Source: Sulfuricurvum sp. (GTDB lineage: Bacteria; Campylobacterota; Campylobacteria; Campylobacterales; Sulfurimonadaceae). Taken from it: a stretch of 64,000 bases of DNA. Positions 1 through 64,000 of this stretch are shown piece by piece. The stretch spans positions 263,796-327,795 of the forward strand of contig JAUYAU010000001.1 in assembly GCA_030693335.1 (NCBI GenBank), in the 5' to 3' direction. The stretch's first letter is position 1. Each line of letters opens with the position of its first letter. The notes beneath the pieces were generated by a model that saw nothing but the letters and a program-made list of their open reading frames with translations, did no database searches and had not been told where the DNA came from. The position numbers and the translations under genes are program-made.

Positions 1-21
1 ACAAAATCATAAGGAATTATT

Positions 22-465
22 ATGTCACAAGCATGTCCGTTACTTTTTAGACAGGTCGATGCCAATATAAGCAAAATGAGTGCGGTTGCCGTTTCAATCG
101 GAGTGATTGCTTATTTGCTAACGATGCAAAAAATTATTTTAATTTTTATTATTATTGATTTTATACTTCGCTTGAGTATGCATAAAGGGCTTAGTCCGAT
201 TTTTAGAGCTTCTTGTTTTGTCAAAAGAGTTTTAAATCTGCCAACACGGCTTGAAGATGCAGGTGCAAAACGGTTAGCAGCTATATTTGGTTTGGCCTTT
301 TCAATCGCAATGTTAGGATTCGATTTCTTTGGACTCATTTTGGGCATATGGATTGTTGCCGGGATTTTTATTACTTGCGTTGTTTTAGATCTATTATTTG
401 ATTATTGCATCGCGTGTAAAGTTTACAGCATAGCCAGAAAACTCTATCCTGCGTGGTTTGAATAA
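22..465 (+). CDS. DUF4395-family integral membrane protein
   Basis: This is a 147-residue membrane protein of unknown biochemical role. The N-terminal CPLLFRQVDAN stretch and the C-terminal FDYCIACKVY segment fit my memory of the DUF4395 family, in which conserved cysteines flank the membrane part. Hydrophobic segments lie at about residues 20-35, 38-50 and two between 80 and 125. A ribosome binding site (aaggaa) sits before the ATG. The stop codon overlaps the start of the Rrf2 regulator by one base (TAATG), so the two are translationally coupled and probably share a task. DUF4395 proteins often sit near thiol or sulfur genes, so a redox or sulfur role is possible but is inference only. Confidence 0.75.
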   Translation: MSQACPLLFRQVDANISKMSAVAVSIGVIAYLLTMQKIILIFIIIDFILRLSMHKGLSPIFRASCFVKRVLNLPTRLEDAGAKRLAAIFGLAFSIAMLGFDFFGLILGIWIVAGIFITCVVLDLLFDYCIACKVYSIARKLYPAWFE

Positions 466-869
466 TGGCAGCGTTATCGTCAAAAGCTATTTACGGTTTG
501 GCGGCAATGCATGTTTTGTCACATTCCACCAACGGTCGTTCAATGCAAGTTAAAGAAATATCAGCAATGACGCAAATATCTCATGGCTATTTAGAACAAC
601 TGCTTTCTATTATGCGCCGTCAAAATTTAGTTTTGAGCATACGAGGAGCATCGGGTGGCTATAAACTGGCACGACCTGCACATGAAATTGAGGTTATTGA
701 AATTATTGAAGCATTAGAAGGGCCATTTTACAAGATAGAAGGTAACGTAGGCTCTAGCTTAATACTGGAATATTTTTGGAAAGAAATCGAAGTCAAGATG
801 CAGGGACTGTTCGGGTTAAAACTCTCAGAGTTGGATCAAGCCTATCAGCCGCATTTTTACGAAATATAG
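465..869 (+). CDS. Rrf2-family transcriptional regulator lacking Fe-S cysteines
   Basis: This is a 134-residue winged-helix DNA-binding protein of the Rrf2 family (IscR, NsrR, CymR). Support comes from the N-terminal KAIYGLAAM segment, the helix-turn-helix at about residues 28-50 (VKEISAMTQISHGYLEQLL) and the wing motif IRGASGGYKLARP at about 58-70. Fe-S members carry three cysteines near residues 90-105. This protein has no cysteine anywhere, so it cannot bind a cluster through cysteine and resembles the cluster-free CymR-type branch. It is coupled to the upstream DUF4395 gene, its likeliest target besides itself. The ligand or signal cannot be read from sequence. Confidence 0.88.
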   Translation: MAALSSKAIYGLAAMHVLSHSTNGRSMQVKEISAMTQISHGYLEQLLSIMRRQNLVLSIRGASGGYKLARPAHEIEVIEIIEALEGPFYKIEGNVGSSLILEYFWKEIEVKMQGLFGLKLSELDQAYQPHFYEI

Positions 870-888
870 AGCGTTATTGCTTAACGCT
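870..888. terminator. Hairpin between convergent genes (weak terminator candidate)
   Basis: A perfect 7-bp stem (AGCGTTA / TAACGCT) with a 5-base loop lies immediately after the Rrf2 stop codon and overlaps the stop of the minus-strand small ORF. Neither side has a clear T-run, so intrinsic termination is uncertain. Its position between convergent genes is the main support. Confidence 0.35.
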
Positions 889-1135
889 TAGTATAGTTTG
901 TTTCAATAAGTTTTCGGTTCTGAATCATGATCATTTCAATTTGTGTCGCATTCTTTCCATTGTAGATATTTTCAATAACCGAGATATTCTTTTTAGCTTG
1001 AACTTCTGAATAAAAATCGTTGAGTGTATTGCCTGTTTTTTTACTACTCTTAAGTGATTTTAGGGAGGTTCTCTTCCCTTTTTGAGGTTCAAGGTAATGA
1101 TTTATTAGGTTTTCGCTGACTTCGTTTTTACTCAT
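881..1135 (-). CDS. Small hypothetical protein
   Basis: This is an 84-residue basic, serine- and lysine-rich protein that I do not recognise. A plausible ribosome binding site (AAGAG, 6-7 bases before the ATG) precedes the start. The ORF lies on the same strand as recO, 52 bases downstream of it, and fills an otherwise empty gap. The overlapping plus-strand ORF at 776-1009 is less convincing because it overlaps the Rrf2 gene. The C-terminal half (NATQIEMIMIQNRKLIE) could form a helix. No domain, signal peptide or membrane segment is visible. It is probably a real lineage-specific gene, but its function is unknown. Confidence 0.5.
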   Translation of the reverse strand: MSKNEVSENLINHYLEPQKGKRTSLKSLKSSKKTGNTLNDFYSEVQAKKNISVIENIYNGKNATQIEMIMIQNRKLIETNYTKR

Positions 1136-1187
1136 TAATTACTCTTTATAGGATATTTTATTCTTCAAGCAAAAACTATTCCGATAA

Positions 1188-1805
1188 TCATAAGCCTTCA
1201 CACAATACATACCAAAGACGCTCAATTTCATGATCGCTTAAAAAGAGTGTTGAATAATGTTCATATAGCCACAAAAGGCCTTTTTCGTTAATCGATAAAG
1301 TGTGTGAACATTCGGTGTGGGCAGGTAAGAATGCGCGTATTAATGAAATGTTGTTTTCAATAAGTTCGTTGCAAAAAAAACAATTCATATGGGAATGCAG
1401 TCGCCCTTCATATTCTAACAATTCAACATATGCTTCTATTGCAAGACGTTTTGGGTTTTGATCACCCCATCGATTGGCGCACTTATTTAATAATTGGTAA
1501 TAGAAAGGACCTATCTCTTCTGAACTGCCAATATGAGGATAAAAGAGTGCTATAAATTGTTGCCATATCAAGATTCGATCGTATTTTCCCATCCAGCTAA
1601 ATCCTAGATGGATCACGTCACGCATACGTGGTATGGAGCTTTTTAAAGAGATTTCAGATTCATAATCAATTTTAAATCCCAAATTTATAGGGCTATGACG
1701 TGCACCATAAAAGCGATAAAGGGTTGTTAAGCAATCCTCAGATATGATGGTTATTATCATATCTTCGTCACGTACTCGGCTAAGTTTAATGATAAATCCT
1801 TGCAT
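1188..1805 (-). CDS. recO: DNA repair / recombination mediator RecO
   Basis: RecO loads RecA onto SSB-coated single-stranded DNA together with RecR (recR is at 28 kb here). The 205-residue product starts MQGFIIKL, the usual entry into the RecO OB-fold, which spans about residues 1-75. A helical domain follows, with one CxxC pair (CFFC) at about 143-146. Campylobacterota RecO proteins are short (about 200 residues against about 240 in E. coli), so this length is normal for the group. The gene is transcribed away from gltB, and the 180-base gap between them must hold both promoters. The family call depends on overall pattern and context, because RecO is poorly conserved. Confidence 0.82.
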   Translation of the reverse strand: MQGFIIKLSRVRDEDMIITIISEDCLTTLYRFYGARHSPINLGFKIDYESEISLKSSIPRMRDVIHLGFSWMGKYDRILIWQQFIALFYPHIGSSEEIGPFYYQLLNKCANRWGDQNPKRLAIEAYVELLEYEGRLHSHMNCFFCNELIENNISLIRAFLPAHTECSHTLSINEKGLLWLYEHYSTLFLSDHEIERLWYVLCEGL

Positions 1806-1873
1806 CTTTTGCTTCTAAACTACACTTTTTTATCAGATTTTTTTTATTGATGTCCGTATTTTAAAGCTTTTTA

Positions 1874-1960
1874 ACCAAATTATTGGTAAAATAAAGAAAT
1901 TTCAATCCTCTTTAGACTAGTTATGTTTAAAAAGAGATTAAATACATATAATTTCCGGAA
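1874..1960 (+). promoter_or_regulatory. gltB upstream region: -10 box and small dyads
   Basis: A perfect TATAAT lies at 1947-1952 with a poor -35 (TGTTTA, 17 bases upstream), as is common in this phylum. Further upstream is a short dyad ACCAA-ATTA-TTGGT (1874-1887). A TTCCGGAA palindrome (1953-1960) falls near the expected transcription start. These could be operator sites for nitrogen control of glutamate synthase, but I cannot match them to a known regulator. Confidence 0.4.
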
Positions 1961-1987
1961 TTTTCCGATGTATAAGGTGATATATCA

Positions 1988-4900
1988 GTGGAATATCAAG
2001 ATTTATTACGATCATTTAAAGATAACTGCGGATTTGGTCTGATCGCCAATATAAAAAACCGTCCATCACATGAAACGCTTGAAAATGCGATTACAGCGTT
2101 AGAGCGAATGATGCATAGAGGCGCCGTCGCAGCAGATGGCAAAACAGGTGACGGAAGTGGCTTATTGCTCTCAATCCCTCAAGATTTTATGCGTGCATGC
2201 GCTGTGGATCATGGTATTGAATTACCGGAAATGTATGCAATTTCCGTTGTATTTACCCGTAATCCTGTGCAGTTAGAAGAACTAGAACGCATTTGTGCGA
2301 ATAATGACTTAAAAGTTGTCTTAGACCGTATTGTTCCGGTTGACACCAATGCACTTGGAGAACAGGCTTTACGCAGTCTTCCAGAGATTCATCATATTTT
2401 TATTACCCCTAATTCGTTGATGGCGAGCCGTCGTTTTGATGCATTGCTTTATCTGAGCCGCAAAGAAACAGAGCATCTATTTGTAGATGATCAAGATTTT
2501 TACATTGCTTCAATGTCTACGAGAGTCATTTCGTACAAAGGGCTCATTATGCCCACCCATATTAAAGAATTTTATACTGATTTCCAAAATGATAATTTCA
2601 AAATTTCATTCTCACTCTTTCATCAGCGTTTTTCAACAAATACTTTGCCAAAATGGCGTTTGGCGCAGCCGTTTCGCGCGGTTGCCCACAATGGTGAGAT
2701 TAACTCTGTTGAAGCAAATCGCTTTAATGTAGCAGTCAAATCAGAATCAATCAAAAGTGAAGTCTTTACGGATGAAGAGATCGCACGTTTATTGCCAATC
2801 CTGCAGCCACATGGTTCTGACAGCGCGAGTGCGGATAATTTCTTTGAGTTTTTGATCGCTAACGGCATGGATTTCTTTAAAGCCGCACGTGCCATTATTC
2901 CGGCCCCTTGGCAAAATGCTCCACAAATGGATCCGCAGTTGAGAGCATTTTATGAATATCATTCAACCGTTTTTGAAGCATGGGACGGTCCTGCTGCATT
3001 TTCATTAACCGATGGTCGCTATATAGGGTGTGTACTGGATCGTAACGGTCTTCGTCCATCCAAATACATTATAACGCACGACGACACACTGCTTATCGCG
3101 AGCGAATATGGAGTTATCGACATCCCTGAAGATAAGATCAAAGAGCGCGGACGCCTTCAATCGGGTCAAATGATCGGTTTGGATTTGAAATTTGGCAAGG
3201 TTTTAAAAGATGAAGATATTAATGAATATTTAAAGTCTTCAAATCCTTACATGACATGGCTTAATGATCATTTGATTTATTTGCAAGAGCACGTTGAAAA
3301 TCAATACGATACGAAATGCGTTTATACAGCGGATGAACTCATTCAGAGACAGCGTTATTATAATATTACACAAGAAATAGTGGAACAAGTCATTGAACCA
3401 ATCATACGTGACGGAAAAGAAGCGGTAGGCTCAATGGGTGATGATACTCCTCTGGCGGCTTTCAGCAGTGTTCAGCGCAACTTCAGTGACTTTTTCAAGC
3501 AAAGATTTGCTCAAGTCACTAATCCTCCGATTGATCCGATTCGTGAAAAAGCTGTTATGAGTTTAAACACAGGATTTGGAGAAACTCATAATATTCTTAA
3601 TGAGATCCCCTCTCATGCGAATCGGCTTAAAGCTATTTCTCCAATAATGCTAAAAGAAAAAATAGAGGTTTTGAAGTCATTTGGAGACAAAAAATCGCCA
3701 CGCTATAATCCTGCTTTTCACAATAAAGTGTTTTCTACGGCATTTAAGGGCTCATTACGAAGTGCTCTCAATGCATTGGTAGCAGAAGTGACTAAGGCCG
3801 TCAAAGAAGAAGGTGTACGTATTATCATCCTAGATGACAAAGAGTTTAACAAAGAGCATAAAACCATACCGATGTTGATGGCGGTAGGACGAATCAGTCG
3901 TGCTTTATTAGACGAAAAAGTTCGCCATTTGGGTTCAATTGTTGCGTGTACCAGTGAAGTGGTTGACTCTCATGGTGCTGCCACAATGCTCGCTTATGGG
4001 GCCAGTGCTGTTTATCCTACATTGCTTTTTTCCACGATAGCTGCACGGGTTAAGCAAAATAATGAAAACAATTGTGCAGAAGCATTCAAATCGGCTCAGT
4101 ATGCATTAAATGCCGGATTGTTGAAAATCATGTCAAAAATGGGTATTGCCACTATTGCTTCTTACCGAAATTCCGGTTTATTCGATGTTATCGGGCTCAG
4201 TCGTGAAATCGTAGATGATTGTTTTGGGGATTCACATGTAATGATTCCTGGTTTGACCTATGAAGACATCGATGAGCGGTTGAACAAAAATCATAAAGAA
4301 GCCTTTGATCAAAGTGGTTTTAATCGTATTTTTCCACTTAAAATCGGTGGATTTTACAAGTTTTACAATGGACAAGAGCATCACGATTTCCATCCGGATG
4401 TTATTCATGCCATTCATCGTGTTTCCAAAAGCGGTAAGCGGGAAGATTTTGATTACTTAACCTCTTTGGTCAATAAACGAGGTCAAAAATTTATTCGTGA
4501 TTTTTTTGAATTCAAATCTGATCGTGCAAGTATTGATATTTCAAAAGTTGAATCAAAAGAAAAGATATTCAAACGTTTTGCATCTGCTGCTATGAGTTTG
4601 GGTTCAATATCTCCTGAAGCTCATGAATGTTTAGCAGTTGCTATGAATACCATCGGAGCACAAAGTAATTCAGGTGAGGGCGGTGAAGATTCGGCACGTT
4701 TTGATACGTTAAAAAATTCTAAGATCAAGCAAGTCGCATCTGGACGTTTTGGGGTAACACCGGCTTATTTGCGCAGTGCCGATGAAATCCAGATTAAAGT
4801 AGCTCAAGGGGCAAAACCGGGTGAGGGCGGTCAGCTCCCAGGACATAAGGTTTCACCTTTGATTGCACGTTTACGCCATACAACACCGGGTGTGACGCTC

Positions 4901-6418
4901 ATCTCTCCTCCTCCGCATCATGATATTTATTCAATTGAAGATTTGGCACAGCTTATTTTTGACATGAAGCAAGTCAATCCAAGTGCAAAAGTGGCGGTTA
5001 AACTCGTTTCAGCCGCAGGTGTAGGTACGATTGCAGCAGGTGTTGCAAAAGCGTATGCGGATAAAATTATCATTTCCGGTGGGGATGGCGGGACAGGTGC
5101 TGCCCCGTTAACCTCCATTAAGTTTGCAGGTAATCCATGGGAACTTGGACTTTCTGAAGCGCACAATGCGCTTAAAGTAAATAATTTGCGTGGACTGGTT
5201 CATCTTCAAACCGATGGCGGATTAAAAACTGGTCAAGATGTTGTTAAGGCAGCTATGCTGGGGGCCGAAAGTTATGCATTCGGTACAGGTGCATTGACCA
5301 TTATCGGTTGTAAATTGCTGCGTATTTGTCATGTCAATAAATGTTCTGTTGGCATCGCGACACAAAATGAGCTTTTACGCAGTGAGTATTTTACAGGAAC
5401 GGTCGAACAACTCATTAATTATTTCACCTACTTAGCCGAAGATGTTCGTACTCTGATGGCAAAACTTGGATACGAGACGATGGAAGAATTGGTTGGACGC
5501 AGTGATTTATTGCAAGTCACCGATAATGATTTTGCACGTAAATTTGATTTTAGTAATATATTGCATCGCGAAGAGGGCGTTAATACGTGTCAAAGTGTTA
5601 GTAATAAGCCTTTTGATGATAATGAATTTGAAAAAGATGTGTTAAATGAGGCGATGGATGCGATTAAGAATCCAGAACGTCCTATTTTAATAACACGCTC
5701 TATTTGTAATGTCAATCGTAGTTTTGGTGCCCGAATAAGCGGTGAAATTGCTCAATTTTACGGTGATGTAGGATTAAAATCGGATACGATTCGCATTAAC
5801 TTGACAGGTATCGCCGGTCAGGCACTGGGCGCATTTTTAATTAACGGTATTTCTTTGCATGTAGAGGGTGTTGCCAATGATTATATTGGTAAAGGTATGC
5901 ACGGCGGCAAGATCGTCATTAAGTCAAAAAATGAGGGCGAAGCATTTGCCGCAGGCGGGAATACGTGTTTATACGGTGCAACCGGCGGTAAGCTGTTTAT
6001 TGCAGGGTGTGTCGGGGAACGTTTTGCGGTACGTAATTCAGGTGCGTTTGCGGTTGTTGAGGGAACTGGTGATAATGCTTGTGAGTACATGACAGGTGGT
6101 ATTGTAGTTATTTTAGGAAAGACAGGTATCAATTTTGGTGCCGGAATGACTGGCGGTGTAGCATTTGTATACGATGAAAAACACAGTTTTGTTGAAAATG
6201 TTAATCGTGAGCTTGTGGATGCTCTTCGCATTGACACGGATGACGGTGACGAAGCACGCCATTATTTAAAACGTCTTTTACAAGACTATGTGGCTGAGAC
6301 ACAGAGTATCAAAGCGCGAATGTTACTCAATAATTTCCGTGATGAGATCCGTAATTTTTGGATGGTTCGTCCGAAAAACTTAACCAAATTGCCACTTAAT
6401 CCTGATAAAGGGGACTAA
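1988..6418 (+). CDS. gltB: Glutamate synthase [NADPH] large subunit
   Basis: This cytoplasmic enzyme makes two glutamates from glutamine and 2-oxoglutarate (the GOGAT half of GS-GOGAT). The 1476-residue chain has the N-terminal glutaminase domain with nucleophile Cys14 (NCGFG), so a 13-residue propeptide should be removed. The FMN-binding synthase domain follows (GEGGEDSARF at about 896, PGEGGQLPGHKV at about 940). The 3Fe-4S cysteines are at about 1108-1122 (CKLLRICHVNKC), and a C-terminal glycine-rich beta-helix has repeated GG/GA turns. The start is GTG at 1988, preceded by AAGGTGA at 7 bases; it puts the catalytic Cys where the family needs it. It is followed 2 bases later by gltD. Confidence 0.97.
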   Translation: MEYQDLLRSFKDNCGFGLIANIKNRPSHETLENAITALERMMHRGAVAADGKTGDGSGLLLSIPQDFMRACAVDHGIELPEMYAISVVFTRNPVQLEELERICANNDLKVVLDRIVPVDTNALGEQALRSLPEIHHIFITPNSLMASRRFDALLYLSRKETEHLFVDDQDFYIASMSTRVISYKGLIMPTHIKEFYTDFQNDNFKISFSLFHQRFSTNTLPKWRLAQPFRAVAHNGEINSVEANRFNVAVKSESIKSEVFTDEEIARLLPILQPHGSDSASADNFFEFLIANGMDFFKAARAIIPAPWQNAPQMDPQLRAFYEYHSTVFEAWDGPAAFSLTDGRYIGCVLDRNGLRPSKYIITHDDTLLIASEYGVIDIPEDKIKERGRLQSGQMIGLDLKFGKVLKDEDINEYLKSSNPYMTWLNDHLIYLQEHVENQYDTKCVYTADELIQRQRYYNITQEIVEQVIEPIIRDGKEAVGSMGDDTPLAAFSSVQRNFSDFFKQRFAQVTNPPIDPIREKAVMSLNTGFGETHNILNEIPSHANRLKAISPIMLKEKIEVLKSFGDKKSPRYNPAFHNKVFSTAFKGSLRSALNALVAEVTKAVKEEGVRIIILDDKEFNKEHKTIPMLMAVGRISRALLDEKVRHLGSIVACTSEVVDSHGAATMLAYGASAVYPTLLFSTIAARVKQNNENNCAEAFKSAQYALNAGLLKIMSKMGIATIASYRNSGLFDVIGLSREIVDDCFGDSHVMIPGLTYEDIDERLNKNHKEAFDQSGFNRIFPLKIGGFYKFYNGQEHHDFHPDVIHAIHRVSKSGKREDFDYLTSLVNKRGQKFIRDFFEFKSDRASIDISKVESKEKIFKRFASAAMSLGSISPEAHECLAVAMNTIGAQSNSGEGGEDSARFDTLKNSKIKQVASGRFGVTPAYLRSADEIQIKVAQGAKPGEGGQLPGHKVSPLIARLRHTTPGVTLISPPPHHDIYSIEDLAQLIFDMKQVNPSAKVAVKLVSAAGVGTIAAGVAKAYADKIIISGGDGGTGAAPLTSIKFAGNPWELGLSEAHNALKVNNLRGLVHLQTDGGLKTGQDVVKAAMLGAESYAFGTGALTIIGCKLLRICHVNKCSVGIATQNELLRSEYFTGTVEQLINYFTYLAEDVRTLMAKLGYETMEELVGRSDLLQVTDNDFARKFDFSNILHREEGVNTCQSVSNKPFDDNEFEKDVLNEAMDAIKNPERPILITRSICNVNRSFGARISGEIAQFYGDVGLKSDTIRINLTGIAGQALGAFLINGISLHVEGVANDYIGKGMHGGKIVIKSKNEGEAFAAGGNTCLYGATGGKLFIAGCVGERFAVRNSGAFAVVEGTGDNACEYMTGGIVVILGKTGINFGAGMTGGVAFVYDEKHSFVENVNRELVDALRIDTDDGDEARHYLKRLLQDYVAETQSIKARMLLNNFRDEIRNFWMVRPKNLTKLPLNPDKGD

Positions 6419-6420
6419 TT

Positions 6421-7803
6421 ATGAGAGAATTTTTAACCATTGAACGTATTGATCCAACAAAACGCGGTGTCGTACAACGACTAAAAGACTTTAGTGAGAT
6501 ATATGAACCTGTTGACACGCATGAGGCCTCTTCGCAAAGTGATCGTTGTATTCAGTGCGGTGATCCATTTTGTCTTAACAAATGCCCATTGCACAACTAC
6601 ATTCCACAATGGCTAAAAGCAATTGCTGAAAAAGATCTGAAGTTTGCCTTCAACCTTTCAAATGAACCATCTCCATTTCCGGAAGTGATGGGGCGTGTAT
6701 GTCCGCATGACCGTTTATGTGAAGGAGATTGTACTTTAAATGATGGTCATGGTGCTATTACGATTGGTTCGATTGAAACTTTTATTAACGAAGAAGGGTT
6801 TAAACAAGGGCTTAAACCTTATTTTCCAGGAATTACTACCGATAAAAAAGTGGCAATTATCGGTTCAGGACCTGCTGGACTTTCTGCGGCAACCTATTTA
6901 TTGCGTTCAGGAATTTCTGTGACTATGTATGAACGTAGTGATCGTGCAGGCGGACTGTTGACCTATGGTATACCTAATTTTAAATTGGATAAAAAAATTG
7001 TTGATCGTCGCGTAGGCTTATTAGAAGAAGCCGGTCTAAAATTGGTTCTAAATTGTGAAGTGGGAAAAGACATTGAGTTTGATGAGATAGCAGATAAGCA
7101 TGATGCTCTTTTTCTTGGATTAGGTGCCACAAAGTCAAAAACTCCTAATATCGCAGGGGATCATGCATCCAATGTATACGTTGCGATGGAATATTTAACG
7201 GCTATCCAGCGTAAAAACTTTGGTTTGACGTACGATAAAAAATTTGATTTTAAAGACTTGGAAGTAGTGGTTATCGGGGGTGGTGATACCGCAATGGACT
7301 GTGTACGTACGGCTAAACGTGAAGGTGCGAAGAACGTAACATGTCTGTATCGTCGTGACGCACATAATATGCCGGGATCTCAGCGAGAATACAAAAATGC
7401 GATTGAAGAGGGTGTGGAATTTTCCTTTTATGCCTCTCCAAAAGAAGTCATCTTGAACGACAGCGGTAAAGCAGTCTCTGTTCATATGGCTAAAACCGTT
7501 CTTGGTGCAAAAGATGAAAGTGGACGCCAAAAAATGGAAGAAATTAAAGGTGCTGATTTTAATGTCAATGCGGATGTTGTCATTATGGCTCTCGGGTTTG
7601 ATCCGGCTGTTCCTTCATTTTTAGCTGAAAATGGTATTGCCGTAAATTCATGGGGCGGTATTGTCATAGACGATACGTTTCAAACCACAACTGCTGGGGT
7701 TTATGCAGGCGGTGATTGTTACCGTGGTGCTGATTTGGTTGTCACTGCTGCGTATGACGGACGTGAAGCTGCTCGTGCGATGGTTAAGTCGTTACTAAAA
7801 TAA
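6421..7803 (+). CDS. gltD: Glutamate synthase [NADPH] small subunit
   Basis: The beta subunit feeds electrons from NADPH through FAD and 4Fe-4S clusters to GltB. The 460-residue protein has two N-terminal cysteine clusters (CIQCGDPFCLNKC at about 41-53; CPHDRLCEGDC at about 94-104), the FAD Rossmann motif GSGPAGL at about 148, the NADPH motif GGGDTAMD at about 286, and a C-terminal GGDCYRGADLVVTA FAD-binding segment. The length is normal for GltD. It lies 2 bases after gltB, and its stop overlaps the next start by one base, so gltB-gltD and the inositol-monophosphatase-family gene form one transcriptional unit. Confidence 0.97.
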   Translation: MREFLTIERIDPTKRGVVQRLKDFSEIYEPVDTHEASSQSDRCIQCGDPFCLNKCPLHNYIPQWLKAIAEKDLKFAFNLSNEPSPFPEVMGRVCPHDRLCEGDCTLNDGHGAITIGSIETFINEEGFKQGLKPYFPGITTDKKVAIIGSGPAGLSAATYLLRSGISVTMYERSDRAGGLLTYGIPNFKLDKKIVDRRVGLLEEAGLKLVLNCEVGKDIEFDEIADKHDALFLGLGATKSKTPNIAGDHASNVYVAMEYLTAIQRKNFGLTYDKKFDFKDLEVVVIGGGDTAMDCVRTAKREGAKNVTCLYRRDAHNMPGSQREYKNAIEEGVEFSFYASPKEVILNDSGKAVSVHMAKTVLGAKDESGRQKMEEIKGADFNVNADVVIMALGFDPAVPSFLAENGIAVNSWGGIVIDDTFQTTTAGVYAGGDCYRGADLVVTAAYDGREAARAMVKSLLK

Positions 7804-8534
7804 TGAATCTGTTTATTGAAACGGTTATTGGTTCATGCAAAGAAGTGCGTGATTTCATAACCAATTCGTCAAATTCCACACTTTTTGATTCATTTGATCA
7901 AGGGCATGGCGGGGATATAAGCCATGGTTTTGATCTGTACGCAGAGAAAATTTTCTTTAAAAATCTGTCTCCTTTCGGTTCTATTTTTTCAGAAGAGAGC
8001 GGATGGATGTCTCCTCGCGGATCTCGTAATATTATTCTCGACCCCATTGACGGAAGTGATAATTTTTCTTCATCTTTCCCTTATTATGGTATTTCTGTCG
8101 CGTTAGAAGTGGATGGCAGTACCACCGAAGCAGTCGTTTGTAATCTTGCGAACGGAGATGTATTTGTACGTACGTGTGATGAATATTACCGTACGACTAT
8201 TGATAAATCCAATGAAAAAGCTTCAATAAACCATAATGGTAAAGCCAAAGTCGGTCTCTTTGAAAAAGCCCCTGAACATCCTGTTCTGGGCGAAAAATTA
8301 ATGCATAACAAATTAAAATATCGTTCTCCAGGTGCACTTGCTCTCTCATTGGCTTATGCTCCTTATGTTAAATATGTGTTATTTTTGGGTACAATGCGCT
8401 CGTTTGATATCCAAGCAGGCTTATATTTGAGCCAACACCTTTATGGGTTTCAAGATGAGAGGTATATTCTCTTGAGCTCGGATAAAGAAGTATTTGAACG
8501 GATACGTTTGATAGTTGAAAAGGAGTATTTTTGA
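7803..8534 (+). CDS. Inositol monophosphatase-family phosphatase
   Basis: This 243-residue enzyme belongs to the metal-dependent IMPase/FBPase/CysQ superfamily. Visible motifs are EESGW at about 63 (metal-binding Glu) and DPIDGSDNF at about 80-88 (metal-binding Asp pair and phosphate loop). The third motif (usually WDxAAG) appears as SFDIQAGLYL near 203, so the tryptophan is replaced. Substrates in the family include inositol phosphates, fructose bisphosphate and PAP, and nothing here fixes the choice. It overlaps gltD by one base and accD by four. I recall an IMPase-family gene beside accD in Campylobacter, so the linkage is probably ancestral. Confidence 0.8.
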   Translation: MNLFIETVIGSCKEVRDFITNSSNSTLFDSFDQGHGGDISHGFDLYAEKIFFKNLSPFGSIFSEESGWMSPRGSRNIILDPIDGSDNFSSSFPYYGISVALEVDGSTTEAVVCNLANGDVFVRTCDEYYRTTIDKSNEKASINHNGKAKVGLFEKAPEHPVLGEKLMHNKLKYRSPGALALSLAYAPYVKYVLFLGTMRSFDIQAGLYLSQHLYGFQDERYILLSSDKEVFERIRLIVEKEYF

Positions 8535-9373
8535 GTCTGTTTAACCTGTTCGGTGACTCCGAGAAAAAGAAACAACCTACTAAAAGTGAGGCCCCTTCTC
8601 ACTGGGTAAAATGTACTTCATGTCAATCCTTAATGTACTACAAAGAGATGGAGAAGCAAAACCATGTTTGTCCAAAATGCGGATTTCATTTACGTATAGG
8701 TGTCAAAGAGCGCTTAGCCATTATTGCAGATGAAGGAAGTTTCGTAGAGTTTGATGCTTCATTAAAGCCGATTGACCCTTTGGCATTTGTGGATAAAAAG
8801 AGTTATGCTGCCCGTATTCAAGAAGGGTATGAAAAAAATGGACGCTATTCATCGGTTGTCAGCGGTGAATGTACCATTAATTCTGTTCCTGTCCAACTAG
8901 TCGTTTTTGATTTTAACTTTATGGGCGGATCATTGGGCTCTGTTGAAGGTGAAAAAATTGTACGGGCTATTAATCGTGCAATCGAAAAACGCCAAGGTGT
9001 TATCATTGTCAGCGCCAGCGGCGGTGCACGTATGCAAGAGAGTACTTTTTCTTTAATGCAAATGTCGAAGACTTCTGCGGCGCTTGCACGTTTGGCACAA
9101 GCAAAGCTTCCTTATATTTCGTTACTTACTGACCCTACCATGGGTGGTGTTAGTGCATCCTTTGCAACCTTAGGTGACATTATTATTGCCGAACCTGGTG
9201 CTTTGGTCGGATTTGCAGGGCAACGTGTTATTAAGCAGACCATTGGGTCAGATTTACCGGATGGCTTTCAGAGAGCTGAATTCTTACTTGAAAAAGGGTC
9301 TATTGATATGATTGTAGAGCGTAATGAACTCAAAGATACATTAAGCGATCTGTTAACCCTTCTTCTTCCTTAA
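8531..9373 (+). CDS. accD: Acetyl-CoA carboxylase carboxyltransferase beta subunit
   Basis: AccD pairs with AccA (not in this window) to move the carboxyl group from biotin to acetyl-CoA, making malonyl-CoA for fatty acid synthesis. The 280-residue protein has the N-terminal four-cysteine zinc ribbon (CTSC at about 28-31, CPKC at about 47-50) and the crotonase-like core with GGSLGSVEGEK and SASGGARMQE, typical of the CoA-binding oxyanion loops. Translation appears to start at TTG 8531, inside the stop of the preceding gene (TTGA overlap), with AAGGAG only 4 bases upstream. That spacing is short, so expression may rely on coupling. Confidence 0.96.
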   Translation: MSLFNLFGDSEKKKQPTKSEAPSHWVKCTSCQSLMYYKEMEKQNHVCPKCGFHLRIGVKERLAIIADEGSFVEFDASLKPIDPLAFVDKKSYAARIQEGYEKNGRYSSVVSGECTINSVPVQLVVFDFNFMGGSLGSVEGEKIVRAINRAIEKRQGVIIVSASGGARMQESTFSLMQMSKTSAALARLAQAKLPYISLLTDPTMGGVSASFATLGDIIIAEPGALVGFAGQRVIKQTIGSDLPDGFQRAEFLLEKGSIDMIVERNELKDTLSDLLTLLLP

Positions 9374-9379
9374 TATAAT

Positions 9380-9937
9380 ATGCGTTTGTATGCTCTATGT
9401 GATCGTGACGTTTTACGTTCACGAGATATTGGTTTTGCACAGTTCATAGAAAAAGTAAAATCTTTAAACGGTGAAATTGTTCAGTACCGCAGCAAGCATG
9501 ATGACATAGCTACGATTAAAAATGATTTGATTCAATTACGCCAGCTATGGGATGGATTTTTAATTATCAATGACCACTATGAATTGGCAAATTATTGTGA
9601 CGGTATTCATATTGGGCAAGATGACCTTTATGTCATTGACGCTGATCCCTTGCGTGCTCTTGCAATACTGAAACTCACCATTGGCAATGATAAAATAGTG
9701 GGACTGTCAACCCATAACCATGAGGAAATAGCGATTGCGAATACACTGGACCTCAATTATATCGGGTTAGGTGCCTATCGCAGTACCTCAACCAAGAAAG
9801 AAGCAGGTGTTTTAGGCGATACCCTGGATAAATTGGCCAAAGAGTCCACTCATCCGGTAGCTGCTATCGGTGGAATTAAGACAGATGATGTTTTTGATTT
9901 TGTTACGTATCATGTTATCGGCAGCGGATTGCTGTGA
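9380..9937 (+). CDS. ThiE/TenI-family thiamine phosphate synthase-like protein
   Basis: This is a TIM-barrel protein of the thiamine monophosphate synthase family, which joins HMP-PP and HET-P to make thiamine phosphate. Recognisable segments are QYRSK near the N-terminus, IINDH at about 61, IHIGQDD at about 76, GLSTHNHEE at about 112, [15 protein letters not shown] at about 130 and AIGGI near 163. At 185 residues it is shorter than ThiE (about 210). Because TenI-like regulators and salvage enzymes share the fold, true ThiE activity is likely but not certain. It sits 6 bases after accD and overlaps rlmH by 4 bases. No thiamine riboswitch is visible upstream. Confidence 0.78.
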
Positions 9938-10392
9938 ATATTTCACTCATCTCTATTGCAAAAAAAGAGCGCTGCTTATACGATCCGCTTTACCAGGAAC
10001 AAATCAAGATGATTTCCCGTTTTGCAAAACTTGATGATGTTGAACTTTTTCCAAAAGAAGTAGTCAAAGCGCATCAAACAGGACCTGAAGCATCGAAATT
10101 GGCGTACAGTAAGTTGTTGGAACCTATGCTAGGGAAAAGTTATTCAATTGCGTTACATCCCGATGGAAAAAAATGTGATAGTTTGGCTTTTAGTAAGCTC
10201 CTATGTGATAAAATCGCGGTACAATTTTTCATTGGGGGGGCATTTGGCTTTGAGGAGTCTTTTGTTTCTCGGTGTGACAGCGTTATAAGTCTTTCAGAAC
10301 TTACAATGAGTCATAAAATTGCCAAGGCAGTTTTATTAGAGCAGATATATCGAGCTTTTACACTATTGAATAATCATCCGTATCATAAATAA
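9934..10392 (+). CDS. rlmH: 23S rRNA (pseudouridine-1915-N3)-methyltransferase RlmH
   Basis: This is a SPOUT-class methyltransferase that modifies helix 69 of 23S rRNA in assembled ribosomes. The 152-residue length is right for RlmH. The SAM-binding knot is visible as FFIGGAFGF at about 104-112, and the chain ends in HPYHK, the family's usual terminus. The start is GTG 9934 within the stop of the ThiE-like gene (GTGA). The preceding E. coli-type GADG is GAFG here, a small variation in the knot loop. It is followed 8 bases later by the DksA-like gene. Confidence 0.93.
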
Positions 10393-10400
10393 GGAAACAT

Positions 10401-10754
10401 ATGAGAGAGAGTGAACTGCATTATTTTGAAGAGATTTTATTGGCTCGCAAAGTTCAAATTATTAAGAATTTGAATGGGGTTGAGCAGGAAATGATACAGC
10501 TTCGTGAGTGTGAGCTTAATGATGAGGGTGATTATGCATCTGTCAGTAATGAAAATCTGGTTGAAAGTGCTATCGGTGCGCAGCAACTTCAAGAATTGAA
10601 TGAAATTGAAGCTGCCTTAGTCAAAATAAAAACAAAACAATACGGTATATGTGATATGTGTGAAGATGAGATAGGCTTCCAGCGCCTAAAAGTAAAAGCG
10701 CATGCAAAGTACTGTATTATATGTCGTCCTATCGCTGAGAAAAATAAAGCCTGA
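10401..10754 (+). CDS. dksA: TraR/DksA-family zinc-finger transcription factor
   Basis: This 117-residue member of the DksA family binds the secondary channel of RNA polymerase and, in characterised relatives, modulates rRNA and stress promoters with ppGpp. It has an N-terminal coiled coil (about residues 1-75) and a C-terminal four-cysteine zinc finger CDMC...CIIC (about 83-107). The tip region contains ELNDEGDYASVS, where DksA proteins place acidic tip residues. It is shorter than E. coli DksA (151), as is usual in Campylobacterota. RBS aaggaa lies 5 bases before the ATG. Confidence 0.88.
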   Translation: MRESELHYFEEILLARKVQIIKNLNGVEQEMIQLRECELNDEGDYASVSNENLVESAIGAQQLQELNEIEAALVKIKTKQYGICDMCEDEIGFQRLKVKAHAKYCIICRPIAEKNKA

Positions 10755-10764
10755 GGGGGAATCA

Positions 10765-11790
10765 ATGCAACTAAAACGTTATACTGTCGGGTCATTTATT
10801 TTAATGATATTGGTTGGTTTAGCCGTTTACAGTATCAATACAGAATCTATGTCATTTGATTTAATTGGTATCCATTTTCCTAATCTTCCTATTGCTTTTT
10901 GGGTTGTTGTACCTCTGGCTCTTTTGTACTTTGCAAGTGTTTTGCATATGGCAGTATATGTTTTGGTTGGAAACTTTAAGCTTAGACGTTTAAATCGTGA
11001 TTATGATAAAATGATTGATGCCCTTCGTGATTCTTTGTTGGGCGTCCCTGAGCGTAATTATGTCTTTAAAAGTGATGCTTACAAGATTATGGGCAAGTTA
11101 ATTGATAATTCATTGATTATGCCTTATGAAACATTGAAAAGTATTGGTAACGAAAAAATTGATGAAGCTCTAACTTTGCTTTCAGATATTAAAGCACAGA
11201 AAAAAGTGGAGATGAAGAAATTTCATTTAGCCAATACTGCATCTTTAATGGTTCAAAATAATTTAAATCGTTTAGAGCGTGGTGAATTGACGGCTGATGA
11301 AGTTTTGTCACGTCACGAAACGTATGGTGATGAAGTTTGTAAAAAAGCGTACGAATCGTATGTAAAGAGTGCCTCAATGGGTTCAGTGATCAAATACAAA
11401 AATCTTTTATCAAAATCCTCTTTATTTACCTTTCTTGGACGTATAAACAGTTATGAAAATGGGATAGAGATGAGTAATGAGGAAGCGATTAGCTTGATCA
11501 AAAGTCTCAAATTAACAAGAGATGATTTTATTGATTTATCAATAGTATTGGCTAAAAATATGATTCCAGAGCAGCGAATACGCTTGTTTGAATCTATGAG
11601 TGAACAATGTGACGATGTTATGGAAGCGTATTTTTATACACTGTATGATTTACAAATGATTGATGTCGCCAATGAGTTACTCAACAATACAGCTCACGAT
11701 GAATATCAAATTTTTAAAGCATACAGGGATCTAAAGCGTTCTAATAAACATTATGATATTGCTATCTTTTTCCGCCGACACTGCGATTAA
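10765..11790 (+). CDS. Conserved membrane protein of unknown function
   Basis: I chose ATG 10765 (341 residues) instead of the ORF-track start at 10702 because GAGGGGGA sits just before it and the longer form would overlap dksA by 53 bases. Two transmembrane helices are visible at about residues 9-25 and 38-65. The remaining 270 residues are predicted cytoplasmic, helical and charged, without a motif I recognise. I recall an equivalent membrane gene between dksA and dus in C. jejuni, so the linkage looks conserved. Function unknown; a structural or trafficking role at the inner membrane would fit but is a guess. Confidence 0.8.
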   Translation: MQLKRYTVGSFILMILVGLAVYSINTESMSFDLIGIHFPNLPIAFWVVVPLALLYFASVLHMAVYVLVGNFKLRRLNRDYDKMIDALRDSLLGVPERNYVFKSDAYKIMGKLIDNSLIMPYETLKSIGNEKIDEALTLLSDIKAQKKVEMKKFHLANTASLMVQNNLNRLERGELTADEVLSRHETYGDEVCKKAYESYVKSASMGSVIKYKNLLSKSSLFTFLGRINSYENGIEMSNEEAISLIKSLKLTRDDFIDLSIVLAKNMIPEQRIRLFESMSEQCDDVMEAYFYTLYDLQMIDVANELLNNTAHDEYQIFKAYRDLKRSNKHYDIAIFFRRHCD

Positions 11791-11849
11791 CATTATTATG
11801 TTGGATAACGATCTTTATTTATCCAGCTCTTCTATTATAGGTAAACTTC

Positions 11850-12839
11850 ATGACTGATAAACTTTCATTTAAGACTCCCGTATATGTGCTTGCCCCATTA
11901 GCGGGCTATACAGATCTTCCATTTCGGAATGTGGTTAAAAAATTTGGAGCCGATTTAACCGTAAGTGAAATGCTTAGCTCAAATGCATTGGCACATGGAT
12001 CAACTAAAACATTTAAAATGCTGGAACGCAGCCCCAATGAAGATCCATACTCAGTTCAAATAGCAGGCTCTGAAGAAGATATTGTACGTCGTGCGGTTGA
12101 GCTGTTAAATGAGTACAATGATATCGATATTATCGACCTTAACTGTGGTTGCCCCGTTCCAAAAATTGTTTGTCATGGATCAGGAAGTTCGTTACTCAAC
12201 GATTTGCCCCGTATGGCTAGAATTATTGAAACGATTAAAAAAACCTCCAATAAATCGACACTCAGCGTCAAAATTCGTTTAGGATTTGAGGAAAAAAATC
12301 ATATTGAAATTGCAAAGCTTGTAGAGGAATGCGGGGCTGATTTTATAGCAGTACATGGACGAACACGCTCAGGTAAATTTAAAGCAGCTGTAGACTATGA
12401 CGCAATTGCTGAGATTAAAGCCGCTGTTTCGATTCCTGTAATTGCCAATGGTGATATCGATTCCTATGAAAAAGCACAATGGGTTTTAAAGCACACCAAT
12501 GCTGATGGTATTATGATAGGACGTGGGGCGGTTGGAGCACCATGGATTTTCCATCAACTAAAAACAGGTAACAGTGCAGTAGATCCAATGTTAAAACATG
12601 CAATCATTATGGAGCACGTACGGGGGATGATTTCATTTTACGGTGACAGAGGAGTGGTGATGTTTCGTAAGCATGTCCATACCTACTCAAAAGGGTATGA
12701 AGGAGCCTCCGCTTTACGTGATGCTGTGAATCGTATTGACGACCCACTTCATTTTACGGAAGTTGTAGATCAGTTTTTCCGTGAAAACCGTCAAATATAC
12801 GAAGGGTTTAAAGCTTCGTCTATGAGTTGTGATTGCTAA
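11850..12839 (+). CDS. dus: tRNA-dihydrouridine synthase (DusB-like)
   Basis: This flavoenzyme reduces uridines in the tRNA D-loop using NAD(P)H. The 329-residue protein has the FMN barrel start APLAGYTDLPFR (about 11-22), catalytic cysteine in DLNCGCP (about 97-103), KIRLGF, HGRTRSGKF (about 170), NGDI and MIGRGAVGAPW (about 226). The loop after the catalytic Cys reads KIVCHGSGSSLL where DusB has KxxxxGxGSALL, a mild variation. The paralogue (A, B or C) cannot be fixed by eye; B-type is most likely because Campylobacterota usually carry one DusB-like enzyme. The gene converges on fliO with an 11-base gap. Confidence 0.93.
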   Translation: MTDKLSFKTPVYVLAPLAGYTDLPFRNVVKKFGADLTVSEMLSSNALAHGSTKTFKMLERSPNEDPYSVQIAGSEEDIVRRAVELLNEYNDIDIIDLNCGCPVPKIVCHGSGSSLLNDLPRMARIIETIKKTSNKSTLSVKIRLGFEEKNHIEIAKLVEECGADFIAVHGRTRSGKFKAAVDYDAIAEIKAAVSIPVIANGDIDSYEKAQWVLKHTNADGIMIGRGAVGAPWIFHQLKTGNSAVDPMLKHAIIMEHVRGMISFYGDRGVVMFRKHVHTYSKGYEGASALRDAVNRIDDPLHFTEVVDQFFRENRQIYEGFKASSMSCDC

Positions 12840-12850
12840 ATAAAGGTACC

Positions 12851-13744
12851 TTAATACCCTCCGGAAGCCTTTTCTTTATAGGAGTCAAAAGACTCATCTT
12901 GCGTCGTTCCTAACTGAAAAAAACCATCGAGCTCTTGATGTTTGGATTTTAGCATACTCTCAAATTCATTTTGTGAAATAGGGATATTGTCTTGAAATTT
13001 ATCCAATAAAATCGTATTGTTCCCCAAAAGAACGAGATAACTTTGCGTTCCAAAGTCGAGCATGGCTACAGAATGGGAAGCATCAAGTGTTTTTTGAAAC
13101 CGAATTTGGACACCACCGCCTCCTAATGTATTTGCCAAGGATGCTGCTGAAGCTAAAACAGGGTTACTTTTTTTATCGCTATTAAAGGACCATGGAGCTT
13201 TTGGTTCTTCTCGCATGCGGATTGTTTTTTTGGCTATTCCTTGTTTAAGCCAAAAGAGTATCCCTATTCCAATGACTAAAATGCCAATAACGACATAATA
13301 GCTTTGTTCAAATTCATTTCCTGGCTTAGTGGGAAGAGTAGAGATTGTAGCTGCATTTTGTCCTGCAACATTATTTTCCATTGGCGATGCAAGTGGGTTA
13401 AAACGTAGTCTCAAGCCATATGAATCAGATGTTTTAGACGCTTTAAGTGTAACATTGGCAGGGACATTCGCTACAATTTGTATTTGATCAGCATCAGGGG
13501 AAATGGAAAGTTTTTGAAGAAATTCAGAATTAATCGTTTTTTCCAAGGGGGAGTCGATGGAGGCTTCTTCCAGTTTAATAACGATAATATTTCCTTGTCT
13601 GTTCTGACGTAAAACACCCTCGTATGGGGTATCAAAGGTAAGCATCACATCAACATGGTCTTGGCGATCATAAATATTGTAACTGAGAATCTTGGATCCA
13701 AAAAGAATGCCGGGAATAAGTAGAATTAGGGCTAATTTTTTCAT
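12851..13744 (-). CDS. fliO: Flagellar export apparatus protein FliO with large periplasmic domain
   Basis: This 297-residue protein has a signal peptide (about 1-16), a periplasmic beta-rich domain (about 17-140) resembling an AMIN-type fold, a single transmembrane helix (VIGILVIGIGILFW, about 152-165) and a cytoplasmic tail. Around residues 210-250 (IRFQKTLDASHSVAMLDFG, then YLVLLGNN) it matches the FliO pattern: a beta strand, a signal-of-self strand, then LLG. It overlaps fliN by 4 bases. I recall H. pylori FliO being described with a similar large N-terminal domain beside fliN. FliO helps assemble the FliP/Q/R export gate. Weak sequence conservation makes the motif call moderate, but the context raises confidence. 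Confidence 0.75.
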   Translation of the reverse strand: MKKLALILLIPGILFGSKILSYNIYDRQDHVDVMLTFDTPYEGVLRQNRQGNIIVIKLEEASIDSPLEKTINSEFLQKLSISPDADQIQIVANVPANVTLKASKTSDSYGLRLRFNPLASPMENNVAGQNAATISTLPTKPGNEFEQSYYVVIGILVIGIGILFWLKQGIAKKTIRMREEPKAPWSFNSDKKSNPVLASAASLANTLGGGGVQIRFQKTLDASHSVAMLDFGTQSYLVLLGNNTILLDKFQDNIPISQNEFESMLKSKHQELDGFFQLGTTQDESFDSYKEKASGGY

Positions 13745-14100
13745 AGTCTCTCTTTGGATAAATAATACAACACTGCACTCGAATCGAGTACCTCGTTGAT
13801 ACGTATTGCAAGATTTTTTTCATAAACCATTACTTCCCCTTTTCCAATAATACGTTGATTTACATACGATTCGACACTCTCACCGGCCGGTTTTCCCAAA
13901 TCAATGACTGACCCCTTTTCCAGCTTAAGTATTTCTCCTAGTGAGAGGGTTGTTTGGCCCAAGTCGGCTACAAATTCAACTTCCATATCAAGTAGTCCCT
14001 CATAGTTCATCCATCCGAGTTCTTTAAGCGGATCAAATGAACCTTCTTTCTCAGAAATAGGCAGCTCAACAGCAAGAGGTAATTCTTCATCCATAGTCAT
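13741..14100 (-). CDS. fliN: Flagellar motor switch protein FliN
   Basis: FliN forms the bottom of the flagellar C-ring, binding FliM/FliY and the export ATPase regulator FliH. The 119-residue protein has an acidic N-terminal tail and a C-terminal SpoA domain (about 38-119): LDMEVEFVADLGQTTLSLGEIL, KLEKGSVIDL, then VNQRIIGKGEVMVYEKNLAIRI. It overlaps both neighbours by 4 bases (ATGA), giving a coupled CheX-like/fliN/fliO operon. A typical FliN is about 100-137 residues, so this is complete. Confidence 0.93.
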   Translation of the reverse strand: MTMDEELPLAVELPISEKEGSFDPLKELGWMNYEGLLDMEVEFVADLGQTTLSLGEILKLEKGSVIDLGKPAGESVESYVNQRIIGKGEVMVYEKNLAIRINEVLDSSAVLYYLSKERL

Positions 14101-14531
14101 AAGGCCTTTATCGCAATTACCATTTCACCATTGGCAACTTGAACAGCCTGAATTCCGTCATATGGCATAGTGAAATAATCCTCTTTTAGAAAATGTGGTG
14201 TCGAAATTATAAATGAATTTGCATCAGACTCTTCAGCAAGTACTTTTGCGCTGCCTATAATCATATTGGTTGTTTCAAGCAACATGTCCACAAGGGTTTC
14301 CTCCTCTGAAGTCTCTTCACCTAAAAAAATTTCGGTTATGTGTTGTATAAGTACATTATCACATCCCAAATAGGCACGATACTTGATGCCATTTTTTGTT
14401 TCTAAGTCTAGGTAAGCAATAAGTGTTCTCTTTTTATCACTCATTTGGATAGTTGTATGTGGCAAACGAATTTGGTGTATACAAAAATTTTCTGCAGCCT
14501 GAAGAATTGTTGGCAACATTGTAAGCTCCAT
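14097..14531 (-). CDS. CheX-like chemotaxis phosphatase-domain protein
   Basis: This 144-residue cytoplasmic protein resembles the CheC/CheX/FliY family, which dephosphorylates CheY-P. The diagnostic ExxN signature is present as LETTNMIIGSAKVLAEE at about residues 87-103, followed by STPHFL. There is only one such motif, as in CheX. It is the first gene of the fliN-fliO operon, which links it to the flagellar switch. A phosphatase acting at the motor is plausible, but some single-motif relatives are structural only. RBS GGAG precedes the ATG. Confidence 0.72.
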   Translation of the reverse strand: MELTMLPTILQAAENFCIHQIRLPHTTIQMSDKKRTLIAYLDLETKNGIKYRAYLGCDNVLIQHITEIFLGEETSEEETLVDMLLETTNMIIGSAKVLAEESDANSFIISTPHFLKEDYFTMPYDGIQAVQVANGEMVIAIKAL

Positions 14532-14551
14532 TATATTTCACTAGGTAATAG

Positions 14552-14557
14552 ATTATA
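14552..14557 (-). promoter_or_regulatory. Candidate -10 for the CheX-like/fliN/fliO operon
   Basis: A perfect TATAAT on the minus strand lies about 20 bases before the ATG at 14531. No convincing -35 is seen, nor a sigma-54 (GG-N10-GC) or sigma-28 pattern, so this flagellar operon seems to be driven by the housekeeping sigma factor. Confidence 0.4.
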
Positions 14558-14593
14558 GCGTAAAAATACAAGGAAAGAATAGGGGTAAACTTA

Positions 14594-14616
14594 AGTATAA
14601 TCGCGCAGTATAATCG
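14594..14616 (+). promoter_or_regulatory. Tandem TATAAT direct repeat upstream of the TauE/SafE gene
   Basis: AGTATAATCG occurs twice with a 13-base period (14594-14603 and 14607-14616), giving two perfect -10 boxes 18-33 bases before the ATG. This could be a double promoter or a direct-repeat operator. Confidence 0.45.
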
Positions 14617-14631
14617 AATATAAAGCGTAAT

Positions 14632-15372
14632 ATGATGACAATCGAACTAATTGTTTTAGGTGTAGCTGTAGGTACTTTGTCCGGTTTTTTTGGAATTGGA
14701 GGAGGGACGGTGAGTGTGCCTTTATTGATGCTCCTTGGATTTGGGATCAAAGAGGCTATTGCTTTATCGGTAATGCAGATGCTTTTTGGTTCATTAATGG
14801 CAGCTTGGATGCATCAAAAGAAAAAAACCTATGTCATCAGTGATATTAAATATTTTGGCTTTGGCGGATTGTTTGGAGCTACGTTGGGTGCTGTACTGGT
14901 TAAAGTTTTAGATGAAGCAATGCTTGAATGGTTTTTTTTGGCTATTGTCGCTTTTACTCTAGGGCGGTTTGTAATGTCCTCTCCTAGGCCTACACGATCT
15001 GAGATCATCAATCGACCACTGTACGCAGTAATAGGAAGTTTGATTGGGGTATTTTCAGGAATGTTAGGGGTAGGAGGATCAATTTTGATGACACCAGTTT
15101 TAGTTTCCTTTATGGGATTCGAACTCAAGAAAGCATCAGCCATTGGACTTTTCTTTGTAATATTTACTTCTGGGTCGGCTTTTGTTACATTAGGTTTCTT
15201 GGGAATGTTAAATTGGCAAGCAGGTCTTCTCCTTGCATTTTCATCATTACTGGGGATCGGTATGGGAATTTATTTGCTAGAAAGAATACACATTAAGCAT
15301 TACAAACAGGTTCTTGTTGCTTTTTATAGTGTTATTTTCGCCCTTACGGCGTACAAAATCATTGTGGGATAA
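14632..15372 (+). CDS. TauE/SafE-family membrane transporter
   Basis: This is a 246-residue polytopic membrane protein with about eight helices in two related halves. The halves begin with GTLSGFFGIGGGTVSVPLL (about 17-35) and GVFSGMLGVGGSILMTPVL (about 142-160), the repeated glycine-rich motif of TauE/SafE (DUF81) carriers. Family members export sulfite, sulfoacetate or other organosulfur anions, and in a sulfur-oxidising lineage a sulfite role is attractive but unproven. The start is ATG 14632 (MM...), with 14635 as an equally valid alternative. It is separated by 5 bases from uvrA and may be cotranscribed with it. Confidence 0.88.
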   Translation: MMTIELIVLGVAVGTLSGFFGIGGGTVSVPLLMLLGFGIKEAIALSVMQMLFGSLMAAWMHQKKKTYVISDIKYFGFGGLFGATLGAVLVKVLDEAMLEWFFLAIVAFTLGRFVMSSPRPTRSEIINRPLYAVIGSLIGVFSGMLGVGGSILMTPVLVSFMGFELKKASAIGLFFVIFTSGSAFVTLGFLGMLNWQAGLLLAFSSLLGIGMGIYLLERIHIKHYKQVLVAFYSVIFALTAYKIIVG

Positions 15373-15377
15373 ACAGT

Positions 15378-18194
15378 ATGGATATGATTAAAATTATAGG
15401 TGCTCGTGAGAACAATCTCAAAAATATATCTTTGGAAATTCCTAAAAATTCGCTTGTTATTTTTACAGGGATCAGCGGAAGCGGAAAGTCCACTTTGGCA
15501 TTTGATACCCTTTATGCGGAGGGGCAACGCCGTTACATTGAATCGCTCTCATCGTATGCACGTCAATTTTTGGATCGTGTCGGAAAACCTGATGTTGACA
15601 AGATTGAAGGACTTACCCCTGCGATCGCTATTGATCAAAAAACAACATCCAAAAATCCCCGTTCAACTGTAGGGACGATTACCGAAATATATGACTATTT
15701 ACGACTTTTATATGCTCGCATCGGTGTTCAGCATTGCCATTTATGCGGAAAACAGATTACCAAAATGTCGGCACAAGATATTATTGACCAGGTATTAAAA
15801 TTGCCTGTTGATTCAAAAATAGTAATTATGTCACCTCTTGTAAGAGAAAAAAAAGGGTCTTTTTCTGATATTTTCGAATCCTTACGACACAAAGGATACG
15901 TACGAGCTCAAATTGACGGCGTTATGGTTCGTTTGGATGAGGAGATTGAGCTTTCTAAAACGAAGAAACATACGATAAAGGTAGTTATTGATCGTCTCGT
16001 TGTTAAAGATGAAAATCACGATCGTTTGGGACAAGATGTTGAGAAGGCGCTTAAAGAAAGTTTTGGAGAAGTAGAAATAGAAATTCAAAACCATGAAGAA
16101 GTAGGTCTACATGATAAGCTCATTCATTACAGTGAACACAGTGCATGTTTTGACTGTAAGGTCAGTTTTGACCCGTTGGAACCACTCTCATTTTCATTTA
16201 ACTCCCCAAAAGGTGCGTGCTCTGAGTGTGACGGATTGGGGATTCGCTATTCACTAGATTATGAAAAGATTATTGATTCCGAGCTCTCTGTTGAGAAAGG
16301 GGCGATCAAAATCGTTTATGGATTCAACAAAGGGTATTATTTTACTTTTCTAAAAGCTTTTTGTGCCACGGTAGGAATAGACATCAGTGTGCCATTTTAT
16401 TCTCTTGAAGAACATCAGAAGAAAGCTATATTGCATGGCACGGTTGACGATGTTGCCTTCAAATGGCAAGAACACCCGATAAGCAGAACATGGCCTGGAA
16501 TCGTCCGTATTGCTTACGATATATTTAAAGACGAAAAAGATCTTGCGGATTATATGTCTGAAAAGCCGTGTAATGTCTGTAATTCGAATCGGCTTAAACG
16601 TGAATCTTTGGCGGTAAAAGTAGCGGATAAGGGGATTGGGGATGTGATCACTATGCCACTCAAAGACACTTATGCATGGTTTGTTGACCCTAAAACATTT
16701 GAGCATTTGAGTGATCAAAGTACGATGATTGCGGCTTCTATTCTCAATGAAATACGCGAGCGTCTGTTTTTCCTTTTTGATGTTGGTCTTGGGTATTTAT
16801 CTTTAAGCCGTGATGCACGCAGTATCAGCGGAGGGGAAGCACAGCGTATTCGTATCGCATCTCAAATCGGAAGCGGATTGACAGGGGTTATGTATGTGTT
16901 GGATGAACCAAGTATCGGTTTGCATGAACGGGATACCCTAAAGCTTATTCGAACTCTTCGTTCACTACAGGAAAAAGGCAATACGGTCATCGTCGTGGAG
17001 CATGATAAAGAGACGATAGAACATGCCGATTTCATTGTGGATATTGGTCCAGGTGCAGGAAAATACGGCGGAAATGTTGTTTTTGCAGGAACACTTGAAG
17101 AGATGAAAAAAAGCGATACACTTACTGCCGACTATCTCTCTGGACGCAAGCAAATAAAATATTTTTACAGACGAGAGCAAAAAGAGTGGATGGAGATCAA
17201 AAATGTATCCCTCAACAACATTCAAAACTTGAGTGTTTCTATTCCTCTTCATAATTTTGTGTGCGTTACGGGTGTGAGCGGAAGCGGTAAAAGTTCTCTC
17301 ATATTACAGACGCTTTTGCCTGTTGCAAGAGAAATTTTAAATCGTGCGCGTAAAGTAAACCGAGTTGAGGGTGTTGAAATTACGGGGCTAGAAAAGCTTG
17401 ATAAAGTCATTTATTTGGATCAAAGCCCAATCGGCCGTACACCACGTTCAAATCCAGCAACGTATACGGGTGTTATGGATGAAATTCGTAATTTATTTGC
17501 AAAAACGAAAGAGGCCCAGATTAGAGGGTATACGGCATCACGCTTTAGTTTTAACGTCAAAGGCGGTCGTTGTGAAAAATGTCAGGGGGAGGGTGAAATA
17601 AAGATTGAAATGCATTTCCTTCCCGATATTATGGTTAAATGTGATGCTTGTCATGGAAGCCGTTATAATTTACAGACCTTGCAAGTAGAATACAAAGGAA
17701 AAACGATTTCCGATGTACTCAATATGAGTGTAGGCGAAGCATTGATCTTTTTTGCTCCTATTCCTAAAATGAAGGTGATTTTGCAGACCCTCAGTGATGT
17801 CGGATTGGACTACATTACCTTGGGACAAAATGCAATCACTCTCTCCGGCGGTGAAGCACAACGGATTAAGTTGGCCAAGGAATTGAGTAAAAAAGACACA
17901 GGAAATACATTGTATATTCTTGATGAACCAACTACCGGATTGCATTTTGATGATGTAAACCGTTTGACGAAGGTACTCCATAACTTTGTAGAACTTGGCA
18001 ATTCTGTTTTGGTAATTGAGCATAATCTTGATATGATAAAAAATGCAGATTATATTATTGATTTAGGCCCTGAGGGTGGATCAGGCGGAGGGCTTTTGGT
18101 AGCTCAAGGGAATCCTGAAGCAGTAGCACTTGACTGGGAAAAAACCGGAAGTTTTACCGGAAAATATTTGGCTCTTGAGTTAAATAAGATATAA
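15378..18194 (+). CDS. uvrA: Excinuclease ABC subunit A
   Basis: UvrA recognises bulky DNA lesions as a dimer and hands them to UvrB in nucleotide excision repair. The 938-residue protein has two ABC ATPase modules: Walker A GISGSGKST at about 31 and GVSGSGKSS at about 631, with ISGGEAQRI and LSGGEAQRI signatures at about 480 and 830. Zinc-binding cysteines include CHLC (about 120), CSEC (about 280) and CEKCQGEGE...CDAC (about 731-757). The length is normal for UvrA. The start ATG 15378 follows a weak GGGAT site, and the second ATG two codons later is possible. Confidence 0.97.
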   Translation: MDMIKIIGARENNLKNISLEIPKNSLVIFTGISGSGKSTLAFDTLYAEGQRRYIESLSSYARQFLDRVGKPDVDKIEGLTPAIAIDQKTTSKNPRSTVGTITEIYDYLRLLYARIGVQHCHLCGKQITKMSAQDIIDQVLKLPVDSKIVIMSPLVREKKGSFSDIFESLRHKGYVRAQIDGVMVRLDEEIELSKTKKHTIKVVIDRLVVKDENHDRLGQDVEKALKESFGEVEIEIQNHEEVGLHDKLIHYSEHSACFDCKVSFDPLEPLSFSFNSPKGACSECDGLGIRYSLDYEKIIDSELSVEKGAIKIVYGFNKGYYFTFLKAFCATVGIDISVPFYSLEEHQKKAILHGTVDDVAFKWQEHPISRTWPGIVRIAYDIFKDEKDLADYMSEKPCNVCNSNRLKRESLAVKVADKGIGDVITMPLKDTYAWFVDPKTFEHLSDQSTMIAASILNEIRERLFFLFDVGLGYLSLSRDARSISGGEAQRIRIASQIGSGLTGVMYVLDEPSIGLHERDTLKLIRTLRSLQEKGNTVIVVEHDKETIEHADFIVDIGPGAGKYGGNVVFAGTLEEMKKSDTLTADYLSGRKQIKYFYRREQKEWMEIKNVSLNNIQNLSVSIPLHNFVCVTGVSGSGKSSLILQTLLPVAREILNRARKVNRVEGVEITGLEKLDKVIYLDQSPIGRTPRSNPATYTGVMDEIRNLFAKTKEAQIRGYTASRFSFNVKGGRCEKCQGEGEIKIEMHFLPDIMVKCDACHGSRYNLQTLQVEYKGKTISDVLNMSVGEALIFFAPIPKMKVILQTLSDVGLDYITLGQNAITLSGGEAQRIKLAKELSKKDTGNTLYILDEPTTGLHFDDVNRLTKVLHNFVELGNSVLVIEHNLDMIKNADYIIDLGPEGGSGGGLLVAQGNPEAVALDWEKTGSFTGKYLALELNKI

Positions 18195-18227
18195 TAAACG
18201 CAGTAGCTTATACTATAAGGACCATGA

Positions 18228-19043
18228 ATGAAAAGTTCAATGATAGACAGCATTAAATCGTTACCTCCATTGCCTAAAACAGTAATAGACATGCAAAGAG
18301 TTTGCAATGATCCTGAATCTTCTATCGGTGATTTGGTTAAAACGATAGAGGGTGATCCGATGATCGTGGCTAATTTATTAAAAGCAGCCAACTCACCGCT
18401 TTACAGTTTGCGTCGTGAGATTAATAATGTGGCTCAGGCTGTTTCACTGTTTGGTATGAGCATGACACGATCAATAGGTTTGGGTAATTCGGTTCGTAAA
18501 CTTTTGAATGTTGATATGGAGCCTTATGGTATCACGTCAGAGCGTTTTGCAGAAATATCTTCCATGCAAGCTGTTTTGTCTCACAAATGGTTTAGTCAAA
18601 TTGACAGGAGCAAAGCAGATAAACTTTTTCTTGCCTCTTTTTTGCAAGAAACAGGAAAGATTGTTATCGCGAGTGATATTATTCAAGAAGAACTGGTGAC
18701 CAATTTTAAATCGGATATTGAAGTTGCTGTCGATATTTCAAGTGTTGAACAAAGTTATGTTCAAGCGTCAACCGCAGAAGTAACTGCAGCCATTTTTTCT
18801 CATTGGAATTTTGATCATGAATTTGTTCAAATGATATCTTTTTCAGACACGCCACATAAAGCTCCTGATGAAGTTAAAGAATTTTCTGCAGCACTTAATA
18901 TCATCAAAACAATTATGCCAATTAATGATCCGTTATCTGAGCGTTCAATTTCATTGGGGCTTAAAAAAGCCGAAGAAGCAGGGTTTGATGTTATTAAATT
19001 GCAAAAAGCAATTGATGCTATTGTTGATACTAAAGCGGTATAG
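18228..19043 (+). CDS. HDOD-domain signalling protein
   Basis: This 271-residue cytoplasmic protein is made almost entirely of one HDOD domain, an HD-related, probably non-catalytic signalling domain. The opening SLPPLPKTVIDMQRVCNDPE and the later IEGDPMIVANLLKAANSP and ISLFGM-type segment (VSLFGMSMTRS) are typical. The metal-binding HD pair of true HD-GYP or HDc enzymes is not seen. Stand-alone HDOD proteins act in regulation of motility, stress and c-di-GMP-linked outputs. It lies between uvrA (33 bases) and polA (11 bases) on the same strand, with RBS AAGGA before ATG 18228. Confidence 0.87.
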   Translation: MKSSMIDSIKSLPPLPKTVIDMQRVCNDPESSIGDLVKTIEGDPMIVANLLKAANSPLYSLRREINNVAQAVSLFGMSMTRSIGLGNSVRKLLNVDMEPYGITSERFAEISSMQAVLSHKWFSQIDRSKADKLFLASFLQETGKIVIASDIIQEELVTNFKSDIEVAVDISSVEQSYVQASTAEVTAAIFSHWNFDHEFVQMISFSDTPHKAPDEVKEFSAALNIIKTIMPINDPLSERSISLGLKKAEEAGFDVIKLQKAIDAIVDTKAV

Positions 19044-19054
19044 TTTTAATAAAG

Positions 19055-21772
19055 ATGGCCTCAAAAACAATAACAATTATAGATACTTTTGGATTCTTTT
19101 TCCGTTCGTTTTACGCTCTTCCCCCTCTTAGAAATAAACATGGTTTTCCGACCGGTCTTTTGACCGGATTTATGAATTTTATCGCATCACTTCACAAAGA
19201 TCATAGCAGTGATTATCTCATTTTCGCTTTGGACGCAAAAGGACCAAGTTTTAGATCAGATATTGATCCAAATTATAAAGCCAATCGTTCGCCTGCACCT
19301 GAAGAACTTGTGAAGCAATTGCCCATCGCGATCGACTGGATTGATAAAATGGGATACAAGTCCCTTTCTCTAAGCGGGTATGAAGCCGATGATATGATTG
19401 CTTCGGTAGTGCACCATGCGAGAGAACAGGGGTATTTGGTTCGTATCGTATCACATGACAAAGACTTGTATCAGCTTATTGAGGATGATTTGGTCGTTTT
19501 GGTCGATGCCATCAGCAAAAAAGTACTCAATGAAAAGCATTGTATGGAAAAATACGGCGTGCATCCCAGCCAGTTTATTGATTATCAAGCACTAATCGGG
19601 GATACAGCCGATAACGTCCCCGGTGTTAAAGGGATAGGCAAAGTGACTGCACAAAAACTACTGGAACAGTTTGGAAGCTTAGATGTGATGTATGAACGTC
19701 TTGATGAAGTGATGCCCGTACGTATTCGCGGTTTATTGGATACCTATCGTGATGACGCTTATCGTTCGCGAGAATTAGTGACCCTTAAAGCAGATGTCTT
19801 TAAAAGCATGGATTTTAGCGAATATGAAATGCATTTCGAAAATCCTTTTCTTCCCATTTACGATGATCTCGTCCATTATGAAATGAATGGGGTATTGCGT
19901 TCACTCAAAGCCAAAGCACTTTTTGATGAATCCCAAGAATTTCCGCCTGTAGAAAAAATGTCAACCGTATCGGTATGTAGCAATGAACAGGGGTGTACGG
20001 TTCTTATTGATAGTGATAAAGCATTGGAACAACATATCGCGGACATTGAAGCAGATGTATTGATCGCATTTGATACTGAAACGACGGGGTTGGATTACCA
20101 TAGCGATACATTGGTGGGATTTAGCTTCAGTACGGATGGTAAAACGGGGTATTATGTTCCGATTGCGCACTCTTATCTTGGTGTTGGCGATCAAGTTAGT
20201 GCCGGTGCGGCCAAAAAAGCGATAGCGGAAATTTTTAAGCGCAAGGTCATAGGCCATAATATCAAATTTGATTTGCATTTTGTTACTCGGTATCTAGGAG
20301 TTGAAAGACTGCCTATTCATGCGGACACCATGGTGTTGGCATGGCTGGGTGATTCTGGACGATCGCTTTCAATGGACAGTTTGAGCCAATCGTTGTTGGG
20401 TCATGAGATGATCCATTTCAAAGATACGGTCAAAAAGGGTGATAGTTTTGCCTCGGTCGCTATTGAGGATGCTTGCCGATATGCTGCAGAAGATGCGTAC
20501 ATTACGATGCGTTTGTACGATCTTTTGATCAAACAGCTTGAGCTAAAAGGGGGCAACGAAGCTCTCAAAGAAGCTCAAGAAGTCGAATTCCCTTTTACGT
20601 TGACGTTATTGGGTATGGAGAGAGAAGGGATCGCTGTTGATGTGAATGCACTGGAACTTTTCAAGTCTGAAGTCTCCAAAGAATTGACGTCACTGACAGA
20701 AACGATTCATGAGGCATGTGGCACAGTATTTAATCTAAACTCCACTAAACAGCTGGGAACAGTATTGTTTGAAACGTTGGCTTTGCCGCACGGAAAGAAG
20801 ACAAAAACAGGTTACAGTACGGATGAATCGGTCTTGGAAGGACTGAAAAATGAGCATCCTATTGTTGCTATGCTGCTTCAATATCGAGAATACCACAAAC
20901 TTTATTCAACTTACATAGAACCGCTGATGGCACTGGCAAAGAGCGATAAAAACTCTCGCATTTATACCTCATTCGTTCAGACAGGTACGGCGACGGGACG
21001 GCTTAGTTCCAAAAATCCGAATCTGCAAAACATTCCCGTTAAAACGGCATTGGGGATGCGTATACGAGAAGCATTTGTTGCTCCAAAAGGGAAAAAACTT
21101 ATCGGAATAGATTATTCTCAAATTGAGTTGCGTTTGTTGGCCCATTTTAGTCGGGACAGTGTGTTGGTTAATGCCTTTAATGAAGGGCATGACATCCACA
21201 TGCAAACGGCGATAGCATTATTCGGTGAAGCCCAAGCCGCAAGCAAACGCAACATCGCTAAAACCGTCAATTTCGGCTTGCTCTACGGGATGGGACAGAA
21301 AAAGCTCTCTGATACCTTGGGAATCACTACTAAAGAGGCAAAAGAGATCATTGAACGTTATTTCGAGACGTTCCCAAGCGTCAAAGGATATTTTAGCAGC
21401 ATCGTTGAGCAAGCCAAAGAAATGGGATACGTTGAGACACTGTTGCACCGTCGTCGTTACTTTGATTTTGGCTCAGCTACCCCAATGCTCAAAGCGGCAT
21501 ACGAGCGCGAGTCGGTTAATACCGTATTCCAAGGCTCCGCGTCGGATCTCATCAAGTTGTCGATGAACGTAATCGATAATATGATACGAAATGAAGGACT
21601 ACGTGCACGAATGCTGTTGCAAATCCACGATGAATTGATTTTTGAAGTAGATGAAGAGGTTGCGCCACAATTGGCACAGCGATTTGTGGATGCAATGGAA
21701 CATATCTTGGAACTGCGCGTTCCGCTGAAAACCTCGATGCATATTGGAAAACATTGGGGTGAACTTAAATAA
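19055..21772 (+). CDS. polA: DNA polymerase I
   Basis: PolA fills gaps and removes RNA primers. The 905-residue enzyme has the 5' nuclease domain (about 1-290; YKANR, GYEADD, GDTADNVPGVKGIG), a 3'-5' exonuclease domain with intact DTET at about 340, NIKFD at about 406 and YAAEDAY at about 472, and the family A polymerase domain (DYSQIELR at about 686, KRNIAKTVNFGLLYG at about 731, IHDELIFEV at about 857). All three exonuclease motifs are present, so proofreading should be active, unlike the defective domain of several polA lineages. The gene starts 11 bases after the HDOD gene. Confidence 0.97.
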   Translation: MASKTITIIDTFGFFFRSFYALPPLRNKHGFPTGLLTGFMNFIASLHKDHSSDYLIFALDAKGPSFRSDIDPNYKANRSPAPEELVKQLPIAIDWIDKMGYKSLSLSGYEADDMIASVVHHAREQGYLVRIVSHDKDLYQLIEDDLVVLVDAISKKVLNEKHCMEKYGVHPSQFIDYQALIGDTADNVPGVKGIGKVTAQKLLEQFGSLDVMYERLDEVMPVRIRGLLDTYRDDAYRSRELVTLKADVFKSMDFSEYEMHFENPFLPIYDDLVHYEMNGVLRSLKAKALFDESQEFPPVEKMSTVSVCSNEQGCTVLIDSDKALEQHIADIEADVLIAFDTETTGLDYHSDTLVGFSFSTDGKTGYYVPIAHSYLGVGDQVSAGAAKKAIAEIFKRKVIGHNIKFDLHFVTRYLGVERLPIHADTMVLAWLGDSGRSLSMDSLSQSLLGHEMIHFKDTVKKGDSFASVAIEDACRYAAEDAYITMRLYDLLIKQLELKGGNEALKEAQEVEFPFTLTLLGMEREGIAVDVNALELFKSEVSKELTSLTETIHEACGTVFNLNSTKQLGTVLFETLALPHGKKTKTGYSTDESVLEGLKNEHPIVAMLLQYREYHKLYSTYIEPLMALAKSDKNSRIYTSFVQTGTATGRLSSKNPNLQNIPVKTALGMRIREAFVAPKGKKLIGIDYSQIELRLLAHFSRDSVLVNAFNEGHDIHMQTAIALFGEAQAASKRNIAKTVNFGLLYGMGQKKLSDTLGITTKEAKEIIERYFETFPSVKGYFSSIVEQAKEMGYVETLLHRRRYFDFGSATPMLKAAYERESVNTVFQGSASDLIKLSMNVIDNMIRNEGLRARMLLQIHDELIFEVDEEVAPQLAQRFVDAMEHILELRVPLKTSMHIGKHWGELK

Positions 21773-21773
21773 G

Positions 21774-21787
21774 TATCTCTAGAGATA
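21774..21787. repeat. 14-bp perfect palindrome between polA and gdhA
   Basis: TATCTCTAGAGATA lies directly after the polA stop and 9 bases before the gdhA start codon. It is a perfect palindrome without a loop, which fits a dimeric regulator site better than a terminator. It also abuts the gdhA ribosome binding site (AAGG), so binding could affect translation or readthrough. Confidence 0.4.
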
Positions 21788-21796
21788 AGGCATAAT

Positions 21797-23149
21797 ATGG
21801 TCAAAAAAATTATAGAAAATCTTGAAAATTCAAATTGTTCCATTGACAATACATTCATACAAGCAGTTAGCGAAGTATTGAATTCGCTAGAAGATGTGAT
21901 ACTAGGCGATGATCGCTATGAAACCTATGCTATTTTAGAACGTTTGGTGACTGCAGATCGGATGATACAGTTCAAAGTGCAGTGGGTAGATGATAGCAAT
22001 CATGTTCATATTAACAATGGGTATCGTATTCAGTACAATAATGCACTTGGGCCTTATAAGGGTGGGCTTCGTTTTCACCCCAGTGTCACTCCAGGTGTAT
22101 TGAAATTTTTAGCATTTGAGCAGATTTTTAAAAATTCTTTGACCGGTTTGCCGATCGGCGGTGCCAAGGGGGGAAGTGATTTTGATCCCAAAGGGAAAAG
22201 TGATTTTGAGATCATGAAATTTTGTCGTGCGTTTATGCGGGAGCTTCATCAATATATCGGAGCGCGCATTGATGTGCCAGCAGGTGATATTGGAGTAGGG
22301 ACGAAAGAAATAGGTTTTTTATATGGAGAATATAAACGGATAAATAGAAGCTATGACGGTGTTCTAAGTGGTAAACCTTATGCCTTTGGGGGTTCTTTAC
22401 TTCGCCCTGAGGCGACGGGATACGGAGTTGTTTATTTTGCACAAGAGATGCTCAAGCAAGAATTGGAAGAAGTTTTGGAAGATCAAATTTGTGTGGTCAG
22501 CGGTGCTGGAAATGTTGCTATACATACCATCGAAAAACTACAGCATATTGGAGCGAGAGTTGTAACTTGCAGCGATAGCGAGGGAAGTATTTATGACCCA
22601 AACGGTATCGATCTAAATATACTAAAAACACTAAAAGGCAATGGAAAGCGTTTTTCATTAGAGCACTATGCGTTACAAATACAAGGTTCTGTTCATATAA
22701 AAAAAGCCGACTATCCTGATGGGAGACATGCTGTATGGGACATTCCCTGTTTTGCCGCATTTCCGTGTGCAACTCAAAATGAACTTACCGAAGAAGATGC
22801 GGTAACGCTGATAAAAAACGGTTGTGTAGCGGTGATTGAAGGGGCAAATATGCCTACAGAACCTTTGGCCATAGAGCTTTTTTTAAAAGAAGGGGTTCTT
22901 TTCGCTCCCGGAAAAGCTTCCAATGCAGGAGGTGTCGCGGTGAGTGAATTTGAAATGAGTCAAAATGCTTCTATGGAAAAGTGGAGTTACGAAAAAGTAG
23001 ACGCTAAACTCAATGAAATTATGTGTCAGATTTACAAGCGCGTAGCTTTAACGGCAAAAGAGTATGGGAAAGAGAGAAACTTTGTTGACGGTGCAAATAT
23101 TGCGGCGTTTAAGCGTATTGCAGAGGCGATGATTCTTGAGGGTGTGTAA
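21797..23149 (+). CDS. gdhA: Glutamate dehydrogenase (NADP-type)
   Basis: This hexameric enzyme reductively aminates 2-oxoglutarate with ammonium. The 450-residue chain has the substrate-binding and catalytic motifs GGLRFHPSV (about 90), PIGGAKGGSDFDP (about 117-129, catalytic Lys) and DVPAGDIGVG (about 157), then a Rossmann domain with VSGAGNVA (about 234). Length and motifs match the short NADP-linked class used for assimilation. Together with gltBD it gives the cell a second, low-affinity route of ammonium uptake. It begins 24 bases after polA, with the palindrome between them. Confidence 0.96.
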   Translation: MVKKIIENLENSNCSIDNTFIQAVSEVLNSLEDVILGDDRYETYAILERLVTADRMIQFKVQWVDDSNHVHINNGYRIQYNNALGPYKGGLRFHPSVTPGVLKFLAFEQIFKNSLTGLPIGGAKGGSDFDPKGKSDFEIMKFCRAFMRELHQYIGARIDVPAGDIGVGTKEIGFLYGEYKRINRSYDGVLSGKPYAFGGSLLRPEATGYGVVYFAQEMLKQELEEVLEDQICVVSGAGNVAIHTIEKLQHIGARVVTCSDSEGSIYDPNGIDLNILKTLKGNGKRFSLEHYALQIQGSVHIKKADYPDGRHAVWDIPCFAAFPCATQNELTEEDAVTLIKNGCVAVIEGANMPTEPLAIELFLKEGVLFAPGKASNAGGVAVSEFEMSQNASMEKWSYEKVDAKLNEIMCQIYKRVALTAKEYGKERNFVDGANIAAFKRIAEAMILEGV

Positions 23150-23226
23150 TATCATTAATAGTGAATTAACATATATTTACCTTACACGCACTACAATTGC
23201 GACTATATTTTTACGATAGGTTCCTT

Positions 23227-26200
23227 ATGAATAAAATCCATTCTATTTTAAGTTCTATGAAAACCATGGTGGTTCTCATGCTGATATTTGCCGTCACTAT
23301 CGGCTACGCTACATTTGTGGAAAATGATTATGGCACAATGACGGCAAAAGCGGATATTTACAATGCCCGATGGTTTGAGATGCTATTAGGTCTGCTTGCT
23401 CTTAATTTATTGCTTAATATCATTAAGTTCAATATGGCACGAAAAGAAAAAATGTTTGTCTTTATCTTTCACGTTTCGTTTTTGATTATATTGGTGGGTG
23501 CAGCAGTAACCCGCTATTTTGGGTATGAGGGTGTGATGCACATTCGAGAGGGTGAAAGCAATAACGTCATCATAAGCAATGAACCGTATGTGACCTTTAA
23601 CGTACACAATGAGGGGAAATCGTATACGTTTCAAGAACCATTGTTTCTCTCAAAGCGTTTATCTAATAGATTTGAACGTACATTGTCCTTTGACGGTAAA
23701 GAGGTTAACGTTAAATTGGATGCCTATATGGGTGATGCGCGATTGGAAGCTGTAAGTGATCCTAAAGGTGAACCGATTCTTAATATGATGATCACAGCAG
23801 GGGGTAGTGGAGAACAAGTCAGCTTGAAAAAAGGCGATTCCTTTGAAGCTAATGATGTTGTCCTTGATTTTGAATCAGGGCAAAAGTTTGAAAAGCCGGT
23901 TGTTTCTTTGCGTGTTGAGGGGGATAAAGTCATGATGAATCATGAGATGAAACTCAATACCCTGAGCATGGATACGCAACAAGCTGGCTCTACAGAAGCG
24001 GGTAAAAGTGAGCTTCTAAACCGTACTTTATTTCAAACGTCACAAAGTGGCTTCGTACTGCGATCTTTTATCCCTAAGGGGAGTATGAAACTCGTATCAG
24101 AGCCTGTACAAGGCCCTATGGCTAAAGGTACTGATGCGTTAACGTTGAAGCTAAGTCATGAAGACAATAAAGATTCGATTATTGTTTTAGGAACACAGGG
24201 TGAAATTGGAGAAGCAAAAACAGTCATATTAGGGAAGGTTACGGTTGATGTGGCATATGGATCTATAGAGCGTACTTTACCGTTTGCAATACAGCTCAAT
24301 GACTTTCAGTTAGAGCGATATCCAGGTTCAATGTCTCCGGCATCGTATGCGAGTGAGGTTACTCTTATTGACCAAGCTGATGGAGTTACAATGCCTTATC
24401 GCATTTACATGAATCATATTCTTGATTATAAACAGTTCCGCTTCTTTCAGTCATCATTTGATCAAGACGAAATGGGAACAGTTTTATCAGTCAATCGTGA
24501 TCCGGGCACTTTGGTGACGTATATAGGTTACTTATTGCTCGCCATTGGACTGTTCGCTGTTTTGATCGTTAAAAATGGTCGATTTAACGCTCTTAGTGAG
24601 AAACTCAAATCTTTAAATGCAAAAAAACTTGCTGCTTCTTTTGCTCTTATGATTTTAGCTTTGAACAGTTCAAATCTTCGTGCTGCTGATGTTGAAAATC
24701 CGGTTATTATTACGGCCAAAAGTTTTGATGCGGCGCATGCTGAAAAATTTGGCCATTTAATTGTACAGGATTCTGCTGGACGCATGAAGCCCCTAGATAC
24801 GTTGTCCCATGAAATTTTGTCTAAACTAAACCGCAGTACATCGTTGTTGGGTCTCAATGCCAATCAAGTTATCATGGGGATGATGCTTCGTCCGGATGCA
24901 TGGCGCGAAATTGCGATGATTAAAACAGGGGACAAAGAGATAAATAAGCGTATCGGGCTTCCAGAAGATGCAAAAGTAGCTGCTTTTTCTCAGTTTTTTG
25001 AAGTGCCCGATGAAATTACAGGATATAAATTGGCTTCCCAAGTTGATCAAGCCAATCGTAAAGCCCCAGGGAAACGGGATAAATTTGATAAAGCATTATT
25101 GCAAATTGATGAACGTGTTAATGTGGCATTTATGGTCTATACCGGTTCATTGATCCAAATGTGGCCAAAACCAAACGACCAAAACAACAAATGGTATGCG
25201 ACCATTGAGGCATTGCAGACATTGGACCCAAAAGACAGCCAAATGGTACGTTTGATGGCCATGGGTTATTTTAACTCCGTTGATTCTGCACTCAAAAGCG
25301 GTGATTGGTCACAAGCTGATAAAGCATTGTCTTTGATTGATAAGTATCAACATTTTGCAGGTGCGAGTGTCTATCCAAGTGATACAAAAGTAAAAGTAGA
25401 ACTCGCATATAACAAATGGAATGTTTTTGAACAATTATGGCCTTTGTACTTTATTGTTGGCTTTACCTTGCTTTTGCTCTCGTTTCTAAAAATTCTCAAG
25501 CCAAATTTCAACCTTAACATATTTAGCAAAGCAACCTTCGCTTTGTTAGTGCTCTTTTTCGTGGCACATACCGCTGGCTTAGCTATGCGTTGGTACATTG
25601 CAGGACATGCCCCATGGTCTAACGGATACGAATCCATGGTTTATATCGGATGGGCAACCGTACTGGCAGGATTTATATTTTCACGAAAATCGGCGATCAC
25701 CCTTGCTGCAACTGGAATTATGGCCGGTATTATTCTTTTCGTTGCACACCTAAACTGGCTTGACCCTCAGGTTACCAATCTTGTGCCTGTATTACAATCC
25801 TATTGGTTAAGTATTCACGTTTCAATGATTACGGCGAGTTATGGTTTCTTAGGACTTGGCGCATTACTTGGTATGATTACTTTGATTCTCTTTATTCTCA
25901 AAAGACCTTCTAATGAAGCACGTCTCAATTTAGCCATCAAAGAGCTTAACGGCATTAATGAAATGAGTTTAATGATCGGGTTAGTTTTATTGACGGTTGG
26001 TAACTTCTTAGGCGGTGTGTGGGCCAATGAGAGTTGGGGACGCTATTGGGGATGGGACCCAAAAGAGACATGGGCATTGGTAACAATTCTTGTGTACGCA
26101 GTAGTTATACATTTACGGATGATCAAAGGTGCCTATAATGATTATAATTTCAGTGTTATTTCACTTTTAGCATTTACGTCAGTCTTGATGACATACTTCG

Positions 26201-26337
26201 GGGTTAATTATTATCTAGCAGGAATGCATTCGTATGCAAAAGGAGACCCTGTCCCGGTACCGGATTTCGTACCATGGACCTATGCCGTTATAGCGATTGT
26301 AATCGCTATGGCCTATCCAAAACGCTCTACTATATAA
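23227..26337 (+). CDS. ccsBA: Fused cytochrome c synthase CcsBA (ResB-ResC)
   Basis: System II cytochrome c biogenesis: the protein exports heme and attaches it to CXXCH apocytochromes in the periplasm. The 1036-residue chain is a ResB/CcsB half (membrane helices near 10-30, 40-65, 80-100 and 430-450 around a large periplasmic domain, about 100-425) fused to a CcsA half with many helices (about 730-1036). The WWD heme-handling motif reads WGRYWGWDPKETWAL near 935-950, with conserved histidines in neighbouring loops. Such fusions are standard in Campylobacterota. I prefer ATG 23227 over the track start at 23197, since the shorter form starts MNKIHSIL with AGG upstream. Confidence 0.95.
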   Translation: MNKIHSILSSMKTMVVLMLIFAVTIGYATFVENDYGTMTAKADIYNARWFEMLLGLLALNLLLNIIKFNMARKEKMFVFIFHVSFLIILVGAAVTRYFGYEGVMHIREGESNNVIISNEPYVTFNVHNEGKSYTFQEPLFLSKRLSNRFERTLSFDGKEVNVKLDAYMGDARLEAVSDPKGEPILNMMITAGGSGEQVSLKKGDSFEANDVVLDFESGQKFEKPVVSLRVEGDKVMMNHEMKLNTLSMDTQQAGSTEAGKSELLNRTLFQTSQSGFVLRSFIPKGSMKLVSEPVQGPMAKGTDALTLKLSHEDNKDSIIVLGTQGEIGEAKTVILGKVTVDVAYGSIERTLPFAIQLNDFQLERYPGSMSPASYASEVTLIDQADGVTMPYRIYMNHILDYKQFRFFQSSFDQDEMGTVLSVNRDPGTLVTYIGYLLLAIGLFAVLIVKNGRFNALSEKLKSLNAKKLAASFALMILALNSSNLRAADVENPVIITAKSFDAAHAEKFGHLIVQDSAGRMKPLDTLSHEILSKLNRSTSLLGLNANQVIMGMMLRPDAWREIAMIKTGDKEINKRIGLPEDAKVAAFSQFFEVPDEITGYKLASQVDQANRKAPGKRDKFDKALLQIDERVNVAFMVYTGSLIQMWPKPNDQNNKWYATIEALQTLDPKDSQMVRLMAMGYFNSVDSALKSGDWSQADKALSLIDKYQHFAGASVYPSDTKVKVELAYNKWNVFEQLWPLYFIVGFTLLLLSFLKILKPNFNLNIFSKATFALLVLFFVAHTAGLAMRWYIAGHAPWSNGYESMVYIGWATVLAGFIFSRKSAITLAATGIMAGIILFVAHLNWLDPQVTNLVPVLQSYWLSIHVSMITASYGFLGLGALLGMITLILFILKRPSNEARLNLAIKELNGINEMSLMIGLVLLTVGNFLGGVWANESWGRYWGWDPKETWALVTILVYAVVIHLRMIKGAYNDYNFSVISLLAFTSVLMTYFGVNYYLAGMHSYAKGDPVPVPDFVPWTYAVIAIVIAMAYPKRSTI

Positions 26338-26357
26338 GGTTTATTAGGGGAGATTTT

Positions 26358-26780
26358 ATGGCATTGGTTTATATTGAGCAAATTGAGGATATGAGTGTCG
26401 AGCAGATGCAGCAGACACATGAAAATGAGATTAAAATTCTTAATGAAATTGAGAAGCTTGCATTTGGATTTGAGAGAAAAACAGTAGAAATAGGCGAGCT
26501 TGAAAAAAAGCTCGATGAATACATCGAACATGTACAAATGCATTTTGCAAACGAAGAACGCTTGATGGAAGAATACGATTTTCCATCGTTCGAGATGCAT
26601 AAAACGGCTCATGATATGTTTTTATTGGATCTTGCATCTGCGGTCAGACAGTGGAAAAAGTTCGGAGATATTAAGAAAATTATTAATTTTGTATACAAAA
26701 CACCAGAGTGGATTGTTATGCATGTGAATTCAGTAGATGCCCCGACCGCAAATTACCTTGCAAATAAAATGCAAGGCTAA
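26358..26780 (+). CDS. Bacteriohemerythrin
   Basis: This is a 140-residue oxygen-binding four-helix bundle with a di-iron site. Ligand motifs are visible: HENEIK (about 22), EH..MH..NEE (about 57-66), HKTAHD (about 77-82) and a C-terminal HVNSVD (about 124-129). In microaerobic Campylobacterota such proteins store, deliver or sense oxygen. The start ATG 26358 has AGGGGAGA 5 bases upstream. The track start at 26274 lies inside ccsBA and has no RBS. It lies 20 bases downstream of ccsBA and could share its transcript. Confidence 0.93.
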   Translation: MALVYIEQIEDMSVEQMQQTHENEIKILNEIEKLAFGFERKTVEIGELEKKLDEYIEHVQMHFANEERLMEEYDFPSFEMHKTAHDMFLLDLASAVRQWKKFGDIKKIINFVYKTPEWIVMHVNSVDAPTANYLANKMQG

Positions 26781-26785
26781 AATGG

Positions 26786-27901
26786 TTATTTAAACCACCC
26801 TTTGACTTTTTCAAAGGTTGCTTCAAACATACTCTCATGAGGTTTGGATTCGATGCCGAAACTTGCTTGAAGTTTTTGTAGGAGATCTTCTTGCTCGCCG
26901 GTAAGCTTTGTGGGGTAGGTGAGGGTGACTTGAGCTATCAAATCCCCTTTGCCCCGACCGTGAACATCTGCTACTCCTTCATTTCTGAAACGGTATTGCT
27001 GTTTGTCTTTGGTCCCTTTTTCAAGCTCCAAGAGAACATCCCCTGTGAGTGATGGAATGGTGATATTTTCACCCAAAACGGCTTGGGTAAAGAATACGGG
27101 AACTTGCAAATAGATATCATTCCCGTTGCGGATAAAGTGGCTGTCTTCTTCAACTTCAAAAGTAACGTATAAATCACCTGCTACACCGCTTTTACCTGTA
27201 TTACCGCGTCCTGATACTCTTAGGCGGTTGCCTGTATCGATACCAGCAGGTACTTTGACTGTCACGCTTTCTTTGCTTTCCGTATAGCTTTTACCTTTAC
27301 AGTCAGAACATTTAGCAGTGGCCATCGTCCCCTCGCCATGACAGGCAGGACATGTCTGAGAGAAGGTCATGAATCCCTGTCGAACATAAACTTGGCCCTT
27401 ACCGCCGCATTGGTTACATGAGGTAACTTTGCCATCTTTGGCGCCGGTTCCTTTACAGGTTTTACATGATTTTTTGCTACTGAAAGTTACTTCTTTTTCG
27501 CAACCAAAAACAGCTTCTTTGAAACTTATTTTGATTTCTACGCCCAAGTCCAAGGCAAATTTATCGGTAGGTTCACGTGACTGACGGCGTCCGGTACCGC
27601 CAAATCCATTAAACATCTCTTCAAAGATACTGCCTAGATCATCAAAGCCACCACGTCCACGAGATGCACCTCCGCCTTGCAATCCTTCTTTCCCATATCG
27701 GTCATAAAGTGCACGTTGATTATCATCGCTTAGGACTTGATAGGCTTCGTTGCAGAGTTTGAATTTATGTTCTGCATCGGGATTGTCTGGGTTTCGATCT
27801 GGATGATGAAGTTTTGCCATTTTTCGGTAAGCTTTTTTAATTTCATCTCCATTGGCATTTTTTGTGACTTCGAGAATTTCATAATAACTTAATTCGTCCA
27901 T
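26786..27901 (-). CDS. dnaJ: Molecular chaperone DnaJ
   Basis: This Hsp40 co-chaperone stimulates DnaK ATPase and binds unfolded proteins. The 371-residue type I protein has the J domain (1-70, HPD at about 32-34), a Gly-rich linker (about 75-105), four CxxCxGxG zinc repeats (about 143-210; the fourth reads CSDCKGKS) and C-terminal substrate-binding domains. I use ATG 27901 rather than 27913: the downstream ATG has GGAG at 6 bases, and the product then starts [10 protein letters not shown], the normal DnaJ start. It is divergent from recR and convergent with the hemerythrin gene (5-base gap). Confidence 0.96.
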
Positions 27902-28020
27902 GTGTAACTCCATAAATAGGTTAAAAATTTTCGGAATTATAGCATATCAAACACAGTGTTACAATAATTGAGTCTAAAAGACTAAACTAATAATGAAAAT
28001 CTTTTCGATACAATATCTCT

Positions 28021-28590
28021 ATGAAACGCTCTCTAGAAAAGTTTAACAGACTCGTTGATGCATTGCAGCAACTGCCAACAATCGGACAAAAATCAGCAAC
28101 ACGTTTGGCATACCATATGGTTATGAATGACAGCTTCGGCGGATTAAAACTCGCCCATGCAATTGAAAATGCCATTACGAGTCTCAAAAAATGCCGTTCA
28201 TGTGGTGGGATCAGTGAGGATGAACTTTGTGAAATTTGCAGTGATGAACGGCGTAATCATGAGATATTGTGTATTGTAGAGAATGCAAAAGATATTTTAA
28301 CGTTTGAAGAAAATGGACTGTTTGACGGACGTTATTTTGTTTTGGAATCATTAGAACTGCTTAATGCGCCACATTTACGTGATCTGGTTAATAGCGGCAT
28401 AAAGGAAGTTATTTTTGCTTTGACCCCCTCGATTGCTAATCATGGGGTAATGCTGTATATCGAAGATAAATTAAGCGGGTGTAATGTGCGATTTACGCGA
28501 ATTGCACAAGGAGTCCCTACCGGAGTAAGTCTGGAAAATGTCGATATATTATCTTTGACTAAAGCGATGGAAGATCGCGTTGATACTTAG
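28021..28590 (+). CDS. recR: Recombination mediator RecR
   Basis: RecR forms a DNA-clamp ring and works with RecO (1.2 kb here) to load RecA in gap repair. The 189-residue protein has an N-terminal HhH segment (LPTIGQKSATRLA at about 19-31), a zinc finger CRSC...CEIC (about 59-75) and a Toprim domain (ILCIVENAKDIL at about 82-93; GVPTG near 163). It overlaps the 3' end of the convergent potassium channel gene by 4 bases, so readthrough RNA would be antisense in both directions. Upstream it is divergent from dnaJ. Confidence 0.95.
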   Translation: MKRSLEKFNRLVDALQQLPTIGQKSATRLAYHMVMNDSFGGLKLAHAIENAITSLKKCRSCGGISEDELCEICSDERRNHEILCIVENAKDILTFEENGLFDGRYFVLESLELLNAPHLRDLVNSGIKEVIFALTPSIANHGVMLYIEDKLSGCNVRFTRIAQGVPTGVSLENVDILSLTKAMEDRVDT

Positions 28591-30248
28591 TCGCTCCATG
28601 GAAGTTTAAATCGTTGAGCTTCTACACCGTTAAGTACATAATAAAGCTCATAGTAATGATTCATAATTGTCTCAAACTTTTTTAGGCTAGGAACAGTTGT
28701 GGCAAACAATATATGATCATTTTGTTCAAAAAAAGTATTCTCATCAGGTAAGAGTATGAATTCCCCGTTTTCCCGTTGAAGTCCCAGTATGACCACTTTT
28801 AAATCGATTCCATCACGATAAGGATTATTCAAAATTTGTCCAATAGTAATGGGACAGGTTTCTAGGCAATGCGCCAGTGCATACATATGTTGATAGTCAA
28901 TTGTCAATTCAAGTAATTTTGGACGTTTATTGATCCTCTTGGTAATCAATAAAAGGGTATCAGCTAACTTTTCCTTATCGAAATTCGAGATACCGTCAAT
29001 AAATTTCAATGTCATGGGACGATCGATATAGTTGTACCCGTCCAAGGCTGCAATTTGGTCGAGAACAAAAATTTTGTCAACCCGTAAATGAGAAAAGAGG
29101 CTGCGCTCTTCAAGTTCGTTTTCTCGTACAATTGCAAATATATTAGGATTGATTGCCCTTGCTGTTGCAATAATAGATAAATTTATGGCATCATCATTCG
29201 TTCCGGCAATAATACATGAGGATTCTAATATTCCGGCTTGTAAAAAGAAGTCTTGATCCGAAGAAACTTTTTCGTGAATTTCCTTATTGATATCAAGATA
29301 GGTGTATTCTATATTATTTTTATCCAAAGTGTTCTGTATGGTATTGCCAAAACGGCCTCGGCTGCAAACGATGTATTTGCCTGTAGGTAAAATATCCGTT
29401 TTACTGACATGCAAATTACCCCCTTGTACCCAATTGAGAAGGTTAAATAGATAAGGTGATTTAAGGGCAAAATCAATACGTCTTGCAATAATTGAGAATA
29501 TATCGATGACATGGTTCACGCCAATATTAGTAAGGTTTTCTCCTCCATGTTTTACGCCTGATCGGGCAATGATTTTGATCTCTTCATTTAATATTCGAGC
29601 ACGCACAGAAATCTTTAGATTGAGCTGATCATCGTCGAATAAGGTAACGAGAAACTTGCAGTTAGGCGACTGGATCCCTGATGATTTTAGGACATCTGTC
29701 ATAGATGCATCTGCAGCAATTGCCGGAATAGACGGCATATAAAGTTCACTTTGCAAAGCTTCGATTTTGTCACTATTTTTATCAATCACAATTAAACGAT
29801 AGAGATTATCTTCATTGAGTTTATCAATAAGAAGTTTTGCAGAATCAGTATAACCGCAGATGATGATAAAATCTTGCCTAATCTGGCGAACTTTACGTCT
29901 AAAGGTATTCATTTTTACCGCATTGATAAAGGTCTTTTCTTGAAAAAGTGCGATGAGTGAACCCAGGGCATAAAACCATGCAGGAACCGTAGTATAAATA
30001 GTGATTAAGACAACAATGCGCTGCGGATAGCTGAATGCATAAGGAATTTCCCCAAATCCAATGGTGGTTGCAGTATAGCCAACGACATACATGGCATCAA
30101 AGATCGTAAGATGTGTCGAATTACCCTGTGTATCTATACCGGGAACTAAGGTAAGTACGAGTACGGGAATGGCATGAGCGAGGTTTAGGACTATGAGGGG
30201 AGCCCTCATCTTTCGTAAAAAAAGCCAGATAGACGATTCGTTATTCAT
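28587..30248 (-). CDS. Two-RCK potassium channel-like protein (Kch type)
   Basis: This 553-residue inner-membrane protein has two N-terminal membrane helices (about 16-36 and 78-103) flanking a pore loop with the filter TTIGFGE (about 61-67). Two tandem RCK/TrkA-N modules follow (about 125-240 and 275-390; the first opens IIICGYTDSAKLL), with a TrkA-C-like domain at about 430-540. The canonical filter is TxGYGD. GFGE is a conservative variant, so ion selectivity may differ. The RCK glycine motif is also relaxed (GYTDSA instead of GxGxxG). It sits 12 bases downstream of a small membrane protein. A TrkA-like or osmotic-sensing role remains possible. Confidence 0.85.
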   Translation of the reverse strand: MNNESSIWLFLRKMRAPLIVLNLAHAIPVLVLTLVPGIDTQGNSTHLTIFDAMYVVGYTATTIGFGEIPYAFSYPQRIVVLITIYTTVPAWFYALGSLIALFQEKTFINAVKMNTFRRKVRQIRQDFIIICGYTDSAKLLIDKLNEDNLYRLIVIDKNSDKIEALQSELYMPSIPAIAADASMTDVLKSSGIQSPNCKFLVTLFDDDQLNLKISVRARILNEEIKIIARSGVKHGGENLTNIGVNHVIDIFSIIARRIDFALKSPYLFNLLNWVQGGNLHVSKTDILPTGKYIVCSRGRFGNTIQNTLDKNNIEYTYLDINKEIHEKVSSDQDFFLQAGILESSCIIAGTNDDAINLSIIATARAINPNIFAIVRENELEERSLFSHLRVDKIFVLDQIAALDGYNYIDRPMTLKFIDGISNFDKEKLADTLLLITKRINKRPKLLELTIDYQHMYALAHCLETCPITIGQILNNPYRDGIDLKVVILGLQRENGEFILLPDENTFFEQNDHILFATTVPSLKKFETIMNHYYELYYVLNGVEAQRFKLPWSD

Positions 30249-30260
30249 ATATTGCTGAAA

Positions 30261-30638
30261 TTACCGTTTAAGTAAAAGGGTTTCGCCAACAAATAAAGTG
30301 ACTGAAATTATATTAGCGATCAAAGCACCACCGGATAATGAAACAACGATTGTGAAAAGCTCTGGAGTCATTACGCTGGTCATATTGACAATTCCCCATA
30401 CTATAGCAGCAGCAATAAGTTGAAGATCAGCTACAAAACTTGTTGCCAGTAGGACAGAACCGGTTTGAGTTTTGTCCCCTAGCTTCATAATGGTAGCGAT
30501 AAGATTTACAACAATTGCCGCAAATAATTCATATACACTGTGATGATTTATGGAATCTATATCGCCGTAAAAAAAACCAAAATTGATTGTCAGTGCCAAT
30601 ATAATAAAAAAACCGGAAATAACTTTTTCAGAATTCAT
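30261..30638 (-). CDS. Small conserved membrane protein (DUF6394-like?)
   Basis: This is a 125-residue protein with four predicted transmembrane helices (about 6-24, 36-53, 62-85 and 95-118) and very few charged residues. I think it matches a family catalogued as DUF6394 in this phylum, but that is from memory and unverified. It lies 12 bases upstream of the potassium channel gene on the same strand, so the two are probably cotranscribed. It could be an accessory subunit or an independent small transporter component. No catalytic motif is visible. Confidence 0.6.
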   Translation of the reverse strand: MNSEKVISGFFIILALTINFGFFYGDIDSINHHSVYELFAAIVVNLIATIMKLGDKTQTGSVLLATSFVADLQLIAAAIVWGIVNMTSVMTPELFTIVVSLSGGALIANIISVTLFVGETLLLKR

Positions 30639-30709
30639 AGATTAACCTCTGTTGCATAATTAATATATTGTACATTAGCATTCCTGATTTTTAGAGAAAA
30701 ATTTGACAA

Positions 30710-31975
30710 TTAAACCACTGGTTTGGCTACTGTTTTGTCTGTAGCATCACAATTTTCTTTCTCTAAGCGAATCAGCCCAGCACCAGTATAGACATTTCGA
30801 GGATTCCATAGAATCCATCCGCAGCTTCCAAAATCTTCACTGGCACGAATTTGATCACGAATTTCTTTTTCACCATATACGCGGCGGTCAAAGGCATAAT
30901 CTTTGAACGCTTGCAGCCATGGGCGATAACACATGGCAGAATTTCCTGATTTTGTGAGTGATTTATCCAATGAATGTTTTACTATTTCATAGTTTGCTTT
31001 TACAGGATTTGGATATCCAGGAATTCCTGCATTAAATCCGCTTGGGTAAAGCATTGGTGAGAGATAATCAACATACGGCGCGAGCGCATCAACACGCTGT
31101 CCGATTTCGATATCGGCATCATGCCATCCGACGTATCCAAAAATGTCGGCTGAGATAAAGACATTATACGGAGTCAAACGCGTGCGCGCAGCTTCTAAAA
31201 ACCCGGAAATTGCTTTTACACGATTGGCTTGGGTATTTTCAACGGAAAATTTAATCCCTTTTCTATCTGGAAAACGGACATAGTCAAATTGGACCTCATC
31301 AAATCCTGCAGCCGCAGCATCTGCTGCAATACTAATAATATAATCACGAGGCTGTGTATAAGATGCATCGATCCAATAGAGACCTTCCTTATCTGTAAAC
31401 AAAGTGCCATCGCTTTTTTTAACACCATATTGTGGGAAAGCGGTTACGTAAGGGGTGTCTTTAAATGAAACAATCCGCGCAATGGTATAAATCCCTTCAT
31501 GACGCAGGTCTGCAACAAATTTTTTGATATCTTTAAAGAGAATAATCTCCTGGGCACCGATTTTATTGGCAATGGCATTTTGGGTTTTAAATGCTACTTG
31601 TCCACGGTCCATTTTAATGTCGATAACCAATGCATTAATTTCGGTTGATCGAATCAATCGTTTGGCATTTCCCATAATTTTACTACTGGTAGCACCAAAA
31701 CTTGAAAGATAAAGTGCCTTTGGGATAAAGCGGTTTAAATACATTCGTCCGCCGGTCTTGTAAAACTTGCGATCGTATCCGATTGCACGTACACCAATAA
31801 TAGGAGAAGCGGGAACGGTAAAACTGCCGTTAATATCAGTACGGTATTCATTGCCATTTGCGATGATAATGGCATTTTGTATGGGTTTTGAATTTGCTTT
31901 GTCATAAACGGTTCCACTTACTATGGCACCCCATGAAAAGGTGATTATTGCAGCTAAGAGAGCTAATGCTTTCAA
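30710..31975 (-). CDS. Secreted putative glycoside hydrolase (DUF4015 type)
   Basis: This is a 421-residue protein with a signal peptide (about 1-17). Next comes a small beta-sandwich of the carboxypeptidase-regulatory-like type (about 19-75; SGTVYDKANSKPIQNAII). A TIM-barrel domain of the putative glycoside hydrolase family DUF4015 follows (about 105-400). Barrel signatures include DEVQFDYVRFPDRKG (about 230-244), with acidic residues at strand ends, LSPMLYPSGF (about 306) and WILWNPRNVY near 390. The polysaccharide substrate is unknown; cell-surface or exopolysaccharide turnover is possible. The gene is divergent from the helicase gene. Confidence 0.82.
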   Translation of the reverse strand: MKALALLAAIITFSWGAIVSGTVYDKANSKPIQNAIIIANGNEYRTDINGSFTVPASPIIGVRAIGYDRKFYKTGGRMYLNRFIPKALYLSSFGATSSKIMGNAKRLIRSTEINALVIDIKMDRGQVAFKTQNAIANKIGAQEIILFKDIKKFVADLRHEGIYTIARIVSFKDTPYVTAFPQYGVKKSDGTLFTDKEGLYWIDASYTQPRDYIISIAADAAAAGFDEVQFDYVRFPDRKGIKFSVENTQANRVKAISGFLEAARTRLTPYNVFISADIFGYVGWHDADIEIGQRVDALAPYVDYLSPMLYPSGFNAGIPGYPNPVKANYEIVKHSLDKSLTKSGNSAMCYRPWLQAFKDYAFDRRVYGEKEIRDQIRASEDFGSCGWILWNPRNVYTGAGLIRLEKENCDATDKTVAKPVV

Positions 31976-32083
31976 TGTTTTTTCCTCGAGATAGTTTCAG
32001 TCGCATCATCGTAGCAAAAAACGAGCCAATCCAAGCATAAAAATGGTAAAATGAATGACTATATAAATACAAAAGAGAAAAAT

Positions 32084-33415
32084 ATGCCATTTACACAACT
32101 AAACCAACAGCTTCGTACCAATTTGGAAGCTTTGGAGCATACTTCTCCTACTCCCATACAAGTTAAAGCGATTCCACTTATTTTACGCGGTCGCGATATT
32201 ATGGGTGCAGCTCAAACAGGAACCGGTAAAACAGCGGCCTATACGTTACCAATTTTACAAATGCTTTCCAAAAGTGCCCCGGGTGAACTCGCACGTGTAC
32301 GTGCATTGGTTCTTGTCCCTACGCGCGAACTTTCCGCACAAATAACTCAAGCGATACGTTCCTATGCGATGGACACCGATATGAGAATTTTAAACATTGC
32401 AGGTGGCATGAATATGTCCAAGCAAACGACCTCTTTGGATAAAGGTGTAGATATCATTGTTGCTACGCCAGGTCGTTTAATTGAGCTAAATAAACAAGGT
32501 TTTATTCCTCTGTCCAAAATTCAATTTTTGGTTTTGGATGAAGCGGATACAATTCTGGATATGGGATTCATTAGGGAAGTTGAGCAAATCATTGATTTGC
32601 TACCGATCAAACGTCAGACCATTCTTTTCTCGGCAACGATGACCCCTTCGGTAAAGCGACTGAGTGAAAAGATCCTGAACAAACCGCTCCTTGTAGAGAT
32701 TGATAACCTTTCACCTGCGGATGCGACGATACGTCAGATCGTTCATCCTGTAGAGTTGGAACAAAAGAGCGAGCTGTTGGCGTATTTGATCGGTTCAAAC
32801 AACTATCCTCAAGTCCTCGTATTTGCACGTACGAAAGTGGCTGCGGATGAAGTGAGCACCTATTTACGCGAGAGTGGACTGGAATGTGCGACGATTCACG
32901 GTGATAAAAAGCACGGTGCACGGGATAAAGCACTCAAAGATTTTAGATCAGGCACGATCAAGATCTTGGTGGCTACGGATATCGCGGCAAGGGGCCTTGA
33001 CATTGATAATTTAGGTGTTGTGATCAATTATGATATTCCTCACGTCAGCAGCGATTATATCCACCGTATCGGACGAACGGGACGTGCGGGTAAAGCGGGT
33101 GTGGCCATTACGCTTCTTTCCTCCAAAGAGCACATATCCTGGAAAAAAATCGAGACGATGCTGGGTAAAAAACCGGAACAAATTATTGTCGAGGGTTTTA
33201 TACCGCCTTTAGCATTAGAAGGTAAAAAAACGCACGGTAAAAGTATGAGTAAAGACGGCGAAAAAAAAGGAAAAACGGCTGGAGCATTTGGGAACAAGCG
33301 CAAAAAAGAGCCTGTTCAGAGTAAATTTGTAGGTAAAAGAGGGCCGAGAGCGGTTCGCGAAGAACCCGTTGCCGAGAAAAAAGCTGCTCCAAAAAAATGG
33401 GGCAAGAAAAAATAA
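32084..33415 (+). CDS. DEAD-box ATP-dependent RNA helicase (RhlE-like)
   Basis: This 443-residue RNA helicase is likely to act in ribosome assembly or mRNA turnover. All core motifs are present: AQTGTGKTA (I), PTRELSAQ (Ia), TPGRL (Ib), DEAD (II), SAT (III) and HRIGRTGRAGK (VI). A lysine-rich basic tail of about 75 residues follows, as in RhlE-type enzymes, where it aids RNA binding. I use ATG 32084 (product MPFTQLNQQL) with AAGAG upstream, rather than the track start at 32051, whose extra residues have no RBS. Its stop abuts the modC stop with no gap, so the two converge directly. Confidence 0.93.
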   Translation: MPFTQLNQQLRTNLEALEHTSPTPIQVKAIPLILRGRDIMGAAQTGTGKTAAYTLPILQMLSKSAPGELARVRALVLVPTRELSAQITQAIRSYAMDTDMRILNIAGGMNMSKQTTSLDKGVDIIVATPGRLIELNKQGFIPLSKIQFLVLDEADTILDMGFIREVEQIIDLLPIKRQTILFSATMTPSVKRLSEKILNKPLLVEIDNLSPADATIRQIVHPVELEQKSELLAYLIGSNNYPQVLVFARTKVAADEVSTYLRESGLECATIHGDKKHGARDKALKDFRSGTIKILVATDIAARGLDIDNLGVVINYDIPHVSSDYIHRIGRTGRAGKAGVAITLLSSKEHISWKKIETMLGKKPEQIIVEGFIPPLALEGKKTHGKSMSKDGEKKGKTAGAFGNKRKKEPVQSKFVGKRGPRAVREEPVAEKKAAPKKWGKKK

Positions 33416-34291
33416 TTACTCCAAAGGCATCACGATAGGGTTAAATGCCTTAGAGGATATGATTGCCTTTGCCCCTACTTTTAAAATACGTGCTTCATTC
33501 TCACTAACAACTGCTTTTATAATACTGTTCCCTGTCAGCAGGGTAACCAAATAGACAGGGTGATCGTATTGGATCGATAATACTTCACCCATCAACTGAA
33601 GCTTACCGCTAAGGGTCTGAGGGGTGAAAAATTCCATTGGTTTAGCAACGCGAACAATCCGACCCAGTTCGATAGATGCCATACGATCGGAGAGTTTTAC
33701 CGTTTCGGCGATGTCATGACTCACAAGTAGAGTCGTTACGTCCAGACGCTTATGGACTAGGAAAAGTTCGTCTTGGAGCTTTTGACGCATTGCAGGGTCG
33801 AGCGCAGAGAGGGGTTCATCCAGCAGGAGAATCTTTGGGTGGCACACCAATGCACGGGCAAGGGCAACACGCTGTTTCTGCCCTCCTGAGAGGGTGGTAG
33901 GTAAGCGCTGCGAGAGCTGTGAGAGTTCAACGAGTTCTATCAGTTCATCCACATTGGCACGTTGTTGCGCATTGTCTGCGGCAAAGAGGAGATTCTCGCG
34001 TACGCTCATGGTCGGAAAGAGGGCATAGTCTTGGAAGACAAAGCCGATACTACGTTTTTGGGGTGGAAGATTGATCTTTTTAGCGCTGTCAAACCATACC
34101 TCACCATCCACTTCTATTTTTCCGCTATCGGGTCTCTCCAATCCTGCGATTAAGCGCATCAGTGTTGTTTTACCTGCACCTGAGGGGCCAAATAGGGTGA
34201 GGAATTCCCCGTTATTGATGGTAAGTCCGAAATGGGCATTGATTGAGCCCTCAGCGGTGTCGAGACGCTTGGTAATATTAACTACTATCAT
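33416..34291 (-). CDS. modC: Molybdate ABC transporter ATP-binding protein ModC
   Basis: This ATPase powers ModB to import molybdate. The 291-residue protein has Walker A GPSGAGKTT (about 35-43), the Q-loop VFQDYALF, signature LSGGQKQR (about 129-136), Walker B ILLLDEP and H-loop SHD. A C-terminal TOBE/Mop-like domain (about 220-291, LMGEVLSIQYDHPVYLVTLLTG) is typical of ModC and binds oxyanion. It overlaps modB by 4 bases and is the last gene of the operon. Tungstate import is an alternative, because TupC and ModC are close relatives, but the ModE neighbour favours molybdate. Confidence 0.92.
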   Translation of the reverse strand: MIVVNITKRLDTAEGSINAHFGLTINNGEFLTLFGPSGAGKTTLMRLIAGLERPDSGKIEVDGEVWFDSAKKINLPPQKRSIGFVFQDYALFPTMSVRENLLFAADNAQQRANVDELIELVELSQLSQRLPTTLSGGQKQRVALARALVCHPKILLLDEPLSALDPAMRQKLQDELFLVHKRLDVTTLLVSHDIAETVKLSDRMASIELGRIVRVAKPMEFFTPQTLSGKLQLMGEVLSIQYDHPVYLVTLLTGNSIIKAVVSENEARILKVGAKAIISSKAFNPIVMPLE

Positions 34292-34965
34292 CGGATTCCT
34301 CCGAGCGATTTTTTGTTGAGAGTGTAGACGAGTAAGAGTATCGCAAAGGTCACCACAAAGAGGGTGAGGGCGTATTGGTGTGCTATGGCATAGTTGAGCG
34401 ATTCAACCTCGTCATAGATCGCGATCGAGGCGACGCGGGTTTCTCCGGGGATATTACCGCCGATCATGAGGATGACCCCAAACTCCCCTACAGTATGGGC
34501 GAACGCGAGGACGATACCTGAAATGAGACCGTGACGGATAGAGGGGAGGATCACCCGCAACATGGTCTCGATCTTTGATTTCCCAAGAGTATAAGAAGCT
34601 TCAAAAATGGAGCGGGGAACTTGGGTGAGAGCCGACTGGATGGGGTGAACCATAAAAGGCAAGCTAAAGAGCACCGAGCCGATCACCAGCCCCTCAAAAC
34701 TAAATGCCAAGCGGATACCATGCTCTGTTAAAAAAATCCCGATGGCAGAGGCAGGGCTGAATGCAAGGAGGAGGTAAAATCCCAGTACCGAAGGGGGCAA
34801 CACGAGTGGCATAGAAACGATGGTTTCGATGACACTTTTGAATCGCATTGTGCTAAAGACCAAAAATGATGCGAGGGGAATCCCGATAGCCAAAAGTATG
34901 AGCGTTGTAATGGCAGCGAGTTTAAACGTCAACGCCATAGTGGCTAAAAATTCAGATTCCATCAT
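34288..34965 (-). CDS. modB: Molybdate ABC transporter permease ModB
   Basis: This is the integral membrane subunit of the molybdate importer. The 225-residue protein has five or six helices and the BPD permease EAA loop (EASYTLGKSKIETMLRVILP, about 143-162) that docks onto ModC. The start ATG 34965 has GAGAGATC upstream, with ATG 34962 as the alternative. It overlaps the preceding two-TOBE gene by 14 bases and modC by 4, indicating translational coupling through the whole operon. Confidence 0.93.
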   Translation of the reverse strand: MMESEFLATMALTFKLAAITTLILLAIGIPLASFLVFSTMRFKSVIETIVSMPLVLPPSVLGFYLLLAFSPASAIGIFLTEHGIRLAFSFEGLVIGSVLFSLPFMVHPIQSALTQVPRSIFEASYTLGKSKIETMLRVILPSIRHGLISGIVLAFAHTVGEFGVILMIGGNIPGETRVASIAIYDEVESLNYAIAHQYALTLFVVTFAILLLVYTLNKKSLGGIR

Positions 34966-35353
34966 GATCTCTCAGTAGTGATATTTCACTGGGTTGAACC
35001 ATCCAGCTTACTGTATCCCCTTCTAAAATGTTTAGAGTATCAAAGGTTACGGTTGGCAGCAGGGCCGTTACCGTTGTCTCTTGATAATTTAGAATCACCT
35101 CTGAAAGAACAATCCCCTTTTTTATCACCTGAATGGTCCCCTGTAAGAGATTAGCGGTGGTAGGGGTAAACACTTTTGAGAGGATCACTTCGGTCTCTTT
35201 GAATGCCAATGTGACACTAGTATGGAGTAAATTATCTGCATTGGAGGCCTCAGCGAGAAGGAGATGAAACGAATCGTCTCCGACGGCTACGCATATAGAG
35301 GAGAGGTGTTCGGAAGTCGTGACGGCGGTGATAGTAGCGCTTAGGGTGTTCAT
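34952..35353 (-). CDS. Two-TOBE (molbindin-like) protein inside the mod operon
   Basis: This 133-residue protein seems to consist of two consecutive TOBE/Mop domains: about residues 1-65 (LSATITAVTTSEHLSSICVAVG) and about 66-130 (LLQGTIQVIKKGIVLSEVIL, ending VQPSEISLL). Such di-Mop proteins (ModG, molbindin) bind molybdate oligomerically and buffer it in the cytoplasm. It lies between modA (10-base gap) and modB (14-base overlap), an unusual place, since ModG-type genes are more often outside modABC. It has no DNA-binding part, so a storage or sensing role is inferred. The residues are divergent, so the domain call is by pattern. Confidence 0.7.
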   Translation of the reverse strand: MNTLSATITAVTTSEHLSSICVAVGDDSFHLLLAEASNADNLLHTSVTLAFKETEVILSKVFTPTTANLLQGTIQVIKKGIVLSEVILNYQETTVTALLPTVTFDTLNILEGDTVSWMVQPSEISLLRDHDGI

Positions 35354-35363
35354 ATCTAAGACC

Positions 35364-36113
35364 TTATTTAAGCGTAAAGCCGTATTTTTTCATGATAGCA
35401 TCTGCTTGGGATGATTCAAAAACTGAAATAAAAGCGCGAGCCGCTTTATTGTTTTCACCCCGCTTGAGTAACGCATATCCTTGGAGTATATCTGGATGAG
35501 TTTTAGCATCAATCAAACCGAAATTCATCTCTTCAGCGATGATCGGGGCTTTTGCGATAGAGATTGCGATGATTCCGACATCCGCTGCACCTGTTTGGAC
35601 GTATTGGGTTGCTTGTGAGATATTTTCACCCATAACAAATTTATGTTTGACTTTGTCATATAGTCCAAGTCTTTTAAGTGCAGCAACAGCAGCTTGACCG
35701 TAGGGAGCGTGTTCAGGATTGGCAATGGCTATTTTTTTGATTTTATCCGTTGCTAAAATTGAGAGATCATTGACAGGGATGTTGCTTGATTTTGGTGTCA
35801 TAAGGCCGATACGACCCAGTGCGTATGGTTTTACATTACCAACCGCAAATCCTTTTTCTTTTAGCTCTTTAGGATAATTCATATCGGCAGCAAAATAGAC
35901 ATCATAAGGTGCACCGTTTTGAATTTGCGTCAATGCTTTACCGCTTGAGCCAAACTGAAAATTAATGGTTTGAGTAGGATATTTTTTTTCACAAAGGATT
36001 TTTATCTCTTTAAACGCATATTGAAGATCAGATGCGGCAGCGATGTTGGCAGTATCTGCAAAAGCAACTGAAACAGATACAGCGAGTGAGAGGAGAAGGG
36101 GAGAGAACTTCAT
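35364..36113 (-). CDS. modA: Molybdate-binding periplasmic protein ModA
   Basis: This is the substrate-binding protein of the importer. The 249-residue precursor has a cleavable signal peptide (about 1-19, ending AFA-D). The mature type II binding fold opens NIAAASDLQYAFKEI, where ModA uses AAASL for oxyanion contacts. Later segments are FQFGSSGKALTQIQNGAPYDVYFAAD and TGAADVGIIAISIA. The start ATG 36113 has AGGAA upstream. It is the first gene after the ModE operator, so it should be repressed when molybdate is plentiful. Confidence 0.93.
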   Translation of the reverse strand: MKFSPLLLSLAVSVSVAFADTANIAAASDLQYAFKEIKILCEKKYPTQTINFQFGSSGKALTQIQNGAPYDVYFAADMNYPKELKEKGFAVGNVKPYALGRIGLMTPKSSNIPVNDLSILATDKIKKIAIANPEHAPYGQAAVAALKRLGLYDKVKHKFVMGENISQATQYVQTGAADVGIIAISIAKAPIIAEEMNFGLIDAKTHPDILQGYALLKRGENNKAARAFISVFESSQADAIMKKYGFTLK

Positions 36114-36190
36114 TTAAATTCCTTAGTATCTATTTTGATATAATGATAAATCAAGCAATGCAAAAATGGTTCATGGATAAATACGATATT

Positions 36191-36218
36191 TTCGTTATGT
36201 TTTATAAGATATAACGAA
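36191..36218. promoter_or_regulatory. ModE operator upstream of modA
   Basis: TTCGTTAT and ATAACGAA form perfect 8-base inverted arms separated by exactly 12 bases. The core CGTTAT-N12-ATAACG matches the arms and spacing I recall for the E. coli modA operator. It lies 78-105 bases before the modA start and just downstream of a TATAAT on the same strand, a position suited to repression. ModE, encoded immediately upstream, is the obvious ligand. Confidence 0.82.
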
Positions 36219-36223
36219 TTATA
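36218..36223 (-). promoter_or_regulatory. Candidate -10 of the modA operon promoter
   Basis: TATAAT on the minus strand partly overlaps the edge of the ModE operator, about 105 bases upstream of the modA ATG. The -35 is not recognisable. The predicted start of transcription falls inside the operator. Confidence 0.5.
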
Positions 36224-36255
36224 GAAAAATTAACTTAAATAAAGCTACAAATAGG

Positions 36256-37032
36256 TTAAAGACCGATAATAATATGCAACGGTGAGATAACAGCAAAGAC
36301 GGTCATGCCGGTTTGAAACTTTTGCAGAGTGTCCTGTTTTTCAAGGGCGATGAGGAGAGTACCGCCGTTCAGGCGCAATGCAATCTCCAAATTATCACCT
36401 TCAGATTCTAATGACTCGATGATTCCCGTAAGGATATTATCGGTGGTATTGGAGGCAGGGGGATTGGTGAAGATTTTAATATCGCTGGATTTGATTATTG
36501 CGTAGGAGTCACATCCGATTTCTAGTCCCATATTCTCTACTGATTTGGCAGTGATGATGGAGAAGAGGACGTCATCGCCTTGCAATGCAAGGGTTAGCGT
36601 CGTATGCAAACCATTTTTTTGAATCTCTTTAAGAACAGCGGGAAACTGATTTCGTGCGCTGGTAGTAAGAAAAGTTCGGCTCAATATTCTGGCGAGGCGC
36701 TCGGGATCGTTGCCTGCTTCGGAAAAGCGGTCGATAAATTGACGGTGAAGATCACCTAAACGATGGAAGGTTGCGATGAGTTCACGAGCGTAGGGAGTGA
36801 GTTTCGTTCCACCACCGCCACGGCCTCCTGTGAGGCGTTCGATAAGAGGCTGCTCGGCTATGGCGTTCATACCGTTGATCCGTTCCCACGCTGCTTTGTA
36901 GCTCATTTTAATTTCTTTAGCTGCCGCATTAATGGAGCCGGTTTGATCGATTTTTTCCAGCAGTTCTATTCTACCTGCACCTAAAAAACTTTGACCATCA
37001 TTTGTGAGCCAGAAACGTCCGTCGATTCTCAT
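36256..37032 (-). CDS. modE: Molybdate-responsive regulator ModE
   Basis: This 258-residue regulator has a winged HTH (about 1-110; TGSINAAAKEIKMSYKAAWERINGM, then LTGGRGGGGTKLT as the wing). Two TOBE domains follow: about 120-190 (TSARNQFPAVLKEI, then AIIKSSDIKI) and 195-258 (NILTGIIESLE). Both halves of the molybdate sensor are intact, so this is a full-length ModE (E. coli 262 residues). With molybdate bound it should repress the modA operon through the operator at 36191-36218. No operator is visible before modE itself, which sits 9 bases after an unknown gene and may be cotranscribed with it. Confidence 0.93.
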   Translation of the reverse strand: MRIDGRFWLTNDGQSFLGAGRIELLEKIDQTGSINAAAKEIKMSYKAAWERINGMNAIAEQPLIERLTGGRGGGGTKLTPYARELIATFHRLGDLHRQFIDRFSEAGNDPERLARILSRTFLTTSARNQFPAVLKEIQKNGLHTTLTLALQGDDVLFSIITAKSVENMGLEIGCDSYAIIKSSDIKIFTNPPASNTTDNILTGIIESLESEGDNLEIALRLNGGTLLIALEKQDTLQKFQTGMTVFAVISPLHIIIGL

Positions 37033-37041
37033 AAGAGTTTT

Positions 37042-37593
37042 TTATTCGCTGTTTTCTTCACTGATCTCATCATCTTCGATTTCACTATCATCAGGAGATA
37101 ATGGATTAAAGTTGAGTATTTTTTTAGTAATACCTACGGAACAAAAGAAAAAGATTTCAAACATAGGGGTCATGATGGTTGTATCAGCATTAACAATTTC
37201 AAATGCCTTGAAATTAAAACCAGTACCGTCTTCTTCTTTATTCATGGCTACAGTAAAGGATAACGGTCCCAATGAGCGAAGCATATTGGCGACATTTTTA
37301 TACGATTTATCTTCTTTGGGTGCCATTAAATTTGGATTTTCATCGGTACGTGCATTCATGCGTATACTTAGGAGAGAGAGATTGTCGCGGTGAACATTTT
37401 TGTTCCATTTTATTAGCCCTTTTGGAAATCGCAACAATGCTGTTTTTGAAATCAATGGATGAGGCGATGTTTTACGGATGGTCTCAAGAAGTTTAAGTAA
37501 AGAGTTCTTTCCACCGATTAAAGCGGCATAAGAGAGGAGTTGATCGCGAAGAAGTATTTTTTCAGCGTCAGAAAGTTTGTGAAAGTGGCACAC
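37042..37593 (-). CDS. Hypothetical protein upstream of modE
   Basis: This 183-residue soluble protein is one I do not recognise. It is helical at the N-terminus (about 1-50), has a predicted beta-rich middle (about 110-150) and ends in an acidic tail (about 168-183). There is no signal peptide and no membrane segment. A 9-base gap to modE on the same strand suggests cotranscription, but the role may be unrelated to molybdate. The 47-base gap upstream separates it from aroE. Codon use looks like its neighbours. Confidence 0.65.
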   Translation of the reverse strand: MCHFHKLSDAEKILLRDQLLSYAALIGGKNSLLKLLETIRKTSPHPLISKTALLRFPKGLIKWNKNVHRDNLSLLSIRMNARTDENPNLMAPKEDKSYKNVANMLRSLGPLSFTVAMNKEEDGTGFNFKAFEIVNADTTIMTPMFEIFFFCSVGITKKILNFNPLSPDDSEIEDDEISEENSE

Positions 37594-37640
37594 AATTGGC
37601 CTTTAATTTAAGATATGCAATTATAGCGGGTATTTGGTTT

Positions 37641-38432
37641 CTAGTATAAAAAGCTTTTTTGCATAATAGGGCGTATCGTATCCGTAGATACGGCACCGTT
37701 TATAAAAAGATAATTAGCAAGTACCCCTTGTTCAAGCAACATATCCGATCCGTCTTTGAAAGGGAGTTTGGCATTTTTTACTTCACGCAGAAATGGAGTC
37801 TCCTTTCCATAAATGACGTCAATAGCACAACGTGCATGTGAGAATAGCTCGGTAAGTAATGAACCGTTGAGAGGCAAAAGATCATCGCTGAGGCCAGCTG
37901 ATGTGGTATTTATAATCAGATCATAGGTATCAGGTACAAATGTTTCCCAGCTGTAGGCTTGATAACTATTTTCAATGAAATACTCCAAACGATTGGATGA
38001 GCGGTTTAGGATGACAGGCTCAATCTTGTTTTGGTACAAAACCGTGGCAAGTGCTCTGGCTGTTCCGCCAGCCCCAATAATCAAAGCATTTCGTAAAAGA
38101 CCAAACGATTGTATAGCGGCAAGGAAGCCATCGGCATCGGTGTTGTAACCGATGAGGCGACCATCTTCATTGATAATGGTATTGACGGCACCGATCTTAT
38201 TGGCAAGACCGCGTATTTCATCACATGCCTCATATGCAGCTTCTTTATGAGGAACAGTGATATTCGCACCGCTAAGTGCTTTGGCAAAAAATACTTCACG
38301 CAGTTTTGATCCATCTGTGAGTTGTGAACGTGTATAACACGCGTCAATACGCAGTGTTCTAAAAACATGATTGTGCATCAACGGAGAACGTGAGTGACTT
38401 ACCGGATCTCCAAAAATAGTAAACAGCTTCAT
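37641..38432 (-). CDS. aroE: Shikimate dehydrogenase
   Basis: This NADPH-dependent enzyme reduces 3-dehydroshikimate to shikimate (aromatic amino acid pathway). The 263-residue protein shows the substrate loop SHSRSPLMHN (about 14-23), NITVPHKE with the catalytic Lys (about 57-64), NTDADGF (about 96) and the Rossmann loop GAGGTARA (about 118-125). After the second strand it reads NRSSNR, compatible with NADP 2'-phosphate binding. It abuts trpE with no gap. In C. jejuni aroE ends the same gene block. Confidence 0.95.
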   Translation of the reverse strand: MKLFTIFGDPVSHSRSPLMHNHVFRTLRIDACYTRSQLTDGSKLREVFFAKALSGANITVPHKEAAYEACDEIRGLANKIGAVNTIINEDGRLIGYNTDADGFLAAIQSFGLLRNALIIGAGGTARALATVLYQNKIEPVILNRSSNRLEYFIENSYQAYSWETFVPDTYDLIINTTSAGLSDDLLPLNGSLLTELFSHARCAIDVIYGKETPFLREVKNAKLPFKDGSDMLLEQGVLANYLFINGAVSTDTIRPIMQKSFLY

Positions 38433-39845
38433 TTATTGAGGATTAGTAAGGTCGTTGAGGGTGCTCGTAAGAGCTCCTAGTTTGTTGGTAACTTCAAGGT
38501 ATTCAAGTTCATGAACAGAGTCTGCAACAATTCCTGCACCCGCTTGAAGGATGATTTTATCAGGTTTAATGAGTGCGGTACGGATCGTAATTGCCGTGTC
38601 CATATTGCCATCAAATCCAAAATAACCAATCGTTCCACTGTAGAAACCGCGTTTTACCCCTTCAAACTCGGCAATAAGCTCCATAGCCCGTATTTTTGGA
38701 GCTCCTGTCATGGTTCCTGCGGTAAAGGTTGCTGCAAGAAGATCAAACATATCTTTATCATCACGCAGTTGGGCATGGACATCAGAAACAATGTGCATAA
38801 CATGAGAATAGCGCTCAACATGCATCATCTCTTCCACACGCACGGTACCTGTTTTAGCTACACGGCCTACATCATTACGTCCCAAATCAATCAGCATCAA
38901 ATGCTCTGCCAGCTCTTTTGGATCAGCTAATAATTCCCTTTCGAGTTCTAAGTCACGCTGTTTATCAATACCGCGTTTGCGTGTACCTGCGATAGGTCGT
39001 AACAAGATGTCTCTATCATCCAATTTCACCATCACTTCGGGAGAACTGCCCACAATACTAAACTCACCGTACTCCATAAGATACATATAGGGAGAAGGAT
39101 TTTTTATACGCAAAACACGGTAAAAGCTAAAAGGGTCAACAGTGACATTACGTATATAACGATTGGTCATTAAAATTTGAAAGACATCACCGCTACGGAT
39201 CATCTCTTTTGATTTATCAACCATATCGAAAAATTTTTCTTTACTGTAAATGAAATCGCCGCCTTTATCATTTTCCAATGGGATTAACGGGGTATAGTGA
39301 TAGGTAGATTTGAAGTTTTTCTCGATATCATTGAATTGAGTTTGAAAGGTTGATAAAGTTGATACAAGAGTAATCGTAGAGTGTTTGTGTGAAACTACCA
39401 CTACGAGTTTTGGCAAGATCAAATCCATGTCAGGAGTATGGGTTTGATCTTCCAAATTACTCATTGAAGCAGCCAACGTTGGCTCAAATACTTTCGCCAT
39501 ATCGTATCCGATATACCCTATAAATCCATCGACATAGCCAATATCAAGCTTTTTGGTTTGAGTACGAAAATACTCACTGTCACATGAACGGTAATAACGT
39601 TTTAAAAAATCAAAAGGAGATTCTGGTATAACACAGGTGGTTCCACTGGCATCAGTATAGTTGGCAATCCCGTTAGAATAGCTAAGACGTTCCCGAGCGC
39701 CAAGAGCTATGATAGTGTAATTGCCGTTACTGTTTCCGGCACTTTCAAATAGAAAAGAGATTTCATTTGGGAAAAGCTCTTTGAGCTTTTCGTAGATAGA
39801 GATAGGAGCAAATTGATCGAGCGTAAAACGGTGAGAGTGAATCAC
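38433..39845 (-). CDS. trpE: Anthranilate synthase component I (TrpE-like)
   Basis: This enzyme converts chorismate to anthranilate using ammonia delivered by a glutaminase subunit. The 470-residue protein has the feedback-site motif FLFESAG (about 31-37), GTRKRG (about 286), LIDLGRNDVGRV (about 316), GTMTGAPKIRAMELI (about 371-385) and GTIGYFGFDGNMDTAI. GTxxGAPK rather than PabB-type GSITGAPK, with the LES-type N-terminal motif, supports TrpE over PabB. No trpG/pabA lies beside it. It sits between the SPOR gene and aroE, where C. jejuni has nothing, as I recall. Confidence 0.82.
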   Translation of the reverse strand: MIHSHRFTLDQFAPISIYEKLKELFPNEISFLFESAGNSNGNYTIIALGARERLSYSNGIANYTDASGTTCVIPESPFDFLKRYYRSCDSEYFRTQTKKLDIGYVDGFIGYIGYDMAKVFEPTLAASMSNLEDQTHTPDMDLILPKLVVVVSHKHSTITLVSTLSTFQTQFNDIEKNFKSTYHYTPLIPLENDKGGDFIYSKEKFFDMVDKSKEMIRSGDVFQILMTNRYIRNVTVDPFSFYRVLRIKNPSPYMYLMEYGEFSIVGSSPEVMVKLDDRDILLRPIAGTRKRGIDKQRDLELERELLADPKELAEHLMLIDLGRNDVGRVAKTGTVRVEEMMHVERYSHVMHIVSDVHAQLRDDKDMFDLLAATFTAGTMTGAPKIRAMELIAEFEGVKRGFYSGTIGYFGFDGNMDTAITIRTALIKPDKIILQAGAGIVADSVHELEYLEVTNKLGALTSTLNDLTNPQ

Positions 39846-39846
39846 A

Positions 39847-40689
39847 TTATCCCTTTATTTTGAAAGCTTTTGCCTCAACATTTTGGCGAATTGTACCCAT
39901 TGCATCTTGTACGGATTTTTCACCTTGAAATGGTCCTACAAGAACTTTGGTGACAGAACCTGATTTTTGCGTTGTGTATTTCATTCCGCTTGCATTGAGA
40001 CGATCAAACAAAGCTTTATTCGGCTCGTTGGTAAATGATCCTACCTGAATATAATAGGTTGTTTGTACACCGGGTGATGGTGCAGTAGCTGCTTTGGTTT
40101 CTGTTTTTACTTCTGGCGTTTTAGAAGCTACAACAGGTGCAGCAATCTCTTTAGGAACTGCTTGTACGCTCTTTTTAGGTTGAACTGTTTTAACTTGTTT
40201 AATAACAGGCTTTCCTTGAACTTTTTCAGCATCAACTATTGGCTGAGTTTTTACAGGTTTGGGTGCAGGTACTGATTTAACAGCGACAGGTGCAGCTTGA
40301 ATGCTTGATTTTTGCGCAGGAATACTGGCAGCCACAGGTTCTATAATCGTATTTTGAGTTGGAGGTATATTTTGTAATGATTCTTCTTTGATTTTTTGGG
40401 CAACTTGATTGAGATCAGATGTGCCTTGTGCTGTTTCATTGCCTTCTTGAATGATTTCTACCGGCTCAAATAATGGGTCATTAATGATTTCAGTAGGTGC
40501 TGTTGGTTCCGGCGGTAAAATAGCTTGCGGTGATTTTTGAACTTCATCATTTTTAAGCGAGTTCATAATGACCAATACAATAATCAATATTAATGTAAAA
40601 GTTGCAATTGCTAGTAAAAGCTTTTTACTCGCGGTATTGGAACTGCTTTTATTTAATATGATGTCGTTGAGTTCATTTTTTTCTTCCAT
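39847..40689 (-). CDS. SPOR-domain cell-envelope protein
   Basis: This 280-residue single-pass inner-membrane protein has a short cytoplasmic N-terminus and a helix at about 24-44 (LLLAIATFTLILIIVLVI). A long Pro/Ala/Lys/Val-rich periplasmic linker (about 50-205) leads to a C-terminal SPOR domain (about 208-280; TYYIQVGSFTNEPNKALFDRL, then VLVGPFQGE). SPOR domains bind glycan strands lacking stem peptides at the division septum, so a division role is likely. It corresponds in position to the SPOR gene of the C. jejuni glyA block. It is tightly packed, 1 base before trpE. Confidence 0.9.
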   Translation of the reverse strand: MEEKNELNDIILNKSSSNTASKKLLLAIATFTLILIIVLVIMNSLKNDEVQKSPQAILPPEPTAPTEIINDPLFEPVEIIQEGNETAQGTSDLNQVAQKIKEESLQNIPPTQNTIIEPVAASIPAQKSSIQAAPVAVKSVPAPKPVKTQPIVDAEKVQGKPVIKQVKTVQPKKSVQAVPKEIAAPVVASKTPEVKTETKAATAPSPGVQTTYYIQVGSFTNEPNKALFDRLNASGMKYTTQKSGSVTKVLVGPFQGEKSVQDAMGTIRQNVEAKAFKIKG

Positions 40690-40707
40690 GTTTTGCTCCT
40701 GTTAGCG

Positions 40708-41250
40708 TTACATATGTTTTGACCAAGAAGCACCGCGTTCTTTAGCATATACTTCATAGGGCAAGTTGAGGATATTGTATTCCAGCGGCAATTCGTCCGT
40801 TGGGAACATTCTCCATTGTTTAGGCTGTTTTGCAGCCAATTTCATTGAAATTGTTTTTCCTAATTGTATCGCTTCTTGAAATGTAGTGTGTCCCTTGTGT
40901 ATATACACATGCAAATGGCCGGGTGTTTTCGTTTCATAAGCGGTAAAATTGATGTATCCTTCTTCACGTAGCAATAATTGTGCCTTATGATAAAAACGCT
41001 GAGGATCATTGCCATTATAGTCAATGACAATATTCTCAACTTTGTTATGCTGATTGATGAGTGAGTGAGCAATAGTAATTTGTTTTTTTAGGTGTTGATC
41101 GATAAGTGATTGACTCAACATTTTATTTATACGCTCATATTTATTGAAAAATGTTCGGCCCTTATACTCTATTTTACTGACCATTTCATTCTGCTTCAGC
41201 CAATAGTGGTCTGAAACAATTTTTATCAATTTCAAATCCATAGAAGTCAT
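40708..41250 (-). CDS. DUF1882-family protein
   Basis: This is a 180-residue soluble, basic protein of a family largely confined to Campylobacterota. The placement between glyA and the SPOR gene matches the DUF1882 member in C. jejuni, as I recall. Visible features are [27 protein letters not shown] near the N-terminus and a central block with [22 protein letters not shown], predicted alpha/beta. No catalytic motif is obvious. The [13 protein letters not shown] block recalls nucleic-acid-binding folds of the primase/helicase type, but this is only an impression. RBS GGAG lies 5-6 bases before the ATG. Confidence 0.72.
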
Positions 41251-41294
41251 TTTAGCTCCATTTTAATAGCCTTGGAAAATCCAAAGCCATTGTA

Positions 41295-42542
41295 TCAATA
41301 AGTTGGTTGTTTGTAAATGATAAATCCGCGTGCAAGGGCTTTTAACTCTTCTTTGATAGCAGATTGTTTTTGTGTATTTTCAATATCATCCAAAACATCC
41401 GCAATTTTATTAGCAATAATTTCAAATTCTTTTTCTTTCATCCCGCGAGATGTCAGAGCAGGGCTTCCGATACGGATACCGCTGGTAACGAATGGAGAAC
41501 GTGTTTCACCAGGGACAGTATTTTTATTGACAGTAATACCGGCATTGCCCAGTGCAGCATCTGCCTCTTTACCGCTAAATGGTTTATTTAGAAAAGATAC
41601 AAGGATAAGATGATTATCAGTACCACCGCTAACGATGTCATAACCACGTTTAATCAGTACATCTGCTAATACTTTTGCATTCGCTTTAACTTGTTTGGCG
41701 TAGGTTTTCCATTCATCAGAAAGATTGAATTTAAATCCAACCGCTTTAGCTGCAATTACATGTACCAATGGTCCACCCTGAAGTGCCGGGAAAATTGCAG
41801 AATTGATTTTTTTGGCGATATCTTCATCATTGGTCATGATCATACCGCCACGAGGACCGGCGAGTGTTTTATGCGTAGTTGTGGTAACGACATCTGCATA
41901 TGGGAATGGACTAGGGTGTTCACCTGCACACACAAGACCTGCGATATGGGCGATATCTGCGAATAATATAGCACCTACCGCATCCGCTATCTCACGGAAC
42001 TTAGCAAAATCGATCTCACGTGCATACGCAGATGCGCCACATACGATGATTTTCGGCTGGACAATTTTTGCAATGTCCAATACGCGCTCATAATTGATAC
42101 GTCCGTCAAGCTCTACGCCGTATGAAAAACTATGATAGTTTTTACCTGAAAAACTGACTTTAGAACCATGTGTCAAATGACCGCCATGGCTCAAATCCAT
42201 ACCTAATAATTTGTCACCCGCTTGTAGAAGTGCTGCATAAACTGCACCGTTTGCTGATGAACCTGAATGAGGCTGTACGTTAGCAAAGTTACATCCGAAT
42301 AGCTTGCATGCACGGTCAATTGCAAGCTGCTCAACGCCATCAGCATATTCGCATCCGCCATAATAACGCTTTGCAGGATAACCTTCAGCGTATTTGTTCG
42401 TAAATACACTTCCCATAGCTTCCATGACAGCAGGAAGGGTAAAATTTTCAGAAGCAATCATTTCTAAATGGTCACTTTGACGCTCTAACTCTTTTTCACA
42501 CAGTGTGTAGATTTCATTATCATATTCTTTTAGGAAACTCAT
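41295..42542 (-). CDS. glyA: Serine hydroxymethyltransferase
   Basis: This PLP enzyme interconverts serine and glycine and charges tetrahydrofolate with one-carbon units. The 415-residue protein shows [15 protein letters not shown] (about 30), the [14 protein letters not shown] substrate/PLP loop (about 55-68), HGGHLTHG (about 119) and the Schiff-base lysine in [15 protein letters not shown] (about 221-234). The length and all motifs are standard. It overlaps lysS by 4 bases and belongs to the conserved fur-lysS-glyA-DUF1882-SPOR block. Confidence 0.97.
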
Positions 42543-44056
42543 TTTTCTTCTCCGTTATTAATTTGGTTGTGGTGTACAGGTTTCATTGCAGGGAATAGCA
42601 ATACATCCCGAATTGAGTGTTGATTGGTAAGCATCATGACCAAGCGATCAATACCGATACCTTGGCCGGCTGTCGGTGCCATACCATAGGAGAGGGCAGT
42701 GACAAAGTCTTCGTCCATATCATGTGCTTCGTCATCGCCACTGGTTTTTGCTGCCATTTGTCCCTCAAAACGTTCAAGTTGATCAATCGGGTCATTAAGT
42801 TCGCTAAATGCATTGGCAATTTCACGTCCCGCAATGAAAAGTTCAAAACGGTCTGTTAGCTCTGGCCGCTCATCATTACGACGTGCCAATGGAGAAATTT
42901 CAACTGGATAGTGGGTAATGAATGTTGGGTTAATCAATTTATCCTCAACAAACTCATCAAATAATTCGCCCTGTAGTTGTCCAAGATTCATAGCAGGCTT
43001 TATTTCTAAATTATGGGATTTTAAATAATCTAATATGGCTTGCTTGTCATTGACGACATTAATAGGCACACCGCCTATTTTGGTGAGACTTTCAACAAGT
43101 TCAATTTCGGTAAATTGGTCAAAATCGATTTCCAACTCTCCATAAGGAAGACGTTTAGGAAGATTAAGGTGATCAAATAAATAATTAAAATATTCTTTGG
43201 TAAGCACAATTAAATCTTTATAGGTTTTAAATGCCCAATAAAATTCTATAGAAGTGAATTCAGGATTATGGGTTGCATCCATTCCTTCATTACGAAAATT
43301 ACGATTAATTTCAAAAACGGCTTCAAACCCGCCAACGATAAGACGTTTGAGATAAAGTTCAGGGGCAATACGTAAAAAACGATCCACTCCAAGAGCATTG
43401 TGATGGGTCATAAACGGTTTAGCGTTTGCACCGCCGGCAATCGGGTGCATCATCGGTGTTTCGACTTCTAAAAAGCCTTTATCTTCAAAGAAACGACGCG
43501 TAAGACTTACCACTTTACTGCGGATATGGAACGTCTTGCGTACTTCGGAATTCATAATGAGATCGAGGTAGCGCTGACGGTAACGCATCTCTTTATCTTG
43601 AAGCCCATGAAATTTTTCAGGTAATGGAGAAATTGCTTTGGTTAAAAGTGTTAACTCATGCGCATGCAAAGAAAGTTCACCCTGTTGTGTAACAAACGGA
43701 TATCCGGTTACTTCGATAATGTCTCCAACTTCAATAAGCTTTTTAAAGACATCATTGTAAAAATTTTCAGGAAGATTGTCCCGTGCAACATAAACTTGCA
43801 GCATACCGCTTTCATCTTCAATTTTAAGAAAACTTGCTTTTCCCATAATACGAAACAGTTTAATTCTTCCGGCAACTGTGTAATGGCGATTTTCATCGCG
43901 TTTTTCTTCTGTATGCGCTAGATCAGAATTGACATTGTGATATTTTTCAATGGTTGTATTGCGATTTGAATTATTTGCATAGGGATCTATTCCCATATCT
44001 CGTAGTTGATTGGCTTTTTCGATTCGTTGAAGAACATATTGATTGTCGAAAGTCAC
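42539..44056 (-). CDS. lysS: Lysyl-tRNA synthetase (class II)
   Basis: This enzyme charges tRNA-Lys. The 505-residue protein has an N-terminal OB-fold anticodon-binding domain (about 60-160; [19 protein letters not shown]) and a class II core with motif 1 ([15 protein letters not shown], about 192-206), motif 2 ([21 protein letters not shown], about 265) and motif 3 ([13 protein letters not shown], near 470). It overlaps glyA by 4 bases and follows fur by 11. It is complete. Confidence 0.97.
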
Positions 44057-44067
44057 TGGTGTGCCCT

Positions 44068-44550
44068 TTATTTTTTCATTTTACTTTGACATACTTGACA
44101 GATGCCATAGATTTGCATTGAGTGCTCTTGTATTAAAAATCCTAACTCTTCTGCTATCTTTTTTTGTCTGGTTTCAATCTCATCATCGACAAATTCACTG
44201 ATTTCACCGCATTGGGTGCAAATAATATGGTCATGATGATCTTTAGCACCCAGCTCGTATTTTTTTCCCTGTGCCCCAAAAGAAAGAGACGTAACCATGT
44301 CTGAATCTTCCAATAATGAAAGTGTTCGGTATACGGTTGCAATACCCGTATTAAGATCAGGATGTTTTTCTTGAATAAGATGGTGAAGAGATTCCGGTGT
44401 GAGATGCTCATCAGAACTGTAAAGCATTTCGAGTATCACTTCACGTTGGATTGTAAATTTCAAACCATTATCTCTAAGAAGTTGTTTAAAATCACTTAGA
44501 AGTTTATTGTATTCGACGCAGCGTTGTGAAAAATCAGTATGAGCGCTCAT
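44068..44550 (-). CDS. fur: Ferric uptake regulator
   Basis: Fur is an iron-sensing repressor. The 160-residue protein has a winged helix (about 1-90; [31 protein letters not shown]) and a dimerisation domain with regulatory-metal ligands ([16 protein letters not shown], about 100-115) and a second CQVC pair (about 151-154). Both CxxC pairs of a structural zinc site are present, as in H. pylori and C. jejuni Fur. The long N-terminal extension before the HTH is typical for these. It sits inside a housekeeping operon (cvpA-fur-lysS) with gaps of 3 and 11 bases, so no own promoter is evident. Confidence 0.94.
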
Positions 44551-44553
44551 ATC

Positions 44554-45114
44554 TTATTTTTCTTTCTCTTGATCTTTGTCATCGGCTGCATGGGAATCAC
44601 TTTCATTGCTGTCACTCATCATATTGACTACTTCACCGGTTTCGATGTGAAGTATGAAGTCTCCCGTTGCTACCATCGGTTCAAAAAATACACTGTCTTT
44701 CATTTTATCACCAAAGTTTTCACGAATAGCAGTGACACTGAATAATGCATATACAATGACGGACATGATAAAGAAAAACTTGCTGGCACCTACGAAGAAG
44801 CCTAGTATTTGATCAACAATACCAAGACCGCTTAGACTGCTTAGGCGTTTAAAACCAGCACCAAGTGCAACCATCAACAACCAAAATATACCCACGGTAA
44901 ATACAAAACCGACAAGATTGACAGCGGCTGAAGTTTCAAAATGTAAAAGAGATTCATTTAAAAATCTGCCGATAGGACCACCAATATGTGAAGCTACAAA
45001 GAGACCTCCCACAATTCCTATAAGACCAAAAAGTTCTTTTGAAAATCCATTCATTAGCCCCTTAAGTCCCAATAACAACACAATACTGCCAACAGCGACA
45101 TCAAAATAATTCAT
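44554..45114 (-). CDS. cvpA: CvpA-family membrane protein
   Basis: This 186-residue protein has four transmembrane helices and the CvpA opening FDVAVGSIVLLLGLKGLMNGFSKELFG, followed by a conserved IVGGLFVASHIG segment. CvpA family members take part in envelope stress, toxin import and bile resistance; the mechanism is unclear. The C-terminal 25 residues are highly charged (DSNESDSHAADDKDQEKEK). It lies 3 bases upstream of fur and 4 bases after the GGDEF gene, as in the C. jejuni cvpA-fur-lysS order. Confidence 0.87.
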   Translation of the reverse strand: MNYFDVAVGSIVLLLGLKGLMNGFSKELFGLIGIVGGLFVASHIGGPIGRFLNESLLHFETSAAVNLVGFVFTVGIFWLLMVALGAGFKRLSSLSGLGIVDQILGFFVGASKFFFIMSVIVYALFSVTAIRENFGDKMKDSVFFEPMVATGDFILHIETGEVVNMMSDSNESDSHAADDKDQEKEK

Positions 45115-45118
45115 TTTA

Positions 45119-46045
45119 TTAAATCTCCATTTCTAAACGGTCTTTACCGGATTTTTTAGCGCGATATAGCGCGATATCAGAACGATGAATAAGGGTATCC
45201 AGTGTATCATCATCACGTACAGGAGTTAAGCCAATACTCAACGTTACACTTATTTGTTCATTTTGATATAAAGGCTTATTTTGACGTGTTAAATTTAATA
45301 GGCGAGTAGCAACAAGGGTCGCCCCTTCCAAGTTGGTTCTATTCAGAATAATTACAAACTCTTCCCCTCCAAAACGGTAGAGTTTATCTCCATCCCTTAG
45401 TGTTTTTTTAAGTAGTTTTGAGACAAATATTAAAACTTTGTCTCCTGCAATATGCCCGTATTTATCATTAATCGATTTGAAATTATCAATATCAATCATA
45501 AGGATGAACATTTCATGGGAAAATCGATCTTTTGATAATAGCTCAGTAAAATGTTTTTGTAATGCATGCCGATTGTAAGCTTTTGTAAGCGGATCAAGGG
45601 TCGTTGTAATTTCTAGTTCATGCACCTGATTGTTTAATTCTTGAATTATTTGGTTGGCCCGACCAACTTCACTGTTCAGGTGTGACTGTAAATCACACAT
45701 TTTTTCAGAGATTAGAGAAAAATCGATATAGTTTTTCACACTATCACAGCCTAGAAGGTCAGATTGCTCATCACTGATATTCTCTATTATTTTATTGCTT
45801 TTGGCAAATGACCCAATGCTTTGGATAGCTATTTCTTTATAGGCATTATTTTTAGAATTGTGATATTCTTGTAAATCAAGGGAACCATCGAGGTATGAGT
45901 CCAAAATGTCCTTTGTTGCAGTAGAAACCAATTCAGCAAAATCACTGAAAGCTATATTTGTTTGTCTGGCACTTGCAGATTCTAGATGAAAGGAGAGTTC
46001 TTTGCAAAAAAGGGAAAGAAATGGGTGAATTTGAGTTGATTCCAT
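45119..46045 (-). CDS. Diguanylate cyclase (GGDEF domain) with an unassigned N-terminal domain
   Basis: This 308-residue cytoplasmic protein has about 140 residues of helical N-terminal domain that I cannot classify. It also has a coiled linker (about 115-145) and a GGDEF domain (about 146-308). The active site reads YRFGGEEF (about 222-229), a fully competent A-site. RDGD lies exactly five residues before GGEEF, so the c-di-GMP inhibitory I-site is intact. The substrate segment DIDNFKSINDKYGHIAGD is normal. It should make c-di-GMP with product inhibition. No transmembrane segment is present. It is probably the first gene of the cvpA-fur-lysS transcript. Confidence 0.93.
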   Translation of the reverse strand: MESTQIHPFLSLFCKELSFHLESASARQTNIAFSDFAELVSTATKDILDSYLDGSLDLQEYHNSKNNAYKEIAIQSIGSFAKSNKIIENISDEQSDLLGCDSVKNYIDFSLISEKMCDLQSHLNSEVGRANQIIQELNNQVHELEITTTLDPLTKAYNRHALQKHFTELLSKDRFSHEMFILMIDIDNFKSINDKYGHIAGDKVLIFVSKLLKKTLRDGDKLYRFGGEEFVIILNRTNLEGATLVATRLLNLTRQNKPLYQNEQISVTLSIGLTPVRDDDTLDTLIHRSDIALYRAKKSGKDRLEMEI

Positions 46046-46247
46046 GGGCTCTCTTAAAATAGGCTTGAATGCGAAATATTTAGGGCTGTATTAGTGCTTG
46101 TAATGACGCAATTATACTTTTTAAAACATAAATAGAGCTTTCATATGGGTAAAATCAGTCCATTTTTAGGATAATCCGATAGAATTCATATTCAAAAATA
46201 AATAAAAATATAAAATTTTTTGATTGAAATTGCAAGGAGAGCACAAT

Positions 46248-47597
46248 ATGGCTAATTGGAGTCGTTCTAGCTGGAGAGATATGCCTATAAAGCAGCAACC
46301 GGTTTATCCAGATACAAAACATTTAGAAGAGGTAGAGTCTCTTTTGAAAAACTATCCGCCACTTGTGTTTGCAGGGGAAGCACGCAACTTAAAAAAAAGC
46401 CTTGCCGATGTGTGCAATGGGAAAGCCTTTTTATTGCAAGGCGGAGATTGTGCGGAGAGTTTTTCAGAATTTCATGCGCATAATATTCGAGATACATTTA
46501 AAGTTATGATGCAAATGGCCGTTGTTATGACGTTTGCAGGAGGAGTTCCTGTAGTTAAAGTTGGACGTTTGGGCGGACAATTTGCCAAACCTCGTTCTTC
46601 TGATTATGAAACAATTAACGGGATCACACTACCAAGCTATCGTGGAGATATTATCAATGGCGTTGATTTTACGGAAACTTCGCGTGTACCGGATCCGCAG
46701 CGAATGGTTCAAGCGTATAATCAATCAGCAGCAACATTAAATTTACTTCGTGCCTTTGCATCAGGTGGATTGGCTGATTTACATCAGGTTCATGCCTGGA
46801 ATCTTGGATTTGTAGGCCAAAATGAGTTAACTCAAAAATACGAAGAGCTTTCACGGCAAATTGACGATTCTTTGCGCTTTATGGCTGCATGCGGAATCAC
46901 TTCAGATACGTATCGTACTCTTCGCGAAACTGATTTTTATACGTCTCATGAAGCACTTTTATTGCCATATGAAGAAGCATTTACGCGTCAAGACTCAATG
47001 ACAGGGGAATGGTACGATGTTTCATCGCATATGTTATGGATAGGTGATCGCACGCGTCAGCTTGATGGTGCACATGTTGAGTTTATGCGTGGTATTCACA
47101 ATCCGATTGGACTTAAAGCCGGTCCATCAATGGATACGGACGATTTGATCCGTTTATGCGATGTTCTTAATCCAAATAATGAAGCAGGCCGTTTAAATAT
47201 TATTGTACGTATGGGAGCTGATAAAGTAGGCGAGGGTATGCCTAAGTTGATTCAAGCGATTGAACGTGAAGGTAAAAAAGTTCTCTGGAGCTGTGATCCG
47301 ATGCACGGGAATACCATTACAAGTAGCGGTGGTTATAAAACACGGCCGGTAGATGCTGTTCTCAAAGAGATGAAACAGTTCTTTCAAGTTCATAAATCTG
47401 AAGGAACCTATGCAGGTGGTGTTCATTTGGAAATGACCGGCAAAAATGTGACGGAATGTCTCGGAGGATCGTTTGAGATTACTGAAGAGAATTTGCAAAG
47501 CCGTTATCATACTCATTGTGACCCACGTCTTAATGCGGATCAATCACTTGAGTTGGCCTTCCTTATTGCAGACACACTTAGAGAAGCACATCCTTAA
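46248..47597 (+). CDS. aroG: 3-deoxy-7-phosphoheptulonate synthase, class II
   Basis: This is the first enzyme of the shikimate pathway, condensing PEP and erythrose 4-phosphate. The 449-residue length and motifs ([12 protein letters not shown] at about 63-74, [14 protein letters not shown] at about 105, [13 protein letters not shown] at about 320, DPMHGNT at about 351) identify the plant/type II class rather than the AroF/G/H type I class. I use ATG 46248 with AAGGAGA before it. The track start is a TTG at 46224 upstream of this RBS. The gene lies near trpE and aroE but on the opposite strand. The symbol aroG is used loosely for class II. Confidence 0.95.
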
Positions 47598-47616
47598 CTA
47601 ACTGCCAGATTAATGC

Positions 47617-47639
47617 TTTTTCCCTTCTAAAGGGAAAAG
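47617..47639. terminator. Bidirectional intrinsic terminator hairpin between aroG and pilT
   Basis: TTTTCCCTT-CTA-AAGGGAAAA forms a 9-bp stem with a 3-base loop, 20 bases after the DAHP synthase stop and a few bases after the convergent pilT stop. The A/T-rich outer arms supply T-runs on both strands, the usual shape of a bidirectional terminator. Confidence 0.7.
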
Positions 47640-47641
47640 TA

Positions 47642-48712
47642 CTACATGGACTCAATAATACGTATTAATTCATCCGGTTTATTTGAATACTGTATTGCTG
47701 TATCTTTACTAACCAATTTCTTACGCAAAAATTCTACAAGTTCTTGGGTTTGTGTTGTCATTCCTGTTGAAGTTTGATTGAGTTGCATTTGAGAATAAAT
47801 TTGGTGTACTTTATCTTCACGTATTAAATTGGCAATCGCTGGATTGGTAATCATAACTTCTTGTGCAGCAATACGACCTCCACCGATTTTAGGAAGAAGA
47901 GCCTGAGCAATAACAGCAATCAGTGAGGTTGAGAGTTGTGCACGTACTTGCGGTTGCTCATCTCCGCTAAAAACATCAATAATACGATTGATTGTGCTGG
48001 GAGCTGAATTTGTATGAAGAGTACCAAATACTAGATGCCCTGTTTCTGCCGCAGTTAATGCTGCGGTAATCGTTTCGCGGTCACGCATTTCCCCAATCAA
48101 AATAACGTCCGGATCTTGCCGCAAGGCAAATTTGAGTGCGGCAGCAAAGCTGGCGGTATCGCTTCCAACATTTCGTTGTGAAAAGAGCGCTTTTTTGTTG
48201 GTATGAACAAACTCGACGGGATCTTCAACGGTAATGATATGTCGTGCTTCATTGAGATTGATTTCATTGAGCATGGCCGCAAGCGTTGTGGATTTACCGC
48301 TACCGGTTGGTCCGGTTACTAGAATAAGCCCTTTTTCGCGCTTAATAAGTTCTTTAAATATTTTTTTAGCATTCAAGTCGTCAAGCGAGGGGATGATGAC
48401 CGGAATAATACGAAAGGCACATGCGATTTCATCCATGGTTTTATAGTAATTCGCACGAAAACGGCCAACATCAGGAATAACGATTGAGAAATCAAGCTCG
48501 TTATGTTCTTCAAATGCTTTTTTCTGTTTTTCTGTTAAAAGAGAATAGGCCATCTCTTCGATTTGCTTTCCATCAAGTACTGGAAGGTTAAGAGCAACCA
48601 ATCGGCCATCGATACGAATTTGCGGCTCTGAACGACTTACTAAGTGTAAGTCAGACGATTTATAAGCGACAACGCTTTTAAGTAATTTATGTATGTCAAG
48701 TACTTGGCTCAT
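47642..48712 (-). CDS. pilT: Type IV pilus retraction ATPase PilT-like
   Basis: This 356-residue hexameric ATPase has the PilT N-terminal domain (SSDLHLVSRSEPQIRIDGRL, about 15-34), Walker A GPTGSGKSTT (about 136), the Asp and His boxes (DPVEFVH, GHLVFGTLHTN) and the C-terminal AIANLIREDKVHQIYSQMQ retraction motif. PilT disassembles pilin for twitching and DNA uptake. No pilin or PilB gene is in this window, so its partners lie elsewhere. It overlaps the ArsC-like gene by 4 bases. PilT rather than PilU is favoured by the AIRNLIRE-like motif. Confidence 0.9.
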   Translation of the reverse strand: MSQVLDIHKLLKSVVAYKSSDLHLVSRSEPQIRIDGRLVALNLPVLDGKQIEEMAYSLLTEKQKKAFEEHNELDFSIVIPDVGRFRANYYKTMDEIACAFRIIPVIIPSLDDLNAKKIFKELIKREKGLILVTGPTGSGKSTTLAAMLNEINLNEARHIITVEDPVEFVHTNKKALFSQRNVGSDTASFAAALKFALRQDPDVILIGEMRDRETITAALTAAETGHLVFGTLHTNSAPSTINRIIDVFSGDEQPQVRAQLSTSLIAVIAQALLPKIGGGRIAAQEVMITNPAIANLIREDKVHQIYSQMQLNQTSTGMTTQTQELVEFLRKKLVSKDTAIQYSNKPDELIRIIESM

Positions 48713-49053
48713 GGGTGAAAGATTCCTTCATATTTAGATAAATCGAAACCGACGATGATGTTTGAATTGTATTCTATCACGGGACGTTTAATAAGTAGAT
48801 TTTCTTTTGACATCCATTGTGCTTTATCGTTGTCATTTAAATCTAATGATTTAAGATTTAACGTTCTGTAGGTTGTTCCTTTGGTATTTAATAAAACTGA
48901 TATATCAACGTGAGTTAGCCATGCATTTATTTTATTAATATCTACGGGTGATATTTTAAAATCAACGAAATTGTAGGGAATGGATCGTTCGTTTAGAAAC
49001 TTGAGTGCTTTTTTAACAGAATCACAGTTTTTTATGCCATAAAGAGTAACCAT
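48709..49053 (-). CDS. ArsC/Spx-family thioredoxin-fold protein (YffB-like)
   Basis: This is a 114-residue small thioredoxin-fold protein. The N-terminal GIKNCDSVKKALKFLNE (about 6-22) has a single cysteine at the ArsC position, and the C-terminal LLIKRPVIEYNSNIIVGF matches the family's cis-proline RPV segment. The sequence resembles YffB more than arsenate reductase, which normally has the triple Cys/Arg set. YffB relatives act as glutathione-dependent thiol reductases or have unknown function, so arsenate reduction should not be assumed. It is sandwiched between gatC and pilT with a 4-base overlap. Confidence 0.85.
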   Translation of the reverse strand: MVTLYGIKNCDSVKKALKFLNERSIPYNFVDFKISPVDINKINAWLTHVDISVLLNTKGTTYRTLNLKSLDLNDNDKAQWMSKENLLIKRPVIEYNSNIIVGFDLSKYEGIFHP

Positions 49054-49058
49054 TAAAA

Positions 49059-49349
49059 TTACTCAATAATCTTTGGAACAATGAAAAAGTGATCCTTTGA
49101 GTGTGGCGCATTTGATAAAATATCATCATTGACAGTGCGATTGACGCGGCTTGTGTCATCGCGTAAATGTGTAGCAGAATCATTCATCGTAAATGTTGGA
49201 TTAACACCGTCTGTTGAGAGTTCTGAGAGATTATCAACAAAGGAGACAATTTCACTAAGCTGTGCAATCATTTCAGTTCTATGATCTTCAGGAATTTGGA
49301 GATAGGAGAGTTTTTCTAATCGCTGTAATAAATTTTCGTCAATTTTCAC
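49059..49349 (-). CDS. gatC: Aspartyl/glutamyl-tRNA(Asn/Gln) amidotransferase subunit C
   Basis: GatC is the small subunit stabilising GatAB, which amidates misacylated Glu-tRNA(Gln) and Asp-tRNA(Asn), as needed in a bacterium lacking GlnRS or AsnRS. The 96-residue protein has the family pattern LLQRLEKLSYLQIPED, QLSEIVSFVDNLSEL and C-terminal LRDD and PHSKDHFFIVPKIIE. GatA and GatB are outside the window. It is the first gene of a gatC-yffB-pilT operon, divergent from the YfgM-like gene. Confidence 0.94.
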   Translation of the reverse strand: MKIDENLLQRLEKLSYLQIPEDHRTEMIAQLSEIVSFVDNLSELSTDGVNPTFTMNDSATHLRDDTSRVNRTVNDDILSNAPHSKDHFFIVPKIIE

Positions 49350-49465
49350 TGTCGGCCCTTTGGTCTGAAATGTAATAACTTAATTGTAGCGAAATTATGG
49401 GTTTACTAAACTTTAACAATCTCTGGGATATTATTGTATCTTTAACACAACAGGCAGGAAGCTAT

Positions 49466-50065
49466 ATGAGCATTAAAGAGAATATTCAGACATTAAAAGA
49501 TGAGCTTAGCGCAGAAGAAAAATTTATTGAAAATGCAATACGTACAGAGCGTTTTGTCAAAAAATACCAAAAGCCACTGATGGCATCTGTTGTTTCATTA
49601 TTGTTAGCAGTAGGAGGAGCTATTGGATATCAGGCTTACGATCAAGCTAAAATAGAGAATTCTAATAAGGCTTTAAATGCTTTGTTATCAAATCCTGAGA
49701 ATAAAGAAGCGCTAAAAAATCTTGAAAAAGAAAATGATTCTTTGTATGAGTTATACACTTTATCTAAAGCTATTAAAGTAAGTGATATAAGTAGATTAAA
49801 GTCTCTTATGCAAGCAAAATCACCTGAAATTGCAGATATCGCAGCGTATGAAACAGCTGTATTGACAAAAGATCAAAAAGCACTTGAAAGTTATGCAAAA
49901 AAGCAGGATGCAATTTATCAGGATATGGCTCTGATAGAAATGGCAGTTATGCTGATTCAAAAAGGTGATGCAGCATCTGCCCATAGTAAATTGGCATTAA
50001 TTAAAGAGGATTCTGCAATGTATTCTACGGCCCAAACATTGAGTCACTTTGGAGTCAAAGAATGA
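49466..50065 (+). CDS. YfgM-like membrane-anchored protein
   Basis: This is a 199-residue protein with a cytoplasmic N-terminus, one transmembrane helix (about 37-58, PLMASVVSLLLAVGGAIGY) and a periplasmic helical, TPR-like region. I use ATG 49466, preceded by AGGAAG, rather than the track start 49397. The layout matches E. coli YfgM, a SecYEG/PpiD-associated chaperone-like protein. The next gene is a BamB-like lipoprotein, echoing the E. coli yfgM-bamB pair. Function assignment is by architecture and context; sequence similarity is low. Confidence 0.68.
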   Translation: MSIKENIQTLKDELSAEEKFIENAIRTERFVKKYQKPLMASVVSLLLAVGGAIGYQAYDQAKIENSNKALNALLSNPENKEALKNLEKENDSLYELYTLSKAIKVSDISRLKSLMQAKSPEIADIAAYETAVLTKDQKALESYAKKQDAIYQDMALIEMAVMLIQKGDAASAHSKLALIKEDSAMYSTAQTLSHFGVKE

Positions 50066-51057
50066 AGAGTTTTTTCGTAAGCTTGTCTCTTTGCAGCGCA
50101 TTATTTTTAGTTGGATGTTCTCACAAAGAGGTTTATAAACCTGAGAATGTAAAAGGCGAATGGAAAAATGCAGGACGTTTGAGCGCATCAATTGAACAGC
50201 TATCACAGAGTGCTGCTGTACTCGAAAATGGGAATATTTTGACCAAAGAGGGTGAAAAAGTAGTTAAAATTTCCAATAAAAATCGTTTAATAAACCTTAG
50301 TGGCGGTTGGGTAATTACTCAAAACAGTGATAATAATCTTGAACTGTATCCAGAAGAAGGATTAGGTGAGCATGTAATTTTAGATCTTAATAGAACCGTT
50401 GCCGCTGCAAGTATTCAAGAGGATACATTAGCAATAGTATTTGCTAATAATGAAATAGCGCTGTATTCTTTATCAGGAAAAAAAATCATCTTTAAAGAAA
50501 GTTCTAGTGCTCCAATAGCCGTTGATGCGCGAATCGCTAATCCCTATTTTCTAAAAGACTTAGCTCTATTTCTAGGACTTGACGGAAAAATAATCATTGT
50601 AAATATTGCGAATAAACAAGTACTTCGTTCGATTATTGTAGGTTCGGAAGAGTATTTTAATAATATTACTTATCTCAATGTTATTGAAAACAATATGATC
50701 GCTTCTACAGGGAATACTATATTGGCATTGTCTGATAAAGAGCAGCGTGAAAAGTATGAAGTCAGAGATATTGCTTATACCAAAGAGGGTATTTGGTTGA
50801 CAACGAAACAGGGAGAAGTTATTGCTCTGAGTCCTACCTTGCAATATAAAGGAAAACAAAAATTTCCATTTGCCCATTTTGTGGGTATAAGTGTTCAAAA
50901 TGATCGCGTCTATGTCCTTGAACAAGAAGGGTACATGATAGCGCTTACTAAAAATCTTCTTTCCTACGATGTTTATGACATTGATATGAAGCATGAGCCT
51001 GTCTTTGTAGGAAATGATCGATTTTATTTTGATGATCGCTATATTTCTATTAAATAA
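50062..51057 (+). CDS. BamB-like lipoprotein (beta-propeller)
   Basis: This is a 331-residue lipoprotein with a signal peptide ending in the lipobox LVGC (Cys19). The mature part is rich in short beta-strand repeats of the kind LSDKEQREKYEVRD and ALSPTLQYKGKQKF, consistent with a PQQ/WD-type propeller such as BamB, the accessory protein of the outer-membrane beta-barrel assembly machine. The start overlaps the stop of the YfgM-like gene (ATGA). No AWxxR-type signature is visible, so BamB identity is inferred from architecture and gene order. Residue after Cys is Ser, compatible with outer-membrane sorting. Confidence 0.68.
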   Translation: MKSFFVSLSLCSALFLVGCSHKEVYKPENVKGEWKNAGRLSASIEQLSQSAAVLENGNILTKEGEKVVKISNKNRLINLSGGWVITQNSDNNLELYPEEGLGEHVILDLNRTVAAASIQEDTLAIVFANNEIALYSLSGKKIIFKESSSAPIAVDARIANPYFLKDLALFLGLDGKIIIVNIANKQVLRSIIVGSEEYFNNITYLNVIENNMIASTGNTILALSDKEQREKYEVRDIAYTKEGIWLTTKQGEVIALSPTLQYKGKQKFPFAHFVGISVQNDRVYVLEQEGYMIALTKNLLSYDVYDIDMKHEPVFVGNDRFYFDDRYISIK

Positions 51058-51884
51058 TGTCTAAAGAGCTTGAGGCCTTTTTGGAGTACATAGCCATTAT
51101 CAGGTCTTTAAGTCTCAAAACGGTTGATGCTTACCGAAGTGATCTCCATGAAATCGAACTAACCTCCAAAAAAGCGCTGATCGATATGGATTCATTATCG
51201 ATTTTTTCGGTGCTTTCATCCATAAACAACAAAAGAACCCTTAACCGAAAACTTTCAGCACTTAACTCTTTTTTGGATTTTTGTTATCAGCATCAATATG
51301 ATTCATCCCTCTCTAAATTTTCTCTCTCAAAACTTCCTAAATCGTTGCCTAAATATCTGTCTTATGAATCCATTATGAGATCTTTGCAGTCTATTGATAT
51401 CAGTAGCTGGATAGGAATGCGCGATTATGCATTGATTGTTTTTTTATATGCTACCGGAACACGTATAAGCGAGTGTTTAGAGGTAAGGGAAGAAGACATA
51501 CAAGGACAGTGGCTTCGTGTACGTCATGGGAAGGGGGATAAAGAACGTTATATCCCTATAGCGCAAGAGGCTATTGATGCTCTTAGACGTTATCAAGATG
51601 CGATACCGATTCGTCACAATGCACTTTGGGTAAATTATCGCGGTCAGTCATTGAGCCGTATCACTGCATTTAAAATTTGCCATAAATATTTAGGTACCTC
51701 TCCTCATACGTTAAGACATTCGTATGCTACGGAGCTGATATTGGGAGGGGCAGATTTAAGGGTAGTACAAGAGCTTCTTGGCCATGCATCTTTGTTGACG
51801 ACCCAAATATATACCCATGTGCAAAAACATCATCTTCATGAAACGGTTTTAAGTTGTCACCCTATGTCAAAGGAAGCCATATGA
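51057..51884 (+). CDS. xerH: Tyrosine recombinase (Xer family)
   Basis: This is a 275-residue site-specific recombinase. The N-terminal SAM-like domain (about 1-95) is followed by the catalytic domain with Arg in ATGTRISECL (about 139), Lys in HGKGDKERYIP (about 160), HTLRHSYATELILGGADL (about 221-238), LLGHASLLTTQIYTHV with the last His and catalytic Tyr (about 245-260). All RKHRHY-type residues are present. It is shorter than H. pylori XerH (about 360, from memory), nearer to XerC/XerD. As the only Xer in the window it probably resolves chromosome dimers at dif, but no dif-like site is visible nearby. The symbol is provisional. Confidence 0.82.
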   Translation: MSKELEAFLEYIAIIRSLSLKTVDAYRSDLHEIELTSKKALIDMDSLSIFSVLSSINNKRTLNRKLSALNSFLDFCYQHQYDSSLSKFSLSKLPKSLPKYLSYESIMRSLQSIDISSWIGMRDYALIVFLYATGTRISECLEVREEDIQGQWLRVRHGKGDKERYIPIAQEAIDALRRYQDAIPIRHNALWVNYRGQSLSRITAFKICHKYLGTSPHTLRHSYATELILGGADLRVVQELLGHASLLTTQIYTHVQKHHLHETVLSCHPMSKEAI

Positions 51885-52492
51885 TATTATGTGATATTGG
51901 AAATACAACACTGGATTGGTATATAAATGGGGTATCTTCTAAACAGAGCGTTGATGATTTTGACCCCAAAGAGCATTCAGAAAAAATTTACTATATCAGT
52001 GTCAATGCCAAGCTCTCATCCGTTCTAAAATCATTTGATAACTGGTGTAATATTGCTCAATTTGTAGATTTGACAAAGTATTATGCTACCATGGGAATTG
52101 ACAGAATTATGGCGTGTGAAGCAATAAACTCAGGCATTATTGTTGATGCAGGGAGTGCCATTACGGTTGATGTCATGCATGATGATCATTACAATGGAGG
52201 TTTTATCGCTTTAGGCCTCAGATGTGCACAAGAAGCATATGCTAAATTGTCACCTGCATTGGCTAAGTCATTTAACTTTGAGGTTGATTTGACTATAATG
52301 GCAAAAAATACCCCTGATGCAATTACAATAGGTTTTCTGGCACCTTTGATCGATAAAATCAATAGTCTGGGAAGGCCTATATATGTAACAGGAGGTGATT
52401 CAAAGGTACTAGCACCTTTATTGGGTGATGTTATCGTGGATGATCTCTTGATCTTTAAAGGGATGATAAAGCTTATCGAAAAGGTACATTGA
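51881..52492 (+). CDS. coaX: Type III pantothenate kinase
   Basis: This enzyme phosphorylates pantothenate in coenzyme A synthesis; the type III form is insensitive to CoA feedback. The 203-residue protein has the ASKHA-fold ATP motif MILCDIGNTTLDWYING (about 1-17), GIDRIMACEAI (about 75-85), VDAGSAITVDV (about 90-100) and GGFIALGL (about 107). I use ATG 51881, which overlaps the xer stop (ATGA) and has AAAGGAAG upstream; the track start 51854 lies inside xer. At 203 residues it is short for CoaX, as in other Campylobacterota. Confidence 0.9.
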   Translation: MILCDIGNTTLDWYINGVSSKQSVDDFDPKEHSEKIYYISVNAKLSSVLKSFDNWCNIAQFVDLTKYYATMGIDRIMACEAINSGIIVDAGSAITVDVMHDDHYNGGFIALGLRCAQEAYAKLSPALAKSFNFEVDLTIMAKNTPDAITIGFLAPLIDKINSLGRPIYVTGGDSKVLAPLLGDVIVDDLLIFKGMIKLIEKVH

Positions 52493-53109
52493 TGTTGAGT
52501 GTTGCATTGCCAAAGGGTCGAATCGCCGAAGATACCTTGGAAATTTTTGAATCCATATTTGGAAGTTCTTTTAAATTTGATGATCGAAAATTAATTTTAG
52601 AAACAGACAGTTTTAAATTTTTGCTTGTTCGCAATCAAGATGTAGCAACTTATGTTTACCACCAAGCGGCAGATATTGGCGTTGTAGGACTTGATACACT
52701 TGAAGAGCAGGGATTGGATGTTATTCGCCTTCTTGATTTGCAAAAAGGCAAATGTCGCATTGCTATTGGTATGCGGGCAGGCGAGCGCCCTGATTTCACA
52801 AAATCAGAGATCAAAGTGGCGACAAAAATGGTAAATATTACCAAGCGCTATTTTGCTGAACGTGCAGTTGCCGCAGACATCATAAAGCTTTACGGTTCCA
52901 TTGAGCTAGCACCCCTTGTCGGTCTTGCAGACATGATTGTGGATGTAGTTGATACGGGTGCTACGATGAAGCAAAACGGATTGGAAGTGGTAGAAACCAT
53001 TATGGAGTCCACAACGCACCTTATTGCAAACAAGAACAGTTTCTTTGAGAAAAAAAGCGAAATACTGGATCTATACGGAAAAATAAATACTTTATTGTAT
53101 TCCAAATAA
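52492..53109 (+). CDS. hisG: ATP phosphoribosyltransferase, short form
   Basis: This is the first enzyme of histidine synthesis. The 205-residue protein has LSVALPKGRIAEDTLEIFE at the start, AADIGVVGLDTLEE (about 54-67) and LVGLADMIVDVVDTGATMKQNGL (about 140-162). It lacks the C-terminal ACT-like regulatory domain, so it is the short HisG-S form, which needs the HisZ regulatory subunit encoded elsewhere. I prefer ATG 52492 (overlapping the coaX stop as TGATG, with AAGG 7 bases upstream) to the TTG at 52489 used by the track. Confidence 0.94.
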   Translation: MLSVALPKGRIAEDTLEIFESIFGSSFKFDDRKLILETDSFKFLLVRNQDVATYVYHQAADIGVVGLDTLEEQGLDVIRLLDLQKGKCRIAIGMRAGERPDFTKSEIKVATKMVNITKRYFAERAVAADIIKLYGSIELAPLVGLADMIVDVVDTGATMKQNGLEVVETIMESTTHLIANKNSFFEKKSEILDLYGKINTLLYSK

Positions 53110-53171
53110 TTTACAATTTATTCACGATTTTCTTCTATAATATCAAATCTATAAATAAAAGGGTTTACACC

Positions 53172-53690
53172 ATGTCAAACAATAAATTTTCTTATTTCCT
53201 TGCAGCAATGATACTGGGAAGCGCTGCTTTAAGTGCAGAAAGTTTTTCAACAACGGAATACATCAAGGTTAGTAATTCAATACCTATCTATGATACCGTT
53301 AACGAGGATGTCCCAAGCGAGCAGTGTCAAGACGTTAAAGAACAGATCCAAAGTGGTACTCAAAATGCCGATGTTGTTGGTGCTGTTGCAGGTGGAGCTC
53401 TTGGTGGTGTATTAGGAAATCAAGTAGGAGGCGGCAGAGGTAAAACAGCTGCAACTGTTGGTGGTGCGATCTTAGGTGTTTTAGCGGGTCAGAATGTTGG
53501 CAGTAAGTACAATACACCGCAAGGTGACTCCTATCGAGTTGTTCGCAAGTGTCAAACCGTATATACTACTAGATCGCGTAAGGTTCTCAGCGGGTATACC
53601 AATATTGCTAAATTAAAAGGTCAAGAAATTCGTATTGAAAGTGATCAGCCTTTAAAACAAATTCCAGTTACTGTTACCTACAGTTATTAA
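53172..53690 (+). CDS. Glycine-zipper (2TM/SlyB-like) envelope protein
   Basis: This 172-residue secreted protein has a signal peptide (about 1-22, SALS-A). The central glycine-zipper region (VGAVAGGALGGVLGNQVGG, about 69-87, and ATVGGAILGVLAGQNVG, about 93-109) forms two membrane-embedded helices. A C-terminal beta region has two cysteines (CQDVKEQ, CQTVYT) that might pair. Family members (SlyB, RcnB, PcP) sit in or near the outer membrane and affect envelope stability. It is a single gene with its own promoter region (53110-53171) and terminator. Confidence 0.85.
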   Translation: MSNNKFSYFLAAMILGSAALSAESFSTTEYIKVSNSIPIYDTVNEDVPSEQCQDVKEQIQSGTQNADVVGAVAGGALGGVLGNQVGGGRGKTAATVGGAILGVLAGQNVGSKYNTPQGDSYRVVRKCQTVYTTRSRKVLSGYTNIAKLKGQEIRIESDQPLKQIPVTVTYSY

Positions 53691-53697
53691 ATCTTTT

Positions 53698-53729
53698 ATG
53701 CCTCAATAAATGGGGCATTTTTCTTTTCT
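53698..53729 (+). terminator. Intrinsic terminator after the glycine-zipper gene
   Basis: ATGCCTC-AATAAAT-GGGGCAT forms a 7-bp stem with one G-T pair and is followed by TTTTTCTTTTC. It lies 8 bases after the stop codon, a standard intrinsic terminator. Confidence 0.8.
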
Positions 53730-53795
53730 TACCCCACTTTTAGCCATTTTTTGTTAAAATAACTTTTAATTTATTGGAATTCTTCAGGAGACTTC

Positions 53796-54791
53796 ATGGC
53801 ACTTAAAGTAGCAATCAACGGAACTGGACGTATAGGAATTATTGTAGCCAAAATCATTGCCAAACGTGATGACATAGAGCTGGTAGCGTTGAACACTACG
53901 TCAAAACCAGAAATGCTTGAATATTTGTTAAAATTTGACAGTGTCCATCGTGGAATTGATGCAAAAATTGTTGATGAAAACACCATTACTATTGCTGGAA
54001 AAAATGTACGTATGTTCCGTGAGCGTGATGCTGATAAAGTTGACTTTGGAAGTGCAGGGGCCCAAGTTGTTATCGAATGTACGGGTGTATTTTTAGATCA
54101 AGTAAGCTGCCAAAAACATCTTAAAAATGGTGTACGTAAAGTAGTTATATCGGCACCTGCAAAAGATGATACTCCAATGTATGTTATAGGTGTTAATTCG
54201 CATGAGTATAAAGGAGAGCCTATAATCTCTAATGCTAGTTGTACAACCAACTGTTTGGGACCAGTTTGCAAGGTTCTTGACGATGCATTCGGTATTGAAA
54301 ATGCCCTTATGACGACGATTCATTCTTATACAAATGATCAAAATATTTTAGATGTTAAACATGCAAAAGATCCGCGTCGTGCGCGTGCAGCAGCTTTAAA
54401 CATGATCCCAACCTCTACAGGTGCCGCTAAAGCCATTGGTAAGGTAATGCCACATTTGCAGGGAAAACTTAACGGGTATGCCATGCGTGTTCCTACTCCG
54501 GATGTATCCGTTGTTGATTTAACAGCTAATTTATCTAAAAATGTTACAAAAGAAGAGATCTATACTGCGTTTATTGCTGCAAGTGACGGTGCATTTAAGG
54601 GACTGATTGAAGTCGATAATGATATGCGTGTTTCATGTGATTTTATCGGATCCACCTATAGTGCGACGTATATCCCGGATATGACCAGCGTTGTTAATGG
54701 CAATACGGTTAAAGTGTTGGCATGGTATGACAATGAATGGGGATACAGCAGCCGTCTAGTTGACATGACTGTTTTGATCGGTAATTATTAA
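53796..54791 (+). CDS. gap: Glyceraldehyde-3-phosphate dehydrogenase (NADP-type cofactor residues)
   Basis: This 331-residue enzyme interconverts GAP and 1,3-bisphosphoglycerate. The catalytic Cys149 is in SNASCTTNC, with the partner His in the RVPTP-adjacent region. The nucleotide fold opens INGTGRIG. Three positions that set NAD preference are changed. The acidic residue after the second strand (Asp32 in Bacillus numbering) is Thr34 (LNTTSK), and the Leu187-Pro188 pair is Val187-Lys188 (ILDVKH). NAD enzymes usually read INDLTD and LDLPH. This favours NADP use, as in Calvin-cycle or gluconeogenic GapB types. It starts the gap-pgi operon, with AGGAGA before the ATG. Confidence 0.93.
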   Translation: MALKVAINGTGRIGIIVAKIIAKRDDIELVALNTTSKPEMLEYLLKFDSVHRGIDAKIVDENTITIAGKNVRMFRERDADKVDFGSAGAQVVIECTGVFLDQVSCQKHLKNGVRKVVISAPAKDDTPMYVIGVNSHEYKGEPIISNASCTTNCLGPVCKVLDDAFGIENALMTTIHSYTNDQNILDVKHAKDPRRARAAALNMIPTSTGAAKAIGKVMPHLQGKLNGYAMRVPTPDVSVVDLTANLSKNVTKEEIYTAFIAASDGAFKGLIEVDNDMRVSCDFIGSTYSATYIPDMTSVVNGNTVKVLAWYDNEWGYSSRLVDMTVLIGNY

Positions 54792-54792
54792 T

Positions 54793-56028
54793 ATGCCAAG
54801 TTTTAAAGGGTATTATGAAACGAAGAATCTTGATCCTTTTACACTTGAAAAAGCCTACGAAGCGTTAAAATATGAGCGTGGTACGATTGGCTACTATGAT
54901 CTGCCAAGTTCATCTATATCTCTATGTGGGGATGTTAAAGAATCATTATTAAGCAGTACGGTTTTTTTTAATACCATTGCGGTTGTAGGTATTGGTGGTT
55001 CTTCTTTGGGGATAAAAGCAATTGACCGTTTGCTTAGAGCTTCAACTCCCCATGCCAAAAAAATTGTCTATTTTGAAAATTCTGATCCAATCAGTATTGC
55101 CTATGAAGCTTCACGAATTGAGTTTGCTAAAACTCTTTTTGTTGTAATTTCAAAATCAGGCGGAACGGTTGAAACGCTTTCCATTTTCAAATTTCTAATT
55201 TCAAAATTTAAAATTGATTTGCATAATTCTGCTCAAATTGTCGTAGTAAGCGACGATGGTTCAGTTCTAAGCCAATTTGCAGATTATTACGCTTTAAAAC
55301 GTTTTGTGATTCCTTCAAACGTCGGGGGAAGATTTTCCGTACTTAGTGCGGTTGGTGTTATTCCCTTGGTCTTAGCAGGATTTAATGTAGAGGGTGTTCT
55401 TGAAGGAGCTCAAAACTTTGCTGAGAATTTTTGGGCACGTAAAGAGGAACATTTACTTCAAAAAGCAGCATTTTATGTTGGTAATGCCAAAGTTTCTCCT
55501 ATTAACGTGTTATTTTCCTATTCTGATACATTTGAAGAATTTGGGAAATGGGTCGTTCAAATATGGGGAGAGTCATTAGGGAAGCGAAATACACGTGGTG
55601 AGCGTGTCGGATTAACACCGATTTCTTTGATTGGTTCAGTTGATCAACATTCATTTTTACAGCTGATTATTGAGGGACCTCTTAATAAAACGGTTACCTT
55701 TATGCATATCGAACATTCTCGTGATGAGTTAATGATTCCAAAACTATCACTCCCGTTTCTAGAAAAATCAGATTTTGTTAATGGTGAATCATTTAACACC
55801 CTCATTAATGCGCAGTGCCAAGCTACAATGCAAAGTGTGCTTCAAAGCGGTGTCAGCATAGATGAAATTACATGGGAATGTATTGATGAAGTGTCTGTTG
55901 GTAAGATGATTATGTATTATGAACTATTAACATCTGCTGCAGGTGCTCTTTTTGAGATAAATACCTATGACCAACCGGGTGTTGAACATGGAAAGAAAAT
56001 ATTAGAAGGTTACTTTTCAAATAAATAA
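54793..56028 (+). CDS. pgi: Glucose-6-phosphate isomerase
   Basis: PGI interconverts glucose 6-phosphate and fructose 6-phosphate. The 411-residue protein is of the short bacterial/archaeal-like PGI length, with AVVGIGGSSLGIKAID (about 75-90), the phosphate-binding VISKSGGTVETLS (about 118-130), NVGGRFSVLSAVG (about 177) and the C-terminal QPGVEHGKK (about 396-404). It starts 1 base after gap and so is cotranscribed. It supplies hexose phosphate to the downstream alpha-glucan genes, which have a separate promoter after a 258-base gap. Confidence 0.94.
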   Translation: MPSFKGYYETKNLDPFTLEKAYEALKYERGTIGYYDLPSSSISLCGDVKESLLSSTVFFNTIAVVGIGGSSLGIKAIDRLLRASTPHAKKIVYFENSDPISIAYEASRIEFAKTLFVVISKSGGTVETLSIFKFLISKFKIDLHNSAQIVVVSDDGSVLSQFADYYALKRFVIPSNVGGRFSVLSAVGVIPLVLAGFNVEGVLEGAQNFAENFWARKEEHLLQKAAFYVGNAKVSPINVLFSYSDTFEEFGKWVVQIWGESLGKRNTRGERVGLTPISLIGSVDQHSFLQLIIEGPLNKTVTFMHIEHSRDELMIPKLSLPFLEKSDFVNGESFNTLINAQCQATMQSVLQSGVSIDEITWECIDEVSVGKMIMYYELLTSAAGALFEINTYDQPGVEHGKKILEGYFSNK

Positions 56029-56286
56029 TATCAGCTATAACACCTCATTTTTCGTTGATTCCAGAAAGTATCTTAGCCTTTGCTCGTAGGTATAGCCAGC
56101 CTAATCATATCCATCATACGCCGCTTTGCAAAATTCCAATGAAGTTGATTATTCTTTATACATACTTGTAGCGATTTTCAGAACTCCTTCTTGTAATATT
56201 AGTCTAATAAAATACTCTTTAACAAGAATAATTTATATTCCTAGGGATATAATCTAACAGTTAGGCATTAAACAAAAAGGAAATCA
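56029..56286. other. 258-base intergenic region with promoter for the glucan cluster
   Basis: A perfect TATAAT (56248-56253) lies 33 bases before the fusion gene start. It is overlapped by an imperfect dyad TATTCCT/AGGGATA (56236-56249). The rest is AT-rich and has no recognisable RNA gene. On the minus strand a short open stretch (about 56060-56150) reads like protein for some 25-35 codons, but it has stops in every frame and I see no family match. It may be chance or a decayed gene. Confidence 0.4.
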
Positions 56287-58794
56287 ATGAAAGCAGTTGT
56301 TATGGCAGGAGGATTTGGTACTCGTATTCAGCCTCTTACAAATTCTATTCCCAAGCCAATGTTACCAATTATGAATCGGCCTATGATGGAGCATACTATT
56401 GTAAGTCTCAAAAATTTGGGAATAACTGAGTTTATTATTCTTCTGTATTTCAAACCCAATGTAATCAAAGATTATTTCAAAGATGGCAGTAAATGGGGAA
56501 TCAACATCACCTATGTGGTGCCAGACGATGATTATGGAACTGCGGGTGCAGTTAAAAAAGCGCAAGAGACTATCGGGGATGAAAACTTTATTATCATTAG
56601 CGGTGATCTAGTAACTGATTTTAATTTTCAACAGATTTTTGATTATCATAACGCCAAAAAATCCAAACTGACTATTACCCTTACATCGGTTGAAAATCCT
56701 CTTGAATTTGGGGTTGTCATAGCCAATGAAGAGGGAAAAATCGAAAAATTTCTCGAAAAACCTAGCTGGGGTGAAGTGTTTAGTGACACCATCAATACAG
56801 GTATTTACATTATTGAACCTGAGATTCTTAATTATATTCCTAAAAATGAAAATTTTGATTTTGCAAAAGACCTTTTTCCTCTTTTGATGCGTCAGGGAAT
56901 TGAGCTTATGGCTGGACATGCGCAGGGGTATTGGCGTGATGTCGGAAATCCTGAAAGCTATCGTGATGTGTATGAGGATATTCTTGCCGGAAAGATCAAG
57001 TTTGAAATTTCTGGAGATGTGATCAAATATCCTGATGGTGTATTGATATGCGAAGAGGATAATACTCTGGATGATAGTGTTGATGTTGTCGGTATCGTCG
57101 TAATTGGGCGAAATGTAACCGTTAAAAAAGGCTCGAAGTTAAGCAATGTTGTTTTAGGTGACAATGTAACCATCGGCACATCTTCAAAAATTTCTAATAG
57201 TGTTGTTTGGAATGATGTTGAAATTGGTAAAAATGCTAAATTGGATGGCTGTGTCATATGCAGTAATAACCGTATTGGGAAAAATGTCACTGCAAAATCA
57301 GGATTGATTTTAGCACAAGGGTGTGAGATCGGGGAACTTGTTACCATAGAAAAAGATGTTACGATTTGGCCATACAAAGTGATTGAGGATGCTTCTATCG
57401 TCAGTCGAAGTGTTATTTTGGGAAGCAAATATAAAAATTCTATCTTTGAAGACGGGATGGTCATCGGCAAATCAAATGTAGAACTGTCATGTGAGATGGC
57501 AACAAAGCTTGCCGAAGCATTCGGGGCACAGTTGCCAGTAGGTTCAACTGTATTGGTTTCACGTCACTATGACAAAAGCTCTCGAATGCTTAAACGGGCA
57601 TTTTTAGGCGGTTTACTTGCATCTGGGGTAAATGTTATCGATTATAATGCTATTCCATCAGCGGTTATGCGGTGTAGTCTATCGTCACACGATGAGTATA
57701 CTGCAGGAGTCCATTTTCATCAAAAGATTGATGACCCCACCAGCAGTGTCATTACGTTTTATAACAGTGAAGCGCTTCGCATAAATAATGACGTAGCCAA
57801 AAAAATTGAGAAAGCCTTTTTTAAAGAGGTATTTAGACGGGTTGATTACACGCAAATCGGACAGATTCATGAGCTGGATCATAAACGTGAGCATCATCAA
57901 TACAAAATAGGGATGGAAAAACTGTTGCAGTCACACCAATTCAAGTGTCTTGATTGCCGTATAGCGGTAGATCTGATGCATGGATTGACTTCAGAAGTTT
58001 TCCCTGATATTTTGAACGATTTAGGGGTTGAACATATTATGTTCAACGCTTATACAGACGAACAGCGACTTTCAAATATCAATACACTGACAAAGCGCTC
58101 TTACGAGGATATGGGTGCTGTGATTCAGGCGCTTAAACTGGATGCCGGCTTTATACTTTATCCTCATGGTCAACGTTTGGATATTCTTTGTGATGAAGGG
58201 ATTCCTTTGAGTAAACAAAGCGCTTTGTATGTTGTTATGACGCTTTTAAATATGGAAGCTAAAGCCACTGGAGCCAAAAAGAGAGTCTTCTTGCCGACAT
58301 GGGCTGCGGACATTGTTTATTTTGACAGCCTTGATATTGAACGCGGTCAGTATGCAAATTTTAAAGCATCTAAAATGAAGAGCTATGATTTAGTTACCAC
58401 GGGCGAAGGCAACTTTACCTTTACCGAGTTTGCAACGCATAGAGATTCAATGTACGCAACCCTGAAAATATTGGAGATGATGGTTACGCATGGTGCCAAA
58501 CTTTCTGAAATGATTGATTCTCTTCCCCATTTTTTTTACACTACGATTCAACTTCCTTGTACTCAGGCACTAAAGGGAAAAATGATGCGTAAGTTTCTGG
58601 AAGACTCTAAGGGTAAAAAATCGTCAACCCTTGATGGAGTCAAAATATGGTTGGCTGAAAACGACTGGGTATTGATGATTCCTGATCAATATAATGACTC
58701 ATTAAATCTGACGATTCAAGCACAAACGGATGAAAAAGGAGAAGCCTATAAAGCACTCTACATCAGTAAAATCGAGGAGTGGTCAAAATTGTGA
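56287..58794 (+). CDS. Sugar-1-phosphate nucleotidyltransferase fused to a degenerate phosphohexomutase domain
   Basis: This is an 835-residue three-part protein. Residues 1-235 are a sugar nucleotidyltransferase with AGGFGTRIQPLT, PKPMLPI, the catalytic SGDLVTDF and NTGIYIIEPE, all intact. Residues about 240-395 are hexapeptide left-handed beta-helix repeats (VVLGDNVTIG, NRIGKNV). Residues about 405-835 match the phosphoglucomutase/phosphomannomutase fold, but its motifs are lost: TASHNP becomes FHQKIDDP (near 477), the metal loop DGDxDR becomes YPHGQR (near 624), GExSGH becomes GEGNFTF (near 705) and RPSGTEP becomes IPDQYND (near 798). The C-terminal part is therefore probably regulatory or structural. 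The donor (ADP-, GDP- or UDP-hexose) is unknown; the glgA context makes ADP-glucose worth testing. Confidence 0.9.
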   Translation: MKAVVMAGGFGTRIQPLTNSIPKPMLPIMNRPMMEHTIVSLKNLGITEFIILLYFKPNVIKDYFKDGSKWGINITYVVPDDDYGTAGAVKKAQETIGDENFIIISGDLVTDFNFQQIFDYHNAKKSKLTITLTSVENPLEFGVVIANEEGKIEKFLEKPSWGEVFSDTINTGIYIIEPEILNYIPKNENFDFAKDLFPLLMRQGIELMAGHAQGYWRDVGNPESYRDVYEDILAGKIKFEISGDVIKYPDGVLICEEDNTLDDSVDVVGIVVIGRNVTVKKGSKLSNVVLGDNVTIGTSSKISNSVVWNDVEIGKNAKLDGCVICSNNRIGKNVTAKSGLILAQGCEIGELVTIEKDVTIWPYKVIEDASIVSRSVILGSKYKNSIFEDGMVIGKSNVELSCEMATKLAEAFGAQLPVGSTVLVSRHYDKSSRMLKRAFLGGLLASGVNVIDYNAIPSAVMRCSLSSHDEYTAGVHFHQKIDDPTSSVITFYNSEALRINNDVAKKIEKAFFKEVFRRVDYTQIGQIHELDHKREHHQYKIGMEKLLQSHQFKCLDCRIAVDLMHGLTSEVFPDILNDLGVEHIMFNAYTDEQRLSNINTLTKRSYEDMGAVIQALKLDAGFILYPHGQRLDILCDEGIPLSKQSALYVVMTLLNMEAKATGAKKRVFLPTWAADIVYFDSLDIERGQYANFKASKMKSYDLVTTGEGNFTFTEFATHRDSMYATLKILEMMVTHGAKLSEMIDSLPHFFYTTIQLPCTQALKGKMMRKFLEDSKGKKSSTLDGVKIWLAENDWVLMIPDQYNDSLNLTIQAQTDEKGEAYKALYISKIEEWSKL

Positions 58795-60827
58795 TGAATA
58801 CTCCGTCTCTTAATCTCTCTTTTTTCTGGCACATGCATCAGCCTGATTACAGAGGAAGCGATGGAGTGATGAGTATGCCATGGGTCTTTTTACATGCGAT
58901 TAAAGATTATTATGAGATGCCATGGCTGCTGAGCCGGTACAAAGGTCTGAGGGCTACTTTCAATATCACTGCACCGCTTATTGAACAGCTTAATCTTTAT
59001 CGTGATCCGTTAAAAAACGATTATTTTTTGTCATTATGGGAAGTGCACCCCAATAGACTTGACGAATCATCAAAAGCCTGGCTGATAAAGACGTGTAAAT
59101 CAACTCAATATGACACAATGGTGAAGCCCTTGGAGCGTTTTGATGTCTTATATCATCAGCATTATTACAGCGATGAAGATTTGATCGATTTCGAGATGCT
59201 TTTCATGTTGTCATGGTGCGGTAACTATCTGCGTCAGGAAAACAGTGTGGTAAGAGAACTGTTTAGCAAAGGGAGAGGCTATAGTCAGTCTGATAAAAAA
59301 GAGTTGCTTCATACCCTCTGCCATTTTTTAGAATCCATTCTCCCTTTTTATGCGAAACTGCAAAATGAGGGGATTATTTCGGTCTCAACGACTCCGTATA
59401 ACCATCCGATTCTTCCACTGTTACTGGATATCAATAATGCCCGTCTTGCTAATGTCCATACGGCACTTCCGGACAATCCGCTTTCTCTCAAAGACGATGC
59501 TGTTGAACAAGTATCTAGGTCTATCGCTTTATATGAGAAAACATTTGGAAGAAAACCGACCGGATTTTGGCCCGCAGAGGGTGCCGTCGATGAGGCAAGT
59601 ATCGATATTTACAAGCAGCACGGGCTTGGGTGGATTGCCACCGATGAAGCTATTTTATTTCGATCATTAGAAGATGACTCACGTTCAAATTTATATAAAC
59701 CATACCGCTACAAAGAAATGACGATCGGCTTTAGGGATCATGGTTTAAGCGATTTAATTGGATTTACCTATCGGTTTAAATCGGGGCATGATGCAACGGA
59801 ACATTTTATGCAAAGTTTACAGACCATCGCATACGAAACTCAAAATCCTACCGTATTTGTCATTTTAGATGGGGAAAATGCGTGGGAGTTTTTTGAAAAT
59901 AATGCGTATGACTTTTTTACGGCACTTTATAGCCGGTTATCACTAACACACTGGTGCTCAACAATTACTATGCAAGAAGCATCACAGCTTAAAAGCAACG
60001 GTATTCTCGATAATATTGCTCCTGGAAGCTGGATACACGGTACGTTTGACACATGGTCTGGGCATCCTGAAAAAAACCGTGCCTGGGAGTTGATTTATCA
60101 GACAAAACGCGATGTAGAAAATTTTTCGGGTATTATTGGTGACGAAATAGCCCAAAAGATCAAATTTCATTTTTTGGCATCCGAGTGCAGTGACTGGTTT
60201 TGGTGGTATGGGGATGATCATGTTACCGAATTTTCCATGGAATTTGATGCTTTGTTTCGAGAACATCTTATTGAAATATACCGCTTGCTCGAAATGCAGC
60301 CGCCCTCAGATTTGTTTGACTCAATTGTAGGACAAAAAGACAGTACCTCATTTTGGATAAAACCTCAACGATCAATCACCCCCTATATTGATGGTAAGAA
60401 CAGTGCATTTTGTGATTGGCTTGGGTGCGGAAGCGTTGATGAACGTAAAATGTTTTCTACCATGGATCGTGTTCGCGGACCTATTGACGTTATTCATTAT
60501 GGACACAGTTCATCATCGATTTTTTTAGCTTTTGAAGGAGATATGACAGCATTTAAGCGTGAAGAGTCATTTTTAGAGATCACCTTTGAAGAGAGCGGAG
60601 AACGACTCTCATTTGCTTTGAGGGGGAAATATCAAAACAATGGTGATGAATGTATCATAGATGAGAGAGTTGAAATTGCATTATCGAGTATTCATTTCAA
60701 AGGGTACGATGCGGTTCATCTTCGTTTTGAGATTGTACAGGGAAATAGGATTGTTCAGACGATGCCGGGATTTGGATCGTTACTGATAGATTTGAATGAG
60801 ACGTATGCCCATAATTGGTTTATTTAG
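58794..60827 (+). CDS. GH57 alpha-glucan hydrolase / glucanotransferase-type enzyme
   Basis: This 677-residue enzyme belongs to glycoside hydrolase family 57, retaining enzymes acting on alpha-glucans. Motif 1 is HMHQP (about 13), motif 2 STTPYNHPILPLL (about 200), motif 3 contains the nucleophile Glu in FWPAEGAVDE (about 257-266) and motif 4 the acid/base Asp in ILDGENAWEFF (about 357-367). The closest subgroup by eye is the amylopullulanase/alpha-amylase type, with a C-terminal beta domain. No signal peptide is seen, so it acts on internal glucan. I use ATG 58794, overlapping the fusion stop (TGATG); GTG 58791 is possible, with GAGGAG 11 bases upstream. Confidence 0.88.
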   Translation: MNTPSLNLSFFWHMHQPDYRGSDGVMSMPWVFLHAIKDYYEMPWLLSRYKGLRATFNITAPLIEQLNLYRDPLKNDYFLSLWEVHPNRLDESSKAWLIKTCKSTQYDTMVKPLERFDVLYHQHYYSDEDLIDFEMLFMLSWCGNYLRQENSVVRELFSKGRGYSQSDKKELLHTLCHFLESILPFYAKLQNEGIISVSTTPYNHPILPLLLDINNARLANVHTALPDNPLSLKDDAVEQVSRSIALYEKTFGRKPTGFWPAEGAVDEASIDIYKQHGLGWIATDEAILFRSLEDDSRSNLYKPYRYKEMTIGFRDHGLSDLIGFTYRFKSGHDATEHFMQSLQTIAYETQNPTVFVILDGENAWEFFENNAYDFFTALYSRLSLTHWCSTITMQEASQLKSNGILDNIAPGSWIHGTFDTWSGHPEKNRAWELIYQTKRDVENFSGIIGDEIAQKIKFHFLASECSDWFWWYGDDHVTEFSMEFDALFREHLIEIYRLLEMQPPSDLFDSIVGQKDSTSFWIKPQRSITPYIDGKNSAFCDWLGCGSVDERKMFSTMDRVRGPIDVIHYGHSSSSIFLAFEGDMTAFKREESFLEITFEESGERLSFALRGKYQNNGDECIIDERVEIALSSIHFKGYDAVHLRFEIVQGNRIVQTMPGFGSLLIDLNETYAHNWFI

Positions 60828-60836
60828 GAGAAGGTA

Positions 60837-62879
60837 ATGAATAAAAAAACGACACTGCTATTTGGAATTCATATGCACCAACCTGTTGATAATTTTCAGT
60901 GGGTAATCGAGCATGGTGTAGAGGTATGTTATGGCCCTTTTTTCGATGTACTCAGCCGGTATCCCCAATTTCGTTTCGCTGTGCATTGCAGTGGATGGCT
61001 GATGGAACAGATTGCGAAAAATCATACGAAACTCTATGCACAAATCCTATCTCTCGCACAAAAAGGGTCTATTGAATTTTTCAGTGCGGGTTACTATGAA
61101 CCAATTTTGAGTGTTATACCCTCGCAAGACCGAGTTACTCAGATCAATATGCTCAATGACTCTATTGAGTCGGCTTTTAAACAAAGACCAAAAGGTCTGT
61201 GGCTTACGGAGCGGGTGTGGGAGTCATCACTAATTCCGGATTTGGAAAAAAGCGGTATTGACTATACGGTAATGGACGATTACCATTTTCAGTGTGCCGG
61301 TTTCGATCAAGAAATACTGGACGGATATTATATGAGTGAAGAGGGAGGAAAAAATATTGGACTTTTCCCTATCAGTAAAAAACTGCGCTATGCCATACCT
61401 TTTTTAAATGTTGAGACAGCCATTGAGGCAATCAAATCGTATAACCGCGAAGATGATTCCGCAGCGATTATTTTTGATGATGCCGAAAAGTTCGGTATGT
61501 GGCCCGGCACCCATGAATGGGTTTATGAAAAAGGGTGGTTAGAGAAGTTTATCCAAGCGGTCCTTGCCGACGAATCGATAGAAACACTTCATTATGGCGA
61601 ATATATCTCCAGACATAAAACACGAGGCATTGCTTATTTACCGAATGTTTCGTATTATGAGATGGGGGAGTGGAGTCTTCGCGCCGATGATGCACTAAAA
61701 CTGGAAGCATTTAAACATGAAATGGGAAGCAAGCGTTATGATGAAGAAGGAGTTAAGTTTTTAAAAGGGGGTATCTGGAAAAACTTTTTTGTGAAGTATG
61801 AGGAGAGCAATCGGCTTCACAAACGGATGCTCGAACTCTCAGGTGTGCGTAAAAAGGTTAAAAATCCCCATTTCGATACGGCGCTGTATAAATTTCAAAC
61901 CAATGATGCACTTTGGCATGGGGTTTTTGGTGGACTTTATTTGCCAAACCTGCGGGACAATGCCTATCGCTATCTTATAGAAGGTGAAAATATCCGTTAT
62001 GGCAATAAGAGTTTGATCGCAACGGATCAAAATGAGCTGGATGGATACGACAAGGTCAAAATAGTAACACCCAAATCAATCTTTCGATTTGACAGTGCAC
62101 ATGGCGGACAGCTTGTCGAATTTGATGATAGAACGGGATGTTTTAACTGGCAAAATACATTAACACGCCGTAAAGAGGCGTATCATCATAAGATATTTGA
62201 AGAGCCTTCGGCAGTGGAACAAACACCACAGCATGACGGTATCGATACGATTCACAATAGTGCCATCGAGGTGGATGATGCCCTTCGTGACGCTTTGATA
62301 TATGACTGGTATCTTAAAAATTCGTTCATTGACCATATCAGTGACGATACGTTTGGAGTTGAAAATTTTCGGCATTGTAATTTTAGAGAATACGGAGATT
62401 TTGTCAATCAGCCCTTTGAGATGACCTATAATCAAAAAAAAGTAACGTTTAGCCGTGAGGGCGGACTTTATTTTCCGCATAAAGTCTCTGCACGACTGGA
62501 AAAGACTTTTACCCCTAAACCAAATGGTCTTGATTTTGAGATTGGATTCTCCAGTGAGTCTGAGGGCAATTTTAGTTATGTATTAGAACACAATTTTCAT
62601 TTTGCAAATTATGATACTCTCCTTATAAATGGTGTGCCATTGGATAGACAGCAAGAAAGCATTCCAACGAATAAACTGGAAATTATTGATACCGACTTAA
62701 AGAAGAAAATCATTATTGAGCTAAATCAACCGTTTTCTTTGTATTTTTATCGCCATGAAACCTTATCCCAAAGTGAACAAGGGTTTGATTTGACAGTGCA
62801 AAATATCAGTTTCGCGATGGTTGTTCCTTTTTGTAAAGAGTTTGCACTATCTGGCGCTTTGGAGGTTCTTGATGTCTGA
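60837..62879 (+). CDS. GH57 4-alpha-glucanotransferase (TLGT-like)
   Basis: This 680-residue enzyme closely follows the Thermococcus litoralis 4-alpha-glucanotransferase plan. It has the HMHQP motif (His12), the nucleophile Glu125 in WLTERVWES, the acid/base Asp214 in IFDDAEKFGMWPG (TLGT uses E123 and D214), and a C-terminal DUF1925/DUF1926-like beta domain (DALIYDWYLKNSFIDH near 485). It transfers alpha-1,4-glucan segments, so it can lengthen or recycle maltodextrins. No signal peptide, so cytoplasmic. It starts 9 bases after the first GH57 with GGAGAAGG upstream, showing tight co-expression. Confidence 0.9.
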   Translation: MNKKTTLLFGIHMHQPVDNFQWVIEHGVEVCYGPFFDVLSRYPQFRFAVHCSGWLMEQIAKNHTKLYAQILSLAQKGSIEFFSAGYYEPILSVIPSQDRVTQINMLNDSIESAFKQRPKGLWLTERVWESSLIPDLEKSGIDYTVMDDYHFQCAGFDQEILDGYYMSEEGGKNIGLFPISKKLRYAIPFLNVETAIEAIKSYNREDDSAAIIFDDAEKFGMWPGTHEWVYEKGWLEKFIQAVLADESIETLHYGEYISRHKTRGIAYLPNVSYYEMGEWSLRADDALKLEAFKHEMGSKRYDEEGVKFLKGGIWKNFFVKYEESNRLHKRMLELSGVRKKVKNPHFDTALYKFQTNDALWHGVFGGLYLPNLRDNAYRYLIEGENIRYGNKSLIATDQNELDGYDKVKIVTPKSIFRFDSAHGGQLVEFDDRTGCFNWQNTLTRRKEAYHHKIFEEPSAVEQTPQHDGIDTIHNSAIEVDDALRDALIYDWYLKNSFIDHISDDTFGVENFRHCNFREYGDFVNQPFEMTYNQKKVTFSREGGLYFPHKVSARLEKTFTPKPNGLDFEIGFSSESEGNFSYVLEHNFHFANYDTLLINGVPLDRQQESIPTNKLEIIDTDLKKKIIIELNQPFSLYFYRHETLSQSEQGFDLTVQNISFAMVVPFCKEFALSGALEVLDV

Positions 62880-63897
62880 AATCCGTTATAATCGGATGTA
62901 TGACACGCATGTCATCATTGCTCCAGAGCGTCTTCATCGACCGGAGTGTGAGATTGATCTTAAAACTATTGAGTCATCGGACATTTGTCCTTTTTGTGAG
63001 GGGAATGAGTCGATGACACCTCCGGAAATTTTTGCTATACGCGGTGATGGAACGTTTGCGAATGAAGGTGGCTGGAAGACTCGTGTTGTTCCCAATCTCT
63101 ATAAAGCAGTTAAAATTGAAACTCCGTATCAGCATCATTACGGAATGTTTGAATACTGGGAGGGCTTTGGTGCGCATGAAATTGTAATCGATACACCTAC
63201 CCATCATATTTCTATGATGCAATGGAATGTGAGTGAGGTTGGGTTTTGGCTTAAAACATTGCGAGAACGATCAGGGGATTTGCGACGTGATCACCGTATC
63301 GCCTATTTGTCTCTTTTTAAAAATGAAGGGTATCTCTCCGGGTCTACACAAACCCATTCGCATACACAGATTATCGGTTTGCCTATTATTCCCAGAGAAG
63401 ATGCACAGCGTTATAGACGTGAATATGAGCATTATAAAGCTACAGGAAAGGCAATGCTTGAGTTAATGGTGCATCAAGAGGAAGAAGATGGAACTCGTAT
63501 TGTTTCAAAAAAAGGCGACTTTACTGCGTATTGTCCTTATGCTAGTGCATATCCCTTTGAAGTGATGATCAGTTCACAAAAAGAATTGGGTCAAATTGAT
63601 AGCTTGAGTGATCCATCGATTGAAGATATTTCACAGTTACTTTTATCGACGTTAAAACGTTTGGAACGTCAGCTGGGATGTTTTCATTTTAATCTCTGCG
63701 TGTTGACTCCACCTCTACAAGAAGGGACTATAGGGTATGATGAGTTTGGCAGTATTGATAAATACAGCAGGTTTGCCATAAGGATTATGCCACGACTCTA
63801 TCGTCATGGAGGGTTTGAAGTCAATACAGGTGTATTGATCAATCCTGTTGTACCTGAAATTGCGGCCAAATTGCTTCGGGAGAGCTCAGATGTCTAA
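62872..63897 (+). CDS. GalT-fold nucleotidyl(transfer)ase, ADP-glucose phosphorylase-like
   Basis: This 341-residue HIT-superfamily protein related to galactose-1-phosphate uridylyltransferase has CPFC at about 39-42 followed by [19 protein letters not shown] (about 103-112) and the active-site segment [12 protein letters not shown] with nucleophile His164. The catalytic motif is HSHTQ rather than the GalT HPHGQ. I recall that the plant ADP-glucose phosphorylase branch has a similar HSHxQ motif and a CPFC-GNE start. In a glgA cluster, ADP-glucose turnover fits better than galactose use. ATG 62872 has GGAGG 6 bases upstream and overlaps the GH57 gene by 8 bases; the track start 62821 is rejected. 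Confidence 0.85.
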
Positions 63898-64000
63898 ACA
63901 ACGTATCCTTTTTGCTGCCAGTGAAGTCTATCCGTTTGCCAAAACCGGTGGTTTGGCTGATGTCGCACATGCGTTACCTCGTGCGTTGGCACAGACATTT
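63890..64000 (+). CDS. glgA: Glycogen synthase, N-terminal fragment (cut by window end)
   Basis: Only 37 codons are present because the window ends. The start [20 protein letters not shown] and the ADP-glucose-binding KTGGLADV motif are diagnostic for bacterial GlgA (GT5), which extends alpha-1,4-glucan from ADP-glucose. The ATG overlaps the GalT-like stop by 8 bases, with GGGAGAG shortly upstream, so it is translated from the same mRNA. The rest of the cluster is presumably beyond 64000. Confidence 0.9.

Follow-up and report, generated by a model that had tools for sequence, protein, structure and literature searches.

A nucleotidyltransferase fused to a pseudo-phosphohexomutase is a candidate GlgC replacement in Campylobacterota

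The window, meaning the whole 64,000-nucleotide stretch analysed, encodes an 835-aa protein (56287..58794; plus strand, as are all window features below) in which a nucleotidyltransferase, a beta-helix and a pseudo-phosphohexomutase are fused, as delineated from the ORF, Pfam, an AlphaFold2 model and Foldseek. The fusion probably replaces GlgC, making the NDP-glucose used by GlgA, with the dead mutase half serving as a regulatory or assembly domain. The replacement of GlgC is the stronger point and was absent from the first-pass annotation of this DNA, which had dwelt on the mutase half.

Domain layout and the degenerate mutase loops

The NTP_transferase domain (residues 2-233, 56290..56985; PF00483, 191 bits) has an intact catalytic signature and is followed by a left-handed beta-helix linker (residues 256-354, 57052..57348; PF25084/PF00132). 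The mutase-fold half of about 450 aa contains degenerate versions of domain I (residues 392-516, 57460..57834; PF02878, PGM_PMM_I, 51 bits), domain II (residues 545-634, 57919..58188; PF02879, PGM_PMM_II, 30 bits) and domain III (residues 695-747, 58369..58527; PF02880, PGM_PMM_III, 23 bits), each of which exceeds its Pfam gathering cut-off in the profile comparison that the first-pass annotation had suggested. Domain IV (approximately residues 756-833, 58552..58785) was located using AlphaFold2 and Foldseek and has the family hallmark KGxxMR near its start. The sugar-1-phosphate nucleotidyltransferase signature (GGxGTRxxPLT..PKP, metal Asp, EKP, D218) is present in the transferase half, where an alignment of 68 homologues shows little or no variation at GGxGTRxxPLT...PKP, D107, D111, E157-K158-P159 and D218, in keeping with the earlier reading that this half retains its active residues.

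An AlphaFold2 model was built from 68 homologues, with pLDDT mostly 80-95 across the mutase half. The transferase half and the beta-helix were modelled less confidently, with several blocks below 60 pLDDT, and no claim is made on the relative placement of the two halves for that reason. The best Foldseek match of the mutase half was the Thermococcus phosphoglucomutase 9du5 (TM-score 0.86 normalised by target, E 7e-33, 22% identity), and in the model the complete four-domain phosphohexomutase fold is retained, as had been proposed. The archaeal-type phosphoglucomutase/phosphomannomutase enzymes 9du5 and 1wqa share this four-domain fold (target-normalised TM-scores 0.85-0.86, 22% identity), but their catalytic, metal and phosphate loops are intact, whereas those of the fusion are lost.

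The loops were placed using phmmer against solved mutases and MAFFT against the GlmM and PMM of the same genome; with phmmer, residues 392-831 align to Thermococcus and Pyrococcus mutases over almost the full length. The phosphoserine loop (T/S)xSHNP of active mutases is replaced by FHQKIDDP (residues 477-484, 57715..57738; phmmer, MAFFT), with Lys480-Ile481 in place of Ser-His, and the metal loop DGDGDR by YPHGQR (residues 625-630, 58159..58176; phmmer, MAFFT), in which all three Asp are gone and the last Arg is retained. The sugar loop GExSGH reads GEGNFTF (residues 706-712, 58402..58422; phmmer, family comparison), with a 2-residue deletion relative to archaeal mutases, and the phosphate loop RxSGTEP reads IPDQYND (residues 798-804, 58678..58698; phmmer, family comparison), the replacement IPDQY carrying no positive charge. 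Two further residues are missing, the domain-1 Arg (DIRG) and the Lys that follows the Ser loop. All four motif losses are where the first-pass annotation had located them, and an alternative alignment restoring the catalytic Ser/His was rejected, none being recovered with phmmer or with MAFFT using the genome's own GlmM and PMM. Judged by these motifs, the mutase half is predicted to be catalytically dead and unable to do mutase chemistry; mutase activity is not needed from the fusion, because the same genome encodes three other mutases.

Family breadth and selection on the dead half

Degeneracy had been taken as a feature of a single protein; it is instead a family trait, common to Actinomycetota. 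All 107 relatives recovered (107/107) are degenerate in the mutase loops wherever these are covered, on which ground a sequencing or frameshift error was rejected; one row of the comparison, L089, repeats the window gene in clipped form. The related-locus search returned 80 Campylobacterota loci, and the fusion is present in 44 of the 298 Campylobacterota genomes drawn, representing 21 of 58 genera. Relatives in Actinomycetota were recovered by tblastn on plasmids at 28-31% identity over 96-100% of the length. Four Actinomycetota proteins at this identity, the phylum's members including the Streptomyces plasmid relatives, are also degenerate, with the nucleophile, His and phosphate-binding Arg gone and the first metal-loop Asp retained. 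Shared with the Actinomycetota members in the MAFFT alignment are KGxxMR, LP before domain III, a PxG(E/Q)R metal loop and a P(D) phosphate loop, and in the tree a branch with 100/99 support separates the pseudo-mutases from three canonical mutases, which are the only outgroups; the branches are long. Given the shared motifs and this branch, loss of the loops most likely predates the split of the Campylobacterota and Actinomycetota fusion proteins. The Streptomyces protein gave no useful match to viral contigs.

It is very unlikely that the mutase half is still catalytic through a changed mechanism or on another substrate. The whole fold is retained, and two pseudo-loops and KGxxMR are strongly conserved, as an active site would be, but the nucleophile, the His, all three metal Asp and the phosphate-binding Arg have been lost together, and the Actinomycetota relatives have the same losses except for the first metal-loop Asp.

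Within the mutase half, conservation of the pseudo-loops lies at the 88th (phosphate), 81st (sugar), 69th (metal) and 28th (Ser) percentiles, and GN[FY]xF of the pseudo sugar loop is strongly conserved in Campylobacterota. Raw pN and pS are quoted for the fusions, dS being saturated between most homologues; when the window gene is compared with close relatives sharing 75-88% aa identity, pN in the mutase half is 0.08-0.18 and pS is 0.74-0.79. Purifying selection acts strongly on the mutase half, and the earlier claim that selection maintains it is upheld by these values and the conservation data. Recent gene decay was rejected by the selection test and the breadth of the family. Besides the full copy (match 6001-9101, ORF from 6554), locus L003 has another, incomplete match to the fusion gene immediately upstream (6001-6600), which may reflect either a partial duplication or faulty assembly.

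Three genomes of the window's genus encode pseudomutases that stand alone, with no transferase half (L130:6741-8120, L131:6889-8367 and L132:6879-8357). They are 459-492 aa long, 65-68% identical to the mutase half of the fusion at locus L079 and have the same degenerate motifs, and their host genomes carry the fusion as well. Their dN/dS is 0.12-0.13 at unsaturated distances, so the dead domain is kept even without the transferase. The copies in L130 and L131 have similar neighbours. These data bear on whether the mutase half is a structural remnant that only keeps the protein soluble or oligomeric, which we consider decidedly unlikely: mean conservation is higher in the transferase half (0.84) than in the mutase half (0.66), as a remnant would have it, but the mutase half has been kept across two phyla under purifying selection with conserved pseudo-loops, and the copies free of a transferase evolve at dN/dS of about 0.13.

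Gene cluster and co-occurrence with GlgA

Upstream of the fusion is the glucose-6-phosphate isomerase gene pgi (54793..56028; PF00342). Downstream are a GH57 family gene whose frame overlaps the end of the fusion gene (58779..60827; PF03065, 163 bits), a second GH57 gene of the alpha-amylase/4-alpha-glucanotransferase type (60837..62879; PF03065, PF09094, PF09095) and a GalT-like nucleotidyltransferase gene (62821..63897; PF01087). The genes form a large cluster for glycogen and central carbon metabolism, in the order GAPDH, Pgi, fusion, GH57, GH57, GalT-like and then, past the window, GlgA, GlgA and GlgB, followed on the contig (L085) by Pgm (opposite strand), GlgP, Zwf, Pgl, Edd, Eda and a phosphorylase-kinase-like gene; beyond the window, several gene names were assigned from sequence reading and the rest were Pfam-tested. 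The two adjacent glgA genes (L085:1644-3119 and 3119-4612) are diverged, and many genomes of the phylum likewise have two. The GlgP-like phosphorylase (L085:8371-10011) is only 546 aa long, and Pfam matches it weakly, over a portion of the profile. Near it, at the end of this glycogen/Entner-Doudoroff cluster, a 1067-aa protein (L085:14644-17847) has GH15 and phosphorylase b kinase C-terminal (KPBB_C) domains and is a bacterial phosphorylase-kinase alpha/beta-like protein.

In 86 fusion loci, with counts bounded by flank length, the neighbours include the first GH57 (77/86), GalT (50/86), the second GH57 (46/86) and GlgA1 (34/86). The S. kujiense chromosome (G312) has the same order, fusion-GH57-GH57-GalT-GlgA-GlgA-GlgB. 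An additional S. kujiense copy of the fusion on plasmid pSULKU01 (L123:12035-14572) adjoins patatin-like and phospholipase A genes, and the plasmid has no annotated glycogen genes; a mobile plasmid-borne function was rejected, as this copy is additional to that of the chromosomal cluster. On a Streptomyces plasmid, genes annotated as a maltotransferase-domain protein, treS and galU are located 5.6 kb from the relative encoded there.

Of the 298 Campylobacterota genomes, exactly the same 44 have the fusion and a strong GlgA (Glyco_transf_5 match with E below 1e-60), and the other 254 have neither (Fisher p ~1e-53, uncorrected for shared ancestry). Seven further genomes with weak Glyco_transf_5 matches (E 1e-8 to 1e-3) were excluded from the GlgA count. 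A genomic tie to glucan enzymes, in line with the first-pass annotation, is borne out by this co-occurrence (44/44) and by the GH57 neighbour in 77 of the 86 loci. Genus g2 has some genomes with both genes and others with neither, so the fusion and GlgA have been gained or lost together more than once. For 35 genomes with coordinates read for both genes, 3.8-11.4 kb separate the fusion from glgA, and the co-occurrence partly mirrors physical linkage.

GlgC (TIGR02091) was detected in none of the 298 Campylobacterota genomes (0/298), and the identical search detects it in 7 of 14 control genomes. The window's own genome has five PF00483 members, namely RmlA, ManC-cupin, GalU and GlmU, named from their sequences, and the fusion, with no GlgC among them. 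The fusion scores 134.8 bits to TIGR02091 (glgC), below the curated cut-off of 424.9. With the fusion accompanying GlgA in 44/44 genomes and GlgC present in none, production of GlgA's nucleotide sugar by the fusion is the simplest account.

Counting against a GlgC replacement, the transferase half scores nearer to mannose-1-P guanylyltransferase (258 bits) than to glgC (135 bits) among the NCBIfam models, all below cut-off; the GalT-like neighbour tracks GlgA nearly as well (42/44); and the S. kujiense plasmid copy is an orphan. GalU could be a supplier of UDP-glucose if GlgA accepts it. We consider it unlikely that the product of the transferase half is GDP-mannose or UDP-glucose destined for the envelope or an exopolysaccharide, with an incidental link to glycogen. 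The nearest family models and structures are indeed mannose-1-P guanylyltransferases and a UDP-glucose pyrophosphorylase, the nearest solved relatives including GDP-mannose and UDP-glucose pyrophosphorylases, and the orphan plasmid copy fits such a role, as does the annotation of Streptomyces SCO1388, which has the same architecture (PMC5982138). Yet the fusion accompanies GlgA in all 44 genomes and is found in none without it, ManC-cupin and GalU are already in the genome, and the share of sco1388 in GMP activity is probably small according to the same paper.

The GalT-like neighbour (62821-63897) is itself very unlikely to be the supplier of ADP-glucose, with the fusion as an accessory. Its gene product may be an ADP-glucose phosphorylase and not an enzyme of the Leloir type, and such a GalT-like phosphorylase is known in plants. 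The GalT-like gene is present in 42 of the 44 GlgA genomes, but 2 GlgA genomes are without it at the cut-off and 2 genomes with it are without GlgA, whereas the fusion matches exactly; phosphorolysis, moreover, normally proceeds towards the sugar-1-P. GalT-like homologues with one in-frame stop were reported in G264, G219 and G203 (TGA) and in G134 (TAG).

Proposed role and related systems

For the fusion as GlgC replacement, the N-terminal half would join glucose-1-phosphate to an NTP, probably ATP, with UTP or GTP less likely, and the resulting NDP-glucose would feed the two GlgA encoded downstream. The product is likeliest to be ADP-glucose, given that K[TS]GGLADV, a motif of GT5 synthases, is present in both GlgA; UDP-glucose is the less likely product, kept in view because the nearest structures include a solved UTP-glucose-1-phosphate uridylyltransferase, 8x7s (tlr0611). 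The C-terminal pseudo-mutase, non-catalytic, would set the oligomer shape and/or regulate the transferase half via the inter-domain cleft. That it binds a ligand or a partner is suggested by its conserved pseudo-loops and by the stand-alone copies. Canonical binding of sugar phosphate is unlikely, because the phosphate and metal ligands are gone; the idea of sugar-phosphate sensing at the old site is unsupported, since the phosphate loop has lost its Arg/Ser/Thr, the metal Asps and the domain-1 Arg are missing, and few residues of the sugar loop remain. Another pocket or interface in the mutase half is as likely.

GlgC shares with the fusion the transferase superfamily, the beta-helix and, as we infer, the place in the pathway before GlgA, but it is without the 450-aa mutase-fold half, and the fusion reaches only 135 bits to TIGR02091 (cut-off 425). 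The combination of transferase and mutase fold is that of the SCO1388-type NDP-sugar transferase/phosphomannomutase fusions. By architecture, CDD cd05805 is the probable family of these fusions, including SCO1388. In PMC5982138, SCO1388 of Streptomyces coelicolor is described as appearing bifunctional, and disrupting its gene with the other two candidate genes left the phenotypes assayed unchanged. SCO1388 is likened here by architecture, and the present sequences are non-catalytic by their motifs, which would argue against the "bifunctional" label if SCO1388 belongs to this fusion family. A phosphohexomutase survey leaves out cd05805 as one of several groups specific for other sugars (PMC9426568), and the relevant portions of PMC5982138 and PMC9426568 make no mention of catalytic motif loss. 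The open-licence literature yielded no paper that presents the fusion as a pseudoenzyme or assigns it the pyrophosphorylase step of glycogen synthesis in Campylobacterota.

Among vertebrate proteins, the mutase-fold PGM5/aciculin is reported to be without enzyme activity and retained for protein interactions (PMC5570346). PGM5 is an animal protein that stands alone and is closely paralogous to PGM1, whereas the dead domain here is an ancient, fused bacterial one. In GMPPA/GMPPB and VTC1/KJC, GDP-mannose pyrophosphorylases are paired with a non-catalytic regulatory relative, and the complexes 7d72 and 8yre are among the structure matches of the fusion. The dead partner in those pairs is a transferase; in the fusion it is a mutase domain on the same chain.

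More tentatively, and as a possibility we hold to be short of probable, the system may be a previously unrecognised glycogen route of Campylobacterota in which a different pyrophosphorylase with a pseudo-phosphohexomutase control unit does the GlgC step, and the stand-alone copies are separate regulatory subunits. If so, the fold of the neighbouring step (glucose-1-P/glucose-6-P) would have been recycled into a regulator. The fusion would fill a gap, the source of sugar nucleotide in GlgA-bearing Campylobacterota, with GlgC in none of the 298 genomes sampled. The annotation "bifunctional guanylyltransferase/phosphomannomutase" would change to a likely pseudoenzyme fusion in at least two phyla, and a pseudo-mutase fused to the enzyme that consumes the mutase product is proposed as a clean case of an enzyme turned regulator.
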